Source: Phycisphaeraceae bacterium
GTDB lineage: Bacteria > Planctomycetota > Phycisphaerae > Phycisphaerales > Phycisphaeraceae
Reading direction: 5' to 3'
Assembly (NCBI GenBank): GCA_002686995.1
Contig: NYZC01000001.1
Location: 1 to 53,205, forward strand
Length of the DNA stretch: 53,205 nucleotides
Under the pieces are notes generated by a model. That model was given only the letters and a program-made list of their open reading frames with translations, ran no database searches and was not told the DNA's origin. This document shows, in pieces, positions 1 through 53,205 of this stretch. Position numbers and translations under genes: made by a program. Within the stretch, counting starts at the first letter, position 1; each line of letters begins with the position of its first letter.

Positions 1-109
1 CAGGCGATGTCGCTGTGCATCGTCGATGGAGGCCGACGCCGCCAACGGGCGATGCAGCCGGTCGACGCCAGGCAGAGTTTTGAGACAGAGCCTAAGTTAG
101 AGCCCGACA
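1..109 (+). other. Left edge; possible 3' tail of an upstream gene
   Basis: No complete gene is present. The first 30 bases read AMSLCIVD in frame 1, a string that resembles the C-terminal helix of Gfo/Idh/MocA oxidoreductases. The sensible continuation (EADAANGR) is in frame 2, which stops with TAG at 98-100, just before the next start. Reading it as one gene needs a one-base frame change near position 30. This is a weak, similarity-by-eye call that depends on sequence outside the window. Confidence 0.2.
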
Positions 110-1114
110 ATGAACGTCCTCGCGATCACCGACGCGTTCATTCCGGTCGAAACGATGCGCGAAGCGCTGTCGGCGCTGGGCGCGCGGCATCTCGAGGTCA
201 TCGAATGGGGCGGCGGCGACACGGCCGAGCTGCACCGCCGGACACGGCACATCGAACGCGACGGTCCCGAAGCCGAACCGGTGCCCGATGACGTCTGGGA
301 AGGCCTGGACGAGGTCGAGCTCATCGTCACGCACATGTGCCCGGTGAACGGCGCCATGATCCGGAAGGCCGACCGACTGCGCATGATCGGGGTGTGCCGC
401 GCAGGCATCGAGAACATCGACCAGGACGCCGCGTCGGCGCGCGGCGTTCGGATTCTCAACGTGCCCGGCCGGAACGCGACGGCGGTGGCCGAGTTCACCG
501 TCGGCATGATGCTTGCGGAGCTGCGCAACATCGCGCGGGCCCATCATTCGCTGGCGAACGGCGGCTGGCGCAAGCAGTACGTCAACACCGATCAGTTCAC
601 GGAGCTGTCGGGCAAGACGGTCGGCCTCGTCGGGTTCGGCGTCATCGGGCAGATGGTGGCCCGCCGGCTGCAACCGTTCGAGGTGCGATTGATCGTGCAC
701 GATCCGTTCCAGCCGGTGGAGGTCGTCGAGCGGTTCGGCGCCGGATCCGTGGACCTGGAGATGCTGCTGAGGGAATCGGACTTCGTGAGTATGCACGCGC
801 GACGTGACGGCGACGGCCCGCCGCTGATCGGCGCGCGCGAACTGGGCCTCATGAAGCCCACGGCGTACCTCGTCAACTCCGCCCGGGCCTATCTCGTGGA
901 TGTCGAGGCGCTGGTCGACGTGCTGCGCCGCCGGCGCATCGCGGGCGCGGCGCTGGACGTGTTCGAGGTCGAGCCGCTCCCCGCCGACTCTCCGTTGCGC
1001 CGGCTGGACAACCTCACGCTCACGCCGCACCTCGCCGGCAGCACGGTCGAAGCGTTCGCGCACTCGCCTCGCATGCTCGTCGAGCGTATCAGGCAGGTAG
1101 CGAATCACGAGTAG
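110..1114 (+). CDS. D-isomer-specific 2-hydroxyacid dehydrogenase (NAD-dependent)
   Basis: A 334-residue cytosolic oxidoreductase of the phosphoglycerate dehydrogenase/D-lactate dehydrogenase superfamily, which interconverts 2-oxoacids and D-2-hydroxyacids. The Rossmann fingerprint GLVGFGVIG lies at about residues 172-180. The expected catalytic triad is visible: Arg259 (NSARAYLVD), Glu288 (VFEVEP) and His307 (TPHLAGST). Length fits a single-domain-pair enzyme with no ACT domain, so serine biosynthesis is unlikely. It begins a plus-strand unit with the FGGY kinase 56 bp downstream, which suggests sugar-acid or polyol catabolism. The last codons (RQVANHE) read, on the opposite strand, as imperfect 7-base units like those just past the stop, so the C-terminus may have been shaped by a repeat. 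Substrate unknown. Confidence 0.9.
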   Translation: MNVLAITDAFIPVETMREALSALGARHLEVIEWGGGDTAELHRRTRHIERDGPEAEPVPDDVWEGLDEVELIVTHMCPVNGAMIRKADRLRMIGVCRAGIENIDQDAASARGVRILNVPGRNATAVAEFTVGMMLAELRNIARAHHSLANGGWRKQYVNTDQFTELSGKTVGLVGFGVIGQMVARRLQPFEVRLIVHDPFQPVEVVERFGAGSVDLEMLLRESDFVSMHARRDGDGPPLIGARELGLMKPTAYLVNSARAYLVDVEALVDVLRRRRIAGAALDVFEVEPLPADSPLRRLDNLTLTPHLAGSTVEAFAHSPRMLVERIRQVANHE

Positions 1115-1119
1115 ACGCG

Positions 1120-1161
1120 TTCCTGCTTACCTGCTACTCGTTACTCGCTACGCGCTACTCG
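1120..1161. repeat. Period-7 array, CTACTCG type
   Basis: Six consecutive 7-base units follow the dehydrogenase stop: TTCCTGC, TTACCTG, CTACTCG, TTACTCG, CTACGCG, CTACTCG. The end of the preceding coding region carries related units in the opposite orientation (CGAGTAG at the stop codon), so a transcript could fold back on itself here. The array fills most of the gap to the FGGY kinase. Confidence 0.7.
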
Positions 1162-1170
1162 GATGTTCAC

Positions 1171-2757
1171 ATGACCGAATACCTGATGACCATCGACGTC
1201 GGCACCGGAAGCGGACGGGCGCTGATCTTCGACGGGGACGCCAACGTGATCGCGGCCGCCGGCCGGGAATGGACGCTCCCTTCGATCCCCGAGTTCCCGG
1301 GATCGGCGGTATTCGAGACGGACAGGGTCTGGAGCCTGATCCGCGAGTGCATCGCGGAGGCGCTCGAACGTTCGGGCCTCACGGCGGACCGCATTGCCGC
1401 GGTGTCCGCGTCGAGTCTCCGAGAGGGCATGGTCCTTTATGATCAGCACGGCGAGGAAATCTGGGCGTGTCCGAACATCGACGCCCGCGCCCGCGAAGAG
1501 GCGGATGAGCTCGTCGCCAGCGGTATGGCGGACCGCATCTACGAGGCCGGCGGCGACTGGCTCGGCATCATCTCGCCGCCGCGGTTTCGCTGGATCGCCC
1601 GGCATCGGCCCGACGTCTTCGAGCGCGTCGCGCACATGTCGATGATCAGCGACTGGGTGCTGTTTCGCCTCAGCGGCGAGCTCGCGACCGATCCCTCGTG
1701 CGGGTCGAGCTCGGGCCTGTTCGACCTGAAGAACGGCAACTGGGCGCGCTCGCTCATCGCCGAACTCGGTCTGCCCGCGGAGATCTTCCCGCGCGTCGTG
1801 GCGCCGGGCACCGTGCTCGGCGCGGTCACGTCGACGGCTTCCGGCGAGACGGGTCTGCCGCAGGGCGTTGCGGTGATCGCGGGCGGCGCCGACACGCAGC
1901 TGGCGGTCCTGGGCGGCGGCGGCACGGGCGCGGGTCACCTCGCGGTGGTCGGGGGCACGTTCTGGCAGACGACGTGGCTTTCCGACGCGCCGGTGATCGA
2001 TCCTCAGCGGCGCCTGCGCACGCTCTGTCACGTGCAGCCGGACCTGTGGATGACCGAGGGCATCGGCTTCCTCAACGGCCTTGCCATGCGCTGGGTGCGC
2101 GACACCGTCTGTGACGCCGCGAGCCGGCAGGCAGAGACTGACGGCAGGGAGCCTTACACCGCGATGGAGGCGCTGGCCGAGCAGGTGCCGGCTGGTGCGG
2201 ACGGTGTGGTCGCCCTGGTCTCGGATGTCATGAACGCGCGCTCGTGGGTGCAGGCGCCGACCAGCTTCATCGGCCTCGACGTCACCCGTCCTGACCACGC
2301 GGGCGATCGCGGGAAGGGCCTGATGGTGCGCGCCGTCCAGGAAAGCGCGGCGTTCACCGCGCTGGCGCACTACCGGATCCTGCAGTCGCTCAGCGGCCGA
2401 TCGGCCGACGGCATGGTGTTCTGCGGCGGCGCGTCCAAGGGTCGTCTCTGGCCGCAGATCATGGCCGACGTGTTCGATCTGCCGGTCCGCGTTCCGGTGG
2501 TCACCGAGACGACGAGCCTCGGCGCCGCGTGCTGCGCGCTGGTTGGCATGGGACACTACGACTCGCTCGCGGACGCGGCGCAGGCGCTGGTGAAGTGGGA
2601 CCGAACAGTCGAGCCCGATGCCGGCCACGTCGAGCGCTACCAGGACGCATCCCGGCGCGCGCTCGACCTGCAGCGCGGCCTGATCGAATGGGTGCACGCG
2701 GGCCGCCTGCCGGAGATGTGGCGGTGCGCCGGCGCGGTGATGCCGGAGAAGGGGTGA
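1171..2757 (+). CDS. FGGY-family carbohydrate kinase, LsrK (autoinducer-2 kinase)-like
   Basis: A 528-residue two-domain sugar kinase. The N-terminal phosphate-binding segment TIDVGTGSGRALIFD is typical of FGGY kinases, and the C-terminal domain carries FCGGASKGRLWPQIMADV with the adenosine-binding glycines. Several stretches look like E. coli LsrK from memory, notably VSASSLREGMVLYD, WACPNIDARA, MISDWVLFRLSGELATDPS and VVGGTFWQTTW, so LsrK is the closest named relative I recognise. LsrK phosphorylates the open-chain quorum signal DPD (AI-2). No LsrR, transporter or LsrF/G gene is next to it, so the real substrate may be another short polyol or ketose. The gene lies 56 bp after the dehydrogenase and 2 bp before the next start, consistent with co-transcription. 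Confidence 0.85.
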   Translation: MTEYLMTIDVGTGSGRALIFDGDANVIAAAGREWTLPSIPEFPGSAVFETDRVWSLIRECIAEALERSGLTADRIAAVSASSLREGMVLYDQHGEEIWACPNIDARAREEADELVASGMADRIYEAGGDWLGIISPPRFRWIARHRPDVFERVAHMSMISDWVLFRLSGELATDPSCGSSSGLFDLKNGNWARSLIAELGLPAEIFPRVVAPGTVLGAVTSTASGETGLPQGVAVIAGGADTQLAVLGGGGTGAGHLAVVGGTFWQTTWLSDAPVIDPQRRLRTLCHVQPDLWMTEGIGFLNGLAMRWVRDTVCDAASRQAETDGREPYTAMEALAEQVPAGADGVVALVSDVMNARSWVQAPTSFIGLDVTRPDHAGDRGKGLMVRAVQESAAFTALAHYRILQSLSGRSADGMVFCGGASKGRLWPQIMADVFDLPVRVPVVTETTSLGAACCALVGMGHYDSLADAAQALVKWDRTVEPDAGHVERYQDASRRALDLQRGLIEWVHAGRLPEMWRCAGAVMPEKG

Positions 2758-2759
2758 TC

Positions 2760-4529
2760 ATGACGACTTCCACGCGGATCTGGCGCCTCAGCGGGATGCG
2801 CTATTTCGAGGACGACCTCCAGAGCGGGCTCGAGATCGCGACGGACGAGACGCTGCGCCAGGTGCATGAGGCGGGCATGACAGGCATCCTCGCGACGCTG
2901 CGCCTGCGCGACGTCGCGCGCACGAGCGTGTTCGATTCGTTCGGATCCGACGCGCCCGTTCGGCAGGAGCTGATGCGCAGCCTTGTCGAGCGATGCCGGG
3001 CCCACGACCTGAAGCTCTACATCTACCTGAACGAGCCGCGCGGGTTCCCCGCCGATGACCGGTTCTGGTCGCGCCATCCGGAGGTCCGCGGCGCAGCCGG
3101 TGAATCGGTGATGGATGACTGGGATCGCTCGTGCGCGATGTGCACGAGCCGGCCCGAGACGCTGTCGTTCCTGGAAGAGGCGTGCGCGGACATGTTCGCT
3201 TCCGTGCCAGGGCTGGGCGGCGTGGTGTGCATCTGCGCCAGCGAGCATCACACGCACTGCTACAGCCATTTCGACCTTCGCGAAATCGGTCTGGGCGATC
3301 ACTGGGGGCACGTGCCGGGCGAGCCGCTCGATTGCCCGCGCTGCCGGTCGCGACGTCCCCGGGAGGTCGTGGCCGAGGTCATGAACGCGATCCGCGGCGG
3401 AGTGCATCGCGCGGCACCCGAGGCCGAGGTGATCGCGTGGACCTGGAGCTGGGACATCTACGAGCCGCCGCCGCAGCGTGACATGATCGCGGCGCTGCAT
3501 CCCTCGATCATCGTCATGAGCGATCTCGAGCGCGGAGGCGAACTGCAATACGAGGGCGTGGTGCTTCCGGTCGACGAGTACAGCCTGGCCTACGTCGGGC
3601 CGTCGTCGCGCTGCCGCGGACAGATCGAGGCCGCGCGCGATTCGGGGCACTGCGCGATGGCGCGATTCCAGGTCAACAACACCGTCGAGATGGCGACGGC
3701 GCCGAGCCTGCCGCTGGTCGATCACCTGTTCCGCAAGCTGGCGGCGCTGGCCGAGCTGGGCGTCACGAGCATCATGGCGAGTTGGAACTTCGGGGGCCGG
3801 CTCGACACGCTCAATGTGTTCGCGGCGCGCATGTTCATGGAAGATCCGACGCAGCGGGATCCGAAACGCTTCCTTGGGCGACTGGCCGAAACGTATTTCG
3901 ACGTGCCGGACGGCCGCGAGATCGCCGCCGCGTGGGAATCGCTCGGAGATGCCATGCGCGCGTATCCCTTTTCCGTTTCGTTCCTCTATTTCGGCCCCTT
4001 CAACTGCGCCCTGGTCTTTCCGCTTCTGAATCACGAGCCGCGCGAGCGCTCGATGAAGATATGGAACTTCGACAAGGACGGCTTCGGCGACCGCCTGGAG
4101 GAGTCGTTGCCGCCGCTCGACCTGGCCGGGATGATCGGGCGGCTGCGCGTGCTGTACGACGATTGGACCGCGGCGACGGCCGGATACGCGCAGGCGCTGT
4201 CCGCCGCCGGGCACGTGCAGCGCGCGACGGTGGAACGCAACGTCGCCGCCTACGTCGCGCACCTCGTTCACAGCTCATGGGTGATCTACTGCTGGCTGGC
4301 CTGGCGATACCACCGCGGCGACGTACCGACGATCGACGGGGCGAGAATACGACAGTGCCTGGAAGCAGAGATCGAGAACCTGGATCAGGCGGCGCGCCTG
4401 GTGGCGTCTGATTCGCGCCTCGGATACTACGAGGAGAACACGACCTACTACATCACCGAGGCGCGAATACGTGAGAAGATCGCCGGTGTGACGGGGCTTC
4501 TCGTGAATCCTGACGTCGCCGGCGGCTGA
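2760..4529 (+). CDS. TIM-barrel glycoside-hydrolase-like protein, function unknown
   Basis: A 589-residue soluble protein without a signal peptide. The ATG at 2760 is chosen because it follows the kinase stop by 2 bases; the frame is open further upstream inside the kinase. The alternation of short strands and helices (LKLYIYLNEP, GVVCICASEHH, AEVIAWTWSWD, SIIVMSDLE) resembles the catalytic barrel of GH20-like hexosaminidases. A cysteine-rich insert (DCPRCRSRRPREVVAEVMNAI) precedes WTWSWD and may bind metal. An acidic catalytic pair cannot be assigned by eye. Its operon position after a sugar kinase suggests release or processing of the sugar that is then phosphorylated. It could be a non-catalytic member of the fold. 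Confidence 0.7.
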   Translation: MTTSTRIWRLSGMRYFEDDLQSGLEIATDETLRQVHEAGMTGILATLRLRDVARTSVFDSFGSDAPVRQELMRSLVERCRAHDLKLYIYLNEPRGFPADDRFWSRHPEVRGAAGESVMDDWDRSCAMCTSRPETLSFLEEACADMFASVPGLGGVVCICASEHHTHCYSHFDLREIGLGDHWGHVPGEPLDCPRCRSRRPREVVAEVMNAIRGGVHRAAPEAEVIAWTWSWDIYEPPPQRDMIAALHPSIIVMSDLERGGELQYEGVVLPVDEYSLAYVGPSSRCRGQIEAARDSGHCAMARFQVNNTVEMATAPSLPLVDHLFRKLAALAELGVTSIMASWNFGGRLDTLNVFAARMFMEDPTQRDPKRFLGRLAETYFDVPDGREIAAAWESLGDAMRAYPFSVSFLYFGPFNCALVFPLLNHEPRERSMKIWNFDKDGFGDRLEESLPPLDLAGMIGRLRVLYDDWTAATAGYAQALSAAGHVQRATVERNVAAYVAHLVHSSWVIYCWLAWRYHRGDVPTIDGARIRQCLEAEIENLDQAARLVASDSRLGYYEENTTYYITEARIREKIAGVTGLLVNPDVAGG

Positions 4530-4740
4530 ACGTCTGGCGATGATTCGATCCGCGCGTTCTGCAACTACGGGATCAACGGCGGGGCCTTCAGGCAGCGCTA
4601 CAACGAGGCAGCGCTACAACGGTCCGCCGAACAACCTCAGCCTCGACGACGGCGGTTTCGACACGGCGCTCGGGCGGGAACAGGTCACGTCATTCCGTCG
4701 ATTCCGTTTGTTCTGTCTGATTGTCGTTTGGGCGTCACCG
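4530..4740 (+). pseudogene. Possible coding relic with a frame-shifting 16-bp tandem duplication
   Basis: This stretch holds no intact gene. Two frames read protein-like text that joins smoothly if one copy of the 16-base repeat AGGCAGCGCTACAACG (4590-4605 and 4606-4621) is removed: DDSIRAFCNYGINGGAFRQRYN in one frame continues as GPPNNLSLDDGGFDTALG in the other. The duplication therefore looks like the event that broke the frame. Neither part is recognised, and no start with a ribosome site is visible. Confidence 0.3.
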
Positions 4741-4759
4741 ATGCTCCGCGGGCCGGAAG

Positions 4760-4881
4760 AGCCACGAAAAGCCACGAAAAGCGGAAACATACGGTCCCGA
4801 TTTCGCGAACCGACAGTTGATCGGCGGATTCGTCGGCGGCACCCACGAATTCTTCGTTCCGTTTTGTGGCTTTTCGTGGCT
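4760..4881. repeat. 16-bp perfect inverted repeat between converging genes
   Basis: The left arm AGCCACGAAAAGCCAC (4760-4775) is matched exactly by its reverse complement at 4866-4881. The left side is two and a half copies of the decamer GCCACGAAAA. About 90 bases separate the arms, and similarity continues imperfectly inward. It lies between the plus-strand hydrolase gene and the minus-strand haloperoxidase gene, so it could end both transcripts or be a degenerate mobile repeat. Confidence 0.65.
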
Positions 4882-4909
4882 ATGAACCCGCGGCCGACCG
4901 GTTACATCC

Positions 4910-4930
4910 TTGTCAATTGTCAATTGTTGT
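4910..4930. repeat. Short period-7 array, TTGTCAA type, at a stop codon
   Basis: Three 7-base units (TTGTCAA, TTGTCAA, TTGTTGT) overlap the last codons and stop of the haloperoxidase gene, which therefore ends ETTIDN. The unit differs from the CTACTCG and GTCGAAR arrays elsewhere, but the period and the position at a gene end are the same. Confidence 0.6.
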
Positions 4931-6904
4931 TTCGGGGCGCTTCGGATGTCGGCGCCGCGCTGCGATGACGAGCGTGACGAGGCAGAGTCCGGTGGCGGGT
5001 TCGGGCACGAAGTGGGTCTGCGCCTGCGCCCATGCGTCCAGGCCGATCCGGGCGCCCATGATGCGGCCTGCGAAGTCATCGGGCGCGACGTGGATGCCTC
5101 CGAACAGGCGCGAAATGCCTGCTTCGTCGGCGGCATCACGATACGTGGCCCATTGCAGCGTCAGGTCGTCGGCGGGGCCGAGCTCGAACTCGAGGAAGTC
5201 CTCGGCGGGAAAGAAGTATTCGCCGAGCCCGCCCGGGAAATACGGATCGCCGGTGATCTCCGTGAGCACTTCGGCGGCCGCGCGGCTGAACGTGCTGTGG
5301 CCGGAGACGTACGCGGCGAACGCGGGCGTCACGAACGTCGAACGCTGGTACGGCCACCATTCGACCGCGCGGATCCATCGCGTGCCCGCGACCTCGTCCT
5401 CGGGCACCTCGCCTTCGCCTGACCAGGCGAAGATCGCGACTTCGCCTTCGAAGCCGGCGAGATGCTCGTGGCGACCGTCGGTCACCGTCGTTTCCGTGGT
5501 GATCAGCTCGATCAGGCCGGGCACCAGGGGCAGGCCGTTCGGGTGCCAGGTCGCGACGTCGCCCGGGTCGCTGGATTGCCCCAGGCCGCCCATGTGCCGG
5601 ATCATCGAAATGGGGCGGACGTAGTCGTAGGCGCGCTTCGATCCCCACGCGGCGATCGCGGCGTCGTGCACCGCGCCGCCGACGGCGAGGTAGACCTTGA
5701 CGTCCCATTGCAGGTCGCTCACCACCGGGCCGGCGCCGCCGATCCGCTTGACGATGTCAGGGTGATCCGCGACGTCGTTGGCGAGCGCGAACCAGTGGCC
5801 GGGCGGCGTTTCGGACTCGGGGCCGTCGGCCCAGAACTCGGCCATGACCCGGCCGTAGTCGGCGAGATGAACGAGCTGCGGCACGTAGGGCTGACCGGTC
5901 GACGGATTGACGGCGTGCCCCTGGTCGGCGTGCGTGCCCAGGGCCCGATTGCCGAGCGATGCGGGCGAGATGTCGATCATCATGCTCGCGCCGGCGGCCA
6001 GGCCGACGGTGCCGAAGTCGAAGGGGACGCTGACCAGCGCCGGGTCGAGTACGGCGCTGTGTCGGATCACGCTGACCAAGTTTGATCGGAATTCCGCGTC
6101 GCCCGCGCCGCCGAGCTGAGGCGGAGGGCCCGGATCCGTCGCGGTCCACGGATCCTGCCCCGGCGCGGGCCGCAGCGCGAACGGCGTCACGTGACCCCAG
6201 TTCGGGCTGACGAACGTCTGCACCAGGTCCGCCTCCAGACCGTTCTGCGTGATCCGTGTCGCGAAGGCCAGCGGTTGCCAGTGATTGGGTGCGTCGAGCG
6301 TCGTATCCGTCTCGCCCGTGAACTCGAGGAGCATCGGGTCGTTCAGCGGCGCGTAGTTGGTGTTGTCCTGGTAGCCGACGATCTCGTTGGAGCCGTCGTG
6401 GATCGTTTCCGCAAGCACCCGGGCGGCGATCCGGTTGCCGATCGCCGCGGGACTGTTGCCAGTCGTGATCGTGATGCCCGGATCGTAGCCGAGCGCGCCC
6501 ATGAGCCCGTCGAAGATCGCCTGCGAGGCGATGGGATCGATGGCCCGCGTGTATCGTTGAGAAAGCACGCGGTACGCGGCGTAACTGATCGCTTCGTCGC
6601 GGTCTGCGGCGAGGTCCGCGGGACTCAACGTCTTGTCGGTGTAGAACACGCCCTGGGCGCTGTCGTCAAACGACGCCCACGCGTCCCACATCGCCGCGGA
6701 CGAGTGATAGAGGTTGCGGGCGTGCACCGTCGGCGCAGGGAAATCCAGTCGAATCGCGTCGAGCAGTGCGTCGTTCCATTGCCGCGCGACGGACGTCTGC
6801 GCGCCGGCGGGACAGGTGAGCAGCAGCGCGAGCAGGAAAACGCACGACGCGAATCGCCGGGGCGGAAATTCGCCGACTCCACGGTCCGACCGCGACGTCA
6901 TCAT
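4913..6904 (-). CDS. Vanadium-dependent haloperoxidase (PAP2 fold) with PEP-CTERM anchor
   Basis: A 663-residue secreted enzyme (662 from the second ATG at 6901, which has GAGG five bases upstream). A signal peptide is clear: basic FPPRRFAS, hydrophobic CVFLLALLLTC, then PAGAQT. All three motifs of the vanadate/phosphatase site are present near the C-terminus: KRAYDYVRP at about 421 (K-x6-RP), SGHSTF at about 533, and SRLFGGIHVAPD at about 597 (SR-x5-H-x3-D). The family oxidises halides with hydrogen peroxide or acts as an acid phosphatase. The end VPEPATGLCLVTLVIAARRR is a PEP-CTERM signal (PEP, hydrophobic segment, arginines), so the enzyme is probably sorted by an exosortase and held at the cell surface. 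The exosortase gene is not in this window. Eleven residues follow the arginine cluster, longer than usual, the last from a period-7 repeat. Confidence 0.9.
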   Translation of the reverse strand: MMTSRSDRGVGEFPPRRFASCVFLLALLLTCPAGAQTSVARQWNDALLDAIRLDFPAPTVHARNLYHSSAAMWDAWASFDDSAQGVFYTDKTLSPADLAADRDEAISYAAYRVLSQRYTRAIDPIASQAIFDGLMGALGYDPGITITTGNSPAAIGNRIAARVLAETIHDGSNEIVGYQDNTNYAPLNDPMLLEFTGETDTTLDAPNHWQPLAFATRITQNGLEADLVQTFVSPNWGHVTPFALRPAPGQDPWTATDPGPPPQLGGAGDAEFRSNLVSVIRHSAVLDPALVSVPFDFGTVGLAAGASMMIDISPASLGNRALGTHADQGHAVNPSTGQPYVPQLVHLADYGRVMAEFWADGPESETPPGHWFALANDVADHPDIVKRIGGAGPVVSDLQWDVKVYLAVGGAVHDAAIAAWGSKRAYDYVRPISMIRHMGGLGQSSDPGDVATWHPNGLPLVPGLIELITTETTVTDGRHEHLAGFEGEVAIFAWSGEGEVPEDEVAGTRWIRAVEWWPYQRSTFVTPAFAAYVSGHSTFSRAAAEVLTEITGDPYFPGGLGEYFFPAEDFLEFELGPADDLTLQWATYRDAADEAGISRLFGGIHVAPDDFAGRIMGARIGLDAWAQAQTHFVPEPATGLCLVTLVIAARRRHPKRPETTIDN

Positions 6905-6985
6905 GTCCTCAATCTCCGTGTCCTGTCGCCTGAAGTCGCCCGTGATCGCTGTTTCGATCGTATGCCCGCGACGTCCGAAGTCAAT

Positions 6986-7259
6986 GTTCGGCGCGATGGC
7001 GATCCGGACGCCGGCCGCCGCGGCCACGTCGCCGGCGCGGCGCAGCCGGCCCCACACCTTCGCGCGGTGCGTGTCGCCAGCCGACACGCTGACGAAAAGG
7101 ATGCGCGCACCGAATCGGCGGCAGGCCTGCACCTGCGGCATGATGCGCGACGGAGGATCGTCGTCGCCGACATCGCACTTGCCCATGAACGAGGGCGACG
7201 ACGAGGCGGCCGATCTCCGCGCGCGCCTCGACGAGAGCGGCCTCTGAGGAGAGAGTCGA
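6986..7259 (-). pseudogene. Possible frameshifted relic of a sugar phosphate isomerase/epimerase
   Basis: The 671-bp gap upstream of the haloperoxidase contains minus-strand text resembling a xylose-isomerase-like barrel, split over two frames. SSEAALVEARAEIGRLVVAL reads from about 7259 to 7190. After a frame change near 7180, CRRFGARILFVSVSAGD and AGDVAAAAGVRIAIAPN read down to 6986. Strand 'GARILFVSVSAGD' followed by helix 'AAAAGVRIAIA' is the pattern of that fold. There is no intact start or metal-binding C-terminus. The call rests on pattern recognition by eye. The rest of the gap (7260-7440) shows nothing clear. Confidence 0.35.
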
Positions 7260-7453
7260 GGAGTCCGGGAGCCTGATCGTGCTGCGGACCACCGCGGCGG
7301 CCGGATTGTAGGCTGCGGGCCTGACCGGCGGCCGATCCCGGCTGTTTTCCGGGTCATTTGCCCCAGTCCCGGCTTAATTCTCGATTTCGATAGAAATATT
7401 TGCGAATTAGGGGGATTCCCGGATGGATCAAGCCCGCGCGACGGTATGATCTT

Positions 7454-7467
7454 GGTGGCTAAGCGGA
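7454..7467 (+). promoter_or_regulatory. Shared 14-bp upstream element, copy 1
   Basis: GGTGGCTAAGCGGA lies 109 bases before the start of the first PEP-CTERM paralogue and recurs exactly before the second (8749-8762). It is preceded by TATGAT (7445-7450), a plausible -10 box, so the element may mark the start of the transcript or be a regulator site. No good -35 box is seen. Confidence 0.45.
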
Positions 7468-7575
7468 TTTGTTTCGTGTCCCAAATTGAATGGGGAAATA
7501 CGGTATTCGCGCGTCAGGGCTTTGATACGCGCATGACCGGGTCGTTTCGGGCTCGCGAATCGAGGAGGCAGACTC

Positions 7576-8610
7576 ATGACATTCCGATTGTCGGTCGTGG
7601 TTGCGGTGGCGGTCGCAGGCGTTTTGGGCGCGGGGTCACCGGCGTTGGCGATGCTGAACCTCGATGACTACTCGCTCAACTTCATTCATGCCGCGGAGGC
7701 GGATGAGCCGGGCAACACGCTCGGGCTGTCGAATCCGGGCGGCATCGACGAATGGCGCATGCTCATTCACTCGGTGGTCGTGTTCGACAACACGGGCGGG
7801 CCCGTGGCCGGTTCGACCTTTACCGACTATTTCGCGATCTCCGTCGATCGATTCGTTGACCGGATCGGCGGCGCCATCGTGACGCCGGGATACGGCAGCC
7901 TGGCGGCCGGCGCCGGGGTCACGCCGACGCACGAAGTCACCATCGTGGGCAAGCTGACCGGCACGACGCTCTCCGTGGCGACCGGCGGAGGCGGAGCCGG
8001 TGTCTCGATCCTCGACGTGGCGCCGGCGGTTGCCGACTACCGCGTCATCTTTGACGCGGCTTCCGACACATCGGGGACCGACTTCACGCTTGCCAGCACC
8101 TTGGCGTGGAACTCGTTCGACGACGGAGCGGTGGTCGAGAAGATCGACTCCCTGAGCTTCGGTCAGATCATTCAGACCGGCGTGGCCCTGCCGACGTTGT
8201 TCGATGGCGCATTCGACGCGAGGGGGCCGATCACGGACGTGCTGTCGACCCTGGGCAGCTTCGGTGAGTTCGAATTCGATTACCGGGACGCGAACGGCGA
8301 GCTGATCGACATGGCCAACACCATCGACATGGTGTCCCACACCGTCGACGGCAATTTCACTCTGGACGGGGTGCCCGCCGGGATCTTCGGTTCGAACGGC
8401 CAGGGCGAGGCCGAGATCGACAGTTTCCTCGGCGCGCTGTTCGGCGAGGACTACGATCCTACGACACAGTCGGCGTTCGGCTTTCGCAGTGACGCCTCCC
8501 TCAACAAGGATGGCGAGCCCGTGCCCGAGCCCCTGACGTCCGGTCTCGCGGCCGTCGCATTGGGCCTGCTCGCGGGGTATGTCGGGCGTCGTCGTCCGGT
8601 GGATCTGTAA
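7576..8610 (+). CDS. PEP-CTERM sorting domain protein (paralogue 1)
   Basis: A 344-residue exported protein with ribosome site GAGGAGG. The signal peptide is RLSVVVAVAVAGVLGAGSPALA, cleaved after ALA. The mature part is rich in beta-strand-like, Gly/Thr/Asp-rich sequence without cysteines or recognisable catalytic motifs. The C-terminus PEPLTSGLAAVALGLLAGYV followed by GRRRPVDL is a PEP-CTERM signal, so it is probably anchored or released at the cell surface after exosortase processing. It is closely similar over its whole length to the protein encoded 322 bp downstream (shared TLGLSNP, EWRMLIH, VVVFDNTGGP, TDYFAISVDR, DPTTQSAFGFRSDASLNKD). It lies divergently from the PEP-CTERM haloperoxidase. 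Role unknown: matrix or surface-layer component is the simplest guess. Confidence 0.85.
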   Translation: MTFRLSVVVAVAVAGVLGAGSPALAMLNLDDYSLNFIHAAEADEPGNTLGLSNPGGIDEWRMLIHSVVVFDNTGGPVAGSTFTDYFAISVDRFVDRIGGAIVTPGYGSLAAGAGVTPTHEVTIVGKLTGTTLSVATGGGGAGVSILDVAPAVADYRVIFDAASDTSGTDFTLASTLAWNSFDDGAVVEKIDSLSFGQIIQTGVALPTLFDGAFDARGPITDVLSTLGSFGEFEFDYRDANGELIDMANTIDMVSHTVDGNFTLDGVPAGIFGSNGQGEAEIDSFLGALFGEDYDPTTQSAFGFRSDASLNKDGEPVPEPLTSGLAAVALGLLAGYVGRRRPVDL

Positions 8611-8748
8611 CACAAGCAAAAACATGGACTTATCGATTCGTAGGGGATTCCGTGGCGTACGGGGTCAGCGTCCGACCTCAGTGTTCCATTGCGCTGCCGG
8701 TGCGCGCACTGTTCCAGTGGACGCGGGCGCAGGAACTGGTAGAGTATG

Positions 8749-8762
8749 GGTGGCTAAGCGGA
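8749..8762 (+). promoter_or_regulatory. Shared 14-bp upstream element, copy 2
   Basis: An exact second copy of GGTGGCTAAGCGGA, 170 bases before the downstream paralogue, preceded by TAGAGT in the same relative place as TATGAT in copy 1. The flanking 5' leaders differ strongly, so the short match is conserved against a diverged background. The remainder of the 322-bp gap shows no gene. Confidence 0.45.
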
Positions 8763-8932
8763 ATCCGGGCAGACTGCTCAGGAAAACTGAAGGTGGCGCG
8801 AGACGGTTCGCGCAGGTCTCGCGCCGGGATCCAGGATGAAACGGCGGCGCCAATGGGCTGGCGGCGTCGACAGGAACGGCCCTGAAGGCGACTGGGTAAC
8901 CCGGGCGTTCCGCGGACAACGAGGAGGCACGT

Positions 8933-9964
8933 ATGACCGGTCGAGTATTTCTTGTCGTGGCGCTGGCGTTCTGTGTTGTCGGCGCGGTGTCACCGGCGCC
9001 GGCACAACTGATCAACCTTAACGACTACACGCTCAACTTCGTGGATGCCGCGGAGGCGGACGCGCCGGGCAACACGCTGGGGCTGTCCAATCCGACCGGC
9101 GTCGACGAGTGGCGCATGCTCATCCATTTGGTGGTCGTGTTCGACAACACGGGCGGACCCATGGTCGGCGCGACCTTCACCGACTATTTCGCGATCTCGG
9201 TCGACCGGCTGGTCGACGACATCTCGCAGTCCGTGGTCACGCCCGGCATGGGCACGCTGGCCGCGGCGGCCGGCGTCACGCCGACGCATGAACTGACGAT
9301 CGTCGGCAAGTTCACCGGCCGAGCCCTGTCCGTGGCGGGCGGCGGCTCGTCGGGCCTGTCGTTGCTCGACATCGAGCCGACTGCAGCCGACTATCGGGTG
9401 ATCTTCGACGCGGCGTCCGACGGTACGGGGGCGGGTTACACGCTGAGCACGACGACCGATTGGAGTTCGTTCGACGACGGCACGGTCGTCGAACAGATCA
9501 ACGCGTTGAGCTTCGGGAAGATCGTTCAGACGTCGGTGACGCTGCCCACGATGTTCGACGGCGCCTTCGACGCGAAGGGGCCGATCGTCGACGTGCTCTC
9601 CTCGCTCGGAAGCTTCGACGCGTTCGAGCTGGACTACCTCGACGAGAACGGTGACCTGATCGACGAGACGGGGCTCGAGATCTCGCACACGGTCGACGGC
9701 AACTTCACGCTCGACGGCGTGCCCTCGGGCATCTTCGGAGCGAACGGTCAGGGCGAGACGGAAATCGACGACTTCCTCGGCGCGCTGTTCAGCGTCGATT
9801 ACGACCCGACCACCCAGTCGGCGTTCGGGTTCCGCAGTGACGCGTCGCTCAACAAGGACGCCCTTACGGCGACGGTCGTGCCCGAGCCGCTCACGTCCGG
9901 CCTGATCGCGGTCGCGCTCGGCGTGCTCGGGGCGTACGTGGGACGTCGTCCTGTCGCAGCCTGA
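8933..9964 (+). CDS. PEP-CTERM sorting domain protein (paralogue 2)
   Basis: A 343-residue exported protein, tandem duplicate of the preceding gene. Ribosome site GAGGAGG is 6 bases before ATG. The signal peptide runs through VFLVVALAFCVVGAVSPAPA to a cleavage site near AQL. The mature region keeps nearly every conserved block of paralogue 1 (LNDYTLNFVDAAEAD, FDNTGGPM, HTVDGNFTLDGVPSGIFG, GFRSDASLNKD). It ends PEPLTSGLIAVALGVLGAYV and GRRPVAA, a PEP-CTERM signal with two arginines instead of three. The separate leader and the shared 14-bp element suggest each copy has its own promoter. Function unknown. Confidence 0.85.
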   Translation: MTGRVFLVVALAFCVVGAVSPAPAQLINLNDYTLNFVDAAEADAPGNTLGLSNPTGVDEWRMLIHLVVVFDNTGGPMVGATFTDYFAISVDRLVDDISQSVVTPGMGTLAAAAGVTPTHELTIVGKFTGRALSVAGGGSSGLSLLDIEPTAADYRVIFDAASDGTGAGYTLSTTTDWSSFDDGTVVEQINALSFGKIVQTSVTLPTMFDGAFDAKGPIVDVLSSLGSFDAFELDYLDENGDLIDETGLEISHTVDGNFTLDGVPSGIFGANGQGETEIDDFLGALFSVDYDPTTQSAFGFRSDASLNKDALTATVVPEPLTSGLIAVALGVLGAYVGRRPVAA

Positions 9965-9987
9965 TCTGAACCATCGGAATGCTCACG

Positions 9988-11055
9988 TCACCGGGAGGGG
10001 GATGCTGCGCGCTGCTGCAGCCAGCGCTTGAGCCACGGGATCGCCTCGACGCCGTGCCAGCGGTGCGGTCCGTGAAACACGCGGTGCTTCAGCGCGCCGG
10101 TCGCGTCGCACAGCCTGTAGGCGCGGCGGGTGATGCGGACCTGGCTCTTGACGTTTCGCAGGTTGTCGCGTCCGTTGAGATTGTCCTCGTCGCCGGTCTC
10201 GATCATCAGCGGGCGCGGCGCGATGAGGGCGCCGATGTCACCCATGTCCACGTGCTCGTAGAGATTCGGGACGAAGTTGCATGAGCAGTTCGTGTACTGC
10301 TCGAGCAGTGACTGCTTGTATCCATAGAAATACCCGCTGATGACCGCGCACCGAATGCGGCGGTCCAGCGCGGTCGCCCACAGCGTCTGCAGGCCGCCGC
10401 CGGAGAGCCCGGCGCATCCCAGGCGCTTCGCGTCGCAGTCGGGGCGCGTCTCGATGTAGTCGATCAGCCGATGCAGATCCCACGTCCACATGCCGGTCAC
10501 CGTCTGGCCGAGGGGGTAGGCCATGTGGTTGATCCACTGGCACGAGCTGTTCAGGATGTCCACGTTCGACGGAAACTCCTGGCGCTCGCCGAATCCCCGG
10601 GCGTCCGGACAGAACACCGCGAAGCCCTCGCGGACCAGCTGCACGCCGTAGTCGTAGTTGTGTTCCCTGATCGTTTTCGCAATGGCCCGGCGCGTTCGAA
10701 TGCCCGCGACGGCGAGCTTGCCGCCGCTGGCGTGGCCGTGCGGCGCGATGACTGGCGCGAATCGTTGGCCGCTTTCGGGCAGGAGCACGTACAGGGGCAT
10801 CCTGACATGAGGCTCGGTCTGGATCTCGACGCGCTGTCGGACGTAACCGTCGCACCGGATCTGCTCGGTGATCTTCGGCCGCAGCGGCGTCGGCACCATC
10901 GTGTCGTAACCAGTCAGCGATTTCAGCTTGCGTACCAGGGCGCGTCGCCATCGCTGCAACTCAGCCGCACTCGCGGCATCGAAGGCCATGGTTCTTCCGA
11001 CGTGGTCGAAGCGCCGACTCATCGCGGGAAGCACGGAGAAGGGTGGAGTATTCAT
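9988..11055 (-). CDS. Alpha/beta hydrolase (acetyl xylan esterase / dienelactone hydrolase-like)
   Basis: A 355-residue serine hydrolase without a signal peptide. The nucleophile elbow is CAGLSGGGLQTLW (Ser in GLSGG). The acid is likely Asp in MIETGDEDNLNG and the histidine is in HGPHRWHGVEA near the end, in the right order for the fold. The region APVIAPHGHASGG before the elbow is an oxyanion-hole strand, and the chain resembles the family that holds acetyl xylan esterases and large carbohydrate esterases. It faces the PEP-CTERM paralogue tail to tail with 23 bases between. A short leader of 131 bases separates it from the divergent PhyH gene. The substrate is probably an acylated sugar or small ester; this is inferred from fold and setting only. 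Confidence 0.8.
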   Translation of the reverse strand: MNTPPFSVLPAMSRRFDHVGRTMAFDAASAAELQRWRRALVRKLKSLTGYDTMVPTPLRPKITEQIRCDGYVRQRVEIQTEPHVRMPLYVLLPESGQRFAPVIAPHGHASGGKLAVAGIRTRRAIAKTIREHNYDYGVQLVREGFAVFCPDARGFGERQEFPSNVDILNSSCQWINHMAYPLGQTVTGMWTWDLHRLIDYIETRPDCDAKRLGCAGLSGGGLQTLWATALDRRIRCAVISGYFYGYKQSLLEQYTNCSCNFVPNLYEHVDMGDIGALIAPRPLMIETGDEDNLNGRDNLRNVKSQVRITRRAYRLCDATGALKHRVFHGPHRWHGVEAIPWLKRWLQQRAASPSR

Positions 11056-11186
11056 GGGGCGACAGTGTAGTGGACGCGGGCGTCGGAGCTCTGACTTGTC
11101 GTCGTCGTGACGAGATGCTACAGATGCGTCGATCGAATGAATCGACGAAAGGTGCAGACGAAAGGTGCAGTGGATCGGAGCGAACG

Positions 11187-11960
11187 ATGACGGTGGAACT
11201 GACGGCGGACCAGGTCAAGGCGCTCGACGACGACGGGTTTGTGCGCGTCGACAAAGTGCTGACGCCTGAGCAGGTGGAGCGGTACGCAGAGCTATACGAG
11301 GCCTTTCTTTCCGGTGCGATCTCGACCGGGCACCTGCGCGGCGACCTCGGCGGGCACGTGGACGACGAGGCGGAGATGGACGCACCGGAGCACATCACGC
11401 AGATCATGTGGCCGAGCGCCTGCGTGCCCGTGCTGCACGACGCGCCGTTGCACGTGCAGTCGCTGGCCATGGCGCAGCAGTATTCTGGCGACGACATGAC
11501 GTTCGATTTCGACATGCTGATCGACAAGCTGCCCCACACCGACACGTCCACGCCCTGGCACCAGGACATGGCGTACTGGATCAAGCTTCCCGACATCCGG
11601 TCGCTGAGCGTGTGGACTGCGCTGGACGAGGCGACGGTCGACAACGGCTGCATGTGGTACGTCCCGGGCGCCCATCGCAAGCCGATGCGCCGACACTGGG
11701 AAGCCGGCAAGGGCGGCGGCGCGCTCGAATGCGAAGCGAAGGAAGAGGAGGGTGTGCCGGTACCGCTTCCGCCGGGCAGCGCCGTGCTGCATGTCGGTGC
11801 CGCGCTGCACTACTCGCGCGGCAACACGACCGAATCGCGCCGCCGCGCCTTCATCATCAACTGCCGCCCGAAGACGATGGTCGACCTCGAGCGCAGCGAA
11901 GGCATGGACCACGGCCTGACGGAAAACGTCAGAAAGGTCCGCAACGAGGGCGAGGCGTAG
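11187..11960 (+). CDS. Phytanoyl-CoA dioxygenase (PhyH) family protein, copy 1
   Basis: A 257-residue Fe(II)/2-oxoglutarate-dependent oxygenase, expected to hydroxylate a small molecule using O2 and 2-oxoglutarate. The frame is open upstream, but ATG 11187 is chosen because GGAG lies seven bases before it and the protein then starts with the usual LTADQVKALDDDGFVRVDKV helix-strand. Metal ligands are visible: His125-x-Asp127 (PWHQDMAYW) and distal His208 (ALHYSRGN), followed by arginines at about 218-220 that would bind 2-oxoglutarate. The LSVWTALDEATVDNGCMWYVPGAHR block is characteristic of PhyH/ectoine-hydroxylase-like enzymes. Substrate not predictable. A period-7 array starts seven bases after the stop. 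Confidence 0.9.
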   Translation: MTVELTADQVKALDDDGFVRVDKVLTPEQVERYAELYEAFLSGAISTGHLRGDLGGHVDDEAEMDAPEHITQIMWPSACVPVLHDAPLHVQSLAMAQQYSGDDMTFDFDMLIDKLPHTDTSTPWHQDMAYWIKLPDIRSLSVWTALDEATVDNGCMWYVPGAHRKPMRRHWEAGKGGGALECEAKEEEGVPVPLPPGSAVLHVGAALHYSRGNTTESRRRAFIINCRPKTMVDLERSEGMDHGLTENVRKVRNEGEA

Positions 11961-11966
11961 GGATGG

Positions 11967-12060
11967 GTCGAAGGTTGGAAAGTCGAAAGTCGAAAGTCGA
12001 AGGTCGAAAGTCGAAAGTCGAAGGTCGAAAGTCGAAAGTCGAAAGTCGGAAGTCGGAAGG
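11967..12060. repeat. Period-7 array, GTCGAAR type
   Basis: About 13 tandem 7-base units, mostly GTCGAAA and GTCGAAG, drifting to GTCGGAA at the right end. It starts seven bases past the PhyH stop and is on the sense strand of that gene. A second array of the same unit in opposite orientation lies at 12224-12270. The 163 bases between them show no gene. Confidence 0.9.
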
Positions 12061-12223
12061 TTGTGGGACGGGGAAGGTGCAGGCACGCGGTTTCAGTGGT
12101 CCGGGTGTGAATCGTGTCAAAGAGCACGACGTTTGCGCCGTCGCGCACAGTCGGCTCACCGCTCCGGAAGTCGGCAGCTTGGACGCCCGAAGCAGCGGGC
12201 CGCGCGCGCCCCTCGCCGGCGCG

Positions 12224-12270
12224 TCGACCTTCGACCTTCGACCTTCGACCTTCGACTTCCGACTTGCGAC
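12224..12270. repeat. Period-7 array, inverted relative to 11967-12060
   Basis: Six to seven units reading CGACCTT/CGACTTC on the plus strand. Seen from the minus strand this is GTCGAAG and starts six bases after the stop of the minus-strand glycosidase gene. Together with the 12.0-kb array it forms a pair of arms capable of a long stem, placed exactly between two converging genes. Confidence 0.85.
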
Positions 12271-12276
12271 CGTCCG

Positions 12277-14292
12277 TCAGAATCGCAGCTCACCTCGGCG
12301 GTCATGGCGGAGCAGCTCGCCGTACGTGCAGACCCAGGAGTAGATCGCGCGGCTCTTCTGCCCGGCGCGGCGGAAGCGGTGGACGTTGAAGGGCCAGCGG
12401 TCGCCGGGCGCGGGAGGGGCGACCATCAGGATCTCGAACGGCAGGCGGATCTCGGCTTCCCAGCAGCCCTGGGAGATCGAGGTGGCCACCTCGAGCCCGG
12501 GCGGGTCGCCGGGTTGGAAGTCATGGCTCTTCTTCGGGTCGGAAGTGATCGTGCCGCAAGCGCCCCGGCAGTTGAACAGCACCATCGTCGCCGGCCCCTC
12601 GACACCGTGTGGCTGAAGCTCGATCTGCACCGCGTCGTCGGTCAGCAAGGTGCGCTGGCCGTCGATCGCGCGGCAGTCGTCGACCAGCTTCTCGACGTGC
12701 GGCTCGTCGAGGTGCAGGCCGAAGTAGAGGGCCGTGTCGTCGTATGTCACGTAGACCGTCGTCGCGACGGGGGCCGTATCCGTCCGATCGTACCACGTGA
12801 ACGCGTCCGCGACGCCGAGCACGGAGAAATCCTGCCATACGTCGTCGTCGAGCCTCCCGTCGATCACCGGCGGCCGCGTCGTCGCACCGCAGCGCATGGG
12901 ACCCGGCCCGGTCGCGACGCGGGCCACCTCCGGCGTCGACTGCCGGATGCGGAACCCGTGCACCGTGGCGTCCTCCCAGCGCAGCCGCAGTCGGACGTGC
13001 TCGCCCGTCACGCGTCCCGGCGCCGTCGTGCTGCCGCGCCACGACATGAGCGCGTCGTCGGCATCGCCCGTCAGCGGATCGCAGTCGCGGTCGATCTCGA
13101 GCGAAGGGACGATGCTCCCGCCGGGATCGATCAATTCCGCCTTCACGCAGCCGCCTCGACGGGTCGTCGCGCTGACCGCCACCTGGTCGCCTTCGAGTCG
13201 AAACGGCCGGGTGATGAGCACGCCTTCTTCGCCGGAAAGACTGTTCATGCCCGCGTAAGCCCCTGGCCGGCCGATGGCCAGACCCATTGCGCCGCGCTGC
13301 GCCGCGGCATTGGCCAGGCGCGCGCATCCGTGCGGTTCCGGGTAGCCCGAGTAGTAAAAGAGCGCGCGGCCGTCCTGGATGACGGGGGCGCCGCATCCGA
13401 TCATGCCACCGTCCCACGTGCCGAACGTACCGAGCGGGATGAAGGGGGCGTCGGTGTCGACCGGCTCCCATTTCAGCCCGTCATCGCTGTGCATCAGCCA
13501 GGGCTGCATCGTCTGCTGCATCCGCCGCTTCGGGTGCAGATCGCTGAAGTAGATGTTGGCGATCCCCCAGTACATACCGCCTTCGAGCCAGGCGCTCATC
13601 GAGTAGACCTGCGCCCCGAACCCGAAACGGTCGTCGGCCTCGTAGATGATGCGCGGGCCGGACCACGACCGCAGGTCCGGGCTCTCGCCGTGCCCGATCG
13701 CGCGCCGCGTGGAGTTATCGACCCATATCCGCACGTAAGCGCGCCAGACGTCCCGCGCGGGATCGAACATGAACGACATCGTCTCGCCGAGACTGTCGCC
13801 GCTGCCGCGCTCCCAGACGGGCCGGTCCATGTCGATCTGCCAGCGAATGCCGTCCGCGGAATGGCCGTAGTAGTAGTGCCATTTCTGGAAGATCGCGACG
13901 AACCGGCGGTCACCGTCGTTCGCGCGCGGGTTCAGGAAGATTGCGCACTTCGGGCAGACGGGCTCGCCGTTCGTATCGACGACCGCGATGCCGCTGTCCG
14001 CGAGGTCCCAGCGGATGCCGTCGCTTCCGGTGGCGTATCGCAGCACGGTGGCGCCGCTTGTCGATTCGCAGAGCATCCACAGCAGGAAGCGCTGCTGCTG
14101 AGGATCCCAGCGGACCTGGCCGAGGCGGAACGCATCGCCCGCCCGCTCCGACGGCGCGAGCACGGTTTTTTCGCGCTTGATGGGCGGCGCGATCCGCCTG
14201 ACGCAACCGGCCGTATGGGCGACCAGTTCCCCCTTCACGAACGACTGGCGGTCGAGACCGACCTCGAAAGGTTCGCGAGACGCGCAGCTCAT
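12277..14292 (-). CDS. GH32/GH43-like beta-propeller glycosidase with C-terminal CBM9-like domain
   Basis: A 671-residue protein. Residues about 1-450 are a five-bladed propeller of the GH32/43/68 type, with repeated 'Ser/Asp-Asp-Gly-Ile/Leu-x-Trp' blade signatures (ATGSDGIRWDL, GHSADGIRWQID, HSDDGLKWEPV) and WDGGMIGCGAPVIQDGRALFYYSGY. Residues about 500-671 start TRPPVIDGRLDDDVWQDF and contain YVTYDDTALYFGLHLDEP, the pattern of family 9 carbohydrate-binding modules. No signal peptide is seen. The frame is open upstream, but the ATG at 14292 overlaps the TGA of the LmbE gene (ATGA), which indicates translational coupling. A deacetylase and a sugar-binding glycosidase made together suggest processing of an N-acetylated or otherwise acylated glycan. 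The exact linkage cleaved cannot be told. Confidence 0.8.
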   Translation of the reverse strand: MSCASREPFEVGLDRQSFVKGELVAHTAGCVRRIAPPIKREKTVLAPSERAGDAFRLGQVRWDPQQQRFLLWMLCESTSGATVLRYATGSDGIRWDLADSGIAVVDTNGEPVCPKCAIFLNPRANDGDRRFVAIFQKWHYYYGHSADGIRWQIDMDRPVWERGSGDSLGETMSFMFDPARDVWRAYVRIWVDNSTRRAIGHGESPDLRSWSGPRIIYEADDRFGFGAQVYSMSAWLEGGMYWGIANIYFSDLHPKRRMQQTMQPWLMHSDDGLKWEPVDTDAPFIPLGTFGTWDGGMIGCGAPVIQDGRALFYYSGYPEPHGCARLANAAAQRGAMGLAIGRPGAYAGMNSLSGEEGVLITRPFRLEGDQVAVSATTRRGGCVKAELIDPGGSIVPSLEIDRDCDPLTGDADDALMSWRGSTTAPGRVTGEHVRLRLRWEDATVHGFRIRQSTPEVARVATGPGPMRCGATTRPPVIDGRLDDDVWQDFSVLGVADAFTWYDRTDTAPVATTVYVTYDDTALYFGLHLDEPHVEKLVDDCRAIDGQRTLLTDDAVQIELQPHGVEGPATMVLFNCRGACGTITSDPKKSHDFQPGDPPGLEVATSISQGCWEAEIRLPFEILMVAPPAPGDRWPFNVHRFRRAGQKSRAIYSWVCTYGELLRHDRRGELRF

Positions 14293-15152
14293 GCGTTCGA
14301 CGGTTCCTGCGGAAGCTCCTGCCTCGCGATGCGCTCGCCGCCCGACTCGCGCGAGAGGCCCAGCTCGACGGGCGAGACCGAAAGCAGCGTGTCCACCTTC
14401 AGCCCGCCGCGCACGAACCCTTCCGCGTAGGCGACGCCGACCAGGAACCCGAGCCAGCCGGGCAGCGTCTCGACGCGCTTCCGCGCGTAGTCGGGCGTTT
14501 GCGCCTGGCTCTCGAAGCACATCTCCGCCGCGAGACGCTTGTCGTACTGGTTGCTGATGTCGATGTAGAAGTCGATGTCGCCATAGGCGAGGTCGGTCGC
14601 CATGTAATAGACCTGCGCGACGCGATGGGGCACGCGGTCGCTGCCTGCCCGGGCGTTGATCGCGATCGTCATCGCCTCGCCGACGATGGCGGCGACGGTG
14701 TAGTGGTCGTTCGGCATCGGCACCGCCCGCGAGCCGGCGATGTGGGCCGGGCACTCGGTGATGAGGATGTCGGGCCGCACTTTGCAGATCAGGTCGACGA
14801 CCTCGTCGACGACTTCGTCGGTTCGGATCAGCGGGCGGTCGCGGTAACCCAGGATCCGCACGTCGGTGATGCCGTACTGCCCCGCGGCGGCATTCAGCTC
14901 GCGCTCCTTCTGGTCGGTGTAATCCTTCAGCGACTGCTGCAGGACCTCGTCGTCACTCTCGCCGGGCGCCTTGCGCAACGCGTCGATCAGGTCCTCGTTG
15001 TGCGTGCTGCCGCCGTCGGTGAGCACGACGACCGTGACCGAGTCGCCGGCGTCGACATGGTTGCCGCAGGTGCCCGACGAATGCAGGAAGTCATGGGGAT
15101 GGGCGTAGATGCCCAGGATCTTCAGTTTCTCTCGCTGCTGCCCGTCAGTCAT
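14289..15152 (-). CDS. PIG-L/LmbE family deacetylase with altered metal motif
   Basis: A 287-residue Rossmann-like zinc deacetylase relative (LmbE, MshB, PIG-L), which normally removes N-acetyl groups from amino sugars. The usual AHPDD motif reads AHPHD here (His18, Pro19, His20, Asp21), so the residue that acts as general base in MshB is replaced by His, while the two expected metal ligands remain. The third ligand is likely His150 in MPNDHYT. VTVVVLTDGG at about 39-48 is the conserved second strand. The start at 15152 is chosen because the longer frame runs through the neighbouring pilin gene. It lies 32 bases after that gene and overlaps the next by ATGA. It may be active with a different base or act on another substrate. 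Confidence 0.8.
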   Translation of the reverse strand: MTDGQQREKLKILGIYAHPHDFLHSSGTCGNHVDAGDSVTVVVLTDGGSTHNEDLIDALRKAPGESDDEVLQQSLKDYTDQKERELNAAAGQYGITDVRILGYRDRPLIRTDEVVDEVVDLICKVRPDILITECPAHIAGSRAVPMPNDHYTVAAIVGEAMTIAINARAGSDRVPHRVAQVYYMATDLAYGDIDFYIDISNQYDKRLAAEMCFESQAQTPDYARKRVETLPGWLGFLVGVAYAEGFVRGGLKVDTLLSVSPVELGLSRESGGERIARQELPQEPSNA

Positions 15153-15184
15153 GTGAGCAAGTGATGCCGGGGAAGAAAAGCTGC

Positions 15185-15955
15185 TCAATACACGTTCGGC
15201 AGCTCGTGAATCGGCAGGTTCCCGTGATCGGTGTGGTAGCCGTCGCCGAACAGCCCGCGGTGCGGCGTGCGCGTGATCTCGATGAACTCGGTGTGATTGT
15301 CGGAGAACGTCACGTTGGCCATGATCGTGTCTTCGCTGCTGCTGTGCCGGGTGTGCTCGGCGGGGATGATCGGGGGCGGCGGGATGTTGCCGTGATATGT
15401 CAGGAATCCCGCGTCGCCGATGACCATGAGCCTCGACGGGTTGACGATGTCGTCGCCCTGGTACATGAGGGGCCACAGTCCCTCCGCGTAGTCCCAGTTG
15501 ACCCACAGACCGCCGCCGCCGCCCTTGACCCCGGGTGTGACCAGCAGGCCCTGGATGATGCCCTTGGACGCGTAGGGATAGCTCGCGCCGCTGGTGGGTT
15601 CCACGTCTCCCGGGTCGAGGAAGACGTCCAGGTTCTGCATGTACACGTTGAGCGTGCGGTTCTCCGGCAGGGCGGTCGTGTCGTTGATCCCCTCGAAGTA
15701 CGAACCCCAGTATCCACCCAGCATCATCAGGCGCCCGCCAAAGACGGTGGGGTAGTGCTGGTCATATTCGGCCATGTAGGATGAGATCCCGATCCCGATC
15801 TGGCGCAGGTTGGACGCGCACGTGATCTGCATCGCGGACTGCTTCGCCCTCTTGACTGCGGGCAGCAGCATGGCGATCAGCAGGGCGATGATCGAGATCA
15901 CCACCAGCAGCTCGATCAGCGTGAAGCCCCGCGGACGTGTCCTGGGTGAAGTCAT
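15185..15955 (-). CDS. Prepilin-type (type II secretion pseudopilin-like) protein
   Basis: A 256-residue protein beginning [20 protein letters not shown], the classic prepilin peptidase site (G then F, with Glu at +5) followed by a hydrophobic helix ending in [14 protein letters not shown]. The [20 protein letters not shown] continuation is typical of the large planctomycete families of pilin-like surface proteins. The mature globular part has a proline- and glycine-rich centre and ends [16 protein letters not shown], similar to the DxxHG endings of those families. It is first in a minus-strand unit with the LmbE deacetylase and CBM9 glycosidase. Role may be in a surface pseudopilus or a secretion-linked sensor; which is unknown. 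Confidence 0.85.
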
Positions 15956-15976
15956 GACCGTGGTGTCAGGTCTAAC

Positions 15977-16006
15977 GCGCCGGCCTGCCGTCAGGCAGGC
16001 CGGCGC
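15977..16006. promoter_or_regulatory. Perfect 13-bp hairpin in the pilin leader
   Basis: GCGCCGGCCTGCC, loop GTCA, then its exact reverse complement. It sits between the PEP-CTERM gene and the pilin gene, both on the minus strand. On that strand the -10-like TATAAT (16011-16016) comes just before it, so the hairpin would be at the very 5' end of a pilin transcript. It could instead end the upstream transcript, although no T-run follows it on the minus strand. Confidence 0.55.
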
Positions 16007-16010
16007 CGGC

Positions 16011-16016
16011 ATTATA
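16011..16016 (-). promoter_or_regulatory. Candidate -10 box for the pilin operon
   Basis: A perfect TATAAT on the minus strand, 56 bases before the pilin start. No -35 match is found at 16-18 bases and there is no extended -10 TG, so the promoter is only a candidate. Confidence 0.35.
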
Positions 16017-16049
16017 GTCCTTGTCGGTCGACGGCCGTAGCCCGGCCGA

Positions 16050-16781
16050 TCACGCGCTGCGACGGCGCAGGAGCATGAGTCCGCCGAGACCCAGCAGGGC
16101 CATCGAGGCCGGCTCGGGGATGATCACGGCGTCGATGATGAAGTCGCGGAAGGTTGCGGCAAGCAGGACCTCACCGATGTTGGCCGGGCCCGCGGTCCCG
16201 CCGTTGATCACCGGGCTCGTCTGGCCGTCAATGCTCACCGTGAAGGTGTTGGCGTTCAGGTCGTAGTCGACGGCCCACTCCTGCCACTGCTCCGGGATGA
16301 TGGCAATGCCCGTGTCCGTGCCGTTGGCATCGGCGTGGGTGCTGGTCACGCGGTTCCAGGAAACGCCCGCGCGATTTTCGCCTGGCCCATCGGTCCGAAG
16401 GGCGATGGTGCCGCCGATGGCATCCGTATGGTTGGAGACCATCCAGGCCATCCACTCGGCCCTGACGGTACCGCCGACCAGCTGGCCGATGTTCCGCAGA
16501 AGGTTGCCGTTTGCGCAGCAGTTGTTGCCCATGTAGAGGTACTTGTCGCCTTCAATGGCCGGAGCGCCGTGGATCGTCGAAACGGTCGTATCCCACACCC
16601 AGGTTTCAGAGGCCGCGGCCCCGCCCTGCGCCCAGCCGGGAGGAAAGTTCTGGTGCGTGCCGCCTTCCCAGTCCTCGCGGAAGACGGAAGTGCCGTTGTG
16701 GAACACCTCGATCGCGAATGCCGAGTTGATGCAGACCACCAGTGCGATTGCCGCCATCAGACCAGTCGTGAAACGCGTCAT
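16050..16781 (-). CDS. PEP-CTERM protein with lectin-like (jelly-roll) domain
   Basis: A 243-residue exported protein with a strong ribosome site (AGGAGAT). Signal peptide [22 protein letters not shown] is cleaved before IEVFHNG. The mature region, with [34 protein letters not shown]-like strands and [16 protein letters not shown], has the look of a concanavalin A-like/LamG jelly roll, often carbohydrate-binding. It ends [23 protein letters not shown], a textbook PEP-CTERM signal. A good sigma-70 promoter lies upstream. Probably a surface glycan-binding protein, inferred from fold appearance only. Confidence 0.8.
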
Positions 16782-16951
16782 GTCAGGATCTCCTTTCGAT
16801 ATCGTGACGCCTGAGGATCAACTTCCTACCGTCCATACGGGTACCGGTCGGTTCCGCCCACGAGGCGAAACCGAAGCCTGATCGATCAACGCTCTCGAAG
16901 CTTGATTCGCTCTGCCAATGAGTGGCTTCCTCGCTCTCTTGCTACCCCAAT

Positions 16952-16980
16952 AGAGTATTGCCGCTACCCGGTACGGTCAA
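16952..16980 (-). promoter_or_regulatory. Sigma-70 type promoter for the lectin-like PEP-CTERM gene
   Basis: On the minus strand TTGACC (16980-16975) and TACTCT (16957-16952) are separated by exactly 17 bases, about 170 bases before the start codon at 16781. This is the best promoter match I found in the window. The long leader has no other visible gene. Confidence 0.5.
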
Positions 16981-17006
16981 GGTTGCTCAGGGGGTCATAG
17001 CCCCAC

Positions 17007-17031
17007 TGGGGGCTCGCTGCGCTCGACCCCA
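17007..17031. repeat. Left arm of a 25-bp inverted repeat flanking a PhyH gene
   Basis: Perfect reverse complement of 17920-17944. The core is CTCGCTGCGCTCGACC. The arms stand 13 bases beyond the stop and 34 bases before the start of the enclosed PhyH gene. The left arm also overlaps a small hairpin AGCCCC/GGGGCT (16999-17014) that may end the PhyH transcript. Confidence 0.75.
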
Positions 17032-17043
17032 GGCGAGTCCGAT

Positions 17044-17886
17044 TCAGCCCCGCGAGGGCTCCGGGCGGCTCTCCCGGGCCTGTCGCGACAGTTCGGCGAG
17101 GTGGCCGTCGTTCGCCATCACCTGCTCGAGGTGCCGCCGCCGCGCTGGTCCGGCGGTCTCGACCATGGCGGGGCCGTAGGCACGGTCGATCCAGAATCGC
17201 GCCGCCCTGGCGATGTAGTCCCGCAGGTCCTGCAGGCGCTCTTCGGGGTACCGCTCGCAGAGGTTGATGGTGAACATGCGGCGGCGCTGCCCGCCCCCGA
17301 ACGCGGCGTGCTTCGCATTGTGGTTGAAGCAGACGACGTCGCCGGGCTGCGTCTCGAGCGCCATCGCGGGCACTTCGCTGCCGTGCACGCCCCAGCGATT
17401 CTCCGTCATCGCCAGGTCCGTCTTCAACCCCTCGGCGTAGCCCTCGCCGATGCGATGGCTGCCGGGGATGACGCGCAGCGCCCCGGTGTCCGTCGTGAGC
17501 GGATCGAGGTAGAACGCGATCTTCACGTGGTGCATCTCGGGATGCCACCCGTCCGAATGCCAACCGGTGTCGCCGACGTAGTAATTGCCGTCGCTGCCCA
17601 TGTAGTTAAAGTCGTCGCCGAGCAGGCTCGACGCGATGCCGGCGATGCGCGAGTCGTCAAGCAGGGCGCTCAGCGTCGCGCTCTGGTCGATGAACGGCAC
17701 GATGCACGAGCGCTGCTTGCCGTCGTGCGGCCGACCGTCGTGCCCGCCACCGCGCTCGCGCCAGACCGCTTCGAACGCGTCCACGATCTCATCGATACGG
17801 TCGGCCACCAGGCCGGGGAACGCGAGATAACCGAACGTTTCGTAGAAGGCGATCTGCTCGGGGCTGAGCGGGATGGGTTCGGACAT
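17044..17886 (-). CDS. Phytanoyl-CoA dioxygenase (PhyH) family protein, copy 2
   Basis: A 280-residue Fe(II)/2-oxoglutarate oxygenase with ribosome site AAGGAG. It starts with the usual LSPEQIAFYETFGYLAFPGLV helix-strand. Metal ligands: His110-x-Asp112 (GWHSDGWHP) and distal His193 (NHNAKHAAF), with Arg around 201-203 for 2-oxoglutarate. The core RVIPGSHRIG is conserved. The C-terminal 60 residues form an extra charged helical tail (ERLQDLRDYIARAARFWIDR). The gene is enclosed by a perfect 25-bp inverted repeat, so it could have moved as a unit or simply sit between two copies of a common intergenic repeat. Substrate unknown. Confidence 0.9.
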   Translation of the reverse strand: MSEPIPLSPEQIAFYETFGYLAFPGLVADRIDEIVDAFEAVWRERGGGHDGRPHDGKQRSCIVPFIDQSATLSALLDDSRIAGIASSLLGDDFNYMGSDGNYYVGDTGWHSDGWHPEMHHVKIAFYLDPLTTDTGALRVIPGSHRIGEGYAEGLKTDLAMTENRWGVHGSEVPAMALETQPGDVVCFNHNAKHAAFGGGQRRRMFTINLCERYPEERLQDLRDYIARAARFWIDRAYGPAMVETAGPARRRHLEQVMANDGHLAELSRQARESRPEPSRG

Positions 17887-17910
17887 GGCTTGCTCCTTCA
17901 GCCGGAGTAT

Positions 17911-17945
<35 letters not shown>

Positions 17946-18039
17946 GGAGGGCGTCTTGCGCGCGTGAGGAGATGGGCCTCCATTCGCTCCTCTCGCGTGC
18001 TTCTGAAGTCGCCAGACACTTCAGATTCCCCGGAGGGAG

Positions 18040-18156
18040 TCAAACCCCGGGTCGGACCCCCTTGCCCCCCCAGCCAAGGTCGAAGGCCAGGTACAGCCCG
18101 TCACCGCTGCTCTTCTTCGAATCCCCGCTACAATCCAACTTCTGGGTCGCTGTCAT
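18040..18156 (-). pseudogene. Relic: N-terminus of an IS110-family transposase
   Basis: The 411-bp gap holds a 38-residue minus-strand reading frame with a strong ribosome site (AAGGAG, 7 bases before ATG 18156). It contains GDGLYLAFDLGW, which matches the start of the DEDD domain of many IS110/IS1111 transposases (typically LYLAxELxW followed by WKLAF). The first DEDD aspartate would be Asp26. Similarity ends at once after LGW and the frame stops twelve bases... within ten codons (GGKGVRPGV). The element is therefore cut off about 30 codons in, with only its upstream end left. IS110 elements carry a non-coding guide RNA next to the transposase, so part of that region may survive at 18157-18290. 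Downstream at 18011-18032 is a 7-bp hairpin ACTTCAG/CTGAAGT. Confidence 0.5.
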
Positions 18157-18297
18157 TGCTAGGCTCCTTGTGAAACGAGGTTTAACGGACCCTCTGGAGC
18201 TTAACGATCAGCGGCCCTTTTCTGAAGATGCCGTGCGAAGCTTCGCTCCGCACATAGGATCTTACGCCACGCGGTTCGCCATCGTCGCGTCCCGAAT

Positions 18298-19827
18298 TCA
18301 GTCCGCGAACGCGAACGTGAACAGGCTCGTCAGGCTCAGGCGAAAGCGCAGGTGAAGTGAACGACCGCGCAGCGCGGACAGATCGTCGCTGCCGTTCCAG
18401 GTCACGATGCAGTCGAACATGTTGCGACGGATGACGTCGCAGTCGTCGAAGCTGAAGCCCGGAATCACGTGGCCGCCGAGGACGTTGCCCCGGCCCTCGG
18501 CCGACTCGACCAGCTCGACGCGCAGATCAGGCATCGGCGCCATCGCGGTCCGACTCACGGGTTTTTCCGCGTGCGGGGCGGTGTTGAGCTGGAGCCGATT
18601 GCCCTCGACGACCACCTCGCGCGTCAGCAGGTAGCCGGGCTCGCGCCCGGCGCGTTGCGCGATGAACCGGTCACGGGGCAGCTTCGCGAGTCCGACCGAC
18701 GTCGCAAGGTGGACCATGCCGTGGGGTTCGCTTCGCTGCGCGCCGTAGTAGAACCACATTTCGTTGCCCATGAGCACGGGCGCCGACGCGCCGAGCACCC
18801 AGCCGCTGTCCCACGCGCCGTCCGGACCGGGCTCGATGAGCCACGCGCGATCGTGGGGGCGGTGCCAGTGGAAGCCGTCGTGACTCCAGCAGAGCATGAG
18901 CCGACCCGCCGCGCAGCCCGACGGGTCGACGTAACAGGCGTTCGCGAGGAACACGCCGTTCTGGAACCAGGGGCGGAAGTGATCGATGTCGTGCCAGTCC
19001 GCGTCGGCGTCGCGCTCGTCCGTATAGAGCACCGTGCGCGGCTTCGACCAGCTCACGAGATCCCGGCTCACCGAAACGCTCACGCGCCGCCGGTGATGGC
19101 GGGCGAGGCCCGAGTCGGGATCGGCGTCGGTCCACCCCTTCGCGAGGTTGCTGTAGCCGAACGCGAACACCGGCGGGCGGCCGTACCAGAGCCAGCGCTG
19201 CCGGATCGGGTCCCAGACCGGCGTGTTGACGCAGTCGTAGTGGCCGCTGATCACCGGGTTGCGCGGCTCGGGCGTCCAGTGGATGCCGTCGGGCGAGTAC
19301 GCGAGGCAGAAACCGCTCTCGCCCTTCGGCGCGTCGAGGTAGCCCATGATGTAGTGGCGATCGACGTCGTCGGGGTCGGGGTTCACTACGATCGAGGACC
19401 GGTCGCATTCCTTCACGCCCGCGAGCACGATGTTGTTGCGATCGCTGCCACGGTGCTTCAGCAGGCCGAGCGCCGGCTTGGTCCAGTGCACGCCGTTGTC
19501 GCTTTCCGCGTAGCGGCAGAAGTCGGCGTGATGCTCCGCCGAGTCAGGGTCGGCGGGGAGACGGCCGCGGAAGGTCTCCTCGATATCCGCGTCCTGGTAC
19601 CACATCATCATCGTGCCGCGCGGCTCGTCGCGGATGACGTGACAGTCGTAGCAGTTGAACTCGCCGGGCTGATCCGGCACCATGATGGGGTTGCCGGCGA
19701 ACTTGACCGGCTGTATCGACACGCGCGTGAGATTCCAGCGGTCCTCCACGGTGTGCTCATCGAGAAGGAGCTGCGGCACGTGGCCGATTCGCATCGGCTC
19801 GCCTTCGAAATAATCGCCGTTCGCCAT
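18298..19827 (-). CDS. GH32/GH43-like five-bladed beta-propeller protein
   Basis: A 509-residue soluble protein without signal peptide. Blade signatures repeat along the chain: YAESDNGVHWTKP, AYSPDGIHWTPEP, SVSRDLVSWSKP and CWSHDGFHWHRP, with WDPIRQRWLWYGR and GWVLGASAPVLMGNEMWFYYGA between them. The order and spacing match the propeller half of the CBM9 protein at 12.3-14.3 kb, so the two are paralogous in that region, but this one has no CBM9; its C-terminal 120 residues form a beta-sandwich-like tail (RTAMAPMPDLRVELVESAEG). Catalytic acids cannot be fixed by eye. It is divergent from the next gene. Likely a glycosidase or phosphorylase of plant- or algal-type oligosaccharides; this is inference. 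Confidence 0.75.
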   Translation of the reverse strand: MANGDYFEGEPMRIGHVPQLLLDEHTVEDRWNLTRVSIQPVKFAGNPIMVPDQPGEFNCYDCHVIRDEPRGTMMMWYQDADIEETFRGRLPADPDSAEHHADFCRYAESDNGVHWTKPALGLLKHRGSDRNNIVLAGVKECDRSSIVVNPDPDDVDRHYIMGYLDAPKGESGFCLAYSPDGIHWTPEPRNPVISGHYDCVNTPVWDPIRQRWLWYGRPPVFAFGYSNLAKGWTDADPDSGLARHHRRRVSVSVSRDLVSWSKPRTVLYTDERDADADWHDIDHFRPWFQNGVFLANACYVDPSGCAAGRLMLCWSHDGFHWHRPHDRAWLIEPGPDGAWDSGWVLGASAPVLMGNEMWFYYGAQRSEPHGMVHLATSVGLAKLPRDRFIAQRAGREPGYLLTREVVVEGNRLQLNTAPHAEKPVSRTAMAPMPDLRVELVESAEGRGNVLGGHVIPGFSFDDCDVIRRNMFDCIVTWNGSDDLSALRGRSLHLRFRLSLTSLFTFAFAD

Positions 19828-19889
19828 CGCTCAGAAGACGATAGGGACGGCCCTGTGCGGGTTCAACCCGGACCGCCCGGATTCAACGG

Positions 19890-20690
19890 TTGCAGCAGAT
19901 CAACGTCTACCCGCCGACCTGCATGGACATCTGGCTCAACGAGCCGCGGCGCGGCGAGCGCAGCCAGGCACCCGCGAACCTCCTGCGCTTCTGGTTTCCC
20001 GAGTCCGTGCTGGCCTTCGACGCCGCGGACAACCTGCTCTGGGAGGCCACCTACGAGGATCTCCGGGCGCCGTGGAAGTACGAGAACCTCGCGATCGCGG
20101 ATATGAAGAGCGGGCGGAAGATTCGCAAGGCGCTGGTGCGTACGGAGAACGTGCACGACCTGGCGCTGATTCAATGCGGCGTGCGCTGGGAGGGCATGCA
20201 GGCGCACCTTTCCCTCGACTTCAACAACGTCGGACCGGTGCGGTGGCACCGGTTGTCGACGAGCACGTGCCTGCAGCGCTCGGCCACGCCCGAGTACATC
20301 GACGAGGACAACGACCGGACGTTCGTGGTGAGCGACGGCGGGTTCGTGGCGAGCCGCGAGCTTGTCTTTCCGTCCGACCGGCCGATGATCTACGGTCACC
20401 TCGGCAAGGACCTGCCAATGCAGGACGGCTCGAAGCGCACGCTGACCGAGGAGGCGATGTTCGTCGTGTCGAAGAATGGCCGGTACGTGCTGGGCTACGG
20501 GTGGAAGGGGGCCCGCCGGCTGTTTCTCAACCGGTCGTTGTGCGTCCGGTGCCTGCACTCGGACGTGCAGCTCGAAGGGATCGATCCCGGAATGCTGATC
20601 CGTTGCCGCGGGACCCTGTTTCTCGAAGAGGGATCGCTCGAGCAGGCGCTGGAGAGGTTTCGGGCGTGGAAGGAAAGCGATGAGGGATGA
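19890..20690 (+). CDS. Hypothetical protein, beta-rich, next to TIM-barrel gene
   Basis: About 266 residues from a TTG at 19890, or 255 from the ATG at 19923; neither has a clear ribosome site. I do not recognise the family. It has no signal peptide or membrane segment. The chain is rich in short strands (LALIQCGVRWEGMQAHLSLD, TFVVSDGGFVASRELVFPSD) and ends with a helix, LEEGSLEQALERFRAWKES. Two close cysteines occur in RSLCVRCLHSDVQ. The gene lies 52 bp before the TIM-barrel gene on the same strand and 62 bp from the divergent propeller glycosidase, so it is probably part of the same sugar-related unit. Confidence 0.65.
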   Translation: MQQINVYPPTCMDIWLNEPRRGERSQAPANLLRFWFPESVLAFDAADNLLWEATYEDLRAPWKYENLAIADMKSGRKIRKALVRTENVHDLALIQCGVRWEGMQAHLSLDFNNVGPVRWHRLSTSTCLQRSATPEYIDEDNDRTFVVSDGGFVASRELVFPSDRPMIYGHLGKDLPMQDGSKRTLTEEAMFVVSKNGRYVLGYGWKGARRLFLNRSLCVRCLHSDVQLEGIDPGMLIRCRGTLFLEEGSLEQALERFRAWKESDEG

Positions 20691-20742
20691 GCGTGGTGGG
20701 GATTGAGCGAGGCGCGACGTTCTCGAATTGGGAGCACGAACG

Positions 20743-22269
20743 ATGGGTATTCCGAAGCTGATTTACAACTCCGACGGCGACAGCACGACCCTCGGCCCGT
20801 TCGAGCCGCCGATCACCGTCGACCAGGCGTGCCGCGACATCGAGGAGGTGGTCGGCACGGCGGTCGACGTGTTCAGCAACTCGATGGGGCGCGGGGACGA
20901 GACGTTCTCCCATCCGACCGAGTACGGGTCCCGGTTCGGCGACGGTGTGACCGAATGGCCCGAAGCCGGGAGCGTGCGCTGGGTGAAGCGGATGTACGAC
21001 AACGAAAGGGCGCTCACGAACCAGGGCGTCAACCTCGTCGAGCTTCTCGCCGAGCGCGCGCATGCGCGCGGGCTGCAGTTCTGGCCGACGCTGCGCATGA
21101 ACGACATCCACGAGGACGACAGCACTCGCTTCAGCAGCTTTCGCAGCGAGTTCAAGAAGGCGAACCCGGAGCTGCTCATCGGGTCGCCCTATCCCCAGCG
21201 TTACGGCTACGGCTACCCGGCGGACGATTTCACCTGGGCGTTCGACTTCATCCACGAAGAGGTGCGCGAGCGAAAGATCGGCCTCATCCTCGAAACCTGC
21301 GAGCGCTACGACGTCGACGGGTTCGAGCTCGATTTTCAGCGCGGACCCTGGTACTTCAAGGACGGGATGGAGCAGGAGGGCATGCCCCTGCTCACCGACA
21401 TGATGCGAAAGATCCGGGAGGGCACGAAGCGCATCGCGGCCGGGAAGGGCAGGCCATTCACGCTCATGCTGCGCATCGCGCCGACCCTGGCGAAATGTGA
21501 GGCGAACGGAATCGACGCGCCCACGTGGATCCAGGAGGAGCTGGCCGACCTGTTCGTGCCGATGAACAACACGTATCTCGACATGAGCGCGCACGTGAAG
21601 CAGTTCGTCGAGCTGGCGAAGGGGACGAGCTGCCACATCGGCGCGGGGCTCGAGCACCTCGCGAAGGGGTACGGGCACGCCGGCGCCGACATGCTCTACG
21701 CGGCGGCTTCGAGCTACTTCCGCCAGGGCGCCACGTTCATCTACCTGTTCAACTACGACTGCCACCGGAAGAACCTGCCGGTCGACGGCCCGTACACGCC
21801 GGCCGAGATCCAGGTGCTCAGGGAGATCCACGATCCGGCGCTGATCTCTCGGAGGAACAAGTGCTACACGGTGACGGCGGACGTCATGTCGCGTCTTCCG
21901 GAGGAGGGGGGCCTGTTCCCGTTGCCGTTCCTGCTCCACGGCGCGGGCGACGCGGCGCGGTTCACCATTCATGTCGGCGACGACATCGAGGCCGCCCGCC
22001 GCGACGGTGTGCTGAACGACATGTGGCTGCGCGTGACCGCGACCGACGGCCGGGGGGAGCACGTCGACCTGTCCGTCGCGCTGAACGGTGAGACGCTCGG
22101 TCCGGGCCACCGCGCCGAAATGCCGAAGGTGACGACGCTGACGCATGACGGCGTCCCGGCGCGGCAGGACGACAACGAGGTCGCCATCACGCTTTCACGC
22201 ACAGATCAGGCCGGGCCCGTGCGGCTCGAGGGAATCGAGTTGGTGATCACCTACAGGGGCGCGTCGTAG
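20743..22269 (+). CDS. TIM-barrel glycoside-hydrolase-like protein
   Basis: A 508-residue soluble protein; ATG 20743 has GGGAG eight bases upstream. Alternating strands and helices fit a barrel: GLQFWPTLRMNDIHED, RYDVDGFELDFQRGPWYF, FTLMLRIAPT, YLDMSAHVKQFVELAKG, ATFIYLFNYDC. The strand DVDGFELDFQR ends in acidic residues, as catalytic strands of GH10- or GHL10-like barrels do. A C-terminal beta-sandwich of about 110 residues (RFTIHVGDDIEAARRDGVLND...VRLEGIELVITYRG) resembles accessory domains of large sugar hydrolases. It follows the unknown protein by 52 bp. Substrate and catalytic competence are not known. Confidence 0.7.
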   Translation: MGIPKLIYNSDGDSTTLGPFEPPITVDQACRDIEEVVGTAVDVFSNSMGRGDETFSHPTEYGSRFGDGVTEWPEAGSVRWVKRMYDNERALTNQGVNLVELLAERAHARGLQFWPTLRMNDIHEDDSTRFSSFRSEFKKANPELLIGSPYPQRYGYGYPADDFTWAFDFIHEEVRERKIGLILETCERYDVDGFELDFQRGPWYFKDGMEQEGMPLLTDMMRKIREGTKRIAAGKGRPFTLMLRIAPTLAKCEANGIDAPTWIQEELADLFVPMNNTYLDMSAHVKQFVELAKGTSCHIGAGLEHLAKGYGHAGADMLYAAASSYFRQGATFIYLFNYDCHRKNLPVDGPYTPAEIQVLREIHDPALISRRNKCYTVTADVMSRLPEEGGLFPLPFLLHGAGDAARFTIHVGDDIEAARRDGVLNDMWLRVTATDGRGEHVDLSVALNGETLGPGHRAEMPKVTTLTHDGVPARQDDNEVAITLSRTDQAGPVRLEGIELVITYRGAS

Positions 22270-22336
22270 GCGAGGTCGCCGAACGCGTGGAGGGAAGCAC
22301 GGCCTGACGGGGCAGGGCCATAACAGAATAGGATGA

Positions 22337-23098
22337 TCAACGTGGCTTGCGGGCCACGAAGAACTGATATCCGTACGATGTACCGAAGCGACGCCGGGTC
22401 TCGATTTCGCGTGCGGTGGCTTCGACGAGATCCGTCGCCGGCCCGTCCTGCGCGTATTTCTCGCGGAGCGGCGGCAGCTTGCCTTCCAGCGGCGTGTAGT
22501 AGTGCTCCCACCAGTCCCTGTCGGGCAGCGTGAATTCGCCCACAGTCTCGTACCCGGTCGCGCGGATGGCGTTCAGGACGCCGGCCACGTCGGTCATGGC
22601 CGGATACGCCTCCGCGAAGAATTCAGTGACGCCCCGAGGCGGGGCATCGCGCAGCCAGACGAGCTCGGTCAGCGCGATGTACCCGCCGGCCCGGAGCAAC
22701 GGCTTCCAGGCGGCGAGAGCTTCCCTGACGCCCATGATGTAGGCCGCGCCCTCGGACCAGACGAGATCGAAGGCCTGTGGCGGAAACGGCAGGTCGTGCA
22801 TGTCGCCGTTACGGATTTCGATGCGATCGGCCACGCCGGCGGTCCGCACCCGCGCCGCCAGCTGGTCGAGGTATTCCTGGTGGAGATCGACCGCCGTGAT
22901 GTGACCGCCGAGCGCACGGGCGAGGACCATCGTCTGCATGCCGGGACCGCAACCGATGTCGAGCACCGCCGGGTCGGCGGGCAGCTCGCGGCAGAGCGAC
23001 AGCGCCCGGGCGGTGCTCTCGTCCGAGCCGGGGCCCTGCCGGGGGAGGCCGCGCTGGATATCCAGGAAGATTTCCATAGGATCGGCATCTGGCGCCAT
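22337..23098 (-). CDS. Class I SAM-dependent methyltransferase
   Basis: A 253-residue methyltransferase. Motif I is VLDIGCGPGMQTMVLAR at about 53-69, the acidic residue of motif II is in ITAVDLHQEYL, and motif III/IV is GDMHDLPFPPQAFDLVWSEGAAYIMG, together typical of methyltransferase domain 11/25 proteins. The C-terminal part with RDWWEHYYTPLE is substrate-specific. Start 23098 is preferred because AAGG lies ten bases upstream; the frame is open further. It is divergent from the M20 gene across 89 bp. Acceptor unknown: small molecules such as quinone or polyketide-like compounds are typical of the family. Confidence 0.85.
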   Translation of the reverse strand: MAPDADPMEIFLDIQRGLPRQGPGSDESTARALSLCRELPADPAVLDIGCGPGMQTMVLARALGGHITAVDLHQEYLDQLAARVRTAGVADRIEIRNGDMHDLPFPPQAFDLVWSEGAAYIMGVREALAAWKPLLRAGGYIALTELVWLRDAPPRGVTEFFAEAYPAMTDVAGVLNAIRATGYETVGEFTLPDRDWWEHYYTPLEGKLPPLREKYAQDGPATDLVEATAREIETRRRFGTSYGYQFFVARKPR

Positions 23099-23187
23099 GC
23101 GCGTTACCTTACCCTGTTTGGACTCGCACCGAGCGGACGATGTTGGGCCGCTGAGATGCTGCGGGTCAACCGCCTGGGAGGTCTTCG

Positions 23188-24912
23188 ATGACCATCGCCG
23201 AGCAAGCCGCGTCACCCGCGTTTCGTGATCAGCTCGTGGACATGCTGGTGAAGATGTGCGCCATCGACACCACGCCGAACGGCGACGTCGAGGCGTTCGC
23301 CGCGAACGAGTCGGCGATCTTCGACATCCTCGAGTCGTGGTTCGAAGAGTGCGGATTCGAGGCGGCGCGCACCGAGCGCCGCCCGATGAACCCCGCCATC
23401 GAGCGTCATCCTTTCTTCTCGCAGCTCTACTACACCCGGACCGAGGATCGTCCCGGGGGACTCGACGCCGCGGCGTGCTACGCGAACCGATCGAATCTCC
23501 TGCTGTTCGTGGACGGGGAGCAGCGCGACGCGAGCGGCGTCGACCATGCGATCAACGCGCACATCGACGTGATCGCGCCGTTCATTCCGCCCCGCGTCGA
23601 GGGCGACATCGTGTACGGGCGCGGCGCCTGCGACGACAAGGGCAACGCGGTGGCGATGATGGGCGCGATCCGGCTCGTCGCCGACTGGCTCCGGGACCGC
23701 GGCCGCCGCCTCAATCGGCATCTCACCTGCATGCTCGTGCTCGACGAGGAGTCCGGCGGCAACGGCTCGCTCTCGCTGGCGATCGACCGCGATCTCAAGC
23801 AGCGATACCAGAGCCTAACGGTGCTGGAGATCTGCGAAAACCGTATCCATCCCGCCAATCGCGGCGCCGTGTGGTACAAGGTCGAGGCGAAAGTGCCGGA
23901 CACGCACCTGCTCGAGGCCGCGGCGTACGTCGTGGCCCAGCTCGAGCGCGAAGGGCGCGCCATCCGCGCCGAGTCGCGGCACGCGCTTTTTCCGCACCGT
24001 CCGGTGCAGACCTGCCACGGCATCATCGGCGACTGCGGCGATCACCCTTCGCGCATCAACGGAGAGGTGGCGTTCGACATCGTCGTCGATGGGGGCGACG
24101 CGGCGGGCGCCCGCACGCTCGTCACCGACGTCATTCAGTTCGCGCTCGACGAGTACTGTGGCGTTTACGGCGACAAGACGAAGGTCAACGACGCGACCAC
24201 GGGCAGGCCCAAGGTCGATCACCACTACGATCTCGAGGATGCCCCTCACGGGCTTTCGATCACCGTCCACGGAGCCACGGGCCACATGGGCTCGATCTTC
24301 GAGAACGACGGTGCGATCACGAAGATGATGACGATGGTGCGCGCCCTCATGCGCAGTCGCGAGGCGATCGAGCGCGTCACGGGCGGAAGCGTCGTGTTTC
24401 GTCAGAACGGGTGGGCCGATCCGTCCCACCTCGTTCTCGAGGGCGGCCAGGGCTTCCTCCCGACGCACGAGCTGGACGAGGTGCAGCGCCGCCTGACCAC
24501 GGCCGTCCACCGCGGCGCCGGTCACTACCTGCGCATGATCGGCCGCGACGGCGATGCGGCCGGCCTGTTCGACGTCACGTTCGACAAACTGCACAACGCC
24601 GCGTTCGACGGCGACCCGGACTCACCGGACATGCGCAACGCCATCGACTGCGCTCGGCGCGCGGGCATCTGGCGCGACGATCCGATCCGCGGTTGGGACG
24701 TCTCGAGCGACGCGCGCATCTTCGCCAAGGAATACGACGATCTGCCCGTGATCACGACCGGGCCGGGCTCGCTCAACCATGCGCACAGCGACTTCGAGCA
24801 GATCGACGTCAACGAAATGATCAAGGCGGCAGAGTTCCTGGCGCATTACATCCTGAAGCAGACCGGAACGTCCGAGGAGGATCAGGGGACGACGAATGAA
24901 CACGGATCGTGA
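23188..24912 (+). CDS. M20-family metallopeptidase/deacylase, long form
   Basis: A 574-residue di-zinc hydrolase, longer than usual for the family (about 400-450). Start has GGGAGG five bases upstream. Metal-site motifs: His125 (NAHIDVIAP, with Asp127), Asp150 (GRGACDDKGNAVAM), and Glu187/Glu188 (LVLDEESGGNGS). A lid dimerisation domain is expected in the middle. Late motif ITTGPGSLNHAHSDFEQID holds the last ligand histidine. The extra length is in an insertion after the metal site, including SITVHGATGHMGSIFENDG. It precedes the Gfo/Idh/MocA gene by 37 bp. Probably hydrolyses a dipeptide or N-acyl compound; the exact substrate is open. Confidence 0.85.
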   Translation: MTIAEQAASPAFRDQLVDMLVKMCAIDTTPNGDVEAFAANESAIFDILESWFEECGFEAARTERRPMNPAIERHPFFSQLYYTRTEDRPGGLDAAACYANRSNLLLFVDGEQRDASGVDHAINAHIDVIAPFIPPRVEGDIVYGRGACDDKGNAVAMMGAIRLVADWLRDRGRRLNRHLTCMLVLDEESGGNGSLSLAIDRDLKQRYQSLTVLEICENRIHPANRGAVWYKVEAKVPDTHLLEAAAYVVAQLEREGRAIRAESRHALFPHRPVQTCHGIIGDCGDHPSRINGEVAFDIVVDGGDAAGARTLVTDVIQFALDEYCGVYGDKTKVNDATTGRPKVDHHYDLEDAPHGLSITVHGATGHMGSIFENDGAITKMMTMVRALMRSREAIERVTGGSVVFRQNGWADPSHLVLEGGQGFLPTHELDEVQRRLTTAVHRGAGHYLRMIGRDGDAAGLFDVTFDKLHNAAFDGDPDSPDMRNAIDCARRAGIWRDDPIRGWDVSSDARIFAKEYDDLPVITTGPGSLNHAHSDFEQIDVNEMIKAAEFLAHYILKQTGTSEEDQGTTNEHGS

Positions 24913-24949
24913 CAGGCAGTGACCGCGGCAACATCTACGGAGCATTTCG

Positions 24950-26131
24950 ATGGACAGGATCCGCCTGGGCGTGATCGGCGTCGGATCGGTGGTGCGTGAG
25001 ATCTATCAGCACCTGTATTTCTCCAGCGAGTACGCTTCGCTGCTGTCGATCGAGGCGGTTGCCGATCCGTTCGAGCAGGGCCTTCACGAGTTCTGCGATG
25101 CGCACGGCATCCCGCGGGAACGCAGGTTCACCTCGTACGAATCGATGCTCGAGCGCGTCGATCTCGACGCGGTGCAGGTGAACACCCCCGATTCGCTGCA
25201 CGAGAAGCCCACGATCGCCGCGCTCGAACGCGGTCTCGATGCGATGGTGCCCAAGCCGCTGGCGGACACGATCCGAGGCGCCCACCACATGATCGAGGCG
25301 ATGCGCGCGTCGGGGCGACTGATCGGCGTCGACTTTCACAAGCGCGACGACCCGCGCATCAAGGAGTGCCAGGCACGCTACGGGAGCGGCGCGTACGGCG
25401 AGTTCCAGCACGCCCAGTGGTACATGGTCGACAAGCTTCTCGTCGCCGACCCGAACCACGAGCCGCGGTTCTTCGCGTCACCGGATTTCGCGGCGAACAA
25501 CTCGCCGATCTCGTTCCTGACCGTGCACATGGCCGACGCGTTCATTCGAATCGTGAGTCTGAAGCCGGTGAAGGTGCGGGCGCACGGCTGGAAGCAGCGG
25601 CTGGCCAGGCTCGAGCCGATCGCGTCGCATGGCTACGACCTGTGCGATACGGAGATCGTGTTCGAGAACGGGGGGGTGGCGCACGTCGTGACCGGATGGC
25701 ACCTTCCGAACACCGCCCACGCGACCACCGTGCAGTCGTCGCGCATGATCTGTACGGACGGATACATCGATCTGGGTCTCGACATGCCCGGCTATCGCGA
25801 GGTGATCGACGACGGCATCATCGAGCGCAATCCGCTGTTCCGTAACTTCGAGGCCGACGGGACCGTCACCGGGTACGGCATGAGCCGGCCCGGGCGCATT
25901 TACCGAAAGCTGCTCCAGCACCGCAACGGCACCCTGCCCGAGCGCGAGCGGTCGGAGCTGAACGATCCTCTCGAGCTGGGATTCTGGACCACGGTGGTTT
26001 GCGAGGCGGCGGAGCAGAGCCTCGAGCGATCGGCCGACACCGTCAACGGGGTGACGCACGGCGTCGAGGTCGACGTGGCATCGCTGTTGGAGGATCGTCT
26101 CGGCGCGGAGGCCGGCCGCTATCTCGGGTGA
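24950..26131 (+). CDS. Gfo/Idh/MocA-family oxidoreductase
   Basis: A 393-residue NAD(P)-dependent sugar or inositol-type dehydrogenase. The Rossmann start is RLGVIGVGSVVREIY (GxGxxx variant), followed by AVADPFEQG and the strand DAVQVNTPDSLHEKPTIAALE, with PKPLADT carrying the conserved Lys-Pro dyad (usually EKP; here the Glu is replaced, reading MVPKPLA). LIGVDFHKRDDPRIKECQ is the substrate-domain entry. It lies 37 bp after the M20 gene and ends where the convergent aldolase ends. Family members oxidise or epimerise sugars and sugar-like alcohols; the substrate here is unknown. Confidence 0.85.
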   Translation: MDRIRLGVIGVGSVVREIYQHLYFSSEYASLLSIEAVADPFEQGLHEFCDAHGIPRERRFTSYESMLERVDLDAVQVNTPDSLHEKPTIAALERGLDAMVPKPLADTIRGAHHMIEAMRASGRLIGVDFHKRDDPRIKECQARYGSGAYGEFQHAQWYMVDKLLVADPNHEPRFFASPDFAANNSPISFLTVHMADAFIRIVSLKPVKVRAHGWKQRLARLEPIASHGYDLCDTEIVFENGGVAHVVTGWHLPNTAHATTVQSSRMICTDGYIDLGLDMPGYREVIDDGIIERNPLFRNFEADGTVTGYGMSRPGRIYRKLLQHRNGTLPERERSELNDPLELGFWTTVVCEAAEQSLERSADTVNGVTHGVEVDVASLLEDRLGAEAGRYLG

Positions 26132-27118
26132 TCACACGTCGGCCATGACCTGATCGTAGAAGCCGGTGTAGTCGTCCGGCGTCTCACTTGCGCGCCAGGC
26201 CATCGCGCCCCGCGGGTGCCGGTTCATCTGGCCGGTGAGCTGGTACGGGATGGAGGGGCCCCAGTCGAACTGCTCCTTGAGGGGCAGGATCGTGTCCTCG
26301 ATCACGCTGAGGATCGGCTTGAGCTCGAACTTGGGATTGCGCAGAAAACCGATGAGCAGCTCCATCGGGCAGTTGCCGGCGCCGCGGCCGAGACCGAGGA
26401 GGGTGGCGTCCACGCGGTTGCTGCCGAGGATGATCGCCTCGATCGTATTGGCGAAGGCCAACTGCTGGTTGTTGTGGGCGTGGATGCCGACCTCGATGCC
26501 CTTTCCTTCCACCGCCTTCGCGTATTTCCTGACCAGCGTGTCGATCTGCTCGCGGTAGAGGTTGCCGAAGCTGTCCACCACGACGACCGCGTCGAGCGGC
26601 AGATCCTTCGCGATGTCGAGGACCTGGTCGATCTCGGCGTCCTGGACGATGGAGATCGCCATGATGTTGAGGCACGTCATGTACCCCATCTCGTGGGCAT
26701 GACGGACCATGTCGGCCGCTTCCGAGATCTGGTGGGCGTACGTCGCCACCCTGATGTAATCCAGGACGCTGTCGTTCTTCGGGATGATCTGCTTCTGCCA
26801 GTCGCTCTTGCCGCCGGCGTCCGCCATGGCCGCGAGCTTCAGCCCGGTCTGCTCGGGCGAGTGGTCGCCGACGACCCGGCGGATGTCCTCTTCGTAGGTG
26901 TGCCGCCACGGCCCGTACTGGGCCTTCGGAAACTGCTCGAGCGAGTTCTTGTAGCCGATCTCCATGAAGTCGAGGCCGGCTTCGATGCACGCGTCGTACA
27001 CCCGCTTGACCTGGTCATCCGTGAACCGGGAATCGTTCATCAGACCCCCGTCTCGGATAGTGCAGTCGAGCACGGTGAGCTCGGGCCGGTAGGTGATCCA
27101 GGGTGCGGTATCGGTCAT
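26132..27118 (-). CDS. HMGL/DmpG-like aldolase (4-hydroxy-2-oxovalerate aldolase type)
   Basis: A 328-residue metal-dependent DRE-TIM aldolase. The signature DCTIRDGGLMND at 18-29 (Arg22, Asp23) starts the barrel, and HAHNNQQLAFANT with His213 and His215 provides metal ligands. The chain continues GLGRGAGNCPMELLIGF, also conserved. Unlike DmpG/MhpE no C-terminal acetaldehyde-dehydrogenase contact domain is evident. Start 27118 has AAAGGGA upstream. Proteins of this type cleave or form C-C bonds of 2-oxo acids with pyruvate or acetyl-CoA. The neighbour on the right is divergent (131 bp), so it is a single-gene unit. Confidence 0.85.
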   Translation of the reverse strand: MTDTAPWITYRPELTVLDCTIRDGGLMNDSRFTDDQVKRVYDACIEAGLDFMEIGYKNSLEQFPKAQYGPWRHTYEEDIRRVVGDHSPEQTGLKLAAMADAGGKSDWQKQIIPKNDSVLDYIRVATYAHQISEAADMVRHAHEMGYMTCLNIMAISIVQDAEIDQVLDIAKDLPLDAVVVVDSFGNLYREQIDTLVRKYAKAVEGKGIEVGIHAHNNQQLAFANTIEAIILGSNRVDATLLGLGRGAGNCPMELLIGFLRNPKFELKPILSVIEDTILPLKEQFDWGPSIPYQLTGQMNRHPRGAMAWRASETPDDYTGFYDQVMADV

Positions 27119-27249
27119 CGGAGTCCCTTTCAGTTGGGGGCATGATATACGGCGGCGCGCCGAGGTGACAGAGCGCGGTACGTGACCCGCGACTCGGCCA
27201 CCCGGCGCGAATCGCATAAACTTCATGGTAACTTCGAGGAGCTACCACC

Positions 27250-28467
27250 ATGCCCGGCAAATCCGTTCTCGAATGGCCGACCGGTCTGTCCGTCTACGAG
27301 CCCGAGCGGTGCTTCAACGGCTACACCCTGTTCAGCGTGTGGCCTTCGAGCAGTCCCGGCAATGGATCGCTCACTTACCTGATCGACATGAAGGGCGAGG
27401 TCGCGCACGTCTGGCAGAGCGGCGGCGAAGGCAAGTCCCTCGGCGACGGCCGCCTGCTCGCCGCGAACGACGCGGTGATTCGCGAGTTCAACTGGGAGAA
27501 CGAAGTCGTCTGGGAGTACCGCATGGACGAGCGCGTCGAGCAGCACCACGACTTCGCGCGCCTGCCCAACGGCAACACGATGATCCTCCAGCGGAAGAAG
27601 ACCGAGCACGAGGTGCCGCTGCCGCAGATCTCGGACCGCCCGGTCAGGGACGACTACATTACCGAAGTGACCCCGGACGGCGACACCGTCTGGGCGTGGC
27701 ACACGAACGACCACTACGACGATTTCGGATTCCCTCCGGAAATCCAGCAGTACATCCGGGACTGGTACGCCGACAAGCAGCGCGGCGCCCTCGGCGCGGA
27801 CTGGCTGCATACGAACACGCTCGAGGTGCTTCCCGACGGGAACGTGCTGCTGTCGTTCCGCAACCTGAACATGATCGTCATCGTCGACAAGGCGACGGGG
27901 AAGTTCGCGTGGAAATGGGGCACGGACGAGCTGGTCGGGCAGCACCATCCGAACATGCTCGACAACGGCAACATCGTCGTCTACGACAACGGCAGCGACG
28001 GGGGCGTCGATGCGGGATATCCGCCCGTCTACCGGAGCTACACCCGCCTGGTGGAGGTGAACCCGAAGACGGAGCAGATCGAGTGGGAGTACGTCTACCT
28101 GCCCGACAACTGGATTCGAACGCACTACACGCACCACTACACCGCGCAGCTCATGTGCCGTTTCTTCAGCCGTGCATGGGGCTCGGTGCAGCGTCTGCCC
28201 AACGGCAACACGCTCTCGCTCGACTCGGTCGGCAGCCGGCTCTTCGAGATCACGCACGACGGGGACATCGTCTGGGAGTACGTGAGCCCGTACGGGCCGC
28301 GCGGCATCGGCGACTGGATGATCAACAACGTCTACCGCTGCTACCGGATTCCGTTCGAGGACGTGCCGCAGGCCGCGAAGCGCAAGCGGGCGATCCAGGA
28401 GGACTGGCGCTCGGGCCAGTTCCCGGGATGGGCGGCGCTGCCGACGGATCTGAAGGATCGACGGTGA
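27250..28467 (+). CDS. Arylsulfotransferase (ASST)-like propeller protein
   Basis: A 405-residue protein resembling the arylsulfotransferase/ASST superfamily (six-bladed propeller). Blade repeats are visible as LPNGNTMIL, EVTPDGDTVWAWH, EVLPDGNVLLSFR, DNGNIVVYDN, RLPNGNTLSLDS and ITHDGDIVWEYV. Histidine-rich strand ends HHDFARLPNGNT, DWLHTNTLE, GQHHPNML and YTHHYTAQL are where ASST proteins hold the sulfate-transferring site. No signal peptide is visible, unlike periplasmic ASST, so this one is likely cytosolic or a structural relative. Ribosome site GAGGAG. ASST moves sulfate from phenolic donors to phenolic acceptors; whether this one is active is uncertain. Confidence 0.8.
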   Translation: MPGKSVLEWPTGLSVYEPERCFNGYTLFSVWPSSSPGNGSLTYLIDMKGEVAHVWQSGGEGKSLGDGRLLAANDAVIREFNWENEVVWEYRMDERVEQHHDFARLPNGNTMILQRKKTEHEVPLPQISDRPVRDDYITEVTPDGDTVWAWHTNDHYDDFGFPPEIQQYIRDWYADKQRGALGADWLHTNTLEVLPDGNVLLSFRNLNMIVIVDKATGKFAWKWGTDELVGQHHPNMLDNGNIVVYDNGSDGGVDAGYPPVYRSYTRLVEVNPKTEQIEWEYVYLPDNWIRTHYTHHYTAQLMCRFFSRAWGSVQRLPNGNTLSLDSVGSRLFEITHDGDIVWEYVSPYGPRGIGDWMINNVYRCYRIPFEDVPQAAKRKRAIQEDWRSGQFPGWAALPTDLKDRR

Positions 28468-28509
28468 GGATGTCGCCGGGGTGACGGCGCCGGCTCGTCC
28501 GGCGGCACG

Positions 28510-29148
28510 TCACGAGCGATGATGCACTTCGGCGAGGCCGTACACCGGCGTCGGGATGCCGACGGCCCGTGCCTTGAGCTGCAGCGCCAGGTACAGCGAG
28601 TAATGGCGCGACTGGTGCAGGTTGCCGCCGTGGAACCAGAGCGCCTCATGGCGCGTGGGCTTCCACATATTGCGCAGCTCCCCCTCCCAGGGGCCGGGAT
28701 CGCCGGGGGTGTCCGATCCGAGCCCCCAGCACCGGCCGACCCTGTCCGCCACCTCCCGGCTGATGAGCTGTGCCGCCCATCCGTTCATTGATCCGTAACC
28801 GGTCGCGTACACGACCAGGTCCGCTTCGATCTCCGTGCCGTCCTCGAGGATCACGGACGTGGCGGTGAGCCGTTCGATTCGGCCGGCCTTCAGCCGGATC
28901 CTTCCGTCGGCGATGAGCGCCGAGGCGCCGACGTCGATGTAGTAGCCCGAGCCGCGCCGCAGGTACTTGATGAAAAGGCCGCTGTTGCCGTCGCTGAAAT
29001 CCAGCATGAAACCGGCCTTTTCGAGGCCTTCGTACAGCGCGCGGTCGCGCCGTCGAATCTCGTCATAGATCGGTCTCTGGGTGACGGGCACCACCTTGTA
29101 GGGGATCGACGCGAAGATCAGGTCGGCCGTATTGAAGATGCCTAACAT
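28510..29148 (-). pseudogene. 5'-truncated flavin-containing monooxygenase (C-terminal third only)
   Basis: A 212-residue frame that matches the C-terminal third of a group B flavin monooxygenase (Baeyer-Villiger/4-hydroxyacetophenone type, normally near 600 residues). Diagnostic text: RRGSGYYIDVGASALIADGRI, GTEIEADLVVYATGY (the ATGY motif), EVADRVGRCWGL, ELRNMWKPTRHEALWFHGGN and SLYLALQLKA. Both dinucleotide-binding GxGxxG motifs are missing, and an in-frame stop lies seven codons upstream of the ATG, so nothing longer can be read. The truncated end abuts the PhyH gene on the other strand, which suggests that the arrival of that gene or a deletion removed the 5' part. A functional fragment is unlikely. 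Confidence 0.75.
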
Positions 29149-29182
29149 ATGTGCGGTGCCGATGACTCACGGAGTACGCGCA

Positions 29183-29917
29183 ATGCTGAACAGCCGGCAG
29201 ATCGATCGATATCGAGATGAGGGCTATCTCGTGCTGGAGTCGTTCTTCTGCGGCGACAAGCTGGCCAGGCAGAAGGCCGTGCTGGACGAGCTGACCGAGC
29301 GTGGCCGCTCCATGGAGGGAACCCGCCACTTCACATTCGAGCTCGACGCGAAAGGCGAAGCGATCCCGCGGATGCTGCACAAGGTGCAGGGCGTGTGCGT
29401 CGTAGAGCCGCGCGTGCTGGACATCGCGGCCGACGACGACCTGCTCGACGTCGTCGAATCGCTCGTCGGGCCGAGCATCGACGTGTTCGGCACGAAATTC
29501 TTTCCCAAGCTGCCCAGGCTCGGCACCTCGACGCAATGGCACCAGGACAACCACTACTTCGGCACCAACACGGACGGGATCGTGAGCTGCGGCATCTACT
29601 ACGAGGCGGCGGACCGGGACAACGGATGCCTGCGCGTCGTGCCGGGCAGTCATCGCGATCAGGTCCTCGTCGAGCACGCGTCGGCGCCGAATCGGCATGG
29701 GCGGTGGACCGAGGTCGACGAGTCGGAGGCGGTCGACGTCGTTTGCCCCGGCGGCACCGTCGTGCTCTTCTCGGCCAACCTGCTGCACGGCGCGCTGGAC
29801 AACCATTCGGACCGGACTCGGTACAGCACCGCATGGCATTACCTGCCCGGCGATCTCGACCTCGAGAAGTTTCCGCGCGGTAGCTACGAGGACCGGTTCG
29901 TGGTGCGCGGGGCGTAA
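29183..29917 (+). CDS. Phytanoyl-CoA dioxygenase (PhyH) family protein, copy 3
   Basis: A 244-residue Fe(II)/2-oxoglutarate oxygenase. ATG 29183 is chosen (GGAG about ten bases upstream; starts LNSRQIDRYRDEGYLVLESFF as the family does). Ligands: His120-x-Asp122 (TQWHQDNHYF) and His202 (NLLHGALDNHS), with Arg213 (SDRTRYS) for 2-oxoglutarate. DNGCLRVVPGSHRDQ is the conserved turn. It lies just beyond the cut end of the monooxygenase remnant and is followed within three bases of its stop by a degenerate period-7 repeat. Substrate not predictable. Confidence 0.9.
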   Translation: MLNSRQIDRYRDEGYLVLESFFCGDKLARQKAVLDELTERGRSMEGTRHFTFELDAKGEAIPRMLHKVQGVCVVEPRVLDIAADDDLLDVVESLVGPSIDVFGTKFFPKLPRLGTSTQWHQDNHYFGTNTDGIVSCGIYYEAADRDNGCLRVVPGSHRDQVLVEHASAPNRHGRWTEVDESEAVDVVCPGGTVVLFSANLLHGALDNHSDRTRYSTAWHYLPGDLDLEKFPRGSYEDRFVVRGA

Positions 29918-29919
29918 GC

Positions 29920-29977
29920 GTCGAAAAGTCGAAGCGTCGGACGGGAAGTCAAAGGGTCGGGGAGTCGGAAGGTTCGA
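29920..29977. repeat. Degenerate period-7 array, GTCGAAR type
   Basis: Loose copies of GTCGAAR and relatives (GTCGAAA, GTCGAAG, GTCGGAC, GTCAAAG, GTCGGGG, GTCGGAA) with irregular spacers, starting just after the PhyH stop. The sequence is older or more eroded than the arrays at 12.0 and 45.3 kb. The rest of the gap to 30102 shows no gene. Confidence 0.6.
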
Positions 29978-30102
29978 TGCGCGCAGCGGGGGAGGGCGAG
30001 CCGATCGACCGTGACCGTTTCGCCGCGAACCCGTAGAAATTCCGCGGCGTCGCAGGAGTTTCGCCCTGCACGTTGCGTTCAGGCTGGGTTTTCCGGCAAA
30101 GC

Positions 30103-31734
30103 CTATGCCTCGGACATGTACGGATAGGCGACGGAGGTCGGAGGAAGGAACGTCTCCTTGATCGTGCGCGGGGTGACCCAGCGTTCGAGGTTGAGCCAGC
30201 TTCCGGCCTTGTCGTTGGTTCCCGAGGCCCGCGATCCGCCGAAAGGCTGCTGTCCCACGACGGCGCCCGTCGGCTTGTCGTTGATGTAGAAGTTTCCTGC
30301 CGCGTGGCGCAGCGTGTCCGTCGCCTTGACGATCGCGCTGCGCTCGAGGGCGAATATGGCTCCCGTCAAGGCGTACGGAGACGTCTGGTCGCACAGTGTC
30401 AGCGTGTCGTCGTATTCCGCCTCCGGATAGACGTAGACCGTCAGGACGGGGCCGAAGATCTCCTCGACCATCGGCCGCGACCTGGGCTGCTTCGAGAGCA
30501 CGACCGTCGGTTCGATGAAGTAACCGGCCGAATCGTCGACGCCGCCGCCGACCAGGATGTCGAGATCCGGGCTGTTGCGGGCATGATCGATGTAGGCGCT
30601 GATTTCCGAGAAGGCCTTCTGATCGATCACGGCGCCCATGAAATTACGAAAGTCGGTGACGTCGCCCATCCGGATGGAGGCGACCTCATCGAGAAGCCGC
30701 TGCTTCACCGACGGCCAGATCGAATCGGGGATGTACGCCCGCGATGCCGCGGAGCACTTCTGGCCCTGGTACTCGAACGCGCCGCGGACGAGCGCGGTGA
30801 TCAGGGCGTCCTGATCGGCGCTGGCGTGCGCGAAAACGAAGTCCTTGCCGCCGGTTTCTCCGACGATGCGCGGGTAGCAGATGTACTTGCGTATGTCGGA
30901 TCCGATCGCGAGCCAGATGGTCGAGAACACGTGGGTGCTGCCGGTGAAGTGAATCCCGCCCAGGTCGGTGTGGTCCAGCGCCGGCGGGCCGATGACCGAT
31001 CCTGGTCCGGGCACGAGATTGATGACCCCGGGGGGCAGCCCGGCCTCCATCAGGATCTTCATGATGATGTACGCGGGGAGCACCGCGCTGGACGCCGGCT
31101 TCCACACCACGGTGTTGCCCATCAGCGCCGGGGCGGTGGGCAGATTACCGGCGATCGAGGTGAAGTTGAACGGACTGATCGCCAGCACGAAACCGTCGAG
31201 CGGCCGATGTTCCATGTAGTTGAGGACGCCCTCGCTGGAGAACGGCTGGTCGCCGTAGACCATCTCCATGAAGTGCGTGTTGAACCGCCAGAAGTCCGCC
31301 AGCTCGCACGCCGCATCGATCTCGGCCTGGTGAGGCGTCTTGCTCATGTTGAGCATCGTGGCGGCGTTCAGCGTCTGCCGGTACTTGCCGGCCAGGAGAT
31401 CGGCGGCCTTGAGAAACACGATCGCGCGCGAGTCCCACGGCATCCGCCCCCAGTCGGCCTTGGCGTCGTTGGCCGCCGCGATGGCGTTCTCGATGTATTG
31501 CGGGCTGCCCAGGTGATGTCGGCCGAGCAGGTGCCGATGATCGTGCGGACAGATCAGGTCAGCCAGCTTGCCGTTGCGCCCCTCCTTGCCGGCGATGATC
31601 ATCGGCACGTCCGCCTGATCGTGAAGGGCCTGCTGGAGCGCGGACTTCAGCGCCGCACGCGAAGGAGTGCCCGGGGCGTAGTCGAAAATGGGTTCGTTGG
31701 CCGGCTGAGGTACCTTGAAGATGCCGTTGAACAT
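30103..31734 (-). CDS. L-glutamate gamma-semialdehyde (1-pyrroline-5-carboxylate) dehydrogenase
   Basis: A 543-residue aldehyde dehydrogenase of the single-function P5CDH type (like mitochondrial ALDH4A1), oxidising glutamate semialdehyde to glutamate with NAD in proline and arginine breakdown. Landmarks: ISPFNFTSIAGN (187-198), HFTGSTHVF (262-270), catalytic Glu293 in VGETGGKDF, catalytic Cys327 in GQKCSAASR, and EEIFGPVLTVYVYP. N-terminal residues 1-60 (NEPIFDYAPGTPSRAALKSAL) match the extended start of this type. The ribosome site GGAAGGAG supports 31734. No proline dehydrogenase is present nearby. Divergent to the URO-D gene. Confidence 0.9.
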   Translation of the reverse strand: MFNGIFKVPQPANEPIFDYAPGTPSRAALKSALQQALHDQADVPMIIAGKEGRNGKLADLICPHDHRHLLGRHHLGSPQYIENAIAAANDAKADWGRMPWDSRAIVFLKAADLLAGKYRQTLNAATMLNMSKTPHQAEIDAACELADFWRFNTHFMEMVYGDQPFSSEGVLNYMEHRPLDGFVLAISPFNFTSIAGNLPTAPALMGNTVVWKPASSAVLPAYIIMKILMEAGLPPGVINLVPGPGSVIGPPALDHTDLGGIHFTGSTHVFSTIWLAIGSDIRKYICYPRIVGETGGKDFVFAHASADQDALITALVRGAFEYQGQKCSAASRAYIPDSIWPSVKQRLLDEVASIRMGDVTDFRNFMGAVIDQKAFSEISAYIDHARNSPDLDILVGGGVDDSAGYFIEPTVVLSKQPRSRPMVEEIFGPVLTVYVYPEAEYDDTLTLCDQTSPYALTGAIFALERSAIVKATDTLRHAAGNFYINDKPTGAVVGQQPFGGSRASGTNDKAGSWLNLERWVTPRTIKETFLPPTSVAYPYMSEA

Positions 31735-31910
31735 CACGTGCTCCTTCCTGCTGGTGGGATGCGGCGACGAGCGCAGGATACCGCGTGCGGTCCGCCCGCC
31801 GATACAGGGGCACCAGATCCGATCGAATCGCGGGGGCGCTCGTGCCGAGGACCGGGATGGTAGAATCCCGGGGTTCACCGTCTTGCGGCACGCGCCGGAG
31901 CGTATGCGCC

Positions 31911-33152
31911 ATGGACCGCGAGGGTCGAAATACGCTGCGCGCCCTCGCCGGCGACCTGGTCGAGATCGCCGGCGGGGAGGTCCAGGAGCAGCGGTGCGCC
32001 GGTTGGCGGGCCTCGAACGGCCTCCGTCCGCATCGCCCGATGATCTGGATCACCGAGGTGCCCTGGGGCGAGTTCGAGCGCCGTCACGACGAGCTCCGCC
32101 CGACCTGCGCCGGTGCGGCGGCGCGGCACATGGAATCCGTGTTGCGCCGCCGCCTCTTCGTGCAGCGCCATTTTCGCTGCGACGAGGTGGAAGACGGGAT
32201 CTGGTGGGTGCCGAAGCAGTACCGCGGGGCCGATTACGGCATCGAGATCCGTGAAGACCTCATCGATCAGGGTGATTCCTACGTGAAATCGCACCATTAC
32301 GGGGCGGTGATCGCGGGCCCGCAGGACATCGAGAAGATCAGGATGCCGTCGGTGCGCTACGACCACGAAGCGACCTGCGCGGTCATGCGACCGGCCGAGG
32401 AGGCGTTCGGCGACGTCATGCCGGTGCGCGCACACGGACCGCGCCAGCACTGGTTCAGCCCCTGGGACGACCTGGTGCGATGGATCGGGGTGACCGAGGC
32501 GCTGATCGACCTCGTCGACCGGCCGCAGTTCATCCATGCCGTCCTGCGCCGAATGACCGACGCCTTCGTGATGCGCATGAGGCAGTACGAGGCGCTGGGC
32601 GAGCTCGAGGACAGCAACAGCCTGCTTCGCGTCGGATCAGGCGCCGCCGGCTGGACGGACGAGCTGGTTCGACAAAGAGGCGGCGGGCTGCGCCTGCGGG
32701 ACCAGTGGGGCGGCGCGACCGCCCAGATCTTCGGCGAAGTGTCGCCGGAGATGCACCAGCAGTTCGCGCTGCAGTATGAAACCGAGGTCATGGAGCTCTG
32801 CGGTCTCAACTACTACGGCTGCTGCGAGCCGCTTCATCCGAAGGTGCATCTGCTGGACCGGGTGCCGCGTCTGCGCAAGATCTCGATCAGTCCCTGGGGT
32901 GACGCGGGCGAGACGGCGGCCCGGGCCGGCCGCCGATACGTGTTCAGCCACAAGCCCAACCCGGCCGTCTTCGCCACGGACGAGTTCGATCTCGCCGCGG
33001 CCGAGCAGGACGTGCGCCGCCGGATCACGGCGTCGCGGGGCATGTCCTGCGAGATCATCATGAAGGACATCAGCACCGTCAGGGGCGACGTGGGGCGCCT
33101 CGTCCGGTGGACGGAAGCGGCCATGCGGCTCGCCGAGGAGCACGCCTGCTGA
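31911..33152 (+). CDS. Uroporphyrinogen decarboxylase (URO-D)-like protein, copy 1
   Basis: A 413-residue URO-D-fold protein. It lacks the N-terminal RxPxWxMRQAGR motif of true HemE, so it is not a haem enzyme; it fits the cobamide-dependent methyltransferase-like (MtaA/MtbA-type) branch. Visible: the helical segment IGVTEALIDLVDRPQFIHAVLRRM, then GLNYYGCCEPLHPK (Cys pair at the strand end where zinc is bound in relatives) and SISPWGDAGETAARAG. The ATG at 31911 is chosen with GGAG ten bases upstream. It faces the beta-helix PEP-CTERM gene, and the two coding regions overlap at their 3' ends by 74 bp. Substrate may be a methylated compound. Confidence 0.8.
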   Translation: MDREGRNTLRALAGDLVEIAGGEVQEQRCAGWRASNGLRPHRPMIWITEVPWGEFERRHDELRPTCAGAAARHMESVLRRRLFVQRHFRCDEVEDGIWWVPKQYRGADYGIEIREDLIDQGDSYVKSHHYGAVIAGPQDIEKIRMPSVRYDHEATCAVMRPAEEAFGDVMPVRAHGPRQHWFSPWDDLVRWIGVTEALIDLVDRPQFIHAVLRRMTDAFVMRMRQYEALGELEDSNSLLRVGSGAAGWTDELVRQRGGGLRLRDQWGGATAQIFGEVSPEMHQQFALQYETEVMELCGLNYYGCCEPLHPKVHLLDRVPRLRKISISPWGDAGETAARAGRRYVFSHKPNPAVFATDEFDLAAAEQDVRRRITASRGMSCEIIMKDISTVRGDVGRLVRWTEAAMRLAEEHAC

Positions 33153-34221
33153 CGGGCGCCTTGCGGACGACGCTCCGGCTCGGGGGTCGTCGGCGGGTCG
33201 CTGCGGACAGGCCGGTCAGCAGCAGCGTCGCGGTCGCGGGCTCTGGAATCAGGCTCAGCACGCCCGTGCCGTGGTCGAGCTGCCACTGCGCGGGGGGCGT
33301 GATCAGGCTGGCCGCATCCAGAATCGCCGACAGCTCGAGCAGGCCATGCGCCTCGAAGAGATCGAACGTCTCAGCCGGATCGGGCGTGAAATCGGGATGG
33401 AAGGCGATCTCGATCTCGATGCCGGAGAGATCGACATCGTCGCTCACGTTCAAGAGGCCGATGCCGCCGGCAACCGGTCCGACGTTGAGGCGCATCGTCC
33501 CGCCGCTCGGTGTGGCGTCGACGACGCCGTCGAAGCTGGATTCGCCGGCAAGTGACAGCGTCCCGCCGTCAAGCTGCAGGCTTCCGAGATCCGTGATGTG
33601 CAGTCCGTACCGGCTGTCCATCAGGGCGCCGGTCCCGATGTTGATCGAACCGTCGCCGTTGCTGTCGGTGAACCCGAGTCCCCCGACCACGACGCCGGTC
33701 TTTGCCGTCCAGGTGCCGCCGTTGAGGGTGACCGTGCCCTGGCAGTCCTCACAGTCCGCGATGTCCACCCCGAACTCGACCGTCCAGGATCCACTGTTGA
33801 GAATCACCTCGCCAACGCTTTGGTCACCTTGTGCGATGTCCAGGTTGGATTCAACCGTCCACGTGCCATCGGTCACGGTGACCGTCCCTTCGCTGAGGAA
33901 GTTCCTGGCGATGAAAACGGCCGACTCGGCGTCCCATGTCGCGCCGGTGATATCGACCTCGCCCGTGGCGCCCACGCCGGAACCGATGAAGCTGCGGTTG
34001 CGCGTCGTCAGCGTGTCGCCGTCCGTGACGCTCACCGATCCGGTGCTGCTCACGGTGAAGCCGACCTGAAGATCGCTGGTCACGATGCCGTCGCCCGCGT
34101 GCAGAGGGCTTGGCAGGATGCTGCCGGAGGTCATGATGGCCGCGAGGTTCCGGTCGACCGGCCCTGCCGCCGCGGCAAGCGCCACGAGCGCGGGCACGAT
34201 GGCGCGTGATTGGATCACCAT
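33079..34221 (-). CDS. PEP-CTERM beta-helix (autotransporter-type repeat) surface protein with tail extension
   Basis: A 380-residue exported protein. Signal peptide VIQSRAIVPALVALAAAAG is plausible; ribosome site AAGGAG. The mature part has repeating strands of about 20-25 residues ('GTVTVTDGTWTVESN', 'GEVILNSGSWTVEFG', 'GTVTLNGGTWTAKTG'), the periodicity of right-handed beta-helix or passenger domains. It has a PEP-CTERM signal (IPEPATATLLLTGLSAATRRR), but 38 further residues follow (PPSRSVVRKAPVSRR...), whereas these proteins normally end within a few residues of the arginines. The extra tail is encoded antisense to the end of the URO-D gene. The normal stop seems lost, so the protein may be sorted poorly. 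A promoter and operator-like dyad lie upstream. Confidence 0.8.
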   Translation of the reverse strand: MVIQSRAIVPALVALAAAAGPVDRNLAAIMTSGSILPSPLHAGDGIVTSDLQVGFTVSSTGSVSVTDGDTLTTRNRSFIGSGVGATGEVDITGATWDAESAVFIARNFLSEGTVTVTDGTWTVESNLDIAQGDQSVGEVILNSGSWTVEFGVDIADCEDCQGTVTLNGGTWTAKTGVVVGGLGFTDSNGDGSINIGTGALMDSRYGLHITDLGSLQLDGGTLSLAGESSFDGVVDATPSGGTMRLNVGPVAGGIGLLNVSDDVDLSGIEIEIAFHPDFTPDPAETFDLFEAHGLLELSAILDAASLITPPAQWQLDHGTGVLSLIPEPATATLLLTGLSAATRRRPPSRSVVRKAPVSRRAPRRAAWPLPSTGRGAPRRP

Positions 34222-34313
34222 TCTTCTTGCTCCTTTGTCGAACTGATTGTCATCCCCCTGCGACGGCGGGCTTCGTCCGGCGATGCATCGGGGGAACGCC
34301 GCTTGACGGGAAC

Positions 34314-34341
34314 ACCGTACCGCGCGACGGAACGATGTCAA
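34314..34341 (-). promoter_or_regulatory. Candidate promoter for the beta-helix PEP-CTERM gene
   Basis: On the minus strand a perfect TTGACA (34341-34336) is followed after 16 bases by TACGGT (34319-34314), about 93 bases before the start codon at 34221. The -35 overlaps a dyad (34338-34357). Confidence 0.45.
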
Positions 34342-34357
34342 GACATCAAGGTCTTGA
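34338..34357. promoter_or_regulatory. Operator-like dyad overlapping the -35 box
   Basis: TCAAGAC, six bases (ATCAAG), then GTCTTGA: a perfect 7-bp dyad covering part of the -35 hexamer. This is the layout of a repressor site. No regulator is encoded nearby. Confidence 0.4.
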
Positions 34358-34364
34358 TATAGGT

Positions 34365-34382
34365 CGCCCCCTCGAGGGGGCG
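34365..34382 (-). terminator. Possible terminator of the second URO-D gene
   Basis: CGCCCCCTCGAGGGGGCG is a perfect palindrome 33 bases past the URO-D stop on the minus strand. There is no T-run, so it would be an unusual rho-independent terminator. Confidence 0.4.
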
Positions 34383-34415
34383 GATGCGCTCGGTGCGAGG
34401 GGCCGCCACCGCGTG

Positions 34416-35486
34416 TCAGGTGTGCTTCGTCAGCCAGTCGAGCAGTTGTTGGCCTTCCTCGACGCTCTCCGTCCGCACGTCGTAGACCAGCAGGTTGGGG
34501 TCGTACTCGCCGTGGACGCGTCGCACGTCGTCGGCGGTGAGGTGGAGAATGATGATCTTTCCTGCCTTCTGGATGCGCCTGAGCACGTCCGGCCACTCGA
34601 TCTGGGGCTTGCTTCCGGCCCCGGAGACCCATTGCACGGCGTCCAGGTCCCTGATGGCGAGCAGGTCGTCGAGGTGGTTCAGCGCATCGGGCCCGTCGAG
34701 GTGGAAGCAGGATCGGTCGAGGTAACCGGCTTCGTCCTCGATAGCCGGGAGCACGAACCGGCGAAACAGGTCCGGACTCAGCAGTGCGATGAAATCAGCC
34801 TGGATGCGGTTGAAACGGCCCCGATCGTACATGGGCAGTTCGCTGATCGTGCCCAGTTCGTCCTTGGAACCGTATGCATGGAACGTCTCGTAGATCTGCC
34901 GGTAGATCGCCCGCGCCTGGGTCATCGCGGTCATGATCGTGGCGGGGTGATCGATCATGTCGTAAAGCAGGTTCTCCGCGCCGGCAAGCCCTTCGAGCAG
35001 GTCGATGTTGGAGTGCATGTCGATCTCGGTCAGCAGGCAGCGGCCGGCGAGACGCGATTCCGCCGCGGCGTGAAACGCCTTCATGCGCTCGAAGTACCGG
35101 TTGCGCTCGTCGAGACGCATGGGCAGGAACGCGTCCCAGTCCTTCACGATCTTTTCGGACCAGCTTGTCGGGTTCTCATCCCGGCTGACGGTCAGGGGCG
35201 CACCGAGAAAGGCGGCCATCTGGTCGGGGCCGAAGCCCGGCCGGAAAGCAGGAATTGATTCTCCCAGAAACGCATGCGATTCGAGGTACGCCTCCGCCTG
35301 CTCCAGAATGTCCGAAAAGTCGTCATCCAGTGCCACGAGGCGGGCATACCGGGTCGCCCGGGGCGTCCTTGCGGCCGTCACGAGCGTGCAGGGGCGATCG
35401 ATGACCTGGTGCTGCCAGAGCGCGTCCCAGTAGCGCCGCGCCCGATTCAGGTCGGGCTTGTGCTGGAGGGTGCTGACGTCGGGCAT
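34416..35486 (-). CDS. Uroporphyrinogen decarboxylase (URO-D)-like protein, copy 2
   Basis: A 356-residue protein of the same fold as the 31.9-kb gene, with poor pairwise sequence similarity. The start at 35486 is supported by GGAGG six bases upstream. Visible are LLTEIDMHSNIDLLEGLAGAENLLYDMID, then ELPMYDRGRFNRIQADFIALLSPDLFRRFVLPAI, YLDRSCFHLDGPDALNHLDDLLAIRDLDAVQWVSGAG with the conserved strand-end HLDG, and IILHLTADDVRRV. True HemE motifs are missing. It is likely a cobalamin-dependent methyltransferase relative or a non-catalytic member. It is divergent from the radical SAM gene. Confidence 0.75.
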   Translation of the reverse strand: MPDVSTLQHKPDLNRARRYWDALWQHQVIDRPCTLVTAARTPRATRYARLVALDDDFSDILEQAEAYLESHAFLGESIPAFRPGFGPDQMAAFLGAPLTVSRDENPTSWSEKIVKDWDAFLPMRLDERNRYFERMKAFHAAAESRLAGRCLLTEIDMHSNIDLLEGLAGAENLLYDMIDHPATIMTAMTQARAIYRQIYETFHAYGSKDELGTISELPMYDRGRFNRIQADFIALLSPDLFRRFVLPAIEDEAGYLDRSCFHLDGPDALNHLDDLLAIRDLDAVQWVSGAGSKPQIEWPDVLRRIQKAGKIIILHLTADDVRRVHGEYDPNLLVYDVRTESVEEGQQLLDWLTKHT

Positions 35487-35737
35487 GGGCGCCTCCGGAC
35501 CGGGGGGGGGCGGGAGCCTGCCCCCGGTCGGCCGAGATCGAAACGCGCTATGCCATGTTACCTGTTTTGAGCGTCGGGTTGACCTGTCCGTCGCGGGAGG
35601 CGGTACCATTTCAGGTGGTGAACCACTCGATCCGGTGAAGATGGAGAGGCGATATCGACGACGAAATAGGGGACTGCACTGCGGGATAGAACTCGGTGAC
35701 GGGATGCATCCCGACGCGGCAGGGCAAGGGCTCGCCC

Positions 35738-36748
35738 ATGTACGCAGAGAAGCCACGACTGCACGAGCGACAGAAGGCGCATCGGGCCGGTGACTTGAGA
35801 ACCATCGCCCTGGACGTCACCCCGCGCTGCAACATGCGGTGTCCGCACTGTTACGCGGCGTCCTTGCTTCATCTGGGACCTATCGAGCTGGAAGTGCTGC
35901 AGGGCGCGCTGGACGAGGCGTACGACCTGGGCGTGTTCCATTACATCCTGCAGGGTGGGGAGCCGATCCTGGAACCCGGCCGTCTCGAAGCCATCCTTCG
36001 CGCCTGTCATCCGGACGAGACGTATCTGAACGTCGTGACGAACGGGTGGAGCATGAGCGGCGAGACCGTGCGCTGGCTCAGGGAACTGAAAGTCGACAAG
36101 ATCACCTTCAGCCTGGATTCGGGCATCGAGTGCGAACACGACGCGAACCGAATGCCGGGGTCGTTCCGGCGCGTGCTTGCCGCGATCGAATGCGTGCAGG
36201 CTGAAGGGCTGCTTGCCGGTGTTTCGACGGTCGTCAGTCACGAAACGCTGTACGGCAAGGGCTTCCGCAAGGCCTACGGCATCGCCAGACGCCGAGGCAT
36301 ACGACTTGATGTCCAGATCGCCGAGCCCGTGGGCCGATGGGACGGGCAGACCGTGCACCTGATCACGCCGGAGGATGCCCGCTACATCAAGGCTTTGCAG
36401 CTGGGTTGCCCAGTCCTTGCCAACGGTCAGAAGATGGTCAGCCGCGACATCTACTCTGGCGAGCGGGACCATTGTCCAGCCGGGACGGAGTTCATGGGGC
36501 TGACGGCGGACGGTCAGCTCCTGCCCTGCAATTTTCTGCAGTTCACGCTCGGTACGATCCGCGACCGGAGCATCCGGGAGATGCGCGACGCGCTGCTGAC
36601 GTCAGGCTGGTTCGACGGAAGGCACCCAGGCTGTCTCTGCGGCGAGGACCGGGCATTCATCGATTGCTTTATCAAGCCTCACGTGGACGAGCCGAAGCCA
36701 CTCGACGCGTGGCGGATCTTCGATCTGCCGCGGCCGCAGTTGTCGTGA
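35738..36748 (+). CDS. Radical SAM protein with SPASM-like C-terminal domain
   Basis: A 336-residue iron-sulfur enzyme. Start 35738 is chosen; a GTG at 35696 would add 14 residues. The cluster motif CNMRCPHCYA (Cys31, Cys35, Cys38) binds the 4Fe-4S used to cleave S-adenosylmethionine, and LQGGEPIL is the GGE/SAM-binding motif. The C-terminal part has the spaced cysteines of a SPASM domain: CPAGTEFMGLTADGQLLPC, then CLCGEDRAFIDC. SPASM enzymes modify peptides, proteins or sugars. It ends six bases before the M81 gene, so the two are probably made together. No precursor peptide is convincing nearby. Confidence 0.85.
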   Translation: MYAEKPRLHERQKAHRAGDLRTIALDVTPRCNMRCPHCYAASLLHLGPIELEVLQGALDEAYDLGVFHYILQGGEPILEPGRLEAILRACHPDETYLNVVTNGWSMSGETVRWLRELKVDKITFSLDSGIECEHDANRMPGSFRRVLAAIECVQAEGLLAGVSTVVSHETLYGKGFRKAYGIARRRGIRLDVQIAEPVGRWDGQTVHLITPEDARYIKALQLGCPVLANGQKMVSRDIYSGERDHCPAGTEFMGLTADGQLLPCNFLQFTLGTIRDRSIREMRDALLTSGWFDGRHPGCLCGEDRAFIDCFIKPHVDEPKPLDAWRIFDLPRPQLS

Positions 36749-36754
36749 GCTGTC

Positions 36755-38203
36755 ATGAAGCTCTTCACCGCGCTGCTCGGCACCGAGACGAACACGTTCT
36801 CGCCATTCGTCACCGGGAACCAGAACTTCGAGCGAACGCTGCTGGTCCGGGCCGGCGCACACGGCGACGTTCCGTCGATGTTCGCCGTGCCGCTGGTGGT
36901 GTGGCGGCAGCGCGCTCGGGAGCGCGGGTGGCAGGTGGTCGAGAGTCTCGCCACGTTCGCGACGCCGGCAGGCGTGACGCGCCGTGACGTTCACGAGGCC
37001 TACCGTGAAGAGATTCTTTCGGACCTTCGGGCGGCGATGCCGGTCGACGCGGTCATGCTCAACCTGCACGGCGCCATGGTCGCGGACGGCTGCGACGATT
37101 GCGAGGGCGATCTGCTTGCCCGCGTGCGGGAGATCGTGGGGCCCGGGGTGCCGGTCGGCGCCGAGCTGGATCTGCACTGTCACCTGACCGAGATGATGGT
37201 CCGTCACGCGGACGCGCTGGTCATGTTCAAGGAGTACCCGCACACGGATTTCGCGGAGCGCGCCGGGGAGCTGTTCGAGATCGTCGCCGATACGGTCGAG
37301 GGTCGCGTGCGTCCGACGATGGCGTTGCACGACTGCGAAATGATCGGAGTCTTTCACACGACGCGCGAGCCGATGCGCGGTTTCGTCGACGGCATGACGG
37401 ACCTGGAAGGGTGCGACGGCGTGCTCTCGGTTTCGCTGGCTCACGGCTTTCCGTGGGGTGACGTCGAGGAGATGGGGGCGAGGATGCTCGTCGTGACCGA
37501 CGATCGCGCCGAGGCGGCGGCGGCGCTCGCGCGGTCTCTTGGCGAGAAACTGTACGCGCTGCGCGATCGTCTGCAGCCGGACTACCTGTCGATTGACGAG
37601 GGGATCGACCGGGCGCTGGCCAGTCCGCGAGGGCCGGTCGTGCTCGCCGACGTCTCGGACAACTCAGGCGGGGGCGCCCCCAACGATTCGACGTTCATCC
37701 TGCGGCGGATGCTCGAGCGCGGTGTCGAGCGAGCGGCGATTGCCTGTATCTGGGACCCGATCGCGGTGACGGTCGCGGCCGAAGCGGGAAAGGGAGCGCA
37801 GATTGCGCTGCGGCTCGGCGGCAAGATGGGACCGATGTCGGGCGATCCGCTCGACGTGACCGCGAAGGTGGCGAGCGTGACGTCCGACGGCGTGCAGTAC
37901 TGCGCGGGCGCGCCGTTTTCGCTCGGTGACGCGGCCGCCCTGCGCGTGGACGGCGTCGATGTCGTCGTCAACTCGATTCGCTGCCAGACGTTCAGCCCCG
38001 ACGCGTTCACGTCACTGGGGATCGACGTTGCGGACCGGCAGATCCTCGTCGTCAAGTCGATGCAGCATTTCCACGCCGGCTTCGCCCCGATCGCAGCCGA
38101 CATCCTCTACGTCGCCGCCCCCGGCGCCACGATGCCGCACTTCGACCAGTTTGAATACCAGCACATCAACCCCCGTCTCTGGCCCCTCGAGAGCGAAGCC
38201 TGA
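36755..38203 (+). CDS. M81-family metallohydrolase (MlrC-like), copy 1
   Basis: A 482-residue protein of the MlrC (microcystinase C) family, in which MlrC cleaves the linear peptide products of microcystin. Family landmarks: LLGTETNTFSP near the start, VDAVMLNLHGAMVADG, PVGAELDLHCHLTEMMV (acid and histidine ligands), MFKEYPHTDFAERA, and FHTTREPMRGFVDGM. The C-terminal half carries LADVSDNSGGGAPNDSTFILR, the conserved MlrC C-terminal start. It directly follows the radical SAM gene, and a paralogue is encoded at 43-44.6 kb. Substrate unknown; other neighbours do not suggest microcystin breakdown as such. Confidence 0.85.
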   Translation: MKLFTALLGTETNTFSPFVTGNQNFERTLLVRAGAHGDVPSMFAVPLVVWRQRARERGWQVVESLATFATPAGVTRRDVHEAYREEILSDLRAAMPVDAVMLNLHGAMVADGCDDCEGDLLARVREIVGPGVPVGAELDLHCHLTEMMVRHADALVMFKEYPHTDFAERAGELFEIVADTVEGRVRPTMALHDCEMIGVFHTTREPMRGFVDGMTDLEGCDGVLSVSLAHGFPWGDVEEMGARMLVVTDDRAEAAAALARSLGEKLYALRDRLQPDYLSIDEGIDRALASPRGPVVLADVSDNSGGGAPNDSTFILRRMLERGVERAAIACIWDPIAVTVAAEAGKGAQIALRLGGKMGPMSGDPLDVTAKVASVTSDGVQYCAGAPFSLGDAAALRVDGVDVVVNSIRCQTFSPDAFTSLGIDVADRQILVVKSMQHFHAGFAPIAADILYVAAPGATMPHFDQFEYQHINPRLWPLESEA

Positions 38204-38359
38204 CCGCGTTTTCGCAGGTGGCCGTGCATCTCTGACGTGATCGAAGGTCACGCGGATGTCGACGCGCTCGTCGGCAGCGATCATTCGTCACCTCGTTCGA
38301 CGTGCGCGCTCAGTGCGGCGATTGCGGCCCGTGACTGGTCGCACATCGAGGCGCCGAGT

Positions 38360-39166
38360 CTATCGTCTTCCCTTGTACACTTCGCGCTGCGCCCGGTGGT
38401 CGGATGAGACCTCGGCGTAGAACATCCGCTGCGCAGGGGTCATGCGCTCGAGCGCTTCCGGCGTGGGGTAGAACGACCGCCATTTCATGCCGATGTGGTT
38501 GTACTTGTAGAAGAGGTTGACGCGTTCGCGGTCGCCATGCCACGGCGCCGCCCCGTGGCACAGCGCCTCGGGGAAGATCACCACCGAGCCCGCGGGGCAG
38601 GGCACGGACCTGACGACGTTCGGATCGAATGAGCCGGAGCTGACGTCGCGCCATGCCTCGGGCATGTCGAAGTTCGCCTTGTGGCTGCCGGGCACGCAGA
38701 TGAATCCGCCCTCGTTGGCACCGACGTCGGTCAGATTGAACGCGACGACGGTGTTGCCGCAGAAGATGCGGCCGTCGTGGTAGCGGTAGGTGAACTGGAG
38801 GTCCTGTCCGGCGCCGTCCCAATGGCCGCCGCCGTGAAGGTTCAGACCCTTGAATCCCCTGCGACGAACGAACGCGTAGCTGATCTCGAGGCGCAGTTCG
38901 CGGTGGATCACGGTGTGCAGGACGTCCAGGACGGGCGGCAGGTCGATCAGGTCGGCAAAGAGGGGGCCGATGCTGGTCAGGTCGCCGAGGGATGCCTCGT
39001 GCGGGTCGTCGTCCGAGTGGCCGACGCCTTCCGGCAGGGATTCGTTCGGCGTCGCGATGCCCTCGTGCGCCGCGGCGACAAGACGGTCGCAGAGGTCGCG
39101 CGTCAGGACGTCGTGCAGGACGAGGTAGCCGTTGACGTCGAAGAGGTACTTCTGTTGATCGTCCAT
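38360..39166 (-). CDS. Phytanoyl-CoA dioxygenase (PhyH) family protein, copy 4
   Basis: A 268-residue member starting MDDQQKYLFDVNGYLVLHDVL. The ligand motif is His115-x-Asp117 in GHWDGAGQDLQF, followed by distal His204 (EALCHGAAPWHGDRERVN) and Arg213/215. The metal site is less typical than in the other copies: HWD instead of HQD and a longer HGGGHWDG loop. GGFICVPGSHKANF is the conserved turn. Start 39166 is preferred, though the frame is open 18 codons further. It is divergent from the next PhyH gene across 213 bp. The 156-bp gap below it (38204-38359) has a minus-strand ATG at 38284 with a good ribosome site but only about 20 protein-like codons. Confidence 0.85.
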   Translation of the reverse strand: MDDQQKYLFDVNGYLVLHDVLTRDLCDRLVAAAHEGIATPNESLPEGVGHSDDDPHEASLGDLTSIGPLFADLIDLPPVLDVLHTVIHRELRLEISYAFVRRRGFKGLNLHGGGHWDGAGQDLQFTYRYHDGRIFCGNTVVAFNLTDVGANEGGFICVPGSHKANFDMPEAWRDVSSGSFDPNVVRSVPCPAGSVVIFPEALCHGAAPWHGDRERVNLFYKYNHIGMKWRSFYPTPEALERMTPAQRMFYAEVSSDHRAQREVYKGRR

Positions 39167-39379
39167 CGACCTAAGCGTAGCCGGGAGTAAGACGAAGGGA
39201 CAGATGACGAGAGCGGCCATTCCTGCCCGCCGTGATGACCTGGTGCGTCGCCGACGGGCTCGGCGGGAACGGGACAGGAATTGACGACGACGCAGGCAGG
39301 CAGGACGATCAGAGCCCGGGCGGGAACGACGTCCCGTTTCCGGGCCGCCGGGAGTTTCGATAGAGCCGGAGCGCCACTG

Positions 39380-40297
39380 ATGTCTGAATCAGCCGAGACC
39401 CGAAGCATCGACGTTCCGCGCATCCTCGAGCCGGATCAGGTCCGGGCCTACCTGGACGACGGTTATCTCGTCGTACCGAACCTCGTCGACCCGGACGAAC
39501 TGGACGAGCTCAAGCGCGACATCGTGAAGGTCGCCAGGGGCGGGTACCCGGCCGAGTCCAACATGAAGTCGGTGCCCGCGACCCTGACTGATGCCGAAGT
39601 GCTCGAAACGGTGCTGTGCATTCACCAGCCGCACTTCATCAGCCCGGTCATCGAGAAGTACGTGCGCCATCCGAGAATCTGCGGCGTTCTGTCACAGATC
39701 GCGGCGGCCCATCTGCCCTGGTGGGACGGCAGCGTCAAGTGCATGCAGTCGATGTTCTTCGTCAAGCCGCCGGGGTTCCAGGGGCAGGGCTGGCACCAGG
39801 ACGAGGTGTACATCCCGACGCGCGACCGCTCGCTCGTCGGGGCGTGGATCGCGATCGACGACGCGACCGTCGAGAACGGCTGCCTGTGGGTGCTGCCGGG
39901 ATCGCATCGGGACGGGTACTTGCACCGGATGCGGCAACACGACAACGACGATGAGTTCGACGGCGCCGAGGAAGCTTTCGGCTTCGACGAAACGAGTGAG
40001 ATCCCGGTCGAGGTGAAGGCGGGCACGCTCGTGTTCTTCAACGGGTACCTGCTGCACCGATCGCGCCGCAACCGCAGCGACATCTACCGCCGCGTCCTCG
40101 TCAACCACTACATGAACGCGTGGTCGCTGCTGCCCTGGCACCCTGGTGACGATCCGCCCGCCCGCGCGGATGAGCGAGCGATCATCCACGTTGCCGGCGT
40201 CGATCCGTACGCGTGGAAAGGCTTCGGGCAGCCGCAGCGCCGAATCTACTCGCGAATGTGCAAGGCGAACGAGGAGTCGCTCGAGGAGAACCGCTGA
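39380..40297 (+). CDS. Phytanoyl-CoA dioxygenase (PhyH) family protein, copy 5
   Basis: A 305-residue member starting ILEPDQVRAYLDDGYLVVPNLVDPDELDELK after an N-terminal extension of about 14 residues. The ATG at 39380 has GGAG nine bases upstream. Ligands: His139-x-Asp141 (GWHQDEVYIP) and His226 (YLLHRSRRN), with Arg237 for 2-oxoglutarate. DATVENGCLWVLPGSHRDGYLH is the conserved turn. WWDGSVKCMQSMFFVKPPGFQGQGWHQD is close to ectoine-hydroxylase-like sequences. A possible promoter TTGACG-17-GACGAT lies at 39278-39306. The divergent layout with copy 4 suggests joint regulation of two related but distinct oxygenases. Confidence 0.9.
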   Translation: MSESAETRSIDVPRILEPDQVRAYLDDGYLVVPNLVDPDELDELKRDIVKVARGGYPAESNMKSVPATLTDAEVLETVLCIHQPHFISPVIEKYVRHPRICGVLSQIAAAHLPWWDGSVKCMQSMFFVKPPGFQGQGWHQDEVYIPTRDRSLVGAWIAIDDATVENGCLWVLPGSHRDGYLHRMRQHDNDDEFDGAEEAFGFDETSEIPVEVKAGTLVFFNGYLLHRSRRNRSDIYRRVLVNHYMNAWSLLPWHPGDDPPARADERAIIHVAGVDPYAWKGFGQPQRRIYSRMCKANEESLEENR

Positions 40298-40334
40298 TCT
40301 CCACATCCGGGCCGTGTCGACCCGAAAACCCCGA

Positions 40335-41795
40335 TCAGCGGTCGTCGACCGCGAGCACCTGGCACCTCCCCGGCGCCGCCGGCACGCGCAACGTCCCGCC
40401 GCCCTCCAGGTTCACCGTCCTGTCGCCCGCATTCGTTTCTCCGAAGTCCGTGCGCCGCACGAGGACGCGGCGATCGAGTCGCAAGCCGGAGATCACGGTG
40501 CCGGGCTCCGCAGGCACGTCGAAGGTGATCGGCCTGCCCTGGTCGAGCCATTCGGCATGCTCGAGGCTCGCCGCCCACACTTCATGGAGCAGTGCGACCT
40601 CCTTCGGATACTGGTTCTTCATGCACCAGAGGAAGAAGGTGCCGTGGCCGCGCAGCAGCAGGTGCCACAGCAGCTCCTGGTAGGCCCGTTCGCTCATCTG
40701 GCGGATCGACGGGTCGTCGGGATCCGGCTCGTAGACCGTGTGCCAGTGGACGAAAGGAATGATCGGGGTGCGCGGATCGGTGTGAGCCGCCGCGTTCGAG
40801 CCGACCTTCAGCATGTTGTAGAGCCAGCGGTAGTCCCCGTCCTCGAAGTCGTACCACGCCCAGGTCCGCGCCCACGGGTAGACCACCGGCATCGCAAACG
40901 TGTAGCCGGTCAGGGGATGATCGTCGTACCACCTGCGGCAGGGCGCGCGGCGATCCATCCGGTGCGGGTGGTCCGTCTCGAACGTTTCGAAGTAATCGAG
41001 CCAGTAGCGCCAGCCGTCGTGGGGATAGACGGCGTAGTTACCCACCAGCGCCTTCGGATACGCTTCGAGGATCGGCTCGCTGTAGGTGACGCGCGTCGCC
41101 TCGGATCGCTTGGTGCGAACGGCGATCTGGAATGCATCGAAGCTTTCGATGTCGGGGATGTGCCGCCGGCACGCGGCGCACTTCCGGGCGGCGTCCCAGG
41201 CGCGGTTGATCTCGAGCGGGCCGTCGATCTCCCAGTCACCGTAGACGAAGTCGAGCGGCACGCCTGCCCTGCGGTAAGCGTCGACGAAGTACGTCGTCTG
41301 GCGGCGCATCGGTTCGTATCGCGCGTCGATCCGAAACGGGCATCCCCTGCGGCTCGGAATCGAGGGATCGTCGACCACGTGGCCGGCCTCGTCGCGATGC
41401 GCCGTCTCCTCCGAGCCGAAGAAGCCGTACATGATGTCGTTCGCGTTCACGCATACGGGCAGGCCGAGCTCCTGCTGGATGCGCGCCGCCGCCAGCGCGC
41501 GATCGAGTGATCGTCGCGTTACGGACGGATCGGCGTCGTCCCACCGCCAGTTCGCGATGACGGCGACGCCGCGCGTGTCCAGCGCCTCGATGATCCGCCG
41601 CTGCGTCGCCACGTCGTCGACGAGAGCGTGCTGCGCCGGCCACAGCAGCAGCGGCAGGCGATCGCCGCGCGGATGATCGAGCGGGCGGGTCTGATCGAGA
41701 ATGATGCGCACAGGGTCGGGGAACGCCGGGTCGGATTGGGCGGAGGTGGCGGCCAATGGGGGATTCCAGTGCGGCCTTCGGCCGCGAGAGTTCAA
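40335..41795 (-). CDS. TIM-barrel hydrolase-like protein, function unknown
   Basis: About 486 residues from a TTG at 41795 that overlaps the MFS stop codon (TTGA), or 458 from the GTG at 41711, where the conserved-looking part VRIILDQTRPLDHP begins. Strand-helix alternation (GVAVIANWRWDD, LPVCVNANDIM, LDFVYGDWEIDGP, LVGNYAVYP, GYTFAMPVVYP) suggests a barrel like those at 2.8 and 20.7 kb. A cysteine-rich loop (KCAACRRHIPD) recalls the CPRCRSR insert of the 2.8-kb protein. An aspartate/glutamate pair in YGDWEIDG may be catalytic. I cannot name a family. Tight linkage with the MFS transporter suggests it acts on an imported sugar or aglycone. Confidence 0.6.
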   Translation of the reverse strand: MNSRGRRPHWNPPLAATSAQSDPAFPDPVRIILDQTRPLDHPRGDRLPLLLWPAQHALVDDVATQRRIIEALDTRGVAVIANWRWDDADPSVTRRSLDRALAAARIQQELGLPVCVNANDIMYGFFGSEETAHRDEAGHVVDDPSIPSRRGCPFRIDARYEPMRRQTTYFVDAYRRAGVPLDFVYGDWEIDGPLEINRAWDAARKCAACRRHIPDIESFDAFQIAVRTKRSEATRVTYSEPILEAYPKALVGNYAVYPHDGWRYWLDYFETFETDHPHRMDRRAPCRRWYDDHPLTGYTFAMPVVYPWARTWAWYDFEDGDYRWLYNMLKVGSNAAAHTDPRTPIIPFVHWHTVYEPDPDDPSIRQMSERAYQELLWHLLLRGHGTFFLWCMKNQYPKEVALLHEVWAASLEHAEWLDQGRPITFDVPAEPGTVISGLRLDRRVLVRRTDFGETNAGDRTVNLEGGGTLRVPAAPGRCQVLAVDDR

Positions 41796-43033
41796 CGCGA
41801 CCTGCGGCCGCGGGGGAGATCAGACGGTGGTTCCGTTCCATCGATGCCCGGGATCATCGCGATCACCAGGCAGCCACAGGACACGATGACGCTCACGGTG
41901 ATCGCGGTGCGGACGCCCCAGAGTTTGACGACTTCCGCCGATACCAGGGGCATGATCATGCCACGCACGCCGATCACGATCATGATCGCGTTGACGTAGA
42001 GCGTCGTGCAACCCGGCGGCGCGAGGTTGATGCCCGTCGTCTGCATGGCGATGCCGAACACGGCGAACGAGCCGCCAAACAGGAACCCGCCGATCGCCAT
42101 CAGCGGCATCGACCAGGAGTCCGGCACGCCGCAGGCGACGGCGAGATACACGAGCATGGCCAGAGATGCCGCGCCGAAACACAGGCGGAAGTTGGTCACC
42201 CCTCCGGCGAAGCGAAGGCGCGGGGTGACGACGAGCAGCGCGAGCAGCATGCCCGCGGTGCCGAAGGCGACGAGCTGGCCGACCTGCGCCTCGTCGAATC
42301 CGAGGCGCTCGAATTGCACCGTCAGTATGGGCCGCATCCCTGCGCCGATCCAGCCGTAGAACAGCAGGACGATCAGCACGCGGCGCAGTCGCGTGTCCCG
42401 GATGACGGTGCGCAGGACCTCGTGGGCGCGGAACGGCTCCATGGGATGGTCGTCGCGCGTGGGGATGCCGCGGAACACGAGCGCCGCGGCGATCATCGGG
42501 ACCGCGGCCAGGAGAAACGCTTCGAGGTGACGTCCCGACGCGCGGCAGATGGCTCCGAACAGCAGGGCGGTGCCGATCGTTGTCGCGCTGATCGCGAGAA
42601 ACCGCCGGCTGAGCAGGCGCGGTCGTTCGTCCCGGCCGTAGAGATGTCGAACCAGCGTGCCGTACTGCACCTCGTAGAGTCCGTGCAGCAGCGCAACCGT
42701 GATGATGAGCAGGCAGTACGGAATCGCGGCGGTCTGCCATCCGGCGACGATGAGCAGGCATGCCGACGCGAGCATGATCGCGACGATGCCGCGCCGCAGA
42801 CTCAGCCTCGCCGTAACCCGGTTGAGAAACAGGTTCCATATGTAGCCGTAGTAGCCGGCAGTGGCGATGACGCCGATCCATATCTCCGACGCGCCCAGGT
42901 TTCGGTAGGCGATGAAGTCGAAGAGCCGCCAGACGCCATGCATGGCGCCGACGAACAGGACGGCGCTGGTCACGTCCCGCCGAAAGACGGCACGCGATGA
43001 GGTCGCCTCACCTGCGGTCTGGGTCGTATGCAT
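41792..43033 (-). CDS. Major facilitator superfamily transporter
   Basis: A 413-residue inner-membrane protein from ATG 43033 (GTG at 43039 is possible). About 12 hydrophobic segments can be read, for example AVLFVGAMHGVWRLFDFIAY, GIVAIMLASACLLIVAGW, IPYCLLIITVALLHGLYEV, AFLLAAVPMIAAALVF and MPLMAIGGFLFGGSFAVFGI. The loop between segments 2 and 3 (NRVTARLSLRRG) stands where the MFS motif A lies. The C-terminal IPGIDGTEPPSDLPRGRRSR tail is cytoplasmic. It overlaps the barrel gene by four bases, suggesting a transport-plus-hydrolysis unit. Specificity unknown. Confidence 0.8.
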   Translation of the reverse strand: MHTTQTAGEATSSRAVFRRDVTSAVLFVGAMHGVWRLFDFIAYRNLGASEIWIGVIATAGYYGYIWNLFLNRVTARLSLRRGIVAIMLASACLLIVAGWQTAAIPYCLLIITVALLHGLYEVQYGTLVRHLYGRDERPRLLSRRFLAISATTIGTALLFGAICRASGRHLEAFLLAAVPMIAAALVFRGIPTRDDHPMEPFRAHEVLRTVIRDTRLRRVLIVLLFYGWIGAGMRPILTVQFERLGFDEAQVGQLVAFGTAGMLLALLVVTPRLRFAGGVTNFRLCFGAASLAMLVYLAVACGVPDSWSMPLMAIGGFLFGGSFAVFGIAMQTTGINLAPPGCTTLYVNAIMIVIGVRGMIMPLVSAEVVKLWGVRTAITVSVIVSCGCLVIAMIPGIDGTEPPSDLPRGRRSR

Positions 43034-43062
43034 GGACACGGGCGGACATTCTCGGGAACTAC

Positions 43063-43092
43063 GTGACGGCGGACAACGTGACGGCGGACAAC
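43063..43092. repeat. 15-bp perfect tandem duplication
   Basis: GTGACGGCGGACAAC occurs twice in a row, 26 bases beyond the stop of the M81 gene (minus strand) and upstream of the MFS gene. A third partial copy (GGCGGACA) lies at 43041. Confidence 0.6.
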
Positions 43093-43117
43093 CCGCGACT
43101 CGACGGTCGCGCGTTTC

Positions 43118-44620
43118 TCAGGAAAGGCCGCGCGCCGCGCTCCACTCGAAGTCCGTCTCGAACGGAAACATGGGTCGGCGTCGATGCACCAGGTCGAGTC
43201 GATCCAGGTCGACCGTGGTCACGCCCGGCGTGTTGACCCGGATGAAGCGGTCGCAGACGGGCGCGTAGGCCGCGACCGGCGCCTGGACGCCCTTGGCCAC
43301 GATGACCCGAAACGACTCCGGGTCGATGCCGCAACTGGTGAGCTGCTTGAGGCTGAACGGCATCGTGGGTCGGCTGGTCAGGAGGATCGTCATGCCCTCC
43401 CCGGCTCGGACCACGGCCGACGGCCCCATGTCGTACTCGGTGAAGCCGCTGTGGAGCTTCAGATCCTCGCTGAACCGGCCGTCGTGAAGCGAGACGACCT
43501 GCACATCGGCCACCAGCGGAGGGCCGTGACGATCGTCCGTCCTGCCCCCCATGGCCAGGCGGATGGTCTCGCCGATGCCTGCCGACGCCGCCTCCTGAAC
43601 CGCCACGCGGTCGGCGAGACAGACGAAGCCGGGCCCCGCCTCGGCGGCGCGGCGCCGCAGCGCGTGCGCGATCAGCGTGCCGTCGCCGGGCGAGGCGCAG
43701 CCGATGTTGTCGCCCATGTCGAGCAGAAGGACGCGCGCCTCGTCGCGCGAGGCCTCGTCGATCGCTTCGTCGATGCCGATCAGCTCGGCGACGAACCGGT
43801 CGCGGTCGTCCCAGAGCGCGTCGCCGAGCGCGTCGGCGTGCGTCTGCGCCAGGTCAGGATTGCCGTCGGTGACGACGATGAACGACGTGCCCATCTCCGG
43901 AACGTCCGCCCACTGAAAGCCGAGAACCATGCTCGCGGAAAGCACGCCGGGTTCGCGGCGCACCGCGTCGACGCGTGCGCACAGGTCGCTGAGCGGTGGA
44001 TGAGCGGTGGCTTGACGTTCGATGTTGATCACGAGCGGGGGCATGCAAGCCGCCTGGGCAGGGCGGACTTCGCCGCGCAGCGTGCGCGCGATCAGGTCGG
44101 CGGCCTCGAGGCCGCGCTCGAACTGGTCCAGGTGAGGGTTCGTGCGGTAGACCGTGATCGCGTCGGTCGCCTCGACCATGGTCCGACTCAGGCTCGCGTG
44201 CGCATCGAGGGTGCTGACGATCGGCAGGTCCGGTCCGACGTGACGGCGCAGCGCGCCGAGCCAATGTCCGTCCATGTCGCGATCGACCTCGCTGACCGAC
44301 GCGCCGTGCGGCGCCACCAGCAGGCCGTCGAGCGGCCCGGCCGCGTGCACGCGCGCGATGAGGTCGCTCAGCAGCGCCTCGATCGCATCCGCGGTGACGA
44401 CCCCACCCGGAATGATCCGGGCCGCAAGCAGGGGAACGGCTTCGATCCCGTCGTCGGCGAGGCCCTCGAAGAAGCCGCCTGCCTCGTGGTGCGACCCGGC
44501 GAAGGCGTCGCGCACCGCCTCGCCGTAGCAGAGCGTGTCTTTACGGAACGATTCGAGCGTGATTGGCTGGTCCACGAGCGTGTTGGACTCGTGGTAGATC
44601 ATCGCGAGACCGACGCGCAT
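43118..44620 (-). CDS. M81-family metallohydrolase (MlrC-like), copy 2
   Basis: A 500-residue MlrC-family protein. Landmarks: MIYHESNTLVD near the start (His-Glu-Ser-Asn in place of the GTETNTFSP of copy 1), DGLLVAPHGASVSEVDRDMDGHW, LPIVSTLDAHASLSRTM, YRTNPHLDQFERG, and VLLLDMGDNIGCASPGDGTLIAHALRRR at the start of the C-terminal half. The start at 44620 shares one base with the stop of the RraA gene (TGATG), so translation is probably coupled. The frame is open upstream but that text is RraA out of frame. Likely hydrolyses a small amide or peptide-like compound linked to the RraA product. Confidence 0.85.
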   Translation of the reverse strand: MRVGLAMIYHESNTLVDQPITLESFRKDTLCYGEAVRDAFAGSHHEAGGFFEGLADDGIEAVPLLAARIIPGGVVTADAIEALLSDLIARVHAAGPLDGLLVAPHGASVSEVDRDMDGHWLGALRRHVGPDLPIVSTLDAHASLSRTMVEATDAITVYRTNPHLDQFERGLEAADLIARTLRGEVRPAQAACMPPLVINIERQATAHPPLSDLCARVDAVRREPGVLSASMVLGFQWADVPEMGTSFIVVTDGNPDLAQTHADALGDALWDDRDRFVAELIGIDEAIDEASRDEARVLLLDMGDNIGCASPGDGTLIAHALRRRAAEAGPGFVCLADRVAVQEAASAGIGETIRLAMGGRTDDRHGPPLVADVQVVSLHDGRFSEDLKLHSGFTEYDMGPSAVVRAGEGMTILLTSRPTMPFSLKQLTSCGIDPESFRVIVAKGVQAPVAAYAPVCDRFIRVNTPGVTTVDLDRLDLVHRRRPMFPFETDFEWSAARGLS

Positions 44621-45276
44621 CAGAGGATCCCGTATCGCTCCCACGCCTCGGACGCCTTCATGCCACCGGCGATCTCGTCGCGGACGCGGTTCTCGTCGTG
44701 CACCTTGTTCCAGGCTTTTCGGATCGCCTCCTCCTCGACCTCCTTGGGCACGACGACCACGCCGTCGATGTCGGCGATGACGATTGATCCGGGTTGAACG
44801 CGCACGTCGGCGATATCCACGTCGACGTCGAGATCGACCGCCTTGATCCGGTGCATCGCGTCGTACACGCTGCGCCCCGTGGAGAATACGGGGAATTTCA
44901 TGGCGGTCATCTGGGCGACGTCGCGCACGGCCCCGTCCACGATGGCACCGACGCACCCCGCGTTGCGCGCGGCCGTGGAAAGAAGCTCGCCCCAGACGGC
45001 AGCCCGCACGGAGCCGTTGGCGGCGCAGATCATCACGTCGTCCGGAGCGCAGCCGTCCACGGCCTTGAGTTCGATCTCGTAGGAGTCGGGATCTTCGTAC
45101 GCGAACTCGAGCCAGAGCGTCGTCTTGCACCGTCCGACGAGCTTCGAGCACCCGGTGACGGGCTGAATCGGAAGCCGCGGCGACTGGTGCCTGAAACCGA
45201 GTCCATCCAGCGCATCCGCGAGCGCGGCGCTGTGGATCGATTCGCGAATCATGTCAAGCGTGATCGTGTCCGGCAT
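44620..45276 (-). CDS. RraA-family protein (HMG/CHA aldolase-like)
   Basis: A 218-residue protein of the RraA/dimethylmenaquinone methyltransferase-like fold. The motif GELLSTAARNAGCVGAIVDGAVRD (about 96-119) contains the conserved Arg-Asp that bind substrate and metal in 4-hydroxy-4-methyl-2-oxoglutarate aldolases. The N-terminal ALADALDGLG is also typical. Family members include the E. coli RNase E inhibitor RraA, which has lost catalytic features, but in a catabolic setting an aldolase or oxaloacetate decarboxylase is likelier. It overlaps the M81 gene by one base. The leader carries a GAGTATACTC palindrome and a period-7 array. Confidence 0.85.
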   Translation of the reverse strand: MPDTITLDMIRESIHSAALADALDGLGFRHQSPRLPIQPVTGCSKLVGRCKTTLWLEFAYEDPDSYEIELKAVDGCAPDDVMICAANGSVRAAVWGELLSTAARNAGCVGAIVDGAVRDVAQMTAMKFPVFSTGRSVYDAMHRIKAVDLDVDVDIADVRVQPGSIVIADIDGVVVVPKEVEEEAIRKAWNKVHDENRVRDEIAGGMKASEAWERYGIL

Positions 45277-45284
45277 GGAACGCT

Positions 45285-45294
45285 GAGTATACTC
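45285..45294. promoter_or_regulatory. GAGTATACTC palindrome before the RraA gene
   Basis: A perfect 10-bp palindrome nine bases upstream of the RraA start codon. On the minus strand its centre reads TATACT, a good -10 box, with TTCGAC from the adjoining period-7 array 17 bases upstream. It may be a promoter, an operator or both. Confidence 0.35.
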
Positions 45295-45301
45295 GTAAAA
45301 G

Positions 45302-45394
45302 GTCGAAGGTCGAAGGTCGGAGGTCGGAGGTCGGAGGTCCGAGGTCGGAGGTCGGAGGTCGAAGGTCGAAGGTCGAAGGTTGAAGGTCGGAGGA
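45302..45394. repeat. Period-7 array, GTCGAAG/GTCGGAG type
   Basis: About 13 tandem units, GTCGAAG at both ends and GTCGGAG in the middle, with single variants GTCCGAG and GTTGAAG. It lies in the 154-bp gap between the RraA gene and the stop of the threonine-synthase-like gene, both on the minus strand. The block pattern of variants suggests spread by slippage or conversion. Confidence 0.9.
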
Positions 45395-45430
45395 AGTCTC
45401 GCGTCGAATCATGGCCTGATCGGGAGTCGG

Positions 45431-46537
45431 CTACGATGGCGGACCCTCGGTCGTGAGCGCGTCGAGCGTGACGGTCGGCACGTCGGCGCCGCTCAGCATG
45501 CGATCGACCGACGGCGGATCCTTGAACCCGGAGCCGGTCACGAGACAGACGACCCGGGCGTCCGCGCGAATCAGGCCGCTGCGCCGGGCCGCGACGGCGC
45601 CCGCCGCGGCCACCGCGCCTGCCGGCTCGGAGAAGATTCCCTCCTCGCGCGCAAGTCGGCTCTGCATCGCGTAGACCGCTTCATCGCTCACGAGATGTCC
45701 CGTCCCGCCGGTGCGCTGCGTCGCGGCCACCAGCGCGTCGCCGTCCAGCAGGCTCGGACACTGCAGGCCGCTGATCTCCGAAGTGCACCGGTCGATGGCG
45801 GTCGCCTGGTCCATGCCCTCGCGCAACGGACCGGCCACCGTGTTGTTGCCCTCAGGTTGTACGCATTCGATCTTCGGTCCGGGCGTCAGCGCGCCGTCTT
45901 CGACGAGGTCGGCGAATCCCCGTGCCACGGCGAGCGCGAGACCTCCGCCGCAAACGGGAGTGAACACGTGCTCGGCGGGCGTCTGCATCTGCTCGGCCAG
46001 CTCGTAGCTGATCGTCTTCACGCCTTCCATCCCGACGGGACTGTAGCAGTACGCGGTGATCTGCATGGCTGCGTCCGGCGCCTCGCCGCGCCGTTTCAAT
46101 TGCTCGAACGTCTCGCGGGTGATGTCCGGATCACGGCCGAAATCGGCGACGCGATAAAGCTCGGCCCCGTAGACGAGCATCTGGCTCACCTTGCCGGACG
46201 GTGCCGTGACGATCAGCGCGACCTCGCAAGTGATGCCTGCCGCCGCGCAATGCGCGGCGATCGCGGCCCCCGCGTTGCCGCTGGAAGTGGTCACGCAGCG
46301 GCTCTGTCCTTCGGCGAGCATGTGCGACATCGCCACCGTGGCGAAACGATCCTTGTAAGACGCCGTGGGATTGGCCGTTTCGATCTTGAAGAACAGGTTG
46401 CTCAGCCCTTCGGCCGGACCGATCCGCCGTGACCTCACCAGCGGGGTGCAGCCAGCGCCCAGATCGAGCCGATGCTCCGGCGCGACCTGCGGAAGCCGTT
46501 TCGACCATCGCCAGAAGCTGTTGGGGTGGGAACTCAT
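45431..46537 (-). CDS. Threonine-synthase-like PLP enzyme
   Basis: A 368-residue fold-type II PLP enzyme. The PLP lysine is in ETANPTASYKDRFATVA (Lys62), the SSGNAGAAIAAHCAAAG loop at about 85-101 binds the cofactor carboxylate, and PVCGGGLALAVARGF at about 194-208 is the phosphate-binding glycine loop. The Ser-Gly-Asn loop and YSPVGMEGVKTISYELAEQ resemble threonine synthase and relatives rather than cysteine synthase or serine dehydratase. The N-terminal extension of about 25 residues is short. ATG 46537 is chosen; the longer frame overlaps the sialidase-like gene. It may make threonine or beta-eliminate another O-phospho- or O-acyl-amino acid. No homoserine kinase is adjacent. Confidence 0.8.
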   Translation of the reverse strand: MSSHPNSFWRWSKRLPQVAPEHRLDLGAGCTPLVRSRRIGPAEGLSNLFFKIETANPTASYKDRFATVAMSHMLAEGQSRCVTTSSGNAGAAIAAHCAAAGITCEVALIVTAPSGKVSQMLVYGAELYRVADFGRDPDITRETFEQLKRRGEAPDAAMQITAYCYSPVGMEGVKTISYELAEQMQTPAEHVFTPVCGGGLALAVARGFADLVEDGALTPGPKIECVQPEGNNTVAGPLREGMDQATAIDRCTSEISGLQCPSLLDGDALVAATQRTGGTGHLVSDEAVYAMQSRLAREEGIFSEPAGAVAAAGAVAARRSGLIRADARVVCLVTGSGFKDPPSVDRMLSGADVPTVTLDALTTEGPPS

Positions 46538-46593
46538 GGTGCGGTGCCTGGAGGCTGCAGAACCATTGGACTCTTCGTCTCTTCGACGCCCTC

Positions 46594-47700
46594 TTACCCG
46601 ATCCGCAATCGATGGCTCAGGATGCTGCCCTGGCCGTCTTCGAAGGCCCAGTGCGTGGCGAGGATGTCGCCGTCGGCGAGGCGAAGCACTGACGGCTGTC
46701 CGAACTTCAGGTTCTGACCTATCGTCGCGTAGTTGGCGGTGCGCTTCGATGGAGCATTGCCCCAGACCTTCTCCTGCTCGACGGTGCGCCACGTGTCGTT
46801 CGAGAAGTCGACGATGCGCACGTAGACGCCGATGTCGGATCCCTCGCGATGGCTGTGGATCGAAAGCAGCCGCTCCTCGCCCAGGTACGCCAGGTTCGAC
46901 GCCTGGCCGCCGAGGCCGGTGTCGATGGGATCGGACCAGCTGGCGCCGCCGTCGTGTGACACGGTGACGTGGTTGGTGTCGTGCTCGTGGCGTGCGTCGT
47001 CCATCATCCAGACCAGGGCGACCACGCGGTCGTCCTGCATTTCGCACAGTCGCGGTTCGGCCGGATGAAAGCGCCCCCGGGGATCCTTGAAGAAACGTGT
47101 CCGGTCGTCCCACGTCGCGCCGCCGTCGTCGCTGCGCGAAAGAACGCCGATGCATCCGCTGGGGTGGCTGCCGTCCCACATCGGGTACAGCGATCCGGAT
47201 GCGAGGATGGTTCCGCTTCGAAGCTGGATGGCGGGCCCGGACTGCTCGATCACCTCGGGCGTGCTTCGGGACACGACCTGGTGCGGGGTCCAGCTGCGAC
47301 CCTCGTCGCGGGAGAACGACACGAGATTGTCGCCGGGTCGCACGCCCCCGTCGGCGTTCGTGGCAAGCTCGTCCGGATCCGACCGATTGAATCGATATCC
47401 GGTGGCGAGCAGGCTGCCGTCGGACAGCACCAGCGGCTTCATGTAATCCGAGTCGAATCGGTGCTCGGCGTCCCTCTCGTGAAGCGGCCCTTCGAACTGC
47501 CACGTCCGTCCCTGGTCGGCTGAACGTGACACGACGGTCGTGACATTCGTCGCCTCGAGCGCTTCGCCCAGGATGAACAGGGCCAGCAGATCGCCGGAAG
47601 GCAGGTTGACCAGGCCGGGGAAGTAGGCATGCCGGGCCCGGTTCTGAGGGTGCGGGTTCTCGTAGACGACGTGCCGGTCCGTGACTTCGATCGAGGGCAT
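46594..47700 (-). CDS. BNR-repeat sialidase-like beta-propeller protein
   Basis: A 368-residue protein with four bacterial-neuraminidase repeats (Asp boxes): SRSADQGRTW, SFSRDEGRSW, SRSDDGGATW and SHDGGASW, giving a six-bladed propeller. The ribosome site is AGGAG and no signal peptide is seen, unlike secreted sialidases. The N-terminal part RARHAYFPGLVNLPSGDLL contains an arginine in the position of the sialidase triad, though the full triad and the Tyr-Glu pair cannot be confirmed by eye. It may be a sialidase, another exo-glycosidase or a non-enzymatic propeller. It lies 56 bp upstream of the threonine-synthase-like gene. Confidence 0.75.
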   Translation of the reverse strand: MPSIEVTDRHVVYENPHPQNRARHAYFPGLVNLPSGDLLALFILGEALEATNVTTVVSRSADQGRTWQFEGPLHERDAEHRFDSDYMKPLVLSDGSLLATGYRFNRSDPDELATNADGGVRPGDNLVSFSRDEGRSWTPHQVVSRSTPEVIEQSGPAIQLRSGTILASGSLYPMWDGSHPSGCIGVLSRSDDGGATWDDRTRFFKDPRGRFHPAEPRLCEMQDDRVVALVWMMDDARHEHDTNHVTVSHDGGASWSDPIDTGLGGQASNLAYLGEERLLSIHSHREGSDIGVYVRIVDFSNDTWRTVEQEKVWGNAPSKRTANYATIGQNLKFGQPSVLRLADGDILATHWAFEDGQGSILSHRLRIG

Positions 47701-47732
47701 GAAGGTCTCCTGGCGAATGCGGGTTCAGGTCC

Positions 47733-47852
47733 ATTCTACTTCGCGCTCTCGAAGCTGCTCGCGCGATCGTCGCGGGCTACCTGAACATCATCGCGGGTCT
47801 GGGCACCGCGGGCCCTCAGTCCGCCGAGCCGATCGTCAAGGCGCTACGATGA
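47733..47852 (+). pseudogene. Possible 3' relic of an unknown gene
   Basis: The gap between two genes contains a plus-strand frame that reads IVAGYLNIIAGLGTAGPQSA then EPIVKALR and stops at TGA 47850-47852. The text looks like a genuine C-terminus (helix-forming, no rare residues), yet it has no start, and sequence upstream of about 47733 belongs to another gene on the other strand. I do not recognise the family. Confidence 0.3.
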
Positions 47853-47868
47853 GTAGGGGTGTGCGGTC

Positions 47869-48249
47869 ATGCCGGTCGAGTACGAGGGTGTCCTCAGTCA
47901 TCACCTGAGCGAGCGAATCCACCGCTGGCGGCGGGCGCGCCAGTTGTCGCGGGTGGCGGCGATCGTCGCGTACACCATGTTCCTTCTCAGGCTCGTGACG
48001 CTCGGATCATCGGGCGAGATCGTGGCCTGGATGCTGATCGCTGTCTTCGCATCAGTGATGCGCCGATTCTGCCAGCATCGGGTCATTCAGGCGTACACCG
48101 AACGTGATCTTTGGACCTGCGAATGCGGCTACGATCTGCGCGCCAGCACCACGACCCGATGTACGGAGTGCGGCGCCGAGATGCCGTGGGACATGCAGAT
48201 TGCCTGGCGTGACCCGGAGCGCCCGAACAGTAAGGATCGTGGACCTTGA
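47869..48249 (+). CDS. Small membrane protein with C-terminal zinc ribbon
   Basis: A 126-residue protein of a type common in Planctomycetota. Two hydrophobic segments (VAAIVAYTMFLLRLVTL at about 29-45 and IVAWMLIAVFASVM at about 51-64) make a short membrane hairpin. The C-terminal part CECGYDLRASTTTRCTECGAEM has four paired cysteines, a zinc ribbon with the phylum-typical CGYDLR signature. Function is unknown: such proteins may help membrane-associated regulation or protein quality control. The start is followed by MPVEYEGV and the ribosome site is weak (AGGGG about fourteen bases upstream). Confidence 0.7.
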   Translation: MPVEYEGVLSHHLSERIHRWRRARQLSRVAAIVAYTMFLLRLVTLGSSGEIVAWMLIAVFASVMRRFCQHRVIQAYTERDLWTCECGYDLRASTTTRCTECGAEMPWDMQIAWRDPERPNSKDRGP

Positions 48250-48300
48250 CCGCGGTTTCCTCTCACCCCTGGCCCCTGATCCCTGGCCCCGTCTCGCGTC

Positions 48301-49656
48301 TCATCGCATCGCCCATCGCCGACCGTTCGACCACTTGAACAGATCGCCCGTGCCGCCTTCGAGCGTGACGTCGAGCACGCGATGCTGATCGGTCGTCGTG
48401 GTGCGCAGCGTCTCGACTCGTCCCGTCATCCGGTTCAGACGCTCGATGCGCTCGATGCCGTCATCGAACTCGATCCGAACCCGGCGCGCCGCGTCCAGCT
48501 TGCTCTGATTGATGCCGTGCGCGAGGTTCACGATCATGAAGTACTCCTCGCCGCGCCGGTCAACGAAGAGCCCGACGAGAAGTCCCATGTCTTCGCCGTC
48601 CACGACTCGGACGTCCAACAGCGATCCGTGACCGCCGAACCGCGAGCAGCGGTATCCGTCATCTCGATTGTGCTTGCTGTACTTCGGCGCCCGGTGATCC
48701 CACAAGCGGCCGTCGCCCGCGTAGGTGATCTCGCCCTTCGAGCGCAGATTGACGAGCGCCCTGGCGAGGACGTGAACCTCCGGCGCGACGTCGCGCACGG
48801 CGAACCATGCACGCGACGCCACGGTGTTCTCATACCGGTGGGCCGACGTCGGCCCGCTCGCCTCGCGCTCGACGCCGGTGTCTTCGATCATGCTGCCCTG
48901 ATATCCGTAGTAATGAAAGAAGTTGATGCCGGCCCCGCCGTGGGCAAGATGCGTGAACACGAGGAAGCGAAGATCGGCTTGATCGGGCACGCGGTAGGCG
49001 TAGGACGGCTTCTCCTCCTCGCGGCCGTAGGCCTGGAGGAACAGCCAGTAGGGAAGCCGGTATTTGCGTGCGGAGTGACGTCCCCAGGCGACGTTGTACA
49101 GGTAGCTTTCCTGGGTCGTGCCGTTGCGCAGCAGGGGGTAGTGATCGAAGGAGAGGATGTCCGGCCGGCACAACTCGACGTAGCGATCGTGGCTCACCTT
49201 CATGAACGACAGGTTCGTGAACAGCGGTGTCCGTGGATAGGTCGCGCGCACCTCGTCGGTCAGCGCGGCGATCTCCTCCAGTTCGTCATCACCCGGTTCG
49301 TCGCCGACCATGATGAACGCATTGCCGTCGACCTTCATCGCTTCGCCGATGGTTTTGAGCCCGCCCACGGATCCGCAGGCCCAGCCGATCCCGGCTTCAC
49401 GCGCGGCGGCGAACATGTGCACGGCATTTCCCGGCTTCCACCAGATCAGCGTGTTGCATCCCGCTGCCTTGAGCCGGTGCGCCCGCTCGAGCGCGTGATC
49501 CTCGGGCACGCTGTTATGCAGTGCACCCAGGACGAACGGACGATCCTTCTGCCAGCGCTCGTACTTGTCGCTGAACGCGTACCAGTCACCGTCGGCGCAG
49601 GCCGGCAGCGACAGACCCAGTATGGCGAGAGTGACAATGCAAGCTCTTTCGGACAT
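48301..49656 (-). CDS. Secreted TIM-barrel glycoside hydrolase-like protein
   Basis: A 451-residue exported protein with AGGAG before the ATG and a signal peptide MSERACIVTLAILGLSLPACA. The chain alternates strands and helices (PFVLGALHNSVPE, CNTLIWWKPGNAVHMFAAA, FIMVGDEPGDDELEEIAALT, PLFTNLSFMK, DILSFDHYPLLRN, LPYWLFLQAYG, GGAGINFFHYYGYQ), as in GH5/GH42-like barrels. GDEPGDDE and SFDHYP hold acidic residues suited to catalysis. The last 130 residues form a beta-sandwich with MIVNLAHGINQSKLD, resembling C-terminal domains of alpha-galactosidase-like barrels. Closest family not certain. Confidence 0.75.
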   Translation of the reverse strand: MSERACIVTLAILGLSLPACADGDWYAFSDKYERWQKDRPFVLGALHNSVPEDHALERAHRLKAAGCNTLIWWKPGNAVHMFAAAREAGIGWACGSVGGLKTIGEAMKVDGNAFIMVGDEPGDDELEEIAALTDEVRATYPRTPLFTNLSFMKVSHDRYVELCRPDILSFDHYPLLRNGTTQESYLYNVAWGRHSARKYRLPYWLFLQAYGREEEKPSYAYRVPDQADLRFLVFTHLAHGGAGINFFHYYGYQGSMIEDTGVEREASGPTSAHRYENTVASRAWFAVRDVAPEVHVLARALVNLRSKGEITYAGDGRLWDHRAPKYSKHNRDDGYRCSRFGGHGSLLDVRVVDGEDMGLLVGLFVDRRGEEYFMIVNLAHGINQSKLDAARRVRIEFDDGIERIERLNRMTGRVETLRTTTTDQHRVLDVTLEGGTGDLFKWSNGRRWAMR

Positions 49657-49797
49657 GTCTCGACTCCTGTCGAAATGGCGCTGGCAGGCAGTTTAACGCA
49701 TTGGCGCTTGGGGAATCTCGAGGGTGCCACGCATGGTGCACCGTCAAGCCCGAGGCGCACAGCGCATCTCTAACCGCACTGCGCGCGTCTCGCGCGA

Positions 49798-51021
49798 TCA
49801 CGCGCGCAGGTAGCTCATCGCCGCGATCGCGTACATCTGCGCGGCCTGGACGATCGCCTCGACGCCCACGCACTCGTTGGGGCCGTGTGCAAGTGGCAGC
49901 CAGCCCGGACCGAAGCTGGGGATCGTGGGGATGCCCGCCTCCACCTGGAAGTTCTTGGCGTCCGTACCGCCGGGGAAGGCGCTGAGCTCGGGGCGCCGAC
50001 CGAGCACCTGCTGTGCGGCGTCGAGCAGCGCACCGACGAGCGGGTGGTCCGCTTCGACTTGCGACGGCGCAAACCAGTCCAGGGGCGGCTCTTCGAACGT
50101 CAGATCGATCCGGGCCTTCGGGTAGTCACGGCTGATCGACTCCAGGCACGATCGCAGGTCACGCTCGAGCTGATCGCGGCTCATCCCGGGAAGCGTGCGG
50201 ATATCGCTCTGGAAGGCCGCGGAGCCCGGGTACACGCCGTAGCCGACGCCGCCCTCGATCCGCACGCCGAGATTCGTGGTAGGCGACGCGCACAGAGGAT
50301 GGGGCTCGAACGTCAGCTTCAGTTCGCGATCCAGGCGGTGCAGCACCTCGCCCATCACGATGCTGGCGTTTACCGATGGCATCCGGTCCGACAGGCTGCT
50401 GTGCATCTGCGTGCCAAGGACCCTGACCGTGAAGCAGGACAGGCCGCGCGACAGCAGGTGCAGGAACTCGAACTCCGGACCATCGATCCCCGAAGGTTCG
50501 CCCAGCAGGCACACGTCCGCTTTGATGCCGTAATCCGTCGCGAGAAACTCCGACCCGCAGGTCATCGTGCGCTCCTCGTCGGCGTTGACGACGAGCAGGA
50601 CGTCGCCGTGCAGCGGCGCGTCGGTCTGCTTCAGGGCCGCGACGGCGTAGATCATGGCCGCGACCGCCCCCTTCATGTCGGTCGTGCCCAGCCCGTACAT
50701 CTTCCCGTCGCGGATCACCGGCTTCATCGGGTCGCTCCGCCACTGCTCGCCATCGCCGACAGGCTTGGTGTCGCTGTGGCCGCACAGCATGAGTGTCGGG
50801 CCGTCGCCGCGGCCGGCGAGCCGGTAGATCACGTTCGGGCGGTGCGGCTCCTTCGCCGCGATCTCGAACCCGTCCATGTCGAGGCGCCGCAGGTGCGCCG
50901 TGATCGCCTTCGCGACCGCGCGCTCGTCACCCGGCAGGTTCGGGCTCGGCGTCGCGACAAGCTCCATGACGAAGTCGATCAGGTCGTCACGATGCTTCCG
51001 TATCCAGTCGGTGGTCATCAT
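49798..51021 (-). CDS. M20-family deacylase (ArgE/DapE/acetylornithine deacetylase-like)
   Basis: A 407-residue di-zinc hydrolase. Ligands: His82 and catalytic Asp84 (LCGHSDTKPVGD), bridging Asp115 (GTTDMKGAVA), catalytic Glu149 and ligand Glu150 (NADEERTMTCGSE). The later motif FPGGTDAKNFQ and HGPNECVGVEAIVQAA complete the site. It fits the acetylornithine deacetylase/succinyl-diaminopimelate desuccinylase group, which frees amines from N-acyl amino acids. The second ATG at 51018 is an alternative. The gene is divergent by 117 bp from the class III aminotransferase, which suggests a paired pathway: deacylate, then transaminate a diamino or beta-amino acid. Confidence 0.9.
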   Translation of the reverse strand: MMTTDWIRKHRDDLIDFVMELVATPSPNLPGDERAVAKAITAHLRRLDMDGFEIAAKEPHRPNVIYRLAGRGDGPTLMLCGHSDTKPVGDGEQWRSDPMKPVIRDGKMYGLGTTDMKGAVAAMIYAVAALKQTDAPLHGDVLLVVNADEERTMTCGSEFLATDYGIKADVCLLGEPSGIDGPEFEFLHLLSRGLSCFTVRVLGTQMHSSLSDRMPSVNASIVMGEVLHRLDRELKLTFEPHPLCASPTTNLGVRIEGGVGYGVYPGSAAFQSDIRTLPGMSRDQLERDLRSCLESISRDYPKARIDLTFEEPPLDWFAPSQVEADHPLVGALLDAAQQVLGRRPELSAFPGGTDAKNFQVEAGIPTIPSFGPGWLPLAHGPNECVGVEAIVQAAQMYAIAAMSYLRA

Positions 51022-51138
51022 GATCGGTCGCGGTCCCGGGTCGCGTCGAAGACGCACGTCGTGCGGAGTCTCTTGACCCGCCAATCGGACGAAGATAGTT
51101 TCGGTTCGACTTTCATCACGCCTTCGAAAGCACTCGAC

Positions 51139-52524
51139 ATGGCGACCGCCTTCAAGGATCTTACCGCGTCTCCGATCATCCAGGCGTACATGCGCAGGAC
51201 GCCGAAGTCCGCGGCGCTCGCGAAGCGGGCGCAGCAGGTGTTTCCGAGCGGCGTCACCCACGACGTGCGCTACATGAGACCTTACGGGATCTACGTCACG
51301 CACGCGCAGGGATCGCGCAAGTGGGACGTGGACGGTCATGAGTACGTCGATTACTCGGGCGGACATGGTGCGCTGCTCCTGGGGCATTGCCCCCCGGCGG
51401 TGACCGAGGCGGCGACGCGGCAACTGTCGCGAGGCACCCATCACGGCGCCAGCCACGAGCTCGAGGTGGAGTGGGGCGAGCGCATCAAGTCGATGATCCC
51501 GTGTGCCGATCGGGTGCGCTTCACCAGCTCAGGGACCGAGGCGACGCTGCTCGCGTTGCGCCTGGCTCGGGCGTTCACGGGGCGCGCGAAGGTGCTGCGA
51601 TTCATCGGGCATTTTCACGGGTGGCACGACCACGTGGCGTTCGGCGTCAGTTCGCACTTCGACGGCACGGCCTCGACGGGCGTCCTGCCCGAGATCGCCG
51701 GCAACATGCTGATGGCGCCGCCGTGGGACATCGAAGCGACGCGGCGGATCCTCGAGGGCGACGACGACGTCGCGGCGGTCATCATCGAGCCCACCGGGGC
51801 GACCTGGGGGCAGGTGCCGGTCGCGCCGGGCTTTCTCGAGGCGCTGCGGCAGATCACGCGGCAGCGCGACGTGGTCCTGATCTTCGACGAGGTCGTCACC
51901 GGCTTTCGGTGCGGGCCCGGAGGCCTGCAGGGCGCGCTCGGAATCACGCCGGACCTGGCATCGCTCGGCAAGATCGTCGCTGGAGGCGTGCCTGGCGCGG
52001 CCCTGGTCGGGCGCGCGGACATCCTGAACCGGCTGGATCACCGCGCAGCGGCTTCGGGCGACTTCGAGAAGATCCTTCACCACGGCACGTACAACGCCAA
52101 TCCGATCGCGTGCGCGGCGGGCATCGTCGCGCTGGACATGGTCCGCACGACGGACGTGTGCCGGAAGGCGATCGACTACGGTCGCGGCCTGCAGGACGCG
52201 CTTGATGACGTCTTCCGGGAAGAAGGCGTGAACTGGATCGCCTACGGCACGTACGGTGGATTCCACGTGTTTCTGAATCCGAACGACATCCGCACGTCGC
52301 GCGACGAGATCGAATCCGGGTCGTTCGATCGCGAGACGCTGTGTCCGCCGCTCGCGCCGGGGTTGATCATGAAGATTCGCGCCGGATGCCTCCTGCACGG
52401 TGTAGACATCCAACCCTGGCCGGGCGGCCCGGTGTCGGCGGTGCACACCGACGAGGACCGACACCTGACGGCGGAGGCGTTTCGACAGACGATTCGGATG
52501 CTGAAGGAAGAAGGCGATCTTTAG
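51139..52524 (+). CDS. Class III aminotransferase, glutamate-1-semialdehyde aminomutase-like
   Basis: A 461-residue PLP enzyme. FPSGVTHDVRYMRP and GSRKWDVDGHEYVDYSGGHGALLLGH match the start of HemL-like enzymes; FTSSGTEATLLALRLARAFTGR binds the cofactor phosphate, IFDEVVTGFR holds the PLP-ring Asp251, and the Schiff-base lysine is Lys279 in SLGKIVAGGVPG. HHGTYNANPIACAAGI is also conserved. The N-terminal 35 residues and the GQVPVAPGFLEALRQITRQRD part suggest a HemL relative used for beta- or omega-amino acids rather than haem synthesis, since no haem genes are close. It is divergent from the M20 deacylase. Confidence 0.85.
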   Translation: MATAFKDLTASPIIQAYMRRTPKSAALAKRAQQVFPSGVTHDVRYMRPYGIYVTHAQGSRKWDVDGHEYVDYSGGHGALLLGHCPPAVTEAATRQLSRGTHHGASHELEVEWGERIKSMIPCADRVRFTSSGTEATLLALRLARAFTGRAKVLRFIGHFHGWHDHVAFGVSSHFDGTASTGVLPEIAGNMLMAPPWDIEATRRILEGDDDVAAVIIEPTGATWGQVPVAPGFLEALRQITRQRDVVLIFDEVVTGFRCGPGGLQGALGITPDLASLGKIVAGGVPGAALVGRADILNRLDHRAAASGDFEKILHHGTYNANPIACAAGIVALDMVRTTDVCRKAIDYGRGLQDALDDVFREEGVNWIAYGTYGGFHVFLNPNDIRTSRDEIESGSFDRETLCPPLAPGLIMKIRAGCLLHGVDIQPWPGGPVSAVHTDEDRHLTAEAFRQTIRMLKEEGDL

Positions 52525-52908
52525 GAGCAGTCCGGGGCGGCATCGAAAGAATCCTTGTTGGGAAAATTGATTGGGGCGTAACGAACCAGGTTTGATGCCG
52601 GCGTAGCCCGGCTTCAAACCTCTGGTTGAACGAGCCCGGGGTGTTCCCTTGGATTTTACTGACCTCTGGCGGTGTTGGTCGACGGCCTCAGGTGGGGTGG
52701 TGTGGCATTGCGGTGATGTGAGAATGGTCGAGATTGGTTAACTTGGCGATCGATCCGGGACGCTGATGACGTGCAAGTTGCGATGCGAGGTGGGTTCGAT
52801 CGGTGAGCGGAGGCGGTTTTACCGTCATCAGCGCAGAGACGGATTGAGAGGCGTGAACAATGGTTCTCGTCCCGGTGATCGAAGTATGTGTTCGCGGGTC
52901 GGCCTTGG
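52525..52908. other. Gap with imperfect hairpin, probable IS91 end region
   Basis: No gene is seen. At 52584-52626 AACCAG...GTTTGATGCCGG is followed by CCGGCTTCAAACC...CTGGTT, a strong but imperfect inverted repeat with a two-base bulge. It lies about 280 bases downstream of the transposase stop, on the side where IS91-type elements carry the replication-origin end (oriIS). The sequence is less GC-rich than its surroundings in places, consistent with foreign DNA. The exact element edge is not visible. Confidence 0.45.
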
Positions 52909-53205
52909 TCATATCGGCGGTGGCCTCGCGTAGTTGAAGAATCCGATCCGTTGCATGAGACCGCCACAATGCGGGCAGTTGATGGGTCCGGTGGGCTTGG
53001 GTGCGGGTTGAGGCGGTTGTGAGCGCGAGTTGAGGATGGCGAGGCGAATGGCCTGCAGCGTCAATCGACAGGAGGAGGCGAGCAGTCCGTAACTGCGGAC
53101 CTTCATGAACCCCCGGGGAAGAACGTGTTTGAGGAACAGGGCGATGAAGGCCAGAACCGTCAAGGTTCGTGACTTGAACCGTTCTGATCCGGAAGGCTTG
53201 TATTG
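52909..53205 (-). mobile_element. IS91-family (Y2-transposase-type) transposase, C-terminal part, runs off the window
   Basis: The minus-strand frame is open from the window edge to a stop at 52909 (about 98 residues seen). FIALFLKHVLPRGFMKVRSY then GLLASSCR is the conserved C-terminal block of IS91/IS801 transposases (usually RFLLHVLPKGFxRIRHYGLLA), and CPHCGGLMQRIG near the end is their terminal zinc-binding motif. The catalytic tyrosines and HUH motif would lie beyond the right edge. IS91 elements move by rolling-circle replication. Confidence 0.75.

Follow-up and report, generated by a model that had tools for sequence, protein, structure and literature searches.

The window, by which we mean the whole 53,205-nucleotide stretch of contig NYZC01000001.1 from a Phycisphaeraceae bacterium (assembly GCA_002686995.1), contains an open frame for a predicted exported protein of the vanadium haloperoxidase family (Table 1). 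The start codon is the ATG at 6904 or 6901. Upstream of it the frame stays open to an ATG at 7357, giving the 814-residue ORF that is listed by the program. A start near 6904 was preferred because of the onset of family conservation and the position of the hydrophobic segment, and a start at 7357 was disfavoured because the signal peptide would then sit internally. The N-terminus (RRFASCVFLLALLLTCPAGAQ-T) combines a basic stretch, a hydrophobic core (CVFLLALLLTC) and AGAQ; by eye it is signal-peptide-like, in keeping with the signal peptide proposed in an earlier note on this DNA, and export is probable. Residues 1–16 have low pLDDT in the AlphaFold model. The upstream open frame (6905-7357, minus strand; GARILFVSVSAGDTHRAKVWGRLRRAGDVAAAAGVRIAIAPN) resembles, by eye, part of a sugar-phosphate isomerase of the TIM-barrel type and is perhaps a gene remnant.

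Table 1. Features of the window, in positions of the whole stretch.
Feature	Position	Strand	Evidence or remark
Whole gene, 663 aa	4913..6904	(-)	Exported vanadium haloperoxidase-family protein (predicted); open frame
Signal-peptide-like N-terminus, residues 1-37	6794..6904	(-)	Read from sequence by eye
DUF6851 match, residues 70-211	6272..6697	(-)	Pfam PF21167, 65.2 bits
Motif 1, residues 423-430 (K..R), W420 just before	5615..5638	(-)	Invariant, 54/54
Motif 2, residues 529-536 (F...SGH)	5297..5320	(-)	F529, S534, G535, H536 invariant, 54/54
Motif 3, residues 598-609 (SRLFGGIHVAPD)	5078..5113	(-)	S598, R599, G603, H605, D609 invariant, 54/54
PEP-CTERM-like tail, residues 633-663 (VPEPATGLCLVTLVIAARRRHPKRPETTIDN)	4916..5008	(-)	Pfam PF07589, 13.3 bits, sub-threshold
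Two tandem PEP-CTERM proteins	7576-8610, 8933-9964	(+)	Pfam PEP-CTERM, 21.6, 18.6 bits
Third PEP-CTERM protein of the window	16050-16781	(-)	20.8 bits, cut-off 20.7
Three 7-base tandem repeat arrays	11978-12059, 12224-12271, 45299-45393		About 12, 7, 14 copies
M81/MlrC-type metallopeptidase	36755-38203	(+)	PF07364, 285 bits; PF07171, 192 bits
Three phytanoyl-CoA dioxygenase-family (PhyH) genes	11043-11960, 17044-17886, 39281-40297		

The tandem PEP-CTERM proteins are about 72% identical to each other, and the Pfam scan returned no other convincing domain in them. The metallopeptidase belongs to the family of the microcystin-degrading MlrC. The 7-base repeat arrays show 90-93% matches, and two of them lie directly after a PhyH gene. 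When 12 other window genes were compared with ten related loci, several of them short, using tblastn at 1e-8, no match was obtained and only the haloperoxidase was recovered; conserved gene neighbourhood was therefore ruled out as a clue to function, and the neighbourhood gives no hint of the purpose of the oxidant.

All three active-site motifs occur in the one protein, as the earlier note had read from the letters: motif 1 is K423-RAYDYV-R430-P, motif 2 is V-S534-G535-H536 and motif 3 is S598-R599-LFGGI-H605-VAP-D609. The seven vanadate-site residues (in order K423, R430, S534, G535, H536, R599 and H605) are unchanged in 16 of 16 and in 54 of 54 aligned sequences, query included, so the motifs are not due to chance; W420, F529 and D609 are likewise invariant across the 54. 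The alignment for structure work used 53 of the 57 checked stretches from the best 80 loci, the four with an internal stop being excluded. On profile coordinates, with 23 columns on each side, F529 and H536 correspond to residues 397 and 404 of the Curvularia chloroperoxidase, while W420, K423 and R430 correspond to its residues 350, 353 and 360 in a one-gap match counted from the C-terminal end; the Curvularia rows are weak in both motif sub-searches (E ≥ 0.34), and the full family profile gives 2.5e-5. F397 of the chloroperoxidase is a suspected halide acceptor, according to a figure legend (PMC10427571).

The F529 position also bears on halide preference. Phe is found there in both the Zobellia iodoperoxidase (by alignment) and the fungal chloroperoxidase (by profile coordinates). 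In the algal bromoperoxidases 1qi9 and 1qhb this place is taken, on profile coordinates, by residues 411 and 478, both presumably His. The position therefore appears chloroperoxidase- or iodoperoxidase-like, not algal-bromoperoxidase-like, and since Phe is shared by chloroperoxidase and iodoperoxidase, the halide is not readable from it. A bromoperoxidase is unsupported by sequence, and bromide, the halide that the earlier note proposed to test, is thus not favoured.

The C-terminal tail (VPEPATGLCLVTLVIAARRRHPKR) runs from Pro-Glu-Pro through a hydrophobic stretch to an Arg/Lys cluster, the same three-part anatomy as that given for PEP-CTERM proteins in PMC1569441; the AlphaFold model places a helix at 638-650 with low confidence. 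Against the Pfam PEP-CTERM profile the tail scored 13.3 bits (17.3 in a genome-wide search) at a cut-off of 20.7, the NCBIfam PEP-CTERM profile TIGR02595 gave zero match to it, and the NCBIfam profile scan of the haloperoxidase was likewise empty. Because it falls below the curated cut-offs, we class the tail as PEP-CTERM-like only. A PEP-tail pattern, devised after the tail had been seen, was found in 50 of 200,000 shuffled versions of it and in 4 of the window's 332 stop-to-stop frames that are 80 aa or longer, namely the haloperoxidase and its three PEP-CTERM neighbours.

Relatives give a mixed picture of the tail. A paralogue on contig C250 of the same genome is 73% identical and ends VPEPSGLCIALLMAGLGSIRIRT, and PEP is kept in this paralogue and in five further relatives. 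The nearest orthologue among the matches listed (L034, from a Phycisphaeraceae bacterium) is 72% identical and carries the tail VPTPATGLCLTLLAGLGVLRRPKRQL, with VPTPATGLC; this natural Glu-to-Thr change tells against a strictly kept PEP in the clade. The tails of the haloperoxidase, its paralogue and L034 all fall short of the PEP-CTERM cut-offs. Among the eight tree members labelled PEP, the haloperoxidase here and L006 are sub-threshold in Pfam; L035 and L074 pass at 22.8 and 24.1 bits; Pfam gave no PEP-CTERM match for L004, L005, L034 or L037, of which L037 reaches 14.5 bits for TIGR02595 (cut-off 16). L012 passes the IPTL-CTERM profile (27.7 bits, cut-off 20.5). Furthermore, Gly-Leu-Cys follows shortly past PEP or PTP in the three closest tails (window positions 4982-5008 on the minus strand, L004 and L034), which read VPEPATGLC, VPEPSGLC and, in L034, the PTP form given above. 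In these tails the membrane stretch begins with this Cys, which might be relevant to processing. A more distant haloperoxidase-like protein outside the main family (L031, G319:C92) ends VVPAPAGGALAALALLVGVRRRR, an exosortase-type tail.

The source genome (G000; 7.8 Mb in 446 contigs, 87.6% complete, 5.5% contamination), probably a metagenome assembly judging from these statistics, encodes two exosortases, which the earlier note had proposed looking for; they score 169 and 152.4 bits, both over the Pfam cut-off (PF09721), and both retain the catalytic motifs CxG, NxxR and HxxxG. Of 222 PEP-CTERM candidates in this genome 150 were scored as hits, of which, by our count, 104 exceed the cut-off outright and 8 more reach it with neighbours. 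By comparison, 14 control genomes contained no PEP-CTERM match over the cut-off. An exosortase (PF09721) is present in 28 of the 33 genomes bearing a family member: all eight with PEP-, PTP- or IPTL-type tails, all 18 with a dockerin-like-tailed member, and two of the seven whose member has another domain or no tail. As proof of sorting this co-occurrence was set aside as weak, given the 18 of 18 dockerin-like-tailed genomes. It fits exosortase sorting, yet does not separate PEP from dockerin-like tails, since exosortases are common in these orders.

Taken together, the three-part anatomy, the paralogue and the exosortases favour the PEP-CTERM tail claimed previously, while the Pfam and NCBIfam results do not, and we consider it probable, from sequence comparison, that the haloperoxidase carries a PEP-CTERM cell-surface sorting tag. 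A rather unlikely alternative is that the tail only anchors the C-terminus in the membrane, or is a sorting signal in decay, leaving the enzyme in the inner membrane or periplasm. The sub-threshold scores, the replacement of PEP by PTP in L034 and the unusual Gly-Leu-Cys of the nearest tails all point that way; against it stand the retention of PEP in the paralogue and five further relatives, the two relatives that clear the Pfam cut-off, and a genome that encodes exosortases together with over 100 strong PEP-CTERM tails. A sorting tag on this protein would be atypical, since under 10% of PEP-CTERM proteins have a match to a Pfam family (PMC1569441) and this is an enzyme of known fold.

The fold was assessed with an AlphaFold model (mean pLDDT 89.1, pTM 0.88, core mostly >90). 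The earlier note had named a collapsed vanadate site and a genome lacking any exosortase as grounds for refutation. Neither was borne out, for the genome has two exosortases and, in the model, the core is confidently ordered and overlays solved haloperoxidases. When the 54-sequence family profile was searched against the PDB, 12 of 12 rows at E ≤ 10 were vanadium haloperoxidases or their homologue NapH3, and none was an acid phosphatase. Foldseek ranks 1-29 were again haloperoxidases or NapH3, with acid phosphatases from rank 30 (E 0.016). VIA-align of model residues 36-634 gave Z 34.1 to NapH1 (3w35) over 434 residues at rmsd 2.2, with Z of 34.0 for XhnO11, 33.3 for NapH3, 29.8 for the Zobellia iodoperoxidase and about 23 for the Curvularia chloroperoxidase. 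Within Pfam, DUF6851 and the VCPO_2nd domain bearing all three motifs (42.2 bits) both lie above their cut-off of 27. From the PDB profile matches, the model and the Foldseek and VIA-align matches, the protein is assigned to the two-bundle vanadium haloperoxidase fold family, with the bacterial NapH/iodoperoxidase branch as its nearest predicted relatives. Fold, active-site residues and Pfam profiles thus agree on the identity proposed at the outset.

Membership of this family leaves room for a halide-free or substrate-specific reaction like that of NapH3, in which hypohalous acid would not be released. NapH3, whose structure title refers to a rearrangement, ranks with the best structural matches, and substrate-specific bacterial enzymes of such a kind have been described (PMC8407142). 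We nevertheless regard this reading as unlikely: in the alignment the motif-2 His is replaced by Phe in NapH3, whereas H536 is invariant here, so the protein is not of NapH3's altered type, and no biosynthetic cluster was recognised among the scanned window genes.

The pocket residues of vanadium haloperoxidases are common to class A acid phosphatases and PAP2 proteins, and the signature K-x6-RP, SGH, SRx5Hx3D also occurs in class A acid phosphatases. That the protein is instead an acid phosphatase or phosphotransferase, exported and working through this shared pocket, is improbable; the idea was rejected as the main reading on fold and profile evidence while being kept as a rival. In its favour, acid phosphatases align with the C-terminal half, though with that half only (Z about 12.7 over about 200 residues), and Pfam PAP2 reaches 18.7 bits, below its cut-off of 27.2. 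Against it are the two-bundle match to NapH1, the PDB profile search, the two Pfam domains above cut-off and the invariant W420 and F529, which fall on chloroperoxidase residues 350 and 397. The earlier note had left haloperoxidase and phosphatase chemistry side by side; fold and the residues shared with chloro- and iodoperoxidases favour the former, on the model and the alignments.

The family is large. Matches at E ≤ 1e-10 were found in 30 of 392 planctomycete genomes (17 of them at E < 1e-50), and at least 588 members were confirmed from the 593 candidates listed in a one-genome-per-species bacterial and archaeal collection. Going by record title, the best 80 loci fall in at least ten phyla (Planctomycetota, Verrucomicrobiota, Chloroflexota, Actinomycetota, Myxococcota, Pseudomonadota, Acidobacteriota, Bacteroidota, Spirochaetota and others), most records being metagenome assemblies, so that single phylum labels may err. 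L093, L061, L067 and L110 sit in far longer open frames, of 1,272 to 1,835 aa, and these add extra N- or C-terminal stretches.

Automatic labelling of the tails of 94 non-redundant members gave none (37), other domain (28), dockerin-like (16), PEP-CTERM (7) and other membrane-plus-basic tail (6); duplicates L039 (the L005 sequence) and L082 were left out of this set, as were L090 and L112, whose truncated frames lack motif 3. 'Dockerin-like' is a loose label, since Dockerin_1 exceeded the Pfam cut-off in one of the nine such rows scanned (L016), was weaker in six, and was unmatched in L015 and in L009, whose label was given by eye. Before tree construction five labels were changed by hand (L034 to PEP, L009 and L101 to dockerin-like, L096 to other membrane tail, L046 to none) and the fragment L020 was excluded, leaving 93 of the 94 rows. 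On the resulting quick tree, with SH-aLRT support only, the five tail labels required at least 18 changes, compared with about 48 on average for shuffled labels, and the PEP label 2 changes, compared with about 8. L035 (PEP) pairs with L038 (dockerin-like) as its sister at support 100, within a group of five, also with support 100, that includes the haloperoxidase here, L034 and L004. Judged by these counts, tails follow lineage yet change repeatedly.

Our best explanation, held with a probability of roughly 0.6, is an exported NapH/iodoperoxidase-like enzyme that binds vanadate at H605, oxidises halide with hydrogen peroxide and is sorted by an exosortase to the outer surface or polysaccharide layer. 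The fold, residues, tail and exosortase genes are its computationally supported part. We infer vanadate binding, halide oxidation, tail processing and final location, as follows. The protein would leave the cytoplasm by export and hold vanadate through H605, and hydrogen peroxide would drive the conversion of halide to hypohalous acid outside the cytoplasm. After secretion, the PEP-CTERM-like tail would lodge in the inner membrane until one of the two exosortases cuts it and hands the enzyme on, to end up in the polysaccharide layer or on the outer surface. The oxidant might serve to ward off competitors, destroy signals, clear peroxide or modify phenolics; defence, signal destruction and algal phenolics were the uses that the earlier note had put forward. 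Since the core of the enzyme persists in relatives whose tails differ, the tail makes most sense as an address label, specific to the lineage, on an enzyme that is generally extracellular.

A broader reading, which we offer tentatively as somewhat short of even odds, is that a large uncharacterised exported clade across at least ten phyla swaps its tags (PEP-CTERM, IPTL-CTERM, dockerin-like and others) and so sites hypohalous-acid chemistry by lineage. The same oxidant generator would then be attached to exopolysaccharide or to other surface scaffolds, or be set free. If true, the small number of characterised bacterial enzymes would understate how widely uncultured bacteria oxidise halides with vanadium enzymes, and planctomycete halide oxidation may be surface-sorted and could shape biofilms and organohalogen formation. 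Natural tail swaps on a conserved core, as in the sisters L035 and L038, offer a route to the effects of exosortase tails, with an easy colour assay. In the openly accessible literature searched, no paper combined a vanadium haloperoxidase with PEP-CTERM or dockerin, joined exosortase and haloperoxidase, or dealt with DUF6851; three papers mention both planctomycetes and vanadium-dependent haloperoxidase, each term once, and haloperoxidase and halogenase are absent from the main text of a 2025 review of planctomycete metabolism (PMC12078418).

Compared with known systems, the enzyme is of a familiar kind, while its setting is unusual and has been little studied. The Streptomyces vanadium chloroperoxidase NapH1 (3w35/3w36) shares the two-bundle fold, the K-x6-RP motif and the W three residues ahead of the motif-1 K, at 24% identity; NapH1 works in antibiotic biosynthesis (PMC8407142), and unlike it the protein here begins with a signal-peptide-like segment and ends in a sorting-type tail. 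The Zobellia vanadium iodoperoxidase (4cit/4usz) is the best match to the motif 2-3 region (E 2.3e-11), the motif-2 stretches pairing as TPPFPEYTSGH / TPAFAAYVSGH, but is a 458-aa chain with 23% identity. The Curvularia vanadium chloroperoxidase (1vnc/1idq) shares the Phe and Trp positions (F529 = F397, W420 = W350) and is recovered by the family profile, but is fungal and 19% identical. Class A acid phosphatases and PAP2 proteins (PhoN, PhoC, 1d2t) resemble the C-terminal half, but their chains of about 220 residues have no counterpart to the first bundle. Lastly, PEP-CTERM/exosortase sorting (PF07589, TIGR02595; PF09721) is matched by the tail anatomy, the exosortases of the genome and its many PEP-CTERM proteins, and differs in that the haloperoxidase tail lies under the curated cut-offs.
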